Positions 1 through 36,672 of a DNA stretch of 36,672 bases are shown here, one piece after another. This DNA comes from Acidimicrobiia bacterium (GTDB taxonomy: Bacteria; Actinomycetota; Acidimicrobiia; IMCC26256; JAENVU01), in assembly GCA_025361725.1 (NCBI GenBank), contig JANYJV010000140.1, forward strand, positions 73,428 through 110,099. The letters are read 5' to 3'. Made by a program: the position numbers and the translations under genes. The notes under the pieces were generated by a model that was not told the DNA's origin, did not search any database, and saw only the letters and a program-made list of their open reading frames with translations. Numbering within the stretch: the stretch's first letter is position 1; every line of letters begins with the position of its first letter.

Positions 1-40
1 GTTCGGGATGCCAATGCCGTAGCAGATCGAGTTCGTTCAT
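1..40 (-). CDS. 5' end of a gene downstream of the ECF sigma factor (partial; reads MNELDLLRHWHPE...)
   Basis: ATG (cat at 38-40) overlaps the sigma stop codon as ATGA; N-terminus resembles small proteins often encoded after actinobacterial ECF sigma genes. Confidence 0.5.
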   Translation of the reverse strand, partial: MNELDLLRHWHPE

Positions 41-627
41 TCGTCATCACCTCGGAGCTGAGATCGAGAGAGATTCTCGGTGTGAAGTTCGGCGAGTTCG
101 CCGAGCGCGTTGCGAAGTCGGGAGCGGGCCCGAGCGATCCGGGACCGCACCGTTCCGATCGGAACCGCCAACGTCTCTGCGATCTCGGCGTAGGTCAGGT
201 CGGCCCACACTGCAAGCAGCAGCGCATCGCGATCGCGCGCCGACAACAGGCGCAGTCCGTGCGCGAGTTTCGGCCCGACCACCGCGGCGTCGATGCGCTC
301 GTCGACGTCGAAGGTCGACGGTCCGGACGGGATGACCCGCTCGTACGCTCGCCAGCGCCGCGCCTCGGCGCGCCGGTGATGATGCAGACCGTTCCCGGCA
401 ATGCCGTACAACCACGGACGGGCGTCAGCTCGCTCGTCGTCGAATCGGTGGCGCAGCCGGAACGCGTCCACGAACGTGGTTGCGCTCACGTCATGACCGT
501 CGGGTCCGATTCGCCGGACGCAGTAGCGGTCGATGGCGCCGTAGTGGCGTTCGAAGATCGCCGCGAACCGGTCCGGATCGTCGATCGACGCCCGGATCAA
601 CCGTCCGTCATGCTCGTGTGAGTCCAT
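37..627 (-). CDS. ECF-type RNA polymerase sigma factor (sigma-70 family)
   Basis: ORF with sigma region 2 (FAAIFERHYGAIDRYCVRRIG) and region 4 (LTYAEIAETLAVPIGTVRSRIARARSRLR); likely start MDSHEHDG at 627. Confidence 0.9.
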   Translation of the reverse strand: MDSHEHDGRLIRASIDDPDRFAAIFERHYGAIDRYCVRRIGPDGHDVSATTFVDAFRLRHRFDDERADARPWLYGIAGNGLHHHRRAEARRWRAYERVIPSGPSTFDVDERIDAAVVGPKLAHGLRLLSARDRDALLLAVWADLTYAEIAETLAVPIGTVRSRIARARSRLRNALGELAELHTENLSRSQLRGDDE

Positions 628-649
628 TGCCCGTTCTTTCCCGCCCACC

Positions 650-657
650 CGTTTTCA
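650..657. repeat. Target site duplication, left copy CGTTTTCA
   Basis: Identical 8-mer at 2053-2060 directly outside the IS TIRs. Confidence 0.9.
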
Positions 658-2052
658 GGGACAACTGATCGTCTCGGGGGTCATGCGGCGGCCCATGGGA
701 GCTGGGGTGTGAGTCCGGCTCGGTCGAGCATGATCATGGTGATGAACGCTTCGGGGTCGTGGAACCCGCGGGCGTTGGTGCGGATCCGGCCGATCGACGC
801 GTTGTTCGATTCTGCGATCCCGTTGGTGAGGCCCCATTCGATGGTCGCTTCGATCTCGGTGCGGTAACGACGGATCGTGCGCGCCAACTTCACGAACGGT
901 ACGAGCCGCGACCGGCTCGCCCACGCGAGCCACTCCGTCAACGCGCGACGCGCGGCGAAGAGCGGCATGCGCAGAATCTCACGAAGTTCTTCTTTGAGTT
1001 GGTAGCCGCGGGTCAAACGGAGGTTCGTTTCTTCGAGGTCGCGGATCACATCGATCTGGGCGCTGGTGAGGTGTTCCCAGTTCCGCAACAAGATCCAGCG
1101 GGTGCCCTTCAACTGCTTCGCGCCGGCCGTGTTCCCGGCCTCACGGAGCCGGTTCCACTCTTGGCGGCGAACCTCGTCGAGGGCCTTCGTCGCCCAACCA
1201 ACCACATGAAACGTGTCCAAGCAGACGATCGCGTGCTCGGCCCGTTCCGCGACGACGGTGTGGATCCATTCGGCGCCGTCCGCAGTCACGAAGTTCAACG
1301 CTGCGGATCGTGTCTCGCCGAGGTCGTCGAAGAACCGGCCGACAGTCTTCTTCGAACGGCCTTTCCTGGCCCAGATGACCCGGCCCGTGAAGTGGTCACA
1401 CACCACGGTCAGGTAACGGTGACCCTTCTTGTATTTCACTTCGTCGATCGCGACCGCGACGAGACCGTCGAGGAGATCGACCCGGTCGAGGGCTTCGCGC
1501 ACGAGCCGGACACACATATGGTCCACGGCCCGCCACGACACCGAATACCGTCGCGCCGCTGCGGTCTTGTTCCCCACGATCGCATCGTGGACCACGAGGT
1601 CTTCGAACGTGCGGGTGAACATCGTGTCGTGACGGGCCCATGGGACCGTGGCGACGGTCGGCCCATGCTCGGGGCATTCAACGCGGCGGGCCACCGCGAC
1701 GAGCATGACGGTGGCATAACCCGCGTCGAGGTGCCGCCATCGGCGGACACCACCACCGTTGTCCAACCAGGGACTCGACACGTCACAACGGCCGCAGCGC
1801 CCACGGCGCCGGACCTTCGCTCGGACATGGACTTCGAGCAGGGGACGGTAACCGCGCACGAGCACGGTCCCGATGATCACCGTCTCGCGGTCGAACCCGC
1901 AGATCGCTTTGAGTACCTTGCTGACGCGCACGTCGTCTCTTCCTCGCTGTCGTGTGTAGAGAGCAAGGCAACGTAGGGAGCAGACGACGTGCGCACCCAC
2001 CCCAACCCCTCAACAACAGCGATCACCAACCCCCGAGACCGTCAGTTGACCC
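658..2052 (-). mobile_element. Complete ISL3-like insertion sequence
   Basis: TIRs GGGACAACTGATCGTCTCGGGGGT (658-681) and GGGTCAACTGACGGTCTCGGGGGT (reverse complement of 2029-2052), 21/24 identical; flanked by perfect 8-bp direct repeat CGTTTTCA at 650-657 and 2053-2060; encodes an ISL3-type transposase. Confidence 0.92.
681..1931 (-). CDS. ISL3 family transposase
   Basis: CxxC zinc-ribbon-like N-terminus, AIDEVKYKKGHRYLTVVCDHFTGRVIWA and CLDTFHVVGWATKALDEVRR motifs, C-terminal GLTNGIAESNNASIGRIRTNARGF; GTG start with SD GAGGAAG; stop overlaps left TIR. Confidence 0.9.
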   Translation of the reverse strand: MRVSKVLKAICGFDRETVIIGTVLVRGYRPLLEVHVRAKVRRRGRCGRCDVSSPWLDNGGGVRRWRHLDAGYATVMLVAVARRVECPEHGPTVATVPWARHDTMFTRTFEDLVVHDAIVGNKTAAARRYSVSWRAVDHMCVRLVREALDRVDLLDGLVAVAIDEVKYKKGHRYLTVVCDHFTGRVIWARKGRSKKTVGRFFDDLGETRSAALNFVTADGAEWIHTVVAERAEHAIVCLDTFHVVGWATKALDEVRRQEWNRLREAGNTAGAKQLKGTRWILLRNWEHLTSAQIDVIRDLEETNLRLTRGYQLKEELREILRMPLFAARRALTEWLAWASRSRLVPFVKLARTIRRYRTEIEATIEWGLTNGIAESNNASIGRIRTNARGFHDPEAFITMIMLDRAGLTPQLPWAAA

Positions 2053-2060
2053 CGTTTTCA
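2053..2060. repeat. Target site duplication, right copy CGTTTTCA
   Basis: Identical 8-mer at 650-657. Confidence 0.9.
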
Positions 2061-2090
2061 GTTCGCGCCCATTTCCCGCCCATTTCCTCC

Positions 2091-2139
2091 ACTTTTTGGT
2101 TGTGGGGTTGCGGAAAACACAACCCCACAGCCAAAAAGT
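2091..2139. repeat. Hairpin (H1): 20-bp arms ACTTTTTGGTTGTGGGGTTG / CAACCCCACAGCCAAAAAGT, 9-nt loop
   Basis: Arms complementary with one substitution that would be a G-U pair in RNA; lies 3' of the PHP gene. Confidence 0.85.
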
Positions 2140-2183
2140 CGCGACGGGGAGGAGTATTCCTGGGAGGGAGGGAGCGAGCGAGA

Positions 2184-2819
2184 TCAGGGGAGGACGGGCT
2201 TAACGTGACCGGCGCGGAGAGCGCGTGCCAGGTCCTCGGCCGTCTTGATCGGACCGTCGACTTCGGTGGCGTAGGTGCCCGCGCGTCCGGGGCCATGGGC
2301 GTCACTCGCACCCACACTTGGACGCGGGTGTTCCGCCAGTGCTGCCGCGGTGAGGGCGTGTTCCAACGCGGTGGTCTGGGTGCTGACCGCCTCGATGGCG
2401 TGCACCACCACCCACTGCGGGAGCGCGACGATCTCGGCTGCCGTCGGCGGAACCCGACCGCCCTTGATCGCACGCTCGCCCGCGAACCGGCGCAGCGGAT
2501 GGGGCAGGACCAGCGCCGAGTCCGACTCTTCGCACTCCTCGACCAACTCCGCGAGCGTGTATCCCATCCACAGCGGCTTGCGGAGTTCGCCGAACGCGAG
2601 CACGTGGCCGACGTCGGTGGTGAGTTCCACGCCGGGGATCAATGGGAAGTCCAGCAATCTGGATGCGTCGGCGAGTTCATCGGCGGGCCAGCGGACGTCG
2701 TGCTCGGTGATGCACAACGCATCCAACCCGCGCGCACGTGCCGTCTCGACCAGTTCTTCGAGCGTCGTCCGAGAACAGTTCGACCGCGACGCCGTGTGCG
2801 CGTGCAAATCGATGATCAC
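2184..2819 (-). CDS. PHP domain-containing protein (PHP-type metal-dependent phosphoesterase)
   Basis: DLHAHTASRSNCS, TEHD, IPGVELTT, VLPHPLRR, SDAHG metal-binding motifs; GTG start at 2819 (VIIDLHAHT). Confidence 0.87.
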   Translation of the reverse strand: MIIDLHAHTASRSNCSRTTLEELVETARARGLDALCITEHDVRWPADELADASRLLDFPLIPGVELTTDVGHVLAFGELRKPLWMGYTLAELVEECEESDSALVLPHPLRRFAGERAIKGGRVPPTAAEIVALPQWVVVHAIEAVSTQTTALEHALTAAALAEHPRPSVGASDAHGPGRAGTYATEVDGPIKTAEDLARALRAGHVKPVLP

Positions 2820-2820
2820 T

Positions 2821-4455
2821 TCATGTCCGCTCTTGGCCCTGCGGGCCAGGCCGCTCGGGCCCCGGTTCGGGAGCGCGGACTCCTGAACCCGCGTGCCCGC
2901 TCCCCTCACCTTCGGCTTCGGCTTCGATCTTCTCGGTGTGGAGGTGATGTTCGGGTTCGTCGGAGGTGAGGCAGCGGCCGGTGGCGAGATCGAACTGCCA
3001 ATGGTGGACCTTGCACTCCAACATGCCGTCGGTCACGGTGCCGAAGCGTTCGAGATCTGCTCGGAGATGAGGGCAGCGCTTCTGCACGAGGTACTCGCCG
3101 CACTGGAACATTTCGTCGACGGGTTCGGCGAGCGTCGCGTAGTAGCCCTCGCAGAACGCGATCCGTTCCACCGAGAGGTTTTTGAAGAAGGTGTACACGT
3201 ACTCGTTGTACGGACCTTCTCGATGCGCGCGAAACCGACACGACAAGAAGAGCTCGTTGACCCAGTCCTCGACGTGGCGTTCGATCAGTGACTCGACGAG
3301 CGCGTGATCCACGTCGATCCGGTGCATGACCGGCTCACCGTTCCACACTCGCACTTCCCCGGCCGGGAAGTCGATGAGCGTCCCGCCTTCACCCACGTGA
3401 ATCAGCACACTCCCGTTGATCCCGCGCCGCGTGTATGGAGCGAGGTCCAACAGCGGTTCGAACCAGCGCGCCAACTCGGCCGTGATGTCGTACCGGTCGC
3501 GCGGCCACGATCGCTTCTCAGCCGCGAGTCGTTCCGCCCAGTCGTCGTGATACTGCTCGAGGTACACACGTTTGTCGGCGAAGATCGCGTCCGGATGTAA
3601 CGCGCCGGGTGGGTGCTCGACCGCAACGCCCTCGTGATCGATCACCGCGACCGACCCGGGAACCAACAATCGACCGCCGGGAATCCCTCGCTGATCCAAC
3701 TCGCGAAGGAACGTGAGCTGGTCCGGAAAGATGTTGGCCGGGTCGGCGCCGAAGTCGTTGAACTGCCAGAGATCGTCGTCGAGGAAACACGGCGGACCCG
3801 CCACCGGGAAGAGGTGCGGTGCGCCGACGTCCGTCAGGTAGTGGACCGCTCGGTCCATCTGCGCAGCCCGCTTGGCGACGCCCATCGCGCGCTTCTCCAC
3901 CGCGGGGAAGTCATAGACCATCGGGTACCAGATTGCGCCGGAAAACTGCGTGAAGTGCGCGTCATACGGTCCGAAGGCATCGAGTTCATCGAAGTCGCGG
4001 GGTCGGGCGTCGTTCTGGTTCAACAAGGTGGCGGTCGAATCCCGCAGGATCAGCGCCGAGTCGCCGGCCGGACCGTCGGCCGGCGCGGTCATGGAGAGGA
4101 TCACCACTTCGAGACCGTCGAGCCGAACCGCTTCGGCGTGGTCGGTGCGAACAAACTTCGTGAACCCCAACTCGCGCAGCGCGCGCTCGAGGTGGTCCAC
4201 GCGAAAGGCCGGCAACAGGACGGTGGTGCTCTTATCGACGTTGGCCGTCAACCACTGCGGGTCGAAATGATCGCGGTGGAGGTGCGAAATGTAGAGATAG
4301 TCCGGCGTCGCGAAGGGCATGACCTCGAGAGTGTCGTTGCGCGGAAACGGGAACCACGATCCGAAGTACGCGGGATTGAACCAGGGATCGCACAACACCG
4401 AGCCGCCCTCGGTCTCCACGTACATACCGACGTGACCGAGGAACGTGACGCGCAT
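2821..4455 (-). CDS. Metallo-beta-lactamase-fold / Rieske [2Fe-2S] fusion protein (CMP-N-acetylneuraminate hydroxylase-like architecture)
   Basis: N-terminal SHLHRDHFD (HxHxDH, UlaG-like MBL); C-terminal CPH-x17-CKVH Rieske motif; start MRVTFLGHVGMYV. Confidence 0.85.
   Translation of the reverse strand: MRVTFLGHVGMYVETEGGSVLCDPWFNPAYFGSWFPFPRNDTLEVMPFATPDYLYISHLHRDHFDPQWLTANVDKSTTVLLPAFRVDHLERALRELGFTKFVRTDHAEAVRLDGLEVVILSMTAPADGPAGDSALILRDSTATLLNQNDARPRDFDELDAFGPYDAHFTQFSGAIWYPMVYDFPAVEKRAMGVAKRAAQMDRAVHYLTDVGAPHLFPVAGPPCFLDDDLWQFNDFGADPANIFPDQLTFLRELDQRGIPGGRLLVPGSVAVIDHEGVAVEHPPGALHPDAIFADKRVYLEQYHDDWAERLAAEKRSWPRDRYDITAELARWFEPLLDLAPYTRRGINGSVLIHVGEGGTLIDFPAGEVRVWNGEPVMHRIDVDHALVESLIERHVEDWVNELFLSCRFRAHREGPYNEYVYTFFKNLSVERIAFCEGYYATLAEPVDEMFQCGEYLVQKRCPHLRADLERFGTVTDGMLECKVHHWQFDLATGRCLTSDEPEHHLHTEKIEAEAEGEGSGHAGSGVRAPEPGPERPGPQGQERT
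2826..2915 (-). repeat. Dispersed ~90-bp repeat, copy 1 (overlaps 3' end of the Rieske CDS)
   Basis: Aligns over its length with 23967-24057, sharing CCCGAACCGGGGCCCGAGCGGCCTGGCCCGCAGGGCC. Confidence 0.85.
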
Positions 4456-4564
4456 CGGTCCAGCCTGCCAGACCACGCCAGGCTCATCGGGACTCACCGA
4501 GATCGGCTCGCAGCCCAGCGTGGCCCGGTAGCGTGCCGCCCGCACTCGATGGGGAGGTGCGCGC

Positions 4565-6091
4565 ATGCCCGACTGGGGAGATCTGCAGGTCGACCAACTT
4601 CGATTCATGGCGCGCGAGCACGGATCCGGAACGGCCTACCGCGATCTCGACTCGAGGACCTCGATCACGTTCTCGGAGTGGGACGGCGCGTCGAACCAGA
4701 TGGCTCGCGGCCTCGTCGACGCTGGGATCACGCCCGGCGAACGGGTTTCGATCTATCTCCCCGGAGAAGAAGCGTTGCGCTGGATCGTGGCCTACGCCGC
4801 GGTCCACAAGGCCGGTGCCGTGGCCGTGCCCACCAACACCCGCCTCACCCTCCCCGAGCTGAGCACGATCCTCGGCCATTCCGAGGCCGCGACCGTGATC
4901 ACCGCCGGAGACCTGGTCCCGACCGCGTGTGCAGTCCGCGATCGCACGCCGTCGATCCGCTTCGTCGTGGCGCTGACGGGAGCTGGCGAGCACCCGGATG
5001 TGATCGACGAAGCCGAGTTCCTCTCCGACGACGACTCAGACGTGCAGGTTCCCCGCACGCTCGACGACCTCGCCGACATCATGTACACCTCGGGCACCAC
5101 CGGCCGCCCCAAGGGAGTGGCGGTCCGGCATCGCAACGTGGCGATGATCCCGAACCACGAGCCGACGTGGAGCGCCAACGGGTGGATTCACGGCGCGCCG
5201 ATGTTCACCTTCGCCGGCATCGCGTTCATCTTCAACCCGATGAAGATGGGACTCGTCGGTCTGTACCTCCCGAAGTTCGACGCGGGCCGCTGGTTGGACA
5301 TCGTCGCCATCGAACGACCCTCCATGGCGTTTCTCGTGCCGGCCATGGCCGAACTCTTGGTTGCGCATCCGCGGTTCAGCGACCCGGATCTCACGAGCCT
5401 TGCGTCGGTGTCGATCGGGAGCGCACCGCTCGCGCCGCAGACGTTGCTGACCCTGCAGGCGCGGCTGCCCGACGCAACCGTTTCGAACTCGTACGGCATG
5501 ACCGAGGCCGGACCTGCGTTCATCGTCATGCCGAAGGACGAGGTGACCAAACGCATCGGTTCGGTCGGGAAGCCGATCGGTCCGATGCAGCTGAAGATCG
5601 TGCGCGAGGACGACACCGAGTGCGCGCCGCTCGAAGTCGGTGAGTTGCTCACCAAGATGGAAGGCGCGCAGCGCGAGTATTACAACGACCCGGCAGCGAC
5701 GCAGAGCACCTGGACCGTCGACGGGTGGTTGCGCAGTGGCGACCTCGCGTACCTGGACGAAGACGGTTTCCTGTACATCGCGGGGCGGAAGAAGGACATG
5801 ATCATCCGCGGTGGACACAACGTGTACCCCACCGACGTGGAAGCGGTCCTGCTCGAACACCCGGATGTGCAGGAGGCCGCCGTTGTCGGGATTCCCCATG
5901 CGGTGCTCGGCGAAGACATCGCGGCGTACGTCGTGGCCCGACCGGGCGTGGCACTCGATCCCGACACCGTGTTTGCGTTCTGCGCCGAGCGCCTCGCCGA
6001 CTACAAGCGACCACGCGAACTCCACGTCGTCGACGAACTCCCCCGCAACGCCACCGGCAAGGTCATGAAACACAAACTCGGCAACGGGTGA
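4565..6091 (+). CDS. Acyl-CoA synthetase / AMP-dependent synthetase-ligase
   Basis: YTSGTTGRPKG, SYGMTEAG, GRKKDMIIRGGHNVYP and C-terminal NATGKVMK adenylate-forming motifs. Confidence 0.92.
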   Translation: MPDWGDLQVDQLRFMAREHGSGTAYRDLDSRTSITFSEWDGASNQMARGLVDAGITPGERVSIYLPGEEALRWIVAYAAVHKAGAVAVPTNTRLTLPELSTILGHSEAATVITAGDLVPTACAVRDRTPSIRFVVALTGAGEHPDVIDEAEFLSDDDSDVQVPRTLDDLADIMYTSGTTGRPKGVAVRHRNVAMIPNHEPTWSANGWIHGAPMFTFAGIAFIFNPMKMGLVGLYLPKFDAGRWLDIVAIERPSMAFLVPAMAELLVAHPRFSDPDLTSLASVSIGSAPLAPQTLLTLQARLPDATVSNSYGMTEAGPAFIVMPKDEVTKRIGSVGKPIGPMQLKIVREDDTECAPLEVGELLTKMEGAQREYYNDPAATQSTWTVDGWLRSGDLAYLDEDGFLYIAGRKKDMIIRGGHNVYPTDVEAVLLEHPDVQEAAVVGIPHAVLGEDIAAYVVARPGVALDPDTVFAFCAERLADYKRPRELHVVDELPRNATGKVMKHKLGNG

Positions 6092-6189
6092 GTGCGCCCA
6101 ATCCGTCTGACCCGGCACCTGCTGCGTCAGGCGTCCACCGCGATAGGTTCCCCGGCCGGATCTGACGCCGACGAGATCAGGAGAACATC

Positions 6190-6648
6190 GTGGCGCTCAC
6201 GGAGTTGAAGGGCACGACCGGTGCGACCCAGACGGTGCGCGTCGAGCGCGGCCCGGTGCGCGTGTTCGCGCAGGCGCTGATGGACGGCGACTCGGTGTAC
6301 GACAGCGCCGATGCGCCCGTGCCACCGACGTTCCCATTCGTGATGCCGTTCTGGGGTTCGGAGGGGTCCGGCGGTGCCGCCGGCCTCCCAATCGAGAAAC
6401 TCCGCGGGCCAGGCCGCGCCATCCTCCACGGGGAGCAGGGCTTCGAGTACTTCCGGTGGCCGAAGGTCGGCGACGTCCTCGTCGGCACCTCAGAGATCAC
6501 CGACGTGTACGAGAAGGAAAAGTCGAGCGGTGGGAAACTCGAGTTCTACGTGCAGGAAACCACCTGGCGTGATCGAGCCACCGGCGACCCCGTCGTCAAG
6601 AACGTCTTCACGCTGGTCATCAACTGCCGCCCACCCAAGCCGGAGTAA
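6190..6648 (+). CDS. FAS1-like dehydratase / MaoC-N hot-dog domain protein
   Basis: Single hot-dog-type ORF (VRVFAQALMDGDSVYDS..PPTFPFVM..LHGEQGFEYFRWPKVGDVLVGTSEITDVYEKE); GTG start. Confidence 0.75.
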   Translation: MALTELKGTTGATQTVRVERGPVRVFAQALMDGDSVYDSADAPVPPTFPFVMPFWGSEGSGGAAGLPIEKLRGPGRAILHGEQGFEYFRWPKVGDVLVGTSEITDVYEKEKSSGGKLEFYVQETTWRDRATGDPVVKNVFTLVINCRPPKPE

Positions 6649-6672
6649 CACTCGCCCGCTCCCCCACCCGTC

Positions 6673-6719
6673 GCGTTTGTCGCCGCAAACGCTTCAGCGG
6701 TGGCGCAAACGACAAACGC
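6673..6719. terminator. Hairpin (H2) between convergent genes
   Basis: Outer arms GCGTTTGTCG/CGACAAACGC, inner CCGC/GCGG; no U-tract. Confidence 0.6.
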
Positions 6720-6749
6720 AGTAGAAGGCGGCGGGGCACCCGGGGCGGC

Positions 6750-7640
6750 TCACCAGGCGATCTCGGCGAGGAAACTCGTGACCAGTCCGACGGTGGACTC
6801 GGGGTTGTCGCCGGCGGCGTGGTGACCGGCGGCGGCGATCGTCGCCAAGCGAGCATCTGGGATCAAACCCACGATCTCGTCCGCGCCTTCGGACGACAAC
6901 ACGTCGGAGGCGCCACCCCGGAGCACCAACACCGGGCACGTGAACTTCGCGGCATCTTCGGCGAGGTCACCGACCAGCTGTCGCCATCCCCCACCGTTCG
7001 CCAGCTCGCCCCCGTCGCGCAGTTGACGGGTGTAGCCGTGCTTCCACTCCCACCGACCGTCGGCACGCTGGCGCAGATTCCGCGTCAGGCGTGACGGGTC
7101 CCCCGCCTTCCGCTGCGGCAAATAGGCCCCGATCGCGGCCGCCGCCTCCGCCAAATCGGTGAACGACTCGTGCGCCCGCATGAACTCGACGATCCGCTCC
7201 ACGCCCTTGTCTTCGAGGCGAGTCGCGATGTCCACCAACACGATGCCGCGCACCAACTCCGGATGAACGGCCGTGACGGTCATCGACACCAGACCGCCGA
7301 GCGAGGCACCCACGAACACCGCCCGATCGAAGCCGAACTCGGAGAGCAACGCCGGAATCGTCGCGGCCAAGGCCTGGCGAGACATCTCGCCCACCGGATC
7401 ACTATCGCCGTGCATCGGGAGGTCGGGCGCCAGCACGTGATGGGTGGCCCCGAGGGCAGCGCCGAGTGCTTCCCACATGTACGCCGTCTGCCCACCGCCG
7501 TGGAGACAGACCACCGGCGGTGCACCGGCGCGCCCCCACTCGAGGTAGTGCACCTGCCTGTCGTCCACCAGGACGAAACCACTGCGGCCCGCGGTCGGGA
7601 TGTCATGACGGGGAACGTTCGATTCGATCGTCGCGGCCAT
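6750..7640 (-). CDS. Alpha/beta hydrolase
   Basis: VVCLHGGGQTAYMWEALG oxyanion region, VGASLGG nucleophile elbow, LVLRGGASDVLS, GHHAAGDNPE. Confidence 0.9.
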   Translation of the reverse strand: MAATIESNVPRHDIPTAGRSGFVLVDDRQVHYLEWGRAGAPPVVCLHGGGQTAYMWEALGAALGATHHVLAPDLPMHGDSDPVGEMSRQALAATIPALLSEFGFDRAVFVGASLGGLVSMTVTAVHPELVRGIVLVDIATRLEDKGVERIVEFMRAHESFTDLAEAAAAIGAYLPQRKAGDPSRLTRNLRQRADGRWEWKHGYTRQLRDGGELANGGGWRQLVGDLAEDAAKFTCPVLVLRGGASDVLSSEGADEIVGLIPDARLATIAAAGHHAAGDNPESTVGLVTSFLAEIAW

Positions 7641-7685
7641 TCGCTCATCCTGACATGGCCGTCACGATCGTGGCATCCTCACCCC

Positions 7686-8102
7686 GTGACCGACACGCTC
7701 CTTCACGAGTCTTTGATACGACGGCTCATCGCCGAGTACTGCCAGTACTACGACGACGGTCGGTCGGAAGAGTTCGCGTCCCTCTTCAGCGATGATGCAA
7801 CTTTCAACGTCTTCGGCACCCCTCATCGCGGCCGTCAGGCCATTCACGACAACATCGGCCGCCAGCGGCCGGGCATGCCGCCCGGCCAACACGTGACGTA
7901 CAACTCCGTCATCGACATCGCCGACGACGGGTCCACCGCGCGCGCCTGGACCGACTTCCTCTACATGTCGAAGACGGACGACGGATTCCGCACGTCGAAT
8001 GCCGGCCGCTACCACGACCGACTCGTGCGCGAGTCCGATCGCTGGCGTTTCGCCGCCCGCACCATCGTGTTTCTCGGCGACCCGGTGCCTGAAGACGCGT
8101 GA
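7686..8102 (+). CDS. Nuclear transport factor 2 / SnoaL-like family protein
   Basis: LIRRLIAEYCQYYDDGRSEEFASLFSDDATFNVFG...GRQAIHDNI pattern; GTG start at 7686. Confidence 0.85.
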   Translation: MTDTLLHESLIRRLIAEYCQYYDDGRSEEFASLFSDDATFNVFGTPHRGRQAIHDNIGRQRPGMPPGQHVTYNSVIDIADDGSTARAWTDFLYMSKTDDGFRTSNAGRYHDRLVRESDRWRFAARTIVFLGDPVPEDA

Positions 8103-8899
8103 CTCGCCCCGATTCCGGACACGAACTCGCGCCGACGGTCCGCCAGGGCGATCCGGCGCTCCCGTACCGGCGGCGGATCCGCCTCCACCGCATCGACGCC
8201 AGAACGGTGTGGGGTGGACTCGAAGACGACTTCCATCACTTCGAGGTCACGCTCGCCCATGATGGCCAGCAGGTGACGCAGATCGAGATGGAAGCGTTGC
8301 GCTGGCCGTGGGCGACGTGTCCGGACGCGGGCGCCAACTTGCAACTCCTCGTGGGCATGGACCTCTCCGATCGGTGCACCGCCGTCGCCGCGGTCGCGGA
8401 CCCCCACTTCCAGTGCACGCACCAGTTCGATCTCGCCGGACTCTGTGTCACCCATGCCCTACGGGGCACCGAAGTCCGGGTGTACGACGTCGAGCTGAAC
8501 GTCGGACGCGAAACCGTCAGTCCTGGTCTGTGGCGCGACGGCGAGCTGCTGCACGAGTGGACGCTCGCCGGACCGGGGATGGGTCGCACGCTGATCGATC
8601 CGCCACCGTTCACCGATGCCCCGTGGAAGGGTGGCTTCATCCGCTGGGCCGACCAAACGTTGTCACCCCTCGAGGCGGAGGCCGCCATCGTCTTGCGCCG
8701 CGCCTGCGACATCGGCATGGGACGCGGGATGGATCTCGAAGCCATCGACACCGCCGTCGAACTCGCCGGCATCATGACCGGCGTCTGTTACTCGATGCAG
8801 CCGGAGATCATGCCGGTGGCCTTCCGCTCCCGTGGCACCATCCGAGACTTCGGCCGTCATCCCGACGCCCTCCTGCTCGATCGGCCTCCCTCAGAGTGA
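8099..8899 (+). CDS. DUF2889-like domain protein
   Basis: Overlaps upstream stop (GTGA); YRRRIRLHRIDARTVWGGLEDDFHHFEVTLAHDGQQVTQI resembles DUF2889. Confidence 0.65.
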   Translation: MTRPDSGHELAPTVRQGDPALPYRRRIRLHRIDARTVWGGLEDDFHHFEVTLAHDGQQVTQIEMEALRWPWATCPDAGANLQLLVGMDLSDRCTAVAAVADPHFQCTHQFDLAGLCVTHALRGTEVRVYDVELNVGRETVSPGLWRDGELLHEWTLAGPGMGRTLIDPPPFTDAPWKGGFIRWADQTLSPLEAEAAIVLRRACDIGMGRGMDLEAIDTAVELAGIMTGVCYSMQPEIMPVAFRSRGTIRDFGRHPDALLLDRPPSE

Positions 8900-9730
8900 G
8901 ACGAGGTTGGCGAGTCGCGAGAGTCCCTCGACGGCATCCGGTGAGCGCTTCCACGGCGACACGATCAGCCGAGTGACGCCGAGCGCTTCGAAACGTTCGA
9001 CGTCGGACCGAGACTCGATCCGCGCGCCGAGACAGATCTGAAAACCCTCGGTCGCGAGCCCGGCCGCGTGCCGAAACTCGAGCAATTGACCGACCGACGC
9101 AGCGGCCGACTCGACGGTGTGCCCCATCCCGATCCAACCGTCGCCCAGTCGCGCCGCGCGGCGGAGTGCGGCCGCACTCTCGCCACCGACGAGTATCGGC
9201 GGCCACGGTTTCTGCATGGGCTTCGGTTCGAACGCCACGGCTTCGAAGTCGAAGAACTCGCCGTGGTGCTCGACCGTGGGCTCGGACCACAAGCGCTTCG
9301 CCACCCCGATGATCTCGTCGACGCGGCGGCCGCGGGTCGAGAAGTCGAGCCCCGCCGCAATCCACTCTTGCTCGAGCCAACTCGCGCCGATCCCGAACTC
9401 GAAGCGGCCACCACTCAGGATGTCCAAGGTCGCGACGGCGCGCGCCGAGACGAACGGGTGCCGCAGACCGATGTTGTACACGTGCGTGCCGAGGCGGATG
9501 GTGGTGGTGCGAGCGGCGATGAACGCGAGATAGGTGAAGGCGTCGAGGACCGGCGTGTCCGCCGGGACCGGCGGATGATCTTCACCGGACCGCGGAGAGC
9601 GAGACATCACCACCGGGAACACCAAGTGTTCCGGCAACCACACCGACTCGTACCCGAGCCGCTCGGCTGCGTCGACACACTCGAGGTGGAAGTGCGGGTT
9701 GAGCGCACCCAGCGCAACGCCGAACTTCAC
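8891..9730 (-). CDS. LLM class F420-dependent oxidoreductase
   Basis: VKFGVALG.., ESVWLPEHLVFP, RIRLGT-like TTIRLGTHVYNIGLRHP, GGRFEFGIGASWLEQEW; GTG start. Confidence 0.9.
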   Translation of the reverse strand: MKFGVALGALNPHFHLECVDAAERLGYESVWLPEHLVFPVVMSRSPRSGEDHPPVPADTPVLDAFTYLAFIAARTTTIRLGTHVYNIGLRHPFVSARAVATLDILSGGRFEFGIGASWLEQEWIAAGLDFSTRGRRVDEIIGVAKRLWSEPTVEHHGEFFDFEAVAFEPKPMQKPWPPILVGGESAAALRRAARLGDGWIGMGHTVESAAASVGQLLEFRHAAGLATEGFQICLGARIESRSDVERFEALGVTRLIVSPWKRSPDAVEGLSRLANLVSL

Positions 9731-10506
9731 GTCGTGAACGTCCCGTCGTCCGTTCGCCGCCAACCACCGGCCGCGTGGTTGCCGCCGTCCACGTGCAGGG
9801 TTGTGCCGGTCATGAATCCGGAAAGGTTCTCGTTCGCAAGGAAGACGACGGCCGCCGCAACATCGTCCACGTGCCCCGCCCGCGGCAACGGGGTCCGCAC
9901 CGGAATGGGACCGATGCCCGGGGTCGGGATCACGTCTGGGGCCACGGCATTCACGCGGATGAAGCGACTACCGAGTTCGAGGGCCAGGGTGTGGGTGAGG
10001 TTCGCCACCGCGGCCTTCATCGCGCTGTAGACGGCGTAGCCGGGAGCAGCACGATGAGCCTCGATCGACGTGATGTTGATGATCGACCCCCCGGTGTCAG
10101 GCATGTGCGGCACCACCGCCCGGACGAAGTTGGTCACGCTCTGGAAGTTCTCCCGCACCAACGCGTCCTGGCCGTTGTCGGTGACATCGAGGAACTCGGC
10201 GGCGAATCCCCCACCAGCGTTGTTCACCAGGATCTCGATCGTTCCGAATCGTGCGACCACTTCACCCACCCAGGTGCGCACCGCGTCGCCATCTCGGACG
10301 TCCAGCACTCCGGGATAGACGTCACCACCGTCAGCCTCGATCTCCGCGACACACTTCGCGAGGTTCAACTCGTCTCGATCGCAGACCGCGACCGTCGCAC
10401 CAAATGCTGCGAGCGCCTCCGCGCAGGCTCGGCCGATCCCAACCGCGGCACCGGTCACGATCGCGACGGTGCCGTCGAGGTGAACTGATTCGGGAGAGAG
10501 CGTCAC
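9727..10506 (-). CDS. SDR family NAD(P)-dependent oxidoreductase
   Basis: VTGAAVGIGRA, LVNNAGGG, YAVYSAMKAA (YxxxK), C-terminal LHVDGG; overlaps LLM gene start by GTGA. Confidence 0.92.
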   Translation of the reverse strand: MTLSPESVHLDGTVAIVTGAAVGIGRACAEALAAFGATVAVCDRDELNLAKCVAEIEADGGDVYPGVLDVRDGDAVRTWVGEVVARFGTIEILVNNAGGGFAAEFLDVTDNGQDALVRENFQSVTNFVRAVVPHMPDTGGSIINITSIEAHRAAPGYAVYSAMKAAVANLTHTLALELGSRFIRVNAVAPDVIPTPGIGPIPVRTPLPRAGHVDDVAAAVVFLANENLSGFMTGTTLHVDGGNHAAGGWRRTDDGTFTT

Positions 10507-10567
10507 GGGCGCAGACGCTATCGCCGCCGTACGATTCTCGAACCGGAACCACCCAGGAGGTTGACGA

Positions 10568-11368
10568 ATGGCGTATTCGGTCAAGGACAAGCACGTGCTC
10601 GTGACGGGCGCGTCCACCGGAATCGGCGCCGCACTCGCCATCGGCTTCGCCCAGGCCGGCGCAACGGTCGGCATCTGTGCGCGCCGAGAGCAGGAACTGG
10701 CCGAGGTACTCGCCGAGGTCCGGGAGCATGCGCCGGAGTCACGCATGTGGATCATCGATCTCGACGACCTCGACGGGCTGGATGACTTCGCCGCGGAGGT
10801 CAGTATCGAACTCGGTGGCCTCGATGTCCTGGTCAACAACGCCGGCATCCCCAAGCGCAAGCACGTCCTCGCGCTCACGCCCGAGATCGTCGAAGCCGTG
10901 ATGCGGATCAACTACTTCTCGCCGGTTCGTCTCACCCTCGCGTTTCTCCCCGAGCTGATTGAACGCTCAGGCCGGATCGTGAACATCTCTTCCGTTGCTG
11001 CTCGGCTGGGTCCGCCGGGCGAAGCTGCGTACACCGCCTCCAAGGCTGCACTCACCGGTTTCTCCGAATCCATGCAGGTGGATCTGGGCATCGCCGGTCA
11101 CGATGTCGGCGTGCACGTGGTGAACCCGGGCGTGATCGACACGCGTCTGTTTCACCTGCCGGACAACGACCCGTCACTTGCGCAGATCGAAGCGCTGCCG
11201 ACCCGAGCGATGGTGGACCCGGTCCTCACGGCATTGGACGACGGCACCTTCGAGATCTACGTGCCCGGCTGGTTCGCCGACGTGGTCGGTGGCAAGTTCC
11301 CCGACACCGGCGCATTCCTCGCCGGCACGGTCTCCTGGGCCAGGGATCAGGCCGCAACGACCCCCTGA
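10568..11368 (+). CDS. SDR family NAD(P)-dependent oxidoreductase
   Basis: VTGASTGIGAA, LVNNAGIP, ISSVAA, YTASKAA; strong SD AGGAGG upstream. Confidence 0.92.
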   Translation: MAYSVKDKHVLVTGASTGIGAALAIGFAQAGATVGICARREQELAEVLAEVREHAPESRMWIIDLDDLDGLDDFAAEVSIELGGLDVLVNNAGIPKRKHVLALTPEIVEAVMRINYFSPVRLTLAFLPELIERSGRIVNISSVAARLGPPGEAAYTASKAALTGFSESMQVDLGIAGHDVGVHVVNPGVIDTRLFHLPDNDPSLAQIEALPTRAMVDPVLTALDDGTFEIYVPGWFADVVGGKFPDTGAFLAGTVSWARDQAATTP

Positions 11369-11378
11369 CGTCCGTTTC

Positions 11379-11417
11379 GGCGTCCTGAAGTGCTGCCCCA
11401 CAGCACTTCAGGACGCC
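11379..11417. repeat. Palindrome H3: 17-bp perfect arms GGCGTCCTGAAGTGCTG / CAGCACTTCAGGACGCC, 5-nt loop
   Basis: Read directly; contains the stop codon of the AbiEi-like ORF; near-identical to 12397-12443. Confidence 0.92.
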
Positions 11418-12349
11418 AAAATCGTGGAGCGGTCCCTGAGGGCGACCCGGAGGGCGCCGATGAAGTGACGCCCGCCGTCGGCGAGATCGGACGTGACGGC
11501 AGTGATCGGCAACCAGTGCGCTTGGATGAGCCGATGACGACGGTTCGAATCCGCTGCGGTCGCGACGAAACCAGTGTGAAACTCGTCGGAGTCGTATTCG
11601 ATGGTGATCCGAGCGTCCGGGTACGAGAGGTCGACTCGACCGATGAACTCCAAGCCGTCGTAGATCTTGAACTGGCGCGTCGGGTCGGGTAGACCAGCGT
11701 CCCGGATGAGCTGCATCACGATCGTTTCGCGCTCGCTTTCGGTCGGTACTGTCGGCGCCGCCAGGCGAGCCTGCACCAGGGTTCGGAGTGTCCGCACTCC
11801 GGGCCGACCTGAGCGCGCCAACCGGGCGATCGCACGATCCAAGTCAGCCAACGTGGTCAGTTCCCGGCGCAGTGCATTCTCGAGTGCGAGTTCGACAGTA
11901 CGAAACCCGCGCACTGCGCCGAGGTCCAAAAGCGTTCGTTCGATGGTCGTGACCGGAATTGCGCCGATCATCGTGACGTCGGCGTCGGTCAGCGCCTTGG
12001 TCTCGTGCACACGAACACCGTCGAGTCGGGAACGACGCCACCGAGGACACGAGATCTCGAGGAGCGTTGCGCTCCCTCCCGGACAACCGTAGAGCCATGT
12101 CGCCGCTCGATGAGAGACGGCCGCTCTCGACCCCGCGGCCAGGCAGACGGTCAGGAGACGGCCTTCATGAGTGTCCGGGCTACCGGCGAAGCGCAGGACG
12201 GTTTCGTAATCGCTCAACCACTCCCCCCGGGCGCGTCGCTGCCGGATCTGGGAGTAGGTAAAGCCGGCGGACAGTGCGTCCGCGACCAGAAAGAGCCCGT
12301 GACGCTGGGCAGCGAACGCAGCAAGTGTGCGTGTCGGTTGGTGTCCCAT
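11408..12349 (-). CDS. AbiEi-type winged-helix antitoxin-like protein with C-terminal DUF559/Vsr-like nuclease-fold domain
   Basis: N-terminal GLFLVADALSAGFTYSQIRQRRARGEWLSDY...; C-terminal GRVDLSYPDARITIEYDSDEFHTG...DSNRRHRLIQAHWLPITAVTSDL; start at 12349 or 12379. Confidence 0.78.
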   Translation of the reverse strand: MGHQPTRTLAAFAAQRHGLFLVADALSAGFTYSQIRQRRARGEWLSDYETVLRFAGSPDTHEGRLLTVCLAAGSRAAVSHRAATWLYGCPGGSATLLEISCPRWRRSRLDGVRVHETKALTDADVTMIGAIPVTTIERTLLDLGAVRGFRTVELALENALRRELTTLADLDRAIARLARSGRPGVRTLRTLVQARLAAPTVPTESERETIVMQLIRDAGLPDPTRQFKIYDGLEFIGRVDLSYPDARITIEYDSDEFHTGFVATAADSNRRHRLIQAHWLPITAVTSDLADGGRHFIGALRVALRDRSTILAS

Positions 12350-12396
12350 CCGTCGTATTCGAGCACTTGGGTGCGACATCGACGCTCGACGCCCGC

Positions 12397-12443
12397 TTTT
12401 GGCGTCCTGAAGTGCTGTGTCACAGCACTTCTGGACGCCAAAA
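12397..12443. repeat. Palindrome H4: 23-nt arms TTTTGGCGTCCTGAAGTGCTGTG / CACAGCACTTCTGGACGCCAAAA
   Basis: 22/23 complementary; shares GGCGTCCTGAAGTGCTG arm with H3; lies just upstream of the AbiEi-like ORF. Confidence 0.92.
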
Positions 12444-12471
12444 CGGTGAAGGGGTTGCTGGAGCGCCGGGC

Positions 12472-13239
12472 TCAGTCGAAGAGGTCGGGTTGTTCGGCGG
12501 TGACGACGTCCCAGAGGGGTTGGAACGAGAAACGACCGGCGACGTGAGAACCCACCTGCTCAGCCGTGCGAGCCGCCATCTCCGGGCCAATGAGCACCGG
12601 GGTACCCGCCGCCTCGGCCAATAACTGCGCCTGACAGGACCGCTCCATCGTGATGAACCACCACACCGCCTCCTCGACGGAATGGCCGACGGTCAATAGC
12701 CCGTGGTTTCGCAGGATCACGGCCTTGTTCTCGCCGAGCGCCCCACCGATACGCCGGCCCTCCTCGACGTCGAGGACAACACCGGTGAAGTCGTCGAACA
12801 GCCCGTGATCGTCGAAGAAGGCGCACGCGTCCTGGGTGATCGGGTCCAGGCGACGGCCGAGGGACGACCACGACTTGCCGTAGATCGAATGTGAATGTGC
12901 CGCCGCGATCACGTCAGGCCGGGCCGCGTGCACCTGCGAGTGGATCGCGAATGCGGCACCGTTCACCGGCGCGTTCCCCTCGACGACCTCGCCGGTGTGA
13001 CTCACCAGCAGGAGATCCGAAACCCGGATCTGCTTGAAGCTCTTGCCGAATGGGTTGACCCAGAAGTGGTCTTCGAGTTCGGGATCCCGGGCCGTGATGT
13101 GCCCGGCGACGCCCTCGTCGAATCCGAACTTGCCGAACAATCGGAACCCGGCGGCGAGCCGCTGCTTGCGGTATAGCCGTTCCTCCTCGATCGTACGGTT
13201 CTCCGGGAACGTCGGGATCTCGATATCAGTCGTCGCCAT
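12472..13239 (-). CDS. Class II aldolase/adducin family protein
   Basis: GVAGHITARDP, AAHSHSIYGKSWSSLGR, AVILRNHGLLTVGHSVEEA. Confidence 0.92.
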   Translation of the reverse strand: MATTDIEIPTFPENRTIEEERLYRKQRLAAGFRLFGKFGFDEGVAGHITARDPELEDHFWVNPFGKSFKQIRVSDLLLVSHTGEVVEGNAPVNGAAFAIHSQVHAARPDVIAAAHSHSIYGKSWSSLGRRLDPITQDACAFFDDHGLFDDFTGVVLDVEEGRRIGGALGENKAVILRNHGLLTVGHSVEEAVWWFITMERSCQAQLLAEAAGTPVLIGPEMAARTAEQVGSHVAGRFSFQPLWDVVTAEQPDLFD

Positions 13240-13347
13240 GCTCAAAAGGTTACGCCTCGGTGAGCATCCTGGATGGGTCCCGCACCCGCCGCGCACCGTG
13301 GTCGGAGAGAGCACCCGGCGACGTACGTCGTGTGCAACGGTATTCAC

Positions 13348-13869
13348 ATGGCGACGAACCCACCACTGACCTGCCCAGCGTGCCGAGCGATCGATCGAGC
13401 GGACGGCGTCGAAGACGGCAACCTCTACAAGATCGGGCACTATCAATTTCGCCGAGAAAGTGTCCTACTTCGAAAGGTCATGCGCGCCCAGGACCGGGTC
13501 GCCGATCGAATCACCAACTTCGCCGGATCCCTGCGCTTCGTCTACATCCACACGGCATGGTTCGCCATCTGGATCGCGTTCAACGTCGGCGTCTTCGGCG
13601 TCGGCCGCGAGTTCGACAAGTTCCCGTTCGGTCTTCTGACGATGGTCGTGAGCCTCGAAGCGATCTTCTTGGCGACGTTCGTCATGGTCACCCAGAATCG
13701 TCAGGGTCGCCGGTCGGACATCCGCAGCGACCTGGACTTCGAGACAAACCTGCGTTCCGAGATCTGGTCCGTCCACATTGGCCAAGCGCTCGGCATCGAC
13801 GTCGAACACGTCGAAGAAATTGTTCGCCAGGCGGTGAGCGGCGCTCGCGCGGAACTAGAGGGGAACTGA
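13348..13869 (+). CDS. DUF1003 domain membrane protein
   Basis: RVADRITNFAGSLRFVYIHTAWFAIWIAFNVG...FPFGLLTMVVSLEAIFLATFVMVTQNRQ two-TM pattern typical of DUF1003. Confidence 0.85.
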   Translation: MATNPPLTCPACRAIDRADGVEDGNLYKIGHYQFRRESVLLRKVMRAQDRVADRITNFAGSLRFVYIHTAWFAIWIAFNVGVFGVGREFDKFPFGLLTMVVSLEAIFLATFVMVTQNRQGRRSDIRSDLDFETNLRSEIWSVHIGQALGIDVEHVEEIVRQAVSGARAELEGN

Positions 13870-13877
13870 GCCCCCGC

Positions 13878-15374
13878 TTATGGCCGACCCGAATGTTTCG
13901 ACGGTCGTCGGAGGTCCGAGAGGTCGTGCTTCACCACAGTGTTGCGATCCGCCACCGAACTCCCGAGCGCAAACTGCGGCCACGCGCCGGAAATCTCTTG
14001 GCGGCTGCGTTCACTCCACTCCCGAGACAGTGGGCTCCGGGTCTTGTGGAAGTTGAGCGCGAAGCCGCCGGTGTAGAGGCGGAGGAGCGAGAACCCTCCG
14101 GGGTACTCCTTGACCGCGGCAATCTCCTGCAATGTCACCGCCGGCGCCAGCGGACTCACTGTTCGCTTGTTCCGATGGGTGTGACCGGCGTGGTGGAGGA
14201 ACAGGCCCGGACTCTTCGCGTAGTCGCCGAGAACGGTCGCCGTCTGCGTGGTGTCGAGGGTGTTGCTCGGTGTGATCGGGAACGGGCTCTCCTTCACGAT
14301 CAACGGGTGATGACCGAACACCATCATCGGTTGGTTCTGATGCTTGGCCAGCTCGGAGCGGAACCATTCGAACTGATCGGTTGAGAGTGCGCCCGGATCG
14401 CTGCCGCGCCCGGCCTTGTCGTACGTGTCGATCCCGAGCACGCGGAGGCCGTCGAGTGAGCGACTGAAGTACGTCGGTTGGTCACCGGGAAAGAACTGAT
14501 CATGGAAGCAGTCGTTGCCCTCCCACGCCCCGACCCGGCACTGCGCGTACTCAGTACCCGCGTGGGATCGATCGTGGTTGCCACGCGTCACGAAGTAGTC
14601 GTGCTGATGGCGACCGAACCGGTTGAGGAGCTTGCCCGCGCGGCTGAGGTCGAGGGGCACCGCTTCGGCGGTGATGTCGCCGGCGGCGAACAGGTACCGC
14701 GCCCCGGCGTCGCGAGCGTCCTCGACCATGGACTCGAGCATGACCTCGGGATACGGCGGTCGGCCGGGAAGCTGGCTCACGCCCTTGATCTGCGGAATAC
14801 CTCCGACCAACCCGGCCTGGGTCTCGCCCATATGCAGGTCGTTGCACAACGCGATCGAGAACAGGAACCGGCCCGGCGGCGGCTTCGGCACCGTGAAGGA
14901 ATACGGACCACCCGCAGCCAGACCGAAGTCCGACGTGCCGACGGCGTTACCGGCGATCAGGTCGAACGGCGTCGGTCGGGCGTCGGTTCCCTGCGAGCGG
15001 GCCCGGTAGTAGTAGGTCTCCCCCGGCTCCAAGCCCGTGAGTTCGACGACGTGGTACGGCGTGTCGTCACCGCGGCTCCGAGTCGTCCGCCGCAAGCGAT
15101 CGGGGTGCGTTCCCCACTGCACCTCACCATCGGAGCGAGCGGGTTCCATGCGACCCAAGCCGTCGTCGGTCCCCGGGTGACCCGTGTACCACGTGATGAC
15201 GGCGGAGCCCTCGGTCAAGGTGACCAGCTCGAGGTTGACGGCTGCGACCGACGTCCGTGCCGACCGAGATTGGGTGACGCCTGTGAGTAGTTGGCGCCGG
15301 GCGAGGAACGGCGACGCAGCGGCGACGCCGGACCACCGGAGAAACTCGCGGCGAGTGAAGTCGCAGCCGGGCAC
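13878..15374 (-). CDS. Tat-exported metallophosphoesterase, purple acid phosphatase-like
   Basis: TRREFLRWSGVAAASPFLA twin-arginine signal; Fn3/PAP-like N-domain; AAGDIT, RGNHDRSH, FGHHPLI, HHAGHTHRN motifs. Confidence 0.85.
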   Translation of the reverse strand: MPGCDFTRREFLRWSGVAAASPFLARRQLLTGVTQSRSARTSVAAVNLELVTLTEGSAVITWYTGHPGTDDGLGRMEPARSDGEVQWGTHPDRLRRTTRSRGDDTPYHVVELTGLEPGETYYYRARSQGTDARPTPFDLIAGNAVGTSDFGLAAGGPYSFTVPKPPPGRFLFSIALCNDLHMGETQAGLVGGIPQIKGVSQLPGRPPYPEVMLESMVEDARDAGARYLFAAGDITAEAVPLDLSRAGKLLNRFGRHQHDYFVTRGNHDRSHAGTEYAQCRVGAWEGNDCFHDQFFPGDQPTYFSRSLDGLRVLGIDTYDKAGRGSDPGALSTDQFEWFRSELAKHQNQPMMVFGHHPLIVKESPFPITPSNTLDTTQTATVLGDYAKSPGLFLHHAGHTHRNKRTVSPLAPAVTLQEIAAVKEYPGGFSLLRLYTGGFALNFHKTRSPLSREWSERSRQEISGAWPQFALGSSVADRNTVVKHDLSDLRRPSKHSGRP

Positions 15375-15375
15375 G

Positions 15376-16101
15376 TCAGCCGGCTTGCGTGCTGACGGCC
15401 TCGGCGGCCGTCGCCGCACCTTCAGGATCGAGGTATCGCCAACTCTGCACCCGCATGTCGTCGTCGAGTTCGTAGACGCGCGGTTGACCAGTGGGGATAT
15501 TGAGCTCGAGCACCTGCTCGGGCGTCATCCCTTCGAGGTGCATGGCCAGCCCGCGCAACGAGTTGCCGTGCGCGGCCACGAGGACCACGTGTCCGCCGAC
15601 GAGATCGGGAACGATTGCGTCGTACCAGCAGGGCAACATCCGGTTGATGACATCCGCGAGACATTCGGACTTCGGGATCGCGTCCGGCGGAATGGCTGCG
15701 TACCGTGGGTCCGCCGACACATCCCAGTCCAGCGGCGGCGGCGGAACGTCGAAGGAACGGCGCCAGATCTTGACCTTGGCGGCGCCGAACTCCTCGGTGG
15801 TCTGCTTCTTGTCCTTGCCCTGGAGCGCGCCGTAGTGACGCTCGTTCAGCCGCCACGACCGCCGCACCGGGACCCAACTCCGATCACACGCAGCCAGGCT
15901 CAGTTCCGCAGTACGGATCGCCCGCTTCTGCAACGACGTGTGGAGCACGGTCGGGAGGACGTCGTGTTCCGCGAGCAGCTCGCCGCCCCGCACCGCCTCC
16001 GCCTCGCCCTTCGCCGTGAGCCCCACATCGACCCACCCGGTGAAGAGGTTCGCCAGGTTCCACTCGCTCTGGCCGTGACGGAGCAGGATCAGCGTGGACA
16101 T
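15376..16101 (-). CDS. gpmA: 2,3-bisphosphoglycerate-dependent phosphoglycerate mutase
   Basis: [47 protein letters not shown]. Confidence 0.93.
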
Positions 16102-16140
16102 GACGGAGCAGGTTAGAGGCCGGGCAGTTCGGTCAACGCG

Positions 16141-17610
16141 CTACGCCGGTCCGGGGAGACCGATGGTCTTGGTCTCGAGGTACTCCTCGAATCCGGCCAC
16201 CCCGTGCTCGCGACCCAAGCCGCTCTGCTTGTACCCGCCGAACGGCGAATCGGGGCCGAACCACTGCCCGCCGTTGACGGCGATGGTTCCGGTCCGGATG
16301 CGGCGGGCGACGCCGTAGGCACGCTCCAGGTCCGTGCCGTTCACCGCGCCCGACAGCCCGTACTTCGAGTTGTTCGCGATCCGCACCGCGTCGTCGTCGG
16401 TGTCGTAGGGAATCACCGCGAGGACCGGGCCGAAGACCTCCTCCTGCGCGAGCGCGGAGTCCGGGTCGACATCCACGAAGAGGGTCGGCTCGACGTAAAA
16501 CCCCTTCTCCAGATGCGCCGGCCGGCCACCACCGACGACGAGTCGAGCACCATCGGCTTTGGCCTGCTCGATGTGGCTGAGCACGCGCTCGCGCTGGCGG
16601 GCGTTGATGAGCGGACCCTGGAGGTTCTCCGCATCACTGGGATCGCCGTACTTCCAGTTCTCGAACGCAGCCGTGAGCAGCTCGACCCCTTCGTCGTACC
16701 GCGAGCGAGGGAGGAGCATGCGGGTGGTAATCGCGCAGCCCTGGCCACCGTGCATGCACACCATGGCGCCGGCGCCGGCCTGGGCCTCGAGGTCGGCATC
16801 GTCGAGAACGATGTTGGCGGACTTGCCTCCGAGCTCGAGGAAGACCCGCTTCAGAGTTTCCGCGCCGCGCGCCATGATCCGTTTGCCGACCGCGGTCGAT
16901 CCGGTGAACGAGACCATGTCCACGCGCGGGTCCGCGGTCAGCATCTCACCGACGTTGGCGGCGTCGGCGGACGTCACGATGTTCAGGACTCCGGCGGGAA
17001 TGTCGGTGTACTCCGCGACCAGCTTGCCGATGTGCGTCGCACTCCACGGCGTGTCCGGCGCCGGCTTCAGCACCACGGTGTTCCCGGCTGCGAGGGCGGG
17101 CACGATCTTCGAGAGGTTCAGCATGAACGGGAAGTTCCACGGCGTGATCGCCGCCACCACACCGATGGGCTCACGCACCACCCGCCGGGCACTGGTCATC
17201 CCGAAGAACTCATGCACCGGGAGGTCGTACTCCCACTCGACGCGGTCGATACAGTCGATGTCCCATTCCATGTCGTCGATGCAGCTGTCCTGCTGAACCG
17301 CGTACGTGAGCATCAACGGAGCACCGACCTCCGCCACGATCTGGGGTCGGAGCGTCTCCCGCTCCTTACCCAGCGCCTCGTGGAGTTGACGGAGACCGCG
17401 CTTGCGCAACTCCGGGTCGTTCGCCCACTCGGTGTCGTCGAATGCTCGACGCGCCGCGGCGATGGCACGCTCCATGTCGTCGGCGCCGCCGTCGGCAACC
17501 TGGCCGATTTCGGCTTCGGTCGCGGGGTTGATGTTGGCGTACGTCGCCCCCGACGCGGCATCAACGAGCTCACCGTCGATCAGCATGCGCGCTTCACCCG
17601 AGACCGTCAT
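16141..17610 (-). CDS. Aldehyde dehydrogenase family protein
   Basis: PWNFPFML, FTGSTAVGKRIM, LELGGKSANIVLDDAD, QGCAITTRML, EEVFGPVLAVIPYD. Confidence 0.93.
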   Translation of the reverse strand: MTVSGEARMLIDGELVDAASGATYANINPATEAEIGQVADGGADDMERAIAAARRAFDDTEWANDPELRKRGLRQLHEALGKERETLRPQIVAEVGAPLMLTYAVQQDSCIDDMEWDIDCIDRVEWEYDLPVHEFFGMTSARRVVREPIGVVAAITPWNFPFMLNLSKIVPALAAGNTVVLKPAPDTPWSATHIGKLVAEYTDIPAGVLNIVTSADAANVGEMLTADPRVDMVSFTGSTAVGKRIMARGAETLKRVFLELGGKSANIVLDDADLEAQAGAGAMVCMHGGQGCAITTRMLLPRSRYDEGVELLTAAFENWKYGDPSDAENLQGPLINARQRERVLSHIEQAKADGARLVVGGGRPAHLEKGFYVEPTLFVDVDPDSALAQEEVFGPVLAVIPYDTDDDAVRIANNSKYGLSGAVNGTDLERAYGVARRIRTGTIAVNGGQWFGPDSPFGGYKQSGLGREHGVAGFEEYLETKTIGLPGPA

Positions 17611-17728
17611 AGTTGCTCCTTCCGACGGGCCGACCGCACGACCGACCGCGGCGGCACACTACGCGACTTCCCAGAGTTCGGCGCGCAGATGGTCACGGCA
17701 TGCGGTGGGCGCGCCGTAGCATTTCCCC

Positions 17729-19267
17729 GTGCGAATCGCCGCGGTGGACCTTGGATCGAACTCGTTCCACCTCATCATCGCGGACGTCCACCCGGATGGC
17801 AGCTTCACGCCGGTGAGCGGCGAGAAGGAGATGCTGCGGCTCGGCGACGTCGTGAGTCGTGAAGGGATGATCACCCTCGAAGCCGCCGACGCGGCCGTGG
17901 CCACGATGCGCCGATTCCGTCTCATCGCCGAGGCCGCCGGCGCCACCGAAATCCTGGCGTGCGCCACCAGCGCACTCCGCAGTGCGAGCAACGGCGCCGA
18001 AGTCCTGGACCGGATCGAGCGTGAGGCGGGCATCACCGCCGACGTGATCGACGGTCTCGAAGAAGCGCGCCTGATCTTCACGGCGATCCGGGCCGCCGTC
18101 ACCATCGACCCGTCGCCGGCGGTATGTTTCGACTTGGGGGGCGGCAGCCTCGAGATCATGGTCGGCGATGTCGGTGGCCTCACGTGGGCGGCGAGTGAAC
18201 GGCTCGGGGTCGCGCGTCTGAGCGCGGAGTTCGTGCGTTCTGATCCGATCTCAGAAGCTGATCGCCGGCGGCTGCGTCAACACATCCTCAGCGTGCTCGG
18301 ACCCCGAGCGATCGACGCGGGAGAGTTCGAGCCGAAGATGGCGATCGGAAGCAGCGGCACCATCGAGGATCTCGGGCACATGATCGCCGCCCGCCGCGAC
18401 GCCAAGATGCCGCGCACGTTTCACCACCTCTCGTTCACCCGCGACGAACTCGACGAGTTGCGAGATGTGCTGGTTGACTGCACGAGTGCCCAACGCAAGA
18501 AGCTCGACGGTCTGGACGCGAAGCGGATCGACCTGATCGTGGCCGGCGCGGAGCTCATGAGCATCGCGATGGAGCTGTTCGATGTCGCCGAGATGACGGT
18601 CAGCGAGTGGGCGCTGCGAGAGGGCATGGTGCTCGATGCCGTGGGCCGCCACGACGAAGCCGACTGGTCCGACGATCCGTTCGCGATCCGCCGGGCGTCG
18701 GTCCAGTCACTGGCTCGGCGCTGTTCGTGGCCCGAAGCCCACTCTCGTCACGTTGCCCGCCTCGCGCTCGAGCTGTTCGATCAGACGCGTGAGCTCCACC
18801 ACCTCGACGACGACGATCGGGAACTCCTCGAGTACGGGGCACTGCTCCACGACATCGGCGAACACGTCGCGCACGAAGGTCACGATCGCCACGCCGCGTA
18901 TCTCGTCCACCACGGCAACCTGCGCGGCCTCACACCCGCCGCCATCAGCGTGTTGACCGGTCTCGTCCGCTGGCACCGGCGTGGGGACCCCAAGCCCAAC
19001 GACGATCTTGTCGGCACCTTGGACCCTGACCAGCGCGACCGCGTCCGCCGGCTCGCGGCCATCCTCCGCATCGCCGACGGCCTCGACCGCGGGCGCAAGC
19101 AAGTGGTGACGGGGGTCCAGGTTCGGCTCGGCCCCGAGTTGGTTCTGCTCCCCATCCGCTCCGATGGCGACCCCGAACTCGAACTCTGGGGTGCTCGTCG
19201 CAAACGGGAGTTGTTCGAGCGCACCTTCTCCCGAGAAGTCGAGTTCACCGCCCACCCGGCCGGCTGA
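17729..19267 (+). CDS. Ppx/GppA phosphatase with C-terminal HD domain
   Basis: AAVDLGSNSFHLIIADV, ATSALRSASNG, CFDLGGGSLEIMVG, HD motif ALLHDIGEHV. Confidence 0.92.
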   Translation: MRIAAVDLGSNSFHLIIADVHPDGSFTPVSGEKEMLRLGDVVSREGMITLEAADAAVATMRRFRLIAEAAGATEILACATSALRSASNGAEVLDRIEREAGITADVIDGLEEARLIFTAIRAAVTIDPSPAVCFDLGGGSLEIMVGDVGGLTWAASERLGVARLSAEFVRSDPISEADRRRLRQHILSVLGPRAIDAGEFEPKMAIGSSGTIEDLGHMIAARRDAKMPRTFHHLSFTRDELDELRDVLVDCTSAQRKKLDGLDAKRIDLIVAGAELMSIAMELFDVAEMTVSEWALREGMVLDAVGRHDEADWSDDPFAIRRASVQSLARRCSWPEAHSRHVARLALELFDQTRELHHLDDDDRELLEYGALLHDIGEHVAHEGHDRHAAYLVHHGNLRGLTPAAISVLTGLVRWHRRGDPKPNDDLVGTLDPDQRDRVRRLAAILRIADGLDRGRKQVVTGVQVRLGPELVLLPIRSDGDPELELWGARRKRELFERTFSREVEFTAHPAG

Positions 19268-19276
19268 ACTTCAGCG

Positions 19277-19903
19277 CTAGAGACCCGTCGCCGTGTGGTG
19301 AAGAATGCGAGCAGTGGTCTCCACCACATCGGCACGTGAGGTTCCGTAGGCTCCGAGGTCAGCGTGGAAGGCCGCCATGCGCTCCAACATGGAGACCATC
19401 GCCGCAGCAGCTGCGTAGGGAGCAAGACCGGAGTCGACCCGCGCCGCGACCTTGGCGCCGATGCCTTCGGTGAGTGGCCGGAGCGCGGCGTTACGCACCG
19501 CACGGAACCGCTCGTCACCCTCCTGCGCAGCGAGGTTGCGAGTACGCAACACCGCGCGATGGGAATCCCAGTTCGCGATAAACACCTCCACCAGTTGGCG
19601 CGCGCAGTCGAGACCGTTGGTGCCGTTCCAATCTTGGCTGAGGAGTCTGCTCAGCGACGCGGTCTCTTCGCCGACGGCCGCCGAGAGCGCGAGCACCGCC
19701 GCTTCCACATCACCGAAGTATTGGTAGAAAGTCGCCGGCGAGAGTCCGACGGCCCGAGCGATGTCCACCACCTTCAGCTCGCGCAGACCGTTGTCCTCGA
19801 GCAACTGTGCGGTGGCATTCAGGAGTCGCTGGCGAGTCTCGGCGCCGCGCCGCCCCAATGGCCGGCCATCAAGGGCAACGGTGGTGGCGCCGTCGTCAGG
19901 CAT
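19277..19903 (-). CDS. TetR family transcriptional regulator
   Basis: TRQRLLNATAQLLEDNGLRELKVVDIARAVGLSPATFYQYFGDVEAAV HTH. Confidence 0.92.
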   Translation of the reverse strand: MPDDGATTVALDGRPLGRRGAETRQRLLNATAQLLEDNGLRELKVVDIARAVGLSPATFYQYFGDVEAAVLALSAAVGEETASLSRLLSQDWNGTNGLDCARQLVEVFIANWDSHRAVLRTRNLAAQEGDERFRAVRNAALRPLTEGIGAKVAARVDSGLAPYAAAAAMVSMLERMAAFHADLGAYGTSRADVVETTARILHHTATGL

Positions 19904-20318
19904 CGGGCCCGAAGTCCACGAACGCCACCTCATCACTCGCTGGACGATACGTGGCGCGAAGCCGCATGCCGATCACCGCATCCTCGGGCGCGACCGTCGG
20001 CAACTGGGCGATGAAACGCGCACCGGGTTCGTCGAGATCGACGAGCCCAACCACGAACGGGACCTGCTCCTTGAACGGCGGGATCCCGTTCTGACGGATC
20101 ACCGTGAATGAGTGCAGCGAGCCGAGGCCGGTCGCCGTGATCCACTCCAGACGCTCCGAGCCGCAGTGTGGGCAGGCGAGGCGCGGGTAGTGGTGATGAA
20201 GTCCGCAGTTCGGACAACGCTGGATGCGCAACTCACCTCGCAAGGCCCCGGCGAAGAACTCAGCCGCCTCCGGTGAGACCCGGGGGATCAAGTAGGACGG
20301 CACACCGGTGTCGCTCAC
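19896..20318 (-). CDS. Zn-ribbon OB-fold (DUF35) protein
   Basis: CPNCGLHHHYPRLACPHCGSERLEW ribbon followed by OB-fold; overlaps thiolase stop. Confidence 0.9.
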   Translation of the reverse strand: MSDTGVPSYLIPRVSPEAAEFFAGALRGELRIQRCPNCGLHHHYPRLACPHCGSERLEWITATGLGSLHSFTVIRQNGIPPFKEQVPFVVGLVDLDEPGARFIAQLPTVAPEDAVIGMRLRATYRPASDEVAFVDFGPDA

Positions 20319-21478
20319 GCCGGCTCGGTCCCGAACACAACCGTGCCCATCGTGGAGAGCCAGCCGCCGCTGCCGTGCGCAACTGCGATCTCCGCACCAT
20401 CGACCTGGCTGTCGCCGGCCTCGCCGCGGAGTTGGCGAACCGCTTCACACATGAGGAACAGACCGCGCATCCCCGGATGGGTGGCCGAGAGGCCGCCGCC
20501 GTCGGTGTTGGTAGGAAGCGCACCACCGAGCCGAAGCGCGCCCGACGCGACGAACGGTCCACCCTCGCCCTTCGGCGCGAAGCCGAGATCCTCGAGGCAC
20601 ACCAGGACGGTGTACGTGAACGAGTCGTACATCTGAAAGGTGTCGACATCGGCCGGAGAGATGCCCGCTTCGGTGAAGGCTTTCGGCCCGGTCACTGCCC
20701 CGGCAGTCACGGTGAGGTCCGGCATCGCCTGGATCGAGTGATGAGTCATACCCGCCGCCGCACCGCGCACGTAGACGAGTGGACGACCGGACTCCTTCGC
20801 GCGCTCCTCGGTCGTCAGCACGATGGCGCAACCGCCGTCGGAGACCACGCAGCAATCCAGTTTGTGGAGCGGATCAGCGACGAGACGCGAGCCCAGGACG
20901 TCGTCCACGGTGATCGGGTCCCGGTACATGGCGTTCGGGTTCCGCCCCGCGTGCTCTCGCGTCTGCACCGAGATCGACGCAAGCTGTTCCGAGGTGGTGC
21001 CGTACTGATGCATGTGCCGTTGTGCGGCCATGGCGTATGCGCCCACCAAGGTGAGCCCGGTCGGCAACTCCCAACTCATCGGATACGGCATGGCCGCGGC
21101 GCCGCCACCACCGGCGCGCCCGGTTCCGAGCGACCGCCCCGCCGCCGAGAACTCGTTGTTGCCGTAGACGATCGCAACGGTGTCCACGTCGCCGGCCTGA
21201 ATGGCGCGGTACGCGTGCAGGAGATGGAACTCGAAGCTCGAACCTCCACAACTGGTGGAGTCGAGCCAGTGCGGGGTAAGACCCAAGTATTCCGCGAGCT
21301 GCACCTCGTGCATCCCGCCGTACCCTGCCGACGCAAGGCCGTCGATCTCCTGCTTGGTCATGTTGGCATCCGCCGCCGCGCGGCCGAACGCCTGCGCCTG
21401 GAGCATCAGCGCGCTCAGGTCCGGCGTCTTCGGACCGTCGGCCAATCCCACACCGGCAACACACACGCGACGGGTCAC
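20315..21478 (-). CDS. Thiolase family / lipid-transfer protein-like acetyl-CoA acetyltransferase
   Basis: SCGGSSFEFHLLHAYRAIQAGDVDTVAIVYG, GMRGLFLMCEAVRQLRGEAG, HGSGGWLSTMGTVVFG. Confidence 0.9.
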   Translation of the reverse strand: MTRRVCVAGVGLADGPKTPDLSALMLQAQAFGRAAADANMTKQEIDGLASAGYGGMHEVQLAEYLGLTPHWLDSTSCGGSSFEFHLLHAYRAIQAGDVDTVAIVYGNNEFSAAGRSLGTGRAGGGGAAAMPYPMSWELPTGLTLVGAYAMAAQRHMHQYGTTSEQLASISVQTREHAGRNPNAMYRDPITVDDVLGSRLVADPLHKLDCCVVSDGGCAIVLTTEERAKESGRPLVYVRGAAAGMTHHSIQAMPDLTVTAGAVTGPKAFTEAGISPADVDTFQMYDSFTYTVLVCLEDLGFAPKGEGGPFVASGALRLGGALPTNTDGGGLSATHPGMRGLFLMCEAVRQLRGEAGDSQVDGAEIAVAHGSGGWLSTMGTVVFGTEPA

Positions 21479-21531
21479 GGCGGCGGACCCTACTGAAACG
21501 GGTCACCGCGTGTTGTGGGAGCATCGACGAC

Positions 21532-22434
21532 GTGTTGTCCGACCTGCTCCGCCCTCTGTCCTCCGATCTCGCCGACGCGTTCGCGGACACACCGACGCCC
21601 GTGCCACTACGTGACGATCACATTGCGTTCTTCGACCGGCCGCTGCCCGATCTCGGGGACTCCTCCACACGCGTCGTCATCCTCGTCGGGCCTGAGGCGA
21701 CGGGTGCTCAGTCGGCACTGCATGCCCTCGCCGACCATCTGGGCGCCCCGGTGGCCAACACCTGGGGCGCCAAGGGCATCTACCCGTGGGATGACCCTCA
21801 TCACATCGGCACGTGTGGACTGCAGCGCGATGACTTCTCGCTGCTCGGGTTCGGTGAGTTCGACGTCGTGCTCATGCTGGGCATCGACGACCTCGAAGCG
21901 AAGCCGGACCGGAGCACCTGCCGGAAGATCGAGGAGATGCGCCCCTATGCGCTCGATCAACTTCGTTCCGCCTCGACACCTCGGCCGATGGTGTCGCAGC
22001 CGAACCAGCTCTACACCCGGATGGCCGCGATCGCGCAGCCGGGATACGTGGACGACTCGTACCCCCGCCATCCGGCGCGTGCGGTCATGGACTTGAAGCA
22101 GTCACTGGGGCCGGGCACGCGGGTCACCGCGCAGCCCGGGCTCGCCGGACTCTGGATCGCGCGGACGTTCCCCACGGACCGCATGGGTAGCGTGATCGTT
22201 CCTGCCGTCGATCGGCCTGGAATCGGCGCGGCCGTCGGGTTGGTGTCGGCGGCACAGGGCGCCGACACCGTTGGCGTCGTGCAGGGTCCCGTCGACGATG
22301 TCACCGCCGAAGTCATGCGCGTCGCCCACCACCACGAGCTACCGCTGCGACTCGAAGTGTGGGACGACGACGTCGACTGGTCCCGCACCGCAAACCTCAT
22401 CGCCGCCGCCGGCCCCGTTGTCGCCTGGACCTGA
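21532..22434 (+). CDS. TPP-enzyme-fold (acetolactate synthase-like) truncated protein, probably lacking the TPP-binding motif
   Basis: Central-domain pattern VVILVGPEATGAQSALHALADHLGAPVANTWGAKGIYPWDDPHHIGTCG; C-domain-like GAAVGLVSAAQGADTVGVVQGPVDD without GDG. Confidence 0.6.
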   Translation: MLSDLLRPLSSDLADAFADTPTPVPLRDDHIAFFDRPLPDLGDSSTRVVILVGPEATGAQSALHALADHLGAPVANTWGAKGIYPWDDPHHIGTCGLQRDDFSLLGFGEFDVVLMLGIDDLEAKPDRSTCRKIEEMRPYALDQLRSASTPRPMVSQPNQLYTRMAAIAQPGYVDDSYPRHPARAVMDLKQSLGPGTRVTAQPGLAGLWIARTFPTDRMGSVIVPAVDRPGIGAAVGLVSAAQGADTVGVVQGPVDDVTAEVMRVAHHHELPLRLEVWDDDVDWSRTANLIAAAGPVVAWT

Positions 22435-22458
22435 CCCAACGCCGGCCCTCCGATCCGC

Positions 22459-22505
22459 CGGCGTTTGTGTCTCAAGCCGCAGCGAGCGGCCTCAGACGAC
22501 AAGCG
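22459..22505. terminator. Imperfect hairpin (H5) downstream of the TPP-fold gene
   Basis: GCGTTTGTGTCT ... CCGC agcga GCGG ... AGACGACAAGCG; resembles H2. Confidence 0.5.
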
Positions 22506-22529
22506 ATGGGTTCCCGCTCGGCAGGAAAG

Positions 22530-22618
22530 CCGAAGCGAGGCGTCAGCGCGACCAGGTCCAGCCGATGACCCGCCGAGCGGGGCCCGAGCGGCCTGCGACG
22601 AAGTCGCAAGAGCGGGAA
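22530..22618 (+). repeat. Dispersed repeat, divergent copy 2
   Basis: GCCGAAGCGAGG ... GGGGCCCGAGCGGCC-TGCGACgaaGTCGCA-AGAGCGGGAAA. Confidence 0.7.
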
Positions 22619-22674
22619 AGTAGGTACCGTGTCGAATCCAGGCCCATCCGCCCCCCAAACCCCGGGAGCCAGCA

Positions 22675-23958
22675 GTGCAGATCGACGACATGATCATCGT
22701 GAGCGTGGACGACCACATCGTCGAGCCGCCGAACATGTTCGACGCCCACCTGCCCGCCAAGTACGCGGACATCGCACCGAAGCTCATTCGCAAGGACGAT
22801 GGCACGGACGTCTGGAAGTTCCAGACCATCGAGGTTCCGAACATCGGCCTCAACGCGGTGGCCGGTCGACCGAAGGAGGAGTACGGGATCGATCCCACCT
22901 CCTTCGACGAGATCCGCCCCGGTTGCTACGACGTCGAGAAGCGGATTCTCGACATGAACGCCAACGGCACACTCGGCTCGATGAACTTTCCCAGCCTTCC
23001 CGGTTTCGCCGGCCGCCTCTTCGCCACGCTGGAGGACAAAGACACCGCAAAGGTGTTGGTCCAGGCGTACAACGACTGGCACATCGACGAGTGGTGCGGC
23101 CACGCGCCGAACCGGTTCATCCCGTTGGCAATCCCGATGATCTGGGACCCCGAGGCACTCGCCGACGAGGTCCGGCGGGTCGCGAAGAAGGGGTGCCACG
23201 CGATCACGTTCCCGGAGAACCCCGAACCCTTGAACCTGCCGAGCCTCCATTCAGACCACTGGGATCCGTTCTGGCAAGCCTGCTCGGACGAAGCCACCGT
23301 CGTCTGCATGCACATCGGTTCGTCGGGCAAGCTGGTCATGACCTCGGTTGATGCGCCGATCGACGTGTTGATCACACTCCAGCCGATGAACATCGTCCAG
23401 TGCGCGGCGGACCTCATCCACTCCCCCGTGTTCCGGAAATTCCCCGACGTCACCGTGGCGCTCTCCGAAGGCGGCATCGGTTGGATCCCGTACTTCCTCG
23501 AGCGCCTCGACCGCTCCTACAAACTCCACAAAGCGTGGACCGGTGCGGACTTCGGTTCCAAGCTGCCGAGCGAAGTCTTCCTCGAGCACGTCATGCTCTG
23601 TTACATCAACGACGGTGTCGGCGTGAAGCTCGCGCGCGACATCGGCGTCGAGCGCATCACCGTCGAGATCGACTACCCGCACTCCGACGCAAACTGGCCC
23701 GACGCGCCCGAGGTCATCGCCGCGGAGTTCGCGACTACCGACCTCACGGACGCCGAGATCAACGCCATGACGCATGAGAACGCCATGCGGTTTTTCCAGT
23801 ACGACCCGTTCGCCACGCGTCCGCGCGAACGCTGTACCGTCGGCGCGCTTCGGACTGAAGCCGTCGGTTGGGATGTCTCCCCGAAAGCCACCGCCCTCCG
23901 GAAACCCACTCACCACGACGGCCCGGTCAAGATCACCGACCTCTCCCCGACTGCGTAA
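22675..23958 (+). CDS. Amidohydrolase family protein (PF04909-like)
   Basis: SVDDHIVEPPNMFDAHLP, MHIGSSG, SEGGIGWIPYFLERLD, IEIDYPHSDANWPD motifs; GTG start with upstream GGGAG. Confidence 0.92.
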   Translation: MQIDDMIIVSVDDHIVEPPNMFDAHLPAKYADIAPKLIRKDDGTDVWKFQTIEVPNIGLNAVAGRPKEEYGIDPTSFDEIRPGCYDVEKRILDMNANGTLGSMNFPSLPGFAGRLFATLEDKDTAKVLVQAYNDWHIDEWCGHAPNRFIPLAIPMIWDPEALADEVRRVAKKGCHAITFPENPEPLNLPSLHSDHWDPFWQACSDEATVVCMHIGSSGKLVMTSVDAPIDVLITLQPMNIVQCAADLIHSPVFRKFPDVTVALSEGGIGWIPYFLERLDRSYKLHKAWTGADFGSKLPSEVFLEHVMLCYINDGVGVKLARDIGVERITVEIDYPHSDANWPDAPEVIAAEFATTDLTDAEINAMTHENAMRFFQYDPFATRPRERCTVGALRTEAVGWDVSPKATALRKPTHHDGPVKITDLSPTA

Positions 23959-23969
23959 ATCAGCAACCG

Positions 23970-24057
23970 AAGGTGAGGGACAAAAGCACGCGCTTGCCAC
24001 AGTCCGCGCCCCCGAACCGGGGCCCGAGCGGCCTGGCCCGCAGGGCCGAGAGCGGGA
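23970..24057 (+). repeat. Dispersed repeat, copy 3 (first of tandem pair)
   Basis: 88 bp identical to 24062-24149. Confidence 0.97.
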
Positions 24058-24061
24058 GACC

Positions 24062-24149
24062 AAGGTGAGGGACAAAAGCACGCGCTTGCCACAGTCCGCG
24101 CCCCCGAACCGGGGCCCGAGCGGCCTGGCCCGCAGGGCCGAGAGCGGGA
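24062..24149 (+). repeat. Dispersed repeat, copy 4 (second of tandem pair, period 92 bp)
   Basis: 88 bp identical to 23970-24057; ends 5 nt before P450 GTG start. Confidence 0.97.
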
Positions 24150-24154
24150 AATCA

Positions 24155-25312
24155 GTGTTCGATCCTTATGCGTACGAAACCCACGAGGACCCGTACCCGA
24201 TCTACCGGTCATTGCGCGACGACGCGCCTGCGTACGTCGACGAGACCAGGGGGTTCTGGGCATTGTCGTGCTACGACGACGTCCGTCGCGCCATCGACGA
24301 CTGGCACACCTTCTCGTCGACCGGTGGCATCACCCTCGAACGGGATGCGCAGGCAGTTGACCCGATGCTCATCGAGATGGATCCGCCGCGCCACACCGAG
24401 CTCCGAGCGCTGGTCAGCCGGGCCTTCACACCCAAGCGAGTCGCCAATCTCGCCACCCCGACACGCACCCTCGCCACCGAACTCCTCGCCGCGTGTGGTC
24501 CCGAGTTCGACGCGATCGAAGACTTCGCCGGGGTGCTGCCGATGGCGGTCATCTCCACCATGCTCGGCATCCCCCGTGCGGACCAGGACGAGGTACGCGG
24601 TTGGACCGACGCGATGTTGCATCGCGAAGCCGACAGTTCAGACATCACCGAGGCCGGTCTCGCCGGCGCCACGCAGCTGTACCTCTACCTGGACCGGCTG
24701 ATTGCCACTCGGCGCGACGCACCCGGCTCTGATCTCGCGAGCGCGCTCATCACTGCGTCGGACGATGCGCAATCACTCCGGCCCGAGGAGGTCATGGGTT
24801 TCCTGTTCCTCCTCGTGATCGCCGGCAACGAGACCACCACGAAGCTGATCGGCAATGCGCTGTACTGGCTCTGGAAGTTTCCTGATCAGCGAGACCTGCT
24901 CCTCCGCGATCCGTCGGCCATCCCGATGGCGGTCGAGGAGATCCTTCGCTACGACACTTCGACTCAGAGCCTGGCCCGCCTCCTCACCCGCGACGTCGAA
25001 CTGCATGGCACCACGTTGCCGGCAGGGATGAAGGGGCTGCTGCTTTTCGGCTCCGCCAATCGCGACGAACGGCAGTGGGCGGACGCGGACATCCTCGACG
25101 TCACCCGAAACCCGGCCGGCCACCTCGCGTTCGGTCATGGCATCCACCACTGTCTGGGCGCAGCCTTGGCCCGGCTGGAAACTCGCGTCGCGCTCGAAGA
25201 ACTTCTGCCCCGGCTCGGCCGCTACGACATCGACGAGCCGGCAGCGCGACGGGTCCACTCGGGCAACGTTCGCGGTTTCGCCCAACTCCCCGTGATCGGA
25301 TCACCCTCATGA
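24155..25312 (+). CDS. Cytochrome P450
   Basis: IAGNETTTKLIGNALYWL I-helix, EEILRYDT (ExxR), HLAFGHGIHHCLGAALARLE heme-Cys motif; GTG start. Confidence 0.95.
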   Translation: MFDPYAYETHEDPYPIYRSLRDDAPAYVDETRGFWALSCYDDVRRAIDDWHTFSSTGGITLERDAQAVDPMLIEMDPPRHTELRALVSRAFTPKRVANLATPTRTLATELLAACGPEFDAIEDFAGVLPMAVISTMLGIPRADQDEVRGWTDAMLHREADSSDITEAGLAGATQLYLYLDRLIATRRDAPGSDLASALITASDDAQSLRPEEVMGFLFLLVIAGNETTTKLIGNALYWLWKFPDQRDLLLRDPSAIPMAVEEILRYDTSTQSLARLLTRDVELHGTTLPAGMKGLLLFGSANRDERQWADADILDVTRNPAGHLAFGHGIHHCLGAALARLETRVALEELLPRLGRYDIDEPAARRVHSGNVRGFAQLPVIGSPS

Positions 25313-26019
25313 CCGCAACGGTCGTGCTCGTGCACGGCGCGTGGCACGGGGCCTGGTGTTGGGACCTCGTGGTCGGCCAACTCCGGAAGCAGGCCGTGCC
25401 CGTCGTCGCGATCGACCTGCCCGGTCACGGTGCCAGCACCGAACCCCTCACCGACCTCCACGGCCACGGTGACGCCGTACGCGCCGCGCTCGACGCGATC
25501 GACGGACCGGTCGTGCTCGTCGGCCACTCCTACGGCGGCGCCGCGATCACCGACGCCGGAACCCACCCTTCCGTGCACCACCTCGTATATCTGACTGCCT
25601 TCAGTCTTGACGCCCACGAGAGCATCATCGCCAACGATCTCCCCGACGACGAACGTGCCGAACTCGCCGACGCCATCGAGTTCAACGAGGACGGGACCAT
25701 CGTCGTGGATCCGGCGAGAGCCGGCGACATCTTCTACGCCGATTGCGAGCCGGCCACAGTCGCGACCTACGTCTCGAAGTTGGTCCCCGAAGGTGCTGCG
25801 GGATTCTCGCAGTTGCCGCGCGCGGTGGCGTGGCGAGAACGACCGAGCACCTACGTGGTGTGCACTGAAGACCGCGCGATCGCGCCCGCACTGCAACGCC
25901 AGCTCGCCGCCCGATGCAACGACGTCATCGAGTGGCCAACATCCCACAGTCCGTTCGCAGCCCGTCCGGAGTTGGTGAGCGAGTTGCTCGTCACGCTCGC
26001 GCGAACGCTCGAGCCGTGA
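25309..26019 (+). CDS. Alpha/beta hydrolase
   Basis: VVLVHGAWHGAWCWDLV, VGHSYGGAAI, SHSPFAARPE; ATGA overlap with P450 stop. Confidence 0.92.
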   Translation: MTATVVLVHGAWHGAWCWDLVVGQLRKQAVPVVAIDLPGHGASTEPLTDLHGHGDAVRAALDAIDGPVVLVGHSYGGAAITDAGTHPSVHHLVYLTAFSLDAHESIIANDLPDDERAELADAIEFNEDGTIVVDPARAGDIFYADCEPATVATYVSKLVPEGAAGFSQLPRAVAWRERPSTYVVCTEDRAIAPALQRQLAARCNDVIEWPTSHSPFAARPELVSELLVTLARTLEP

Positions 26020-26792
26020 AGGACCGCACCGCCGACTACCAGCGCACGAATCGCGAGTTCTGGGACGACGACGCCGACGACTATCAAGCTGCGCACCAGG
26101 AACAGCTCGCCCGGCCCGGTCGGTGGGGAGTCTGGGGAACACCGGAGTCCGAACTCGGCGTCATCGGGAATGTCGACGGCCTTACGGTGCTGGAACTCGG
26201 GTGCGGCGCCGCGCAGCACACGATCGGCGTCGCGTCTGCCGCCGCTCGCCGAGTCGGACTCGACCTCTCCCGAGCCCAGCTCCGGCACGCGGTCGCGAAC
26301 CTGGAACGGGCCGGACTCCGAACACCGGTCGTCTGTGCGAGCGGAGTCGCCACCCCGTTCAAGGACGAGAGCTTCGATCTCGTCTTCTGCGATCACGGAG
26401 CCATGAGCTTCTGCGATCCGTACGACACTGTGCCGGAGGTCGCTCGGCTGCTCCGGCCCGGCGGCCGGCTCGTCTTCAATCTCTCGACGTTGTTTCGCCT
26501 CGTGTGCTTCCCGATCGGCGACCCTGATGCACCGATCAGCGATCGCCTTCACTCGCCGTACTTCGGAGCGCGCATGTTCGACTGGGGCGACGGAACCATC
26601 GACTTCCAGCTGACGCACGGCGAGTGGATCCGGCTGTTCCACGCGCACGGCTTCGAGATCGAAGATCTGATCGAGATTCAGGCGCCGGCGGACGCGTCCA
26701 CGAGCTACGAGTACGCCGACGTGGAGTGGGCTCGACGCTGGCCGACCGAAGAGGTTTGGAAAGTCCGCAGAGGCAAGAGGGCGAGCGGATAG
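26016..26792 (+). CDS. Class I SAM-dependent methyltransferase
   Basis: VLELGCGAAQHTIGVA, GLDLS, FDLVFCDHGAMSF, LLRPGGRLVFN; GTGA overlap with upstream gene. Confidence 0.92.
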   Translation: MKDRTADYQRTNREFWDDDADDYQAAHQEQLARPGRWGVWGTPESELGVIGNVDGLTVLELGCGAAQHTIGVASAAARRVGLDLSRAQLRHAVANLERAGLRTPVVCASGVATPFKDESFDLVFCDHGAMSFCDPYDTVPEVARLLRPGGRLVFNLSTLFRLVCFPIGDPDAPISDRLHSPYFGARMFDWGDGTIDFQLTHGEWIRLFHAHGFEIEDLIEIQAPADASTSYEYADVEWARRWPTEEVWKVRRGKRASG

Positions 26793-26800
26793 GCAGATCG

Positions 26801-26867
26801 AGCGCACGCGGTCTCCGCTCGCCCGTGGCCCGAGCGGCCCGTGAACGAAGTGAACAGGAGCGGGAAA
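26801..26867 (+). repeat. Dispersed repeat, divergent/partial copy 5 between convergent genes
   Basis: GGCCCGAGCGGCC-CGTGAACgaaGTGAACAG-GAGCGGGAAA shares conserved flanks with the other copies. Confidence 0.65.
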
Positions 26868-26875
26868 CCGGTGAC

Positions 26876-28480
26876 CTAGCGCCGCTCGAACGTGACCCCG
26901 GCCGCTTCGCGGTCCCACGTCGCGGCCGTGACGCCCTCGTCCCGAAGCTGATACTTCAGTACCCGGCCCACCGGGTTGCGGGGCAAGTCCAAACGAAACT
27001 CGATGTAGCGCGGGATTGCGAAGTACGGGACGCGGTCGGCGCACCATCGGCACAACGCTTCTTCGGTGACGAGCCCCTCGCCCGCAACCAAGACGGCCGT
27101 GACCTTGACGTCGTCCTCACCCTGCTCGCTCGCCACTGCGTGCACCGCGACGTCGGCGACGGCCTCGTGTCCGATCAGGGTGCGTTCCATCTCGAAGCTC
27201 GAGATGTTCTCGCCCCGGCGGCGGAGATAGTCCTTCTTACGATCCACAAAGTACAGGAAGCCGTCGGCATCGAGCCGGCCGAGATCGCCGGTGTGGAACC
27301 ACAGGTTGCGAGACACGTCGACGGTCGCCTCGGGACGATTCCAATATCCGGAGAACATCAGGTTCGGACCGTTTGGACGACACACGATCTCGCCGGTCTC
27401 GCCCACCGAAACGGGCACGTCGTTGTCGTCGACGATCTGCACTTCGAACTCGTGCACGTTCGGCTTGCCGGCGGCACCGGCCTTGTTGGTCTCTCCCGCA
27501 GGAAGCATCGAGATCAACGACGCTTCGGTGAGTCCGTACCCGCCGCTGAAGGTGGCACACCCGAACCGCTCCCGCCACACCGAATCCGTCGCCGGCGGCA
27601 TCGGTGCGGCTGCGCACAACCGCAACCGGTGACCGGCCTGCTCAGGATGATCCTCGGCGTTGGCAATCAAAATGGCCAGCGAGCCGAGCATCGAGAGCAT
27701 CGTCGCTTGGGTCCGCTGCACCTCGGGCCAGAATCGGCTCACCGAGAACTTCCGTACGATCGCGGCACGTCCTCCCGTCAGCAACGTTCCGACCACGCAG
27801 ACCGAAATGGCGTTGAAGTGGAAGAGCGGCAGCGGCGTGAGCACCACGTCGTCGGCGCGCCGGCCCCACGCGCGGGCGATCTGCTCGGCCAACCCGACCA
27901 CGTACCGATGCGGGAGCATGCAACCCTTCGACGGACCGGTGGTACCCGCGGTGTAGATAAAACACGCGAGGTCCGCCGGGCCGACCGCAACCTCCGGGAC
28001 CGCGACGGTTGCGCCCGCGTCCAGCGCCTCCTGCCAGCTCAGCGTGCGGAGTCCAAGATCCGCGGCGGGGTTCTCGCCCACAATGACCGCCGCTTCGAGG
28101 ATGGGCGTCGTTTCCCGTGCGATGGCACCCACCCGATCGGCCAGATCGTCCTGCACCACGATCACGCGGGCGCCGCAGTCCGCCAACACATGGCGGAGGA
28201 ACTCGCCCCTGTACGCCGTATTGATGGGCACCTGGATTGCTCCGAGACGGAGCGCGGCAAAGAAGGAGATAACCTGTTCGACCCGGTTCTCGATCAGGGT
28301 CGCCACCCGATCACCGCGGATGACACCCAGGTCGAGGAACGTACCGGCCAGTGCCAACGCGGCGGTGTTGACCGCACGTGCGCTCCAGCCATCGCCGTCA
28401 AAGTCGAGGTACGGGCCGTCCGGGTCATCGGCGAGTCGTTCCGTCAGCGCAGCAAGAACAGTCGTGGGCCCGGAGGTCAT
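26876..28480 (-). CDS. Acyl-CoA synthetase / AMP-dependent ligase (CaiC-like)
   Basis: YTAGTTGPSKGCMLPH, GGYGLTEAS, DRKKDYLRRRGENISSFEME, NPVGRVLKYQLR. Confidence 0.92.
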   Translation of the reverse strand: MTSGPTTVLAALTERLADDPDGPYLDFDGDGWSARAVNTAALALAGTFLDLGVIRGDRVATLIENRVEQVISFFAALRLGAIQVPINTAYRGEFLRHVLADCGARVIVVQDDLADRVGAIARETTPILEAAVIVGENPAADLGLRTLSWQEALDAGATVAVPEVAVGPADLACFIYTAGTTGPSKGCMLPHRYVVGLAEQIARAWGRRADDVVLTPLPLFHFNAISVCVVGTLLTGGRAAIVRKFSVSRFWPEVQRTQATMLSMLGSLAILIANAEDHPEQAGHRLRLCAAAPMPPATDSVWRERFGCATFSGGYGLTEASLISMLPAGETNKAGAAGKPNVHEFEVQIVDDNDVPVSVGETGEIVCRPNGPNLMFSGYWNRPEATVDVSRNLWFHTGDLGRLDADGFLYFVDRKKDYLRRRGENISSFEMERTLIGHEAVADVAVHAVASEQGEDDVKVTAVLVAGEGLVTEEALCRWCADRVPYFAIPRYIEFRLDLPRNPVGRVLKYQLRDEGVTAATWDREAAGVTFERR

Positions 28481-28590
28481 CACGCCGAGCGTAGCGGCGA
28501 CCCAAATGCCCATCGCTCTGGTACTCCTGGAAGCCACCGGCCAGAATGCTCCTGTCCCGGGCGAACCGGCCCACGCGGGGCGAACCCACC

Positions 28591-31092
28591 ATGACGACCG
28601 ATCACCCGAGCTTCGAGCAGTCGGCGGCGATTCCACGTGCCTTGCACGCAGCTGATCCCTTTGCGCTCGTGTTCGAACGATCACCGGTGGGCGTGGCGAT
28701 CGGTCGGCCCGGTGGCGAGATCGTCTACGTCAACGAGATGATGTGCAACCTGCTCGGCACGAAGCGCGAAGACGTCACGGTCGGGAGCTTCATCGATGCC
28801 GCCCACCCCGAACACAAACCTGGCGTCAAGCGCCGCTTGCGATCACTCGAGAACGGCGAGTTCCAGACGTTCGTTCGTGACACCCGCTTTCAACGCGATG
28901 ACGGCAGCGTGGTCAACGCACGCTTCCATGTCGGGGCGACCCGGAATCCCGACGGCTCGATTGCCTACCTTGTCGCGCACGCCGAAGACATCACCGAGAA
29001 TCGACGGACCGAAGCGGCACTGCAGACGAGCGAGGACCGGTTCCGCGCCGCGAGCGAGGCCAGTCTCGACTCTCTCGTGATGATGGACGCAGTGCGCGAT
29101 GAATCCGGCACGATCGTCGACTTCGTGATTCGGGTCGCCAACGAGAACGCGGCGGACCTCTTCGGGGTGCCGGTCGACATGATGCTGGACAAGCTTGTGA
29201 GTCCACACTTTCCGGCCGAGCACAAGGAGGCGCAACTCAGGAAGTATCGGCGCGTCGTCGAGACCGGAATGCCGCGCCGGCTCGAGTACTCGATCGACCA
29301 CCCACGGGTCTCGGCCCGCTGGATTCGAGAACAACTCGTGAAGGTCGACGACGGTCTCGCCATGACCTGCAGCGACATCACGGACCAGAAGAGTGCGGAG
29401 CTGTCGCTCCGGGACAGCGAGGAGCGCATTCGGTCGCTCTTGCGCCACGCGGTGGATGTGGTCTGCATCATCGATGCGGGCGGATTCGTCCGGTATGCCA
29501 GCCCGGCCGTCGAACACGTCCTGGGCTACGACACCGAGACCTTCTGCGCCACCCACCCCTTCGAACTCGTGCACCCGGACGATCTCGCCGGTTGCGTCGA
29601 GCAGTGGAACTCCCTCGGTGGCACGTTCGACGCTCGGTTCACCGCAGAGGTGCGCGCATTGCATCACGACGGCGCCTGGCGTTGGATGGAACTCAGCGTC
29701 CGAGATCTGCGGCATGAGCCCACGATCGATGGATTCGTCGTCCACTTCTACGACGTCAGCGAACGGCGCTCAGCCCAGCAAGCCTTGCTCCATCAGACCT
29801 TGCACGACGGCCTCACGAACTTGCCAAATCGCGCGTTGCTCCTCGACCGGCTCAGCCATGCCTTCGATCGTGCGCTCCGGCGAGACACGAACGTCGCGGT
29901 GCTGTTCCTCGACGTCGACCACTTCAAAGCCGTGAACGACACCCACGGCCACGCCACCGGCGACGCACTGCTGCGCGAGGTGGCCGATCGTCTCCGGGTG
30001 ACGGTTCGTCCCGAAGACACGGTCGCCCGGCTCGGCGGTGACGAGTTCGTCATCTGCTGTGAGGAGATCGAGGACACCAAAGCGGCGATCGCGATGGCCG
30101 ACCGCGTCCGCGAGGCGTTCACCGAACCTTTCCATCCCGACGGCCACGAGATTGCCGTCGGCACGAGTATCGGCATCGCGATCGCGGGACCCTCCACCGA
30201 AAGCCCCGAGGCCGTGCTCCGGGACGCCGACGCCGCGATGTACGTCGCCAAGGCACGCGGCCGTGATCGATCGGTGCTGTACGACGACGCGCTCCGCCGC
30301 CGCGTCCTCGAACACCTCGATACCGAGGCCGGATTGCGGGCCGCGCTGAAGCGGGGCGACCTGGTCGTGCACTGGCAACCCGAGTTCGATCTCGTCACCG
30401 GTCGGGTGAGCGGGGTCGAAGCCCTCGTCCGCTGGCAGCACGAGGAGCGCGGTCTGCTCCTCCCCGGCGAGTTCCTCGGTGCCGCCACGCTCGCCGGACT
30501 CGACGCACCCCTCGGTGGTTTCGTGCTCGAAGCTGCGTGTCGCCAGTTCCGGGAATGGGTCGACGCCGGTCTGGCTCCCGCACGGTTCTGGCTCAATCTG
30601 AGCCCGACCCAACTCGCATGGAGCGGGACTGTCGACAAGGTGCGCGACGTACTGGCGGCCCACGGTCTCACTCCCGCCCAGGTCGGCTTCGATGTGCCGG
30701 AGCCCGCGATCGCAGAGATAGACCGCGCTCGTCGTGCGAGTGCCGAACTCGCCGGTCTTCGTGAACTCGGTTGCGCGATCGCGATCGACGACTTCGGCAC
30801 CGGGCATGCGTCGCCACTCGCCGTCCGGCGCTACGCGATCACGCACGTGAAGCTCGACCGTTCGCTGGTCCAGACCGGAGCCAAGGGTGATCCCATCCTG
30901 CCTGCGTTGATGAGCCTGGCCAAGATGCTCGACGTCACCGCCATCGCCGAGGGGATCGAGACCGAGGACCAGCTCGACCGAATCCGGCGAGCCGGATGTG
31001 CCGGCGCGATTGGGAACTATCTCGCGCCGGCCGCGCCGGCCGAGACCACTACGGCGTTGCTGCACCACCATCGGAGCGGCGCGCGCGCGTGA
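28591..31092 (+). CDS. Multi-PAS, GGDEF and EAL domain protein
   Basis: About three PAS domains; RPED-x5-GGDEF (I-site plus active site); EAL domain with EALVRW, DDFGTG, AEGIET but altered at other positions. Confidence 0.93.
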   Translation: MTTDHPSFEQSAAIPRALHAADPFALVFERSPVGVAIGRPGGEIVYVNEMMCNLLGTKREDVTVGSFIDAAHPEHKPGVKRRLRSLENGEFQTFVRDTRFQRDDGSVVNARFHVGATRNPDGSIAYLVAHAEDITENRRTEAALQTSEDRFRAASEASLDSLVMMDAVRDESGTIVDFVIRVANENAADLFGVPVDMMLDKLVSPHFPAEHKEAQLRKYRRVVETGMPRRLEYSIDHPRVSARWIREQLVKVDDGLAMTCSDITDQKSAELSLRDSEERIRSLLRHAVDVVCIIDAGGFVRYASPAVEHVLGYDTETFCATHPFELVHPDDLAGCVEQWNSLGGTFDARFTAEVRALHHDGAWRWMELSVRDLRHEPTIDGFVVHFYDVSERRSAQQALLHQTLHDGLTNLPNRALLLDRLSHAFDRALRRDTNVAVLFLDVDHFKAVNDTHGHATGDALLREVADRLRVTVRPEDTVARLGGDEFVICCEEIEDTKAAIAMADRVREAFTEPFHPDGHEIAVGTSIGIAIAGPSTESPEAVLRDADAAMYVAKARGRDRSVLYDDALRRRVLEHLDTEAGLRAALKRGDLVVHWQPEFDLVTGRVSGVEALVRWQHEERGLLLPGEFLGAATLAGLDAPLGGFVLEAACRQFREWVDAGLAPARFWLNLSPTQLAWSGTVDKVRDVLAAHGLTPAQVGFDVPEPAIAEIDRARRASAELAGLRELGCAIAIDDFGTGHASPLAVRRYAITHVKLDRSLVQTGAKGDPILPALMSLAKMLDVTAIAEGIETEDQLDRIRRAGCAGAIGNYLAPAAPAETTTALLHHHRSGARA

Positions 31093-32554
31093 GGGCCAGA
31101 GCCCGCAGCAGTTCATTTCGCAGTTGGCGTGGGTCGATCACGTCGTCGTAGCTCACGCGATCGGCCGAGGCATAGGCACCACCGAGATCCGCGTGCTCCA
31201 GCAGCGCGCGAACGTCGGGCTCCACGCCGGCCGCATCCGAGCCGGTCTCCGCGGGCATCGCGCCGAGCCGAGCGCCGGGCAGCGCCAGCGTCGTCGTCTG
31301 CGCGTCGAACGGGTTCATTGCCATGAGCGCGGCACCGAAGCCGTACGCCTTCCGTAGCGTCACGTGCAGTTTCGGTCCACGAATCCGCGCTTGGGCCTCG
31401 AACATCTGCGCGGCGGCGCGCAATATGCCGGATGCTTCTGCCTCCGTCCCGACGGCGAGACCGGGCGTGTCGGCGAGGAACACGACCGCCAGCCCGAACG
31501 CTCCGACCACCCTCAGAAAGCGCGCCGCCTTCTCCGCGGCATCACGACCGATCACGCCGGAATGCACCGCCGGATTGTTTGCCACCACAGCCACCGAAGC
31601 ACCCCCGAGCCGACCCAACGCGGTGACCAGCGAGCGGCCGAAGCCGGGCTGGATCTCGAGCATCGATTCAGGGTCGAGCAGCAACTCGAGCACGGGTCCG
31701 ATGTCGTAGCTCTGACGCGGGTCGGCCGGGATGAGACCGAGGATCTCGGCGAGGACCCGTTCACCCGGGACGCCCTCGACGGTGGGAATCGAGCGAGCCG
31801 CGTTGGTCGGAAAATACGAGAGATATGTACGGACGAGATCCAGCGCGTGGCGGTCGTCAACGGCAACGTTGTGGACGACGCCCGAACGAGTGGTGTGCAG
31901 GGTGGCGCCCCCGAGCTCATCGCGACTGACCTCCTCGCCGGTGACCGCCGCGACCACGGGCGGGCCGGCGGTGAACATCGCCGCGCCCCGCACCATGAAC
32001 GTGACATCGGTGAGGGGAGCGGTCAGCGCGCTCTGACCCCCGCTCACGCCCATCACGACCGAGACCATCGGCACGTGACCCCGGAGTCCGATCAGGGCTT
32101 GGAAATCGTTCGGCGCGTGCGGCAGCCGCTCGAACGCGTTCTGCGCGCGCTCGCCGGCCCCTTCGAGCAGCATCACGAGCGGAACCTGTTCCTGGGCCGC
32201 CAGCTGCGCCAGTCGATGCCGCTTGGCCTTGGTGGCGACGCCGATCGAGCCGCCCATCACGGTGAAGTCTTCGGCGCCGACGACCACGGGACGGCCGTCG
32301 ATGTGGCCGTGGCCGGCGATGAACGCATCCGCCGGAGTGGAGGGCGACATCCCGTGACCCACACTGCCGGCGTGCAGACCGATCTCTCGGAACGACCCGG
32401 TGTCGAGCAGATACTCGATCCGAGCTCGGGCGTCGAGCCGATTTCCCTCGCGCTGGCGGGCGAGGCGCTCCGGGCCACCCATCGCCGCCGCGGCGCGGCG
32501 GCGGACTTCAAGATCCTCGAGCAGTGGGCCCCAGTCGTTGTCGTGATCACTCAT
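31049..32554 (-). CDS. Acyl-CoA carboxylase beta subunit (carboxyltransferase)
   Basis: RIEYLLDTGSFREIG, DFTVMGGSIG, LLEGAGERAQ, MVRGAAMFTAGPPVV, FLADTPGLAVG, ALMAMNPF motifs. Confidence 0.92.
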   Translation of the reverse strand: MSDHDNDWGPLLEDLEVRRRAAAAMGGPERLARQREGNRLDARARIEYLLDTGSFREIGLHAGSVGHGMSPSTPADAFIAGHGHIDGRPVVVGAEDFTVMGGSIGVATKAKRHRLAQLAAQEQVPLVMLLEGAGERAQNAFERLPHAPNDFQALIGLRGHVPMVSVVMGVSGGQSALTAPLTDVTFMVRGAAMFTAGPPVVAAVTGEEVSRDELGGATLHTTRSGVVHNVAVDDRHALDLVRTYLSYFPTNAARSIPTVEGVPGERVLAEILGLIPADPRQSYDIGPVLELLLDPESMLEIQPGFGRSLVTALGRLGGASVAVVANNPAVHSGVIGRDAAEKAARFLRVVGAFGLAVVFLADTPGLAVGTEAEASGILRAAAQMFEAQARIRGPKLHVTLRKAYGFGAALMAMNPFDAQTTTLALPGARLGAMPAETGSDAAGVEPDVRALLEHADLGGAYASADRVSYDDVIDPRQLRNELLRALALTRARRSDGGAATP

Positions 32555-33474
32555 GTCCGAGTCGGCATCGTGGCGGCGAGCGCGTCAGCGTGGTGGTCAC
32601 CGCCGCCGAACTGGGTCTCGAAGATCCATGCCCGCTTCAAGTAGAGGTGCACGTCGACCTCCCAGGTGAACCCCATCCCGCCGTACACCTGCGTGGCGCT
32701 CCGGCCGTTCAGAATCGCGGCTTCGCCGGCCATCAACTTCGCGCCGGCAATCGCGCGTGCCAAGGTGCCCGTCGTTCCATCGTCCATGACGCACGCCGCC
32801 GTGTGCACCGATGCACGGGCCAGCTCGGCCCGCACCGCCATGTCCGCGCAGATGTGCTTGACCGCCTGGAACGACCCGATCGGCCGATCAAACTGCTGAC
32901 GCTCCATGGCGTAGGCCACCGCCATCTCCGTCAGCCGGTCGGCCATCCCGACGCAATAGGCCGCGGTCAGCAATGCACCCGCGTTCCAGAGATCGTCGAA
33001 TGATTCGTCCAACTGGTTCCCTGCGCCAATCGGTCGGTCGGTGCGCCAGACCGGTGTGAGCGGATCGAGCGGCCACTCCTCCGGCCGCTCCGCAGCATCG
33101 ATCTCGCTCGCCTTCACCACCCGCGTGATCTGCTCGTTCGGAGACAGCGCCACGACATCGTCGACCAGCCCGAGGAACTCGACCAGGGTTGCCCCGATCA
33201 GGCTCGCATCGAATCCCGTCGTCACTCGCTTGCGCCCGAAACACCACACGAGCGGCCCGGGCACCAGGCCGCGCCCGAGTTCCTCGTACACCACTGCGGC
33301 ATCGGTCCAGGCGAATCCGTCGGCCCGCAGCGAGAAGACCCCAGCAGCAGCAAGTTCTTCGTGCACGCTGCGGTCGAACCCTTCACGGACGCGCGACATG
33401 GGGAACCGACCGTCGACGAGCGCACGAATACCGTCACGCAATGCAATCTGATCCTCGCTGAGATCGAAATTCAT
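32551..33474 (-). CDS. Acyl-CoA dehydrogenase family protein
   Basis: MNFDLSEDQIALRDGIRALVD; RQQFDRPIGSFQAVKHICADM; YGGMGFTWE; ATGA overlap with downstream gene. Confidence 0.92.
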   Translation of the reverse strand: MNFDLSEDQIALRDGIRALVDGRFPMSRVREGFDRSVHEELAAAGVFSLRADGFAWTDAAVVYEELGRGLVPGPLVWCFGRKRVTTGFDASLIGATLVEFLGLVDDVVALSPNEQITRVVKASEIDAAERPEEWPLDPLTPVWRTDRPIGAGNQLDESFDDLWNAGALLTAAYCVGMADRLTEMAVAYAMERQQFDRPIGSFQAVKHICADMAVRAELARASVHTAACVMDDGTTGTLARAIAGAKLMAGEAAILNGRSATQVYGGMGFTWEVDVHLYLKRAWIFETQFGGGDHHADALAATMPTRT

Positions 33475-33505
33475 CTCGCCCCATCCGTCGTCGTCAGCCG
33501 GTCGC

Positions 33506-34645
33506 TCATCTGGGCTCCCGGGGCATGCCGAGCACCCGTTCACTCAGGATGTTGCGTTGGATCTGGGAGGTACCGGCGGCGATGGTGAAGGCCAGCGATC
33601 GCAATCGTTCTTCCACGAAAGGACCTTCCGCATTGACCGTCAGCACGTTGCGTTCCAGGACCCGCAGTGCCAGTTCACCCATCTTCTGACATACCTCGCT
33701 GTACGCCAGCTTGATCATGAACGGTCCTCGGCCGACGACACCACGAGCCGATTGCGTGACATTGCGCTTCGTGAGCGCCCAGATCGCATCGAGGTCCGCG
33801 GTGATGTGTCCGAGTTCGCGACGGTGTGCGGGATCGGTCACGTAGGGAGCGAGGTCCTCCACCAACCGAGTGGCGTCGACGAGGTCGCTCACGAACGCAG
33901 TCCCGCGCTCGAAGGCGAGGGTCACGTTCGTGACCCGCCAGCCGTCGTTCTCCTCGCCGACCCGGCAGTCCACCGGCACCCGAACTTCGTCCAGGAACAG
34001 CTCGGCGAACTCAGACGACCCGAGCACCGTCTTCAGAGGACGCACTTCGATGCCAGGAAGATCCATCGGCAACATGAGCCAGGTGATGCCCTTGTGCTTC
34101 GGTGCATCCGGGTTCGTGCGCACGAGCAGTTCACCGAAGTCGCCGATCTGTCCGTACGAGCACCAGATCTTCTGGCCCGTGACCACGTAGTGATCGCCGT
34201 CGCGCACCGCTCGAGTGCGGAGCGACGCGAGATCCGAGCCGGCTCCGGGTTCCGAGAAGCCCTGACACCAGACTTCGTCACCGCGCAAGATCTTGGGAAG
34301 GTGAGCGGCTTTCTGCTCCGGCGTGCCCTCGGCGACGATGGTCGGGCCGGCGTGGAGCAGTCCGACGAAGTTCACGCCCACGTACGGAGCGCGCGCCCGA
34401 GTCGTCTCCTCCAGGAATACCAGCTGCTGGCTCGGCGGTGCGGCTTGGCCGCCGTACTCCTTCGGCCAGTTCAGCCCGGCGTAGCCGGCGTCGAACAGTT
34501 GCCGCTGCCAATCCGTATCCCAGACGCGGCGGGCGTCCCAGTCGTCGCGCGCCGGTTGGGGCGCGAGACCAGGAAGAACACGCGCGAGCCAGGCTCGCAG
34601 CTCGGAACGAAAGGCTTCGTCAGCGTCGGAGAAACGGAGATCCAT
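33506..34645 (-). CDS. Acyl-CoA dehydrogenase family protein
   Basis: GYAGLNWPKEYGGQ, QGFSEPGAGSDLASLRTRAVRDGDHYVVTGQKIW, IQRNILSERVLGMPREPR. Confidence 0.94.
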   Translation of the reverse strand: MDLRFSDADEAFRSELRAWLARVLPGLAPQPARDDWDARRVWDTDWQRQLFDAGYAGLNWPKEYGGQAAPPSQQLVFLEETTRARAPYVGVNFVGLLHAGPTIVAEGTPEQKAAHLPKILRGDEVWCQGFSEPGAGSDLASLRTRAVRDGDHYVVTGQKIWCSYGQIGDFGELLVRTNPDAPKHKGITWLMLPMDLPGIEVRPLKTVLGSSEFAELFLDEVRVPVDCRVGEENDGWRVTNVTLAFERGTAFVSDLVDATRLVEDLAPYVTDPAHRRELGHITADLDAIWALTKRNVTQSARGVVGRGPFMIKLAYSEVCQKMGELALRVLERNVLTVNAEGPFVEERLRSLAFTIAAGTSQIQRNILSERVLGMPREPR

Positions 34646-34671
34646 GAGGTCACGGATATTAGGGAAGCGCC

Positions 34672-34715
34672 CAGTGAATCCTTGATTCTTGGTTCACTGC
34701 GGTCCCGTTCGGGAC
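34672..34715. terminator. Two small hairpins downstream of the DEAD-box helicase gene
   Basis: CAGTGAA...TTCACTG (34672-34699) and GTCCC-gttc-GGGAC (34702-34715). Confidence 0.45.
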
Positions 34716-34725
34716 GTGGGTCGGT

Positions 34726-36153
34726 CTAGCGACCGTTCCGCTGACCGCGAGGTCCAGGAGCGCCGCCGCCACCTTCACGGCGTTGCCCGCCACCGTTGTC
34801 CCGGCGCGGGGCACCGGCACCGTTCTCGCGGCGCGGTGCACCGTTGTTCTCCTGCCGCGCGCCACCTTCGATCCGGGCCTTTCCGGCGCCGCCTTCGCCG
34901 CCTTCGCCACGCGAGGTTCCGCTCGACTCGTGCCGGCGCTCGCCGCCTTGACCACGACCAACGCCGTCACGTCGCGCGCGACCTCGGCCGGCACCACCGG
35001 CTGCGCCACCCGCGCCGCCGCGTCCACTGCGTTCCGGACGGGAACGCTTCTGGGGGCTCCGGTCCGGCTCGGCGAACCCGAGCTCGCGCTGCAGGCTGAG
35101 ACTCGACCGGATCTGGTCAGGCAACACGAACGAGATGACCACACCGGTCGCGCCCTTCCGCGCCGTGCGACCCGAGCGGTGCACGTAGGCCTTGGCGTCT
35201 TCCGGCGGGTCGAAATGCACGACACACGCGACGTCGTCCACGTGAATGCCGCGAGCGGCAACGTCGGTGGCGATCAAGGCGTGAACCCGACCGCGTGCAA
35301 AATCGGACAGCGCGCGATCACGCTTCGCCTGTGAGAGTCCACCGTGAATCGGTGCGCTCTCCACGCCGGACTGCGACAACTTCTTCGCGACTTTGTCGGC
35401 GCCGTGACGCGTGCGACAGAACACGATCGTCGGTCCCTCGGCATCGATCACCTCGGCGGCGCGTGCAAGCCGGCCTTCATTCGAAATGCGTTCGAACCGG
35501 TGCTCGGCGTCGGCGGCGTCGGTCTCGACTCCCGCAACTTCGTGGCGCACCGGGAACCGCTGGTACTCGTCGGTCAGGACGCCGACGGCACCGTCGAGCG
35601 TCGCCGAGAACAGCAGCGTCTGGCGTTCCGGATTCGTCTGGTCGAGGATGCGCCGGACGGCGGGCAAGAAGCCCATGTCCGCCATGCGGTCGGCTTCGTC
35701 GATCACCACGGTCTCGACGCGGTCGAGGACCAAGGCGCGCTGTTGGACCAGGTCCTCCAGGCGTCCGGGGCAGGCGACGAGAATCTCGACGCCCTTGCGC
35801 AGCGCCCGCTTCTGGGGCTCGTACCCGACTCCGCCGTAGACCGCGAAGACGCGCTTGCGCCGGACATTGGCGAGCGGCTCGAGCTCGCGCACGATCTGCG
35901 CGGCGAGTTCACGGGTGGGGGCCAGGATCAGCGCGCTCGGACGGCGAGGGCGCGACGGTCCCACGCGCTCGACGACCGGCGCACCGAAGGCGATGGTCTT
36001 GCCCGATCCGGTCGGGGCGCGTCCGCAGACGTCCTTGCCCGCGAGCGCATCCGGGATGGTTGCGGCTTGCACCGGAAATGGTGCGGTGATGCCCCGCGAG
36101 ATCAGCGCGGCGACGAGATCGGGCGCGAGCCCAAGATCGGAAAAGCTGGACAC
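34726..36153 (-). CDS. DEAD/DEAH box RNA helicase with Gly/Arg-rich C-terminal tail
   Basis: Q-motif GITAPFPVQAATIP, APTGSGKT, VIDEADRMADMG, FSATLD, IATDVAARGIHVDDV, HRSGRTARKG; alternative ATG start at 36231. Confidence 0.94.
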   Translation of the reverse strand: MSSFSDLGLAPDLVAALISRGITAPFPVQAATIPDALAGKDVCGRAPTGSGKTIAFGAPVVERVGPSRPRRPSALILAPTRELAAQIVRELEPLANVRRKRVFAVYGGVGYEPQKRALRKGVEILVACPGRLEDLVQQRALVLDRVETVVIDEADRMADMGFLPAVRRILDQTNPERQTLLFSATLDGAVGVLTDEYQRFPVRHEVAGVETDAADAEHRFERISNEGRLARAAEVIDAEGPTIVFCRTRHGADKVAKKLSQSGVESAPIHGGLSQAKRDRALSDFARGRVHALIATDVAARGIHVDDVACVVHFDPPEDAKAYVHRSGRTARKGATGVVISFVLPDQIRSSLSLQRELGFAEPDRSPQKRSRPERSGRGGAGGAAGGAGRGRARRDGVGRGQGGERRHESSGTSRGEGGEGGAGKARIEGGARQENNGAPRRENGAGAPRRDNGGGQRREGGGGAPGPRGQRNGR

Positions 36154-36166
36154 TTTGACACTCCTC

Positions 36167-36201
36167 ACCCGCGATGCGGGTTCTCTTCCGCGCGACGGAA
36201 G
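36167..36201 (-). promoter_or_regulatory. Tandem hairpin 5' leader of the DEAD-box helicase gene
   Basis: ACCCGC-atc-GCGGGT (36167-36181) and CTTCCG-tcgcg-CGGAAG (36185-36201, minus-strand sense), just before SD GAGGAG. Confidence 0.5.
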
Positions 36202-36351
36202 GACGGGAATGTCTCCAGCGCGGTCGTCCACGAGATGTGAACGGTGATGAATGTACTCGGTAGGTGGCGATCAAACCTCATTGCGTGACCGGAGGCTCAC
36301 TGGCCGGGCAAACACCGTTGCTTCTCGCCGGTCCGTCGGTAGGGTGCGCGC

Positions 36352-36672
36352 ATGTCCGAGACCGGTCCTGCGCTCACCCCTGAGCCTCCCTATTTCGCGG
36401 TGATCTTCAGCTCGGAGCACACGGGTGAGCACGCGGGCGAATACACCGCGGTCGCGGAATTGATGTTCCGGCTGGCAGCTGAACAACCGGGCTACCTCGG
36501 CGTCGAACGCGCGGGAGGAGCCGACTTGAACATCACCGTCAGCTACTGGAGTGACGAAGCGTCGATTCGCGCGTGGCGAGAACATTTGGAGCACACCGTC
36601 GCCCGTGAACGGGGTCGATCTGACTGGTACTCGAACTACACGCTGCGCGTGGCACGCGTCGAGCGAGTGAGC
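36352..36672 (+). CDS. Antibiotic biosynthesis monooxygenase (ABM)-like protein, runs off window end
   Basis: YFAVIFSSEHTGEHAGEYTAVAELMFRLAAEQPGYLGVERAGGADLNITVSYWSDEASIRAWREHLEH; no stop before 36672. Confidence 0.8.
   Translation, partial: MSETGPALTPEPPYFAVIFSSEHTGEHAGEYTAVAELMFRLAAEQPGYLGVERAGGADLNITVSYWSDEASIRAWREHLEHTVARERGRSDWYSNYTLRVARVERVS

Follow-up and report, generated by a model that had tools for sequence, protein, structure and literature searches.

In the open-access literature, the only dedicated enzymes that we found for short dispersed palindromes are the RAYTs, of the Y1/HUH type, and no paper linking AbiEi, DUF559 or MTES_1575 proteins with palindromic repeats was found there. 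RAYT genes are mostly single, vertically inherited and flanked by palindromes, genome-specific copies of which lie close to the 3′ ends of genes and at convergent junctions, and REP palindromes can persist without the RAYT gene (PMC2817692, PMC3116915, PMC8049555, PMC3733652). The CGTC REPs, found mainly in alphaproteobacteria, have stems of 8-9 bp, often occur as paired unlike units and are reported to be without a dedicated transposase (PMC3733652). As for the protein families relevant here, AbiEi antitoxins autoregulate via inverted repeats in their own promoters (PMC7319586), and a review describes EDxHD enzymes as forming dimers on target sites of nearly 60 bp (PMC3943268).

The window, by which we mean the whole stretch of 36,672 nucleotides analyzed here (contig JANYJV010000140.1 of an Acidimicrobiia bacterium, genome G000), harbors on its minus strand an AbiEi-EDxHD gene (11408..12379) encoding 323 aa, with an internal ATG at 12346 as a possible start, where the homologues begin. 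The initial annotation had placed two palindromes around this single gene, one containing its stop codon and the other near its earliest start, and both points were confirmed. Each palindrome, to which no strand is assigned, extends over 47 bp in full: the left one (11375..11421), downstream of the gene, holds the stop codon, and the right one (12397..12443) lies upstream, with 17 bp between it and the earliest start codon and 28 bp between it and the stop of a class II aldolase gene (12472..13239, minus strand), the conserved right neighbour. The conserved left neighbour, a short-chain dehydrogenase (SDR) gene (10568..11368, plus strand), is convergent with the AbiEi gene. The left palindrome reads TTTCGGCGTCCTGAAGTGCTG-CCCCA-CAGCACTTCAGGACGCCAAAA; the two are 0.89 identical over 47 bp and, with their flanks, 83% identical over 64 nt, and each is predicted to fold as RNA at about -35 kcal/mol. 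The arm GGCGTCCTGAAGTGCTG occurs four times in the window at up to 3 mismatches, always inside the two palindromes, against a chance expectation of 0.16, and 0/100 dinucleotide shuffles reached four, so that the repetition is far beyond chance. The palindrome itself often encodes the end of the flanked gene, its last codons and stop included, as in ...LAS-stop from TTGGCGTCCTGA (window 11375-11421 and other loci).

Sequence analysis of the encoded protein revealed an AbiEi match over the N-terminal two thirds (PADLOC AbiEi, 4e-26). Both the winged helix and the C-terminal domain of AbiEi were detected, with Pfam values for AbiEi_4 (9e-5) and AbiEi_1 (0.014) slightly under the Pfam cut-offs; the AbiEi_4 winged-helix segment (PF13338, E 9e-5) covers residues 18-54 (12218..12328, minus strand), where the model is helical, and the AbiEi of S. 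agalactiae (6y8q) was a weak structural match. The C-terminal Vsr/EDxHD (MTES_1575/DUF559-like) domain (11435..11740, minus strand) bears the residues E218, D250, E261, D263, H268, D277 and R280, which include an E261-x-D263 motif and are conserved at 89-100% among 72 homologues. PF18741 (MTES_1575, restriction-endonuclease-like) matches this C-terminal third at 7e-5 in two of four aligned members, and the AF2 model, of moderate quality (pLDDT 68.6), exhibits an alpha-beta-beta-beta-alpha-beta-alpha order. No Foldseek match reached E 0.001; the best meaningful one was the EDxHD homing endonuclease I-Bth0305I (3r3p; prob 1.00, TMt 0.75, E 0.12). The C-terminal domain is thus a predicted nuclease, assigned partly on motif and topology, with a Vsr-like alpha/beta fold and an acidic/His active site. 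The proposal of an AbiEi-like gene with a C-terminal Vsr-like domain was in this way borne out by PADLOC, the conserved residues and the fold match. Searches of the protein against NCBIfam profiles and PDB sequences returned nothing useful or relevant, and no relatives were found in the viral contigs searched.

The PADLOC AbiEi matches could suggest a component of a type IV toxin-antitoxin or abortive-infection system, with the palindromes incidental. This we regard as extremely improbable, since no AbiEii (DUF1814) gene adjoins the AbiEi gene, the metabolic neighbours are conserved across families and the protein carries a fused nuclease domain. The lack of an adjacent AbiEii toxin, already pointed out in the initial annotation, holds for the window as well as for five further genomes, in all of which the neighbours are the SDR and aldolase genes.

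Scanning the window's own genome (3.53 Mb, 151 contigs) revealed about 25 copies of the palindrome, 23 of them distinct and complete and the rest fragments at contig edges, with 0 copies of a reversed-pattern control. All complete copies are exactly 47 bp long (TTTTGGCGTC-N27-GACGCCAAAA). Most of the genomes analyzed are MAGs, at one genome per species. Under the strict pattern, relatives keep this 47-bp frame around a genome-specific inner sequence in 15 of 61 genomes; in GTDB contigs the frame is nearly confined to Acidimicrobiia and other actinobacterial MAGs, and the fixed length is 48 bp in one distant clade. The palindromes are dispersed, at roughly 10-50 copies per genome. Six G000 contigs (C15, C22, C85, C91, C127 and C141) begin or end within a palindrome, and C15 and C22, which have identical palindrome and flank, probably lie next to each other in the genome; assembly from short reads seems to fail at the palindromes. 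One MAG, under the title Bifidobacterium breve (CAMDCC010000*; L082, L086, L091, L092, L125, L127) carries an Acidimicrobiia-type palindrome on six contigs, and its label looks wrong.

The copies are concentrated at gene 3′ ends. Across six genomes, the median distance to a 3′ end is 11 bp, mostly 3-30 bp, and, with genes called by a simple codon-usage caller, junctions with copies were convergent in 40 cases, co-directional in 35 and divergent in three, compared with 48/264/87 for the other junctions at the same loci (chi-square p about 5e-16). This placement, mostly within 3-30 bp of stop codons and often between convergent genes, together with the strong hairpin, is what would be expected of ordinary terminators or mRNA 3′-end hairpins homogenised within a genome, beside which the AbiEi gene would lie by chance. 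We nevertheless find this explanation hardly tenable, because the polarity is TTTT-stem-AAAA, with the T-tract 5′ and the A-tract 3′ of the stem, because a U-tract after the stem (five or more T within the following 8 nt) appeared in 0/45 readings, and because inner stem complementarity is not kept beyond the consensus in most genomes; the strong gene association described below also argues against it. An intrinsic terminator, with a GC-rich stem followed by a U-tract, was rejected on the polarity and the missing U-tract. The suggestion that the palindromes are terminators copied with the gene is not supported, in view of the polarity, the missing U-tract and a palindrome sequence that is tied to the protein. 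Rfam gave no family at gathering score, its weak matches being chance hairpins.

Selection for a full hairpin was likewise rejected, as the arms of a copy are no more complementary to each other than random pairings in most genomes: this applies to G000, G003, G004 and G021, complementarity is even lower than random in G001 and G009, and only G002 exhibits an excess. The arms in G000 are of type A (CTGAAGTGCTG) or type B (CTCACGCGCGCTCC), and the pairs AA, AB and BB number 13, 9 and 1, against random expectations of 13.3, 8.4 and 1.3; random assortment of arm types was seen in most genomes.

The association between gene and palindrome was very strong. A tblastn search with the window protein of loci that had been fetched only for their palindromes matched four other genomes, with the gene beside a palindrome each time. 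Under a strict test (a matched flanking pair at 70% identity or more), matched palindromes flank 42/74 family genes across the order, compared with 1/398 control genes (p about 1.6e-38), and the sole positive control gene abuts an AbiEi element; about 43% of the family genes in the order are without a strict pair. A looser test, admitting any flanking repeat, was positive for 63/74 genes in the order and for 24/46 in other actinobacterial classes, closed genomes included, compared with 2/150 controls; these other classes required the looser test, as the strict one recovered 5/46 pairs outside the order. Each subclade has its own palindrome, of the GCGTC, CGGCACG, GCAAGTGACG or CTTCGGGTGATTAG type.

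The flanking type also predicts the dispersed type. In the congeners G001 and G002 and in G009, of another family, the AbiEi-flanking palindromes differ from those of the window, and dispersed copies matching the respective gene-flanking type number, among the matches listed, about 10, 12 and at least 27. The closed, single-contig genome G021 carries 17 copies of an unrelated palindrome (AACTTCGGG...), with 0 in the control. The flanking pair thus matches the dispersed palindrome in all five genomes tested (G000, G001, G002, G009 and G021), and five genomes without this protein clade (G005, G006, G016, G027 and G033) contain 0 dispersed palindromes. The initial annotation had asked whether copies co-occur with AbiEi genes, and held that copies at many unrelated 3′ ends without such an association would reduce them to ordinary terminators. 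Copies are indeed found at the 3′ ends of many unrelated genes; the link to AbiEi is nonetheless very strong, in the strict comparison as in the prediction test, so that ordinary terminators do not follow.

The cognate gene was not found in four palindrome-bearing genomes, G003 (98% complete), G004, G025 and G057, so either palindromes can survive the loss of the gene or some other factor is at work. Gene loss may explain these cases, as may assembly gaps, given that contigs often end at palindromes. In G011 (L308:409-5822, G011:C86), an AbiEi gene between two family palindromes is split by about 4.4 kb with other ORFs, and the palindromes persist around the interrupted gene. A distant AbiEi paralogue in G000 (C27:3233-4120, L033) has its own, unrelated matched pair (TTCACTGTCCCCGG...), which indicates that a single genome can harbor several such systems; another AbiEi-like paralogue (G000:C28:56795-57666) has an internal TGA and is probably a pseudogene.

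The upstream palindrome lies 17-50 bp before the start, and AbiEi antitoxins are known to bind inverted repeats in promoters (PMC7319586). An AbiEi-like repressor could accordingly use it for autoregulation, the dispersed copies being further binding sites, and the co-variation of protein and palindrome is consistent with this. As a full account we deem it unlikely, since an equal copy stands at the 3′ end of the gene, 3/78 dispersed copies lie between divergent genes and the nuclease residues are conserved at 89-100% in 72 homologues. Its extension, in which the dispersed sites perhaps act on transcript 3′ ends or read-through and the nuclease fold plays no part in their spread, is to be doubted to the same degree. 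Of the operator first proposed for this locus, an autoregulatory role is possible, and an operator-only role is unlikely with the palindrome at dozens of gene 3′ ends.

The order SDR-[palindrome-gene-palindrome]-aldolase is common to six genomes, which belong to four families. At this site, the AbiEi proteins are 37-66% identical, compared with about 62-89% for the neighbours, and the palindromes are unlike between genomes and agree within each pair. A second AbiEi locus with conserved neighbours (L031, L157, L167, L192 and L199, five genomes) exhibits the same pattern of a protein that evolves faster than its neighbours, with 33-49% identity for the protein and about 53-77% for the neighbours. 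Distances between proteins correlate with those between palindromes (Mantel r = 0.49, 0/5000 permutations), and the GCGTC-palindrome proteins fall into one well-supported group; at the level of single genes, the nearest protein also has the nearest palindrome for only 15/41 genes. The shared SDR/aldolase site indicates that the gene is mostly vertically inherited.

The initial annotation had also raised a hairpin-bounded mobile element and suggested a search for empty sites. One was found in the congener G001, where the SDR and aldolase stops are about 15 bp apart at a clean site with no solo palindrome left and the AbiEi gene lies elsewhere. In G002, the SDR gene adjoins another gene and the AbiEi gene is again elsewhere, and G043 has two related copies, 62% identical, at different sites (L142, L169). 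Palindrome-bearing junctions are mostly unshared among congeners, with one common to G001 and G002 whose palindrome sequences differ; these congeneric genomes have diverged to about 75-80% nucleotide identity, too far for clean insertion or target duplication to show. The G001 and G043 sites, as well as the A/B hybrid arms, which fit recombination between copies, would suit a transposon-like cassette in which palindrome, gene and palindrome move as a unit and the solo palindromes are recombination scars, like solo LTRs. We consider such a cassette quite unlikely, given one or few gene copies against 10-50 solos per genome, the retention of one site across six genomes from four families and the missing solo at the G001 empty site. 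A strict palindrome-bounded cassette is reduced by the conserved synteny. The hairpin-bounded element is thus borne out in part: an empty site exists, but the gene is mostly inherited in place and is far outnumbered by solos, and no HUH/Y1 enzyme was found in ten genomes.

The reading that we favor, with fair confidence on the sequence comparisons above, is a system that resembles REPIN-RAYT without homology to it, built around a nuclease that is mostly inherited vertically and that would recognise and maintain a set of palindromes. It would probably comprise two parts, the AbiEi winged-helix/EDxHD nuclease gene and a population of fixed-length palindromes, two copies of which bracket the gene. 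The protein may sit on the palindrome as a dimer with a subunit on each half-site, in the manner of EDxHD enzymes on very long sites; their dimers on targets of nearly 60 bp would suit a 47-bp palindrome of two half-sites. The predicted nuclease could nick or cut at the palindrome or at exposed sites, and repair from existing copies would then spread, replace and homogenise the palindromes. Cutting and recombination near the center would swap arms between copies and yield the random assortment of arm types, which independent half-site recognition also fits. The gene, kept between two palindromes, would evolve fast together with its target, leaving each lineage with its own palindrome. For a broader proposal the chances seem to us about even, namely that these genes represent an undescribed gene-repeat class, widespread in Actinomycetota, in which every AbiEi-EDxHD nuclease recognises a 47-48 bp palindrome of its own and causes it to be copied into the 3′ ends of genes, fast co-change producing a lineage-specific code, as an independent counterpart of REPIN-RAYT.

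A nuclease unrelated to the RAYTs, joined to a binding domain of AbiEi type, thus displays a RAYT-like genomic signature, which points to a possible function for many proteins that are named antitoxins or DUF559/endonuclease-domain proteins and would be taken for anti-phage AbiEi genes. With so many natural pairs of protein and palindrome, the DNA-recognition code can be tested directly, and repeat families reported without a mobiliser, such as the CGTC REPs, can be put to the same flanking test.

In comparison with the systems described in open-access papers, the system looks new as to its parts. IS200/IS605 elements combine a Y1 TnpA with subterminal hairpins, whereas no Y1 protein was found here in ten genomes. 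I-Bth0305I shares the nuclease fold (3r3p) and is reported to form dimers on a site of nearly 60 bp (PMC3943268), but it is a homing endonuclease of phage origin whose DNA-binding part is of another kind; the protein analyzed here has an AbiEi-like part in its place, and the presumed target stands on either side of the gene instead of being split by it. AbiEi of type IV AbiE systems resembles the N-terminal two thirds (PADLOC 4e-26; 6y8q weakly) and differs by its AbiEii partner; the protein analyzed here has an extra nuclease domain and palindromes on both sides that are dispersed genome-wide. The CGTC-tagged REPs are also short palindromes at gene 3′ ends, and the window clade has a GCGTC core, but their stems measure 8-9 bp and other clades here are without CGTC.

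The closest counterpart is REP/REPIN-RAYT. There, a Y1 HUH enzyme acts and GTAG stands at the hairpin end, whereas here the protein is AbiEi plus Vsr/EDxHD, no consensus has a GTAG end and the palindromes are near-symmetric, 47-48 bp long and present in about 10-50 copies. No Y1 transposase/RAYT was detected with the PF01797 profile in ten genomes, a search that matched 5/14 known genomes as a control, and a RAYT as hidden mobiliser was rejected on this ground. With neither Y1 enzyme nor GTAG tag found, the system, whose logic matches that of REPIN-RAYT (PMC3116915, PMC8049555), works like it without being a member. In both, the palindromes on either side of the gene are of the type scattered through the respective genome, the gene is mostly single and vertical, copies lie near 3′ ends and at convergent junctions, and palindromes occur in genomes in which the gene was not found.
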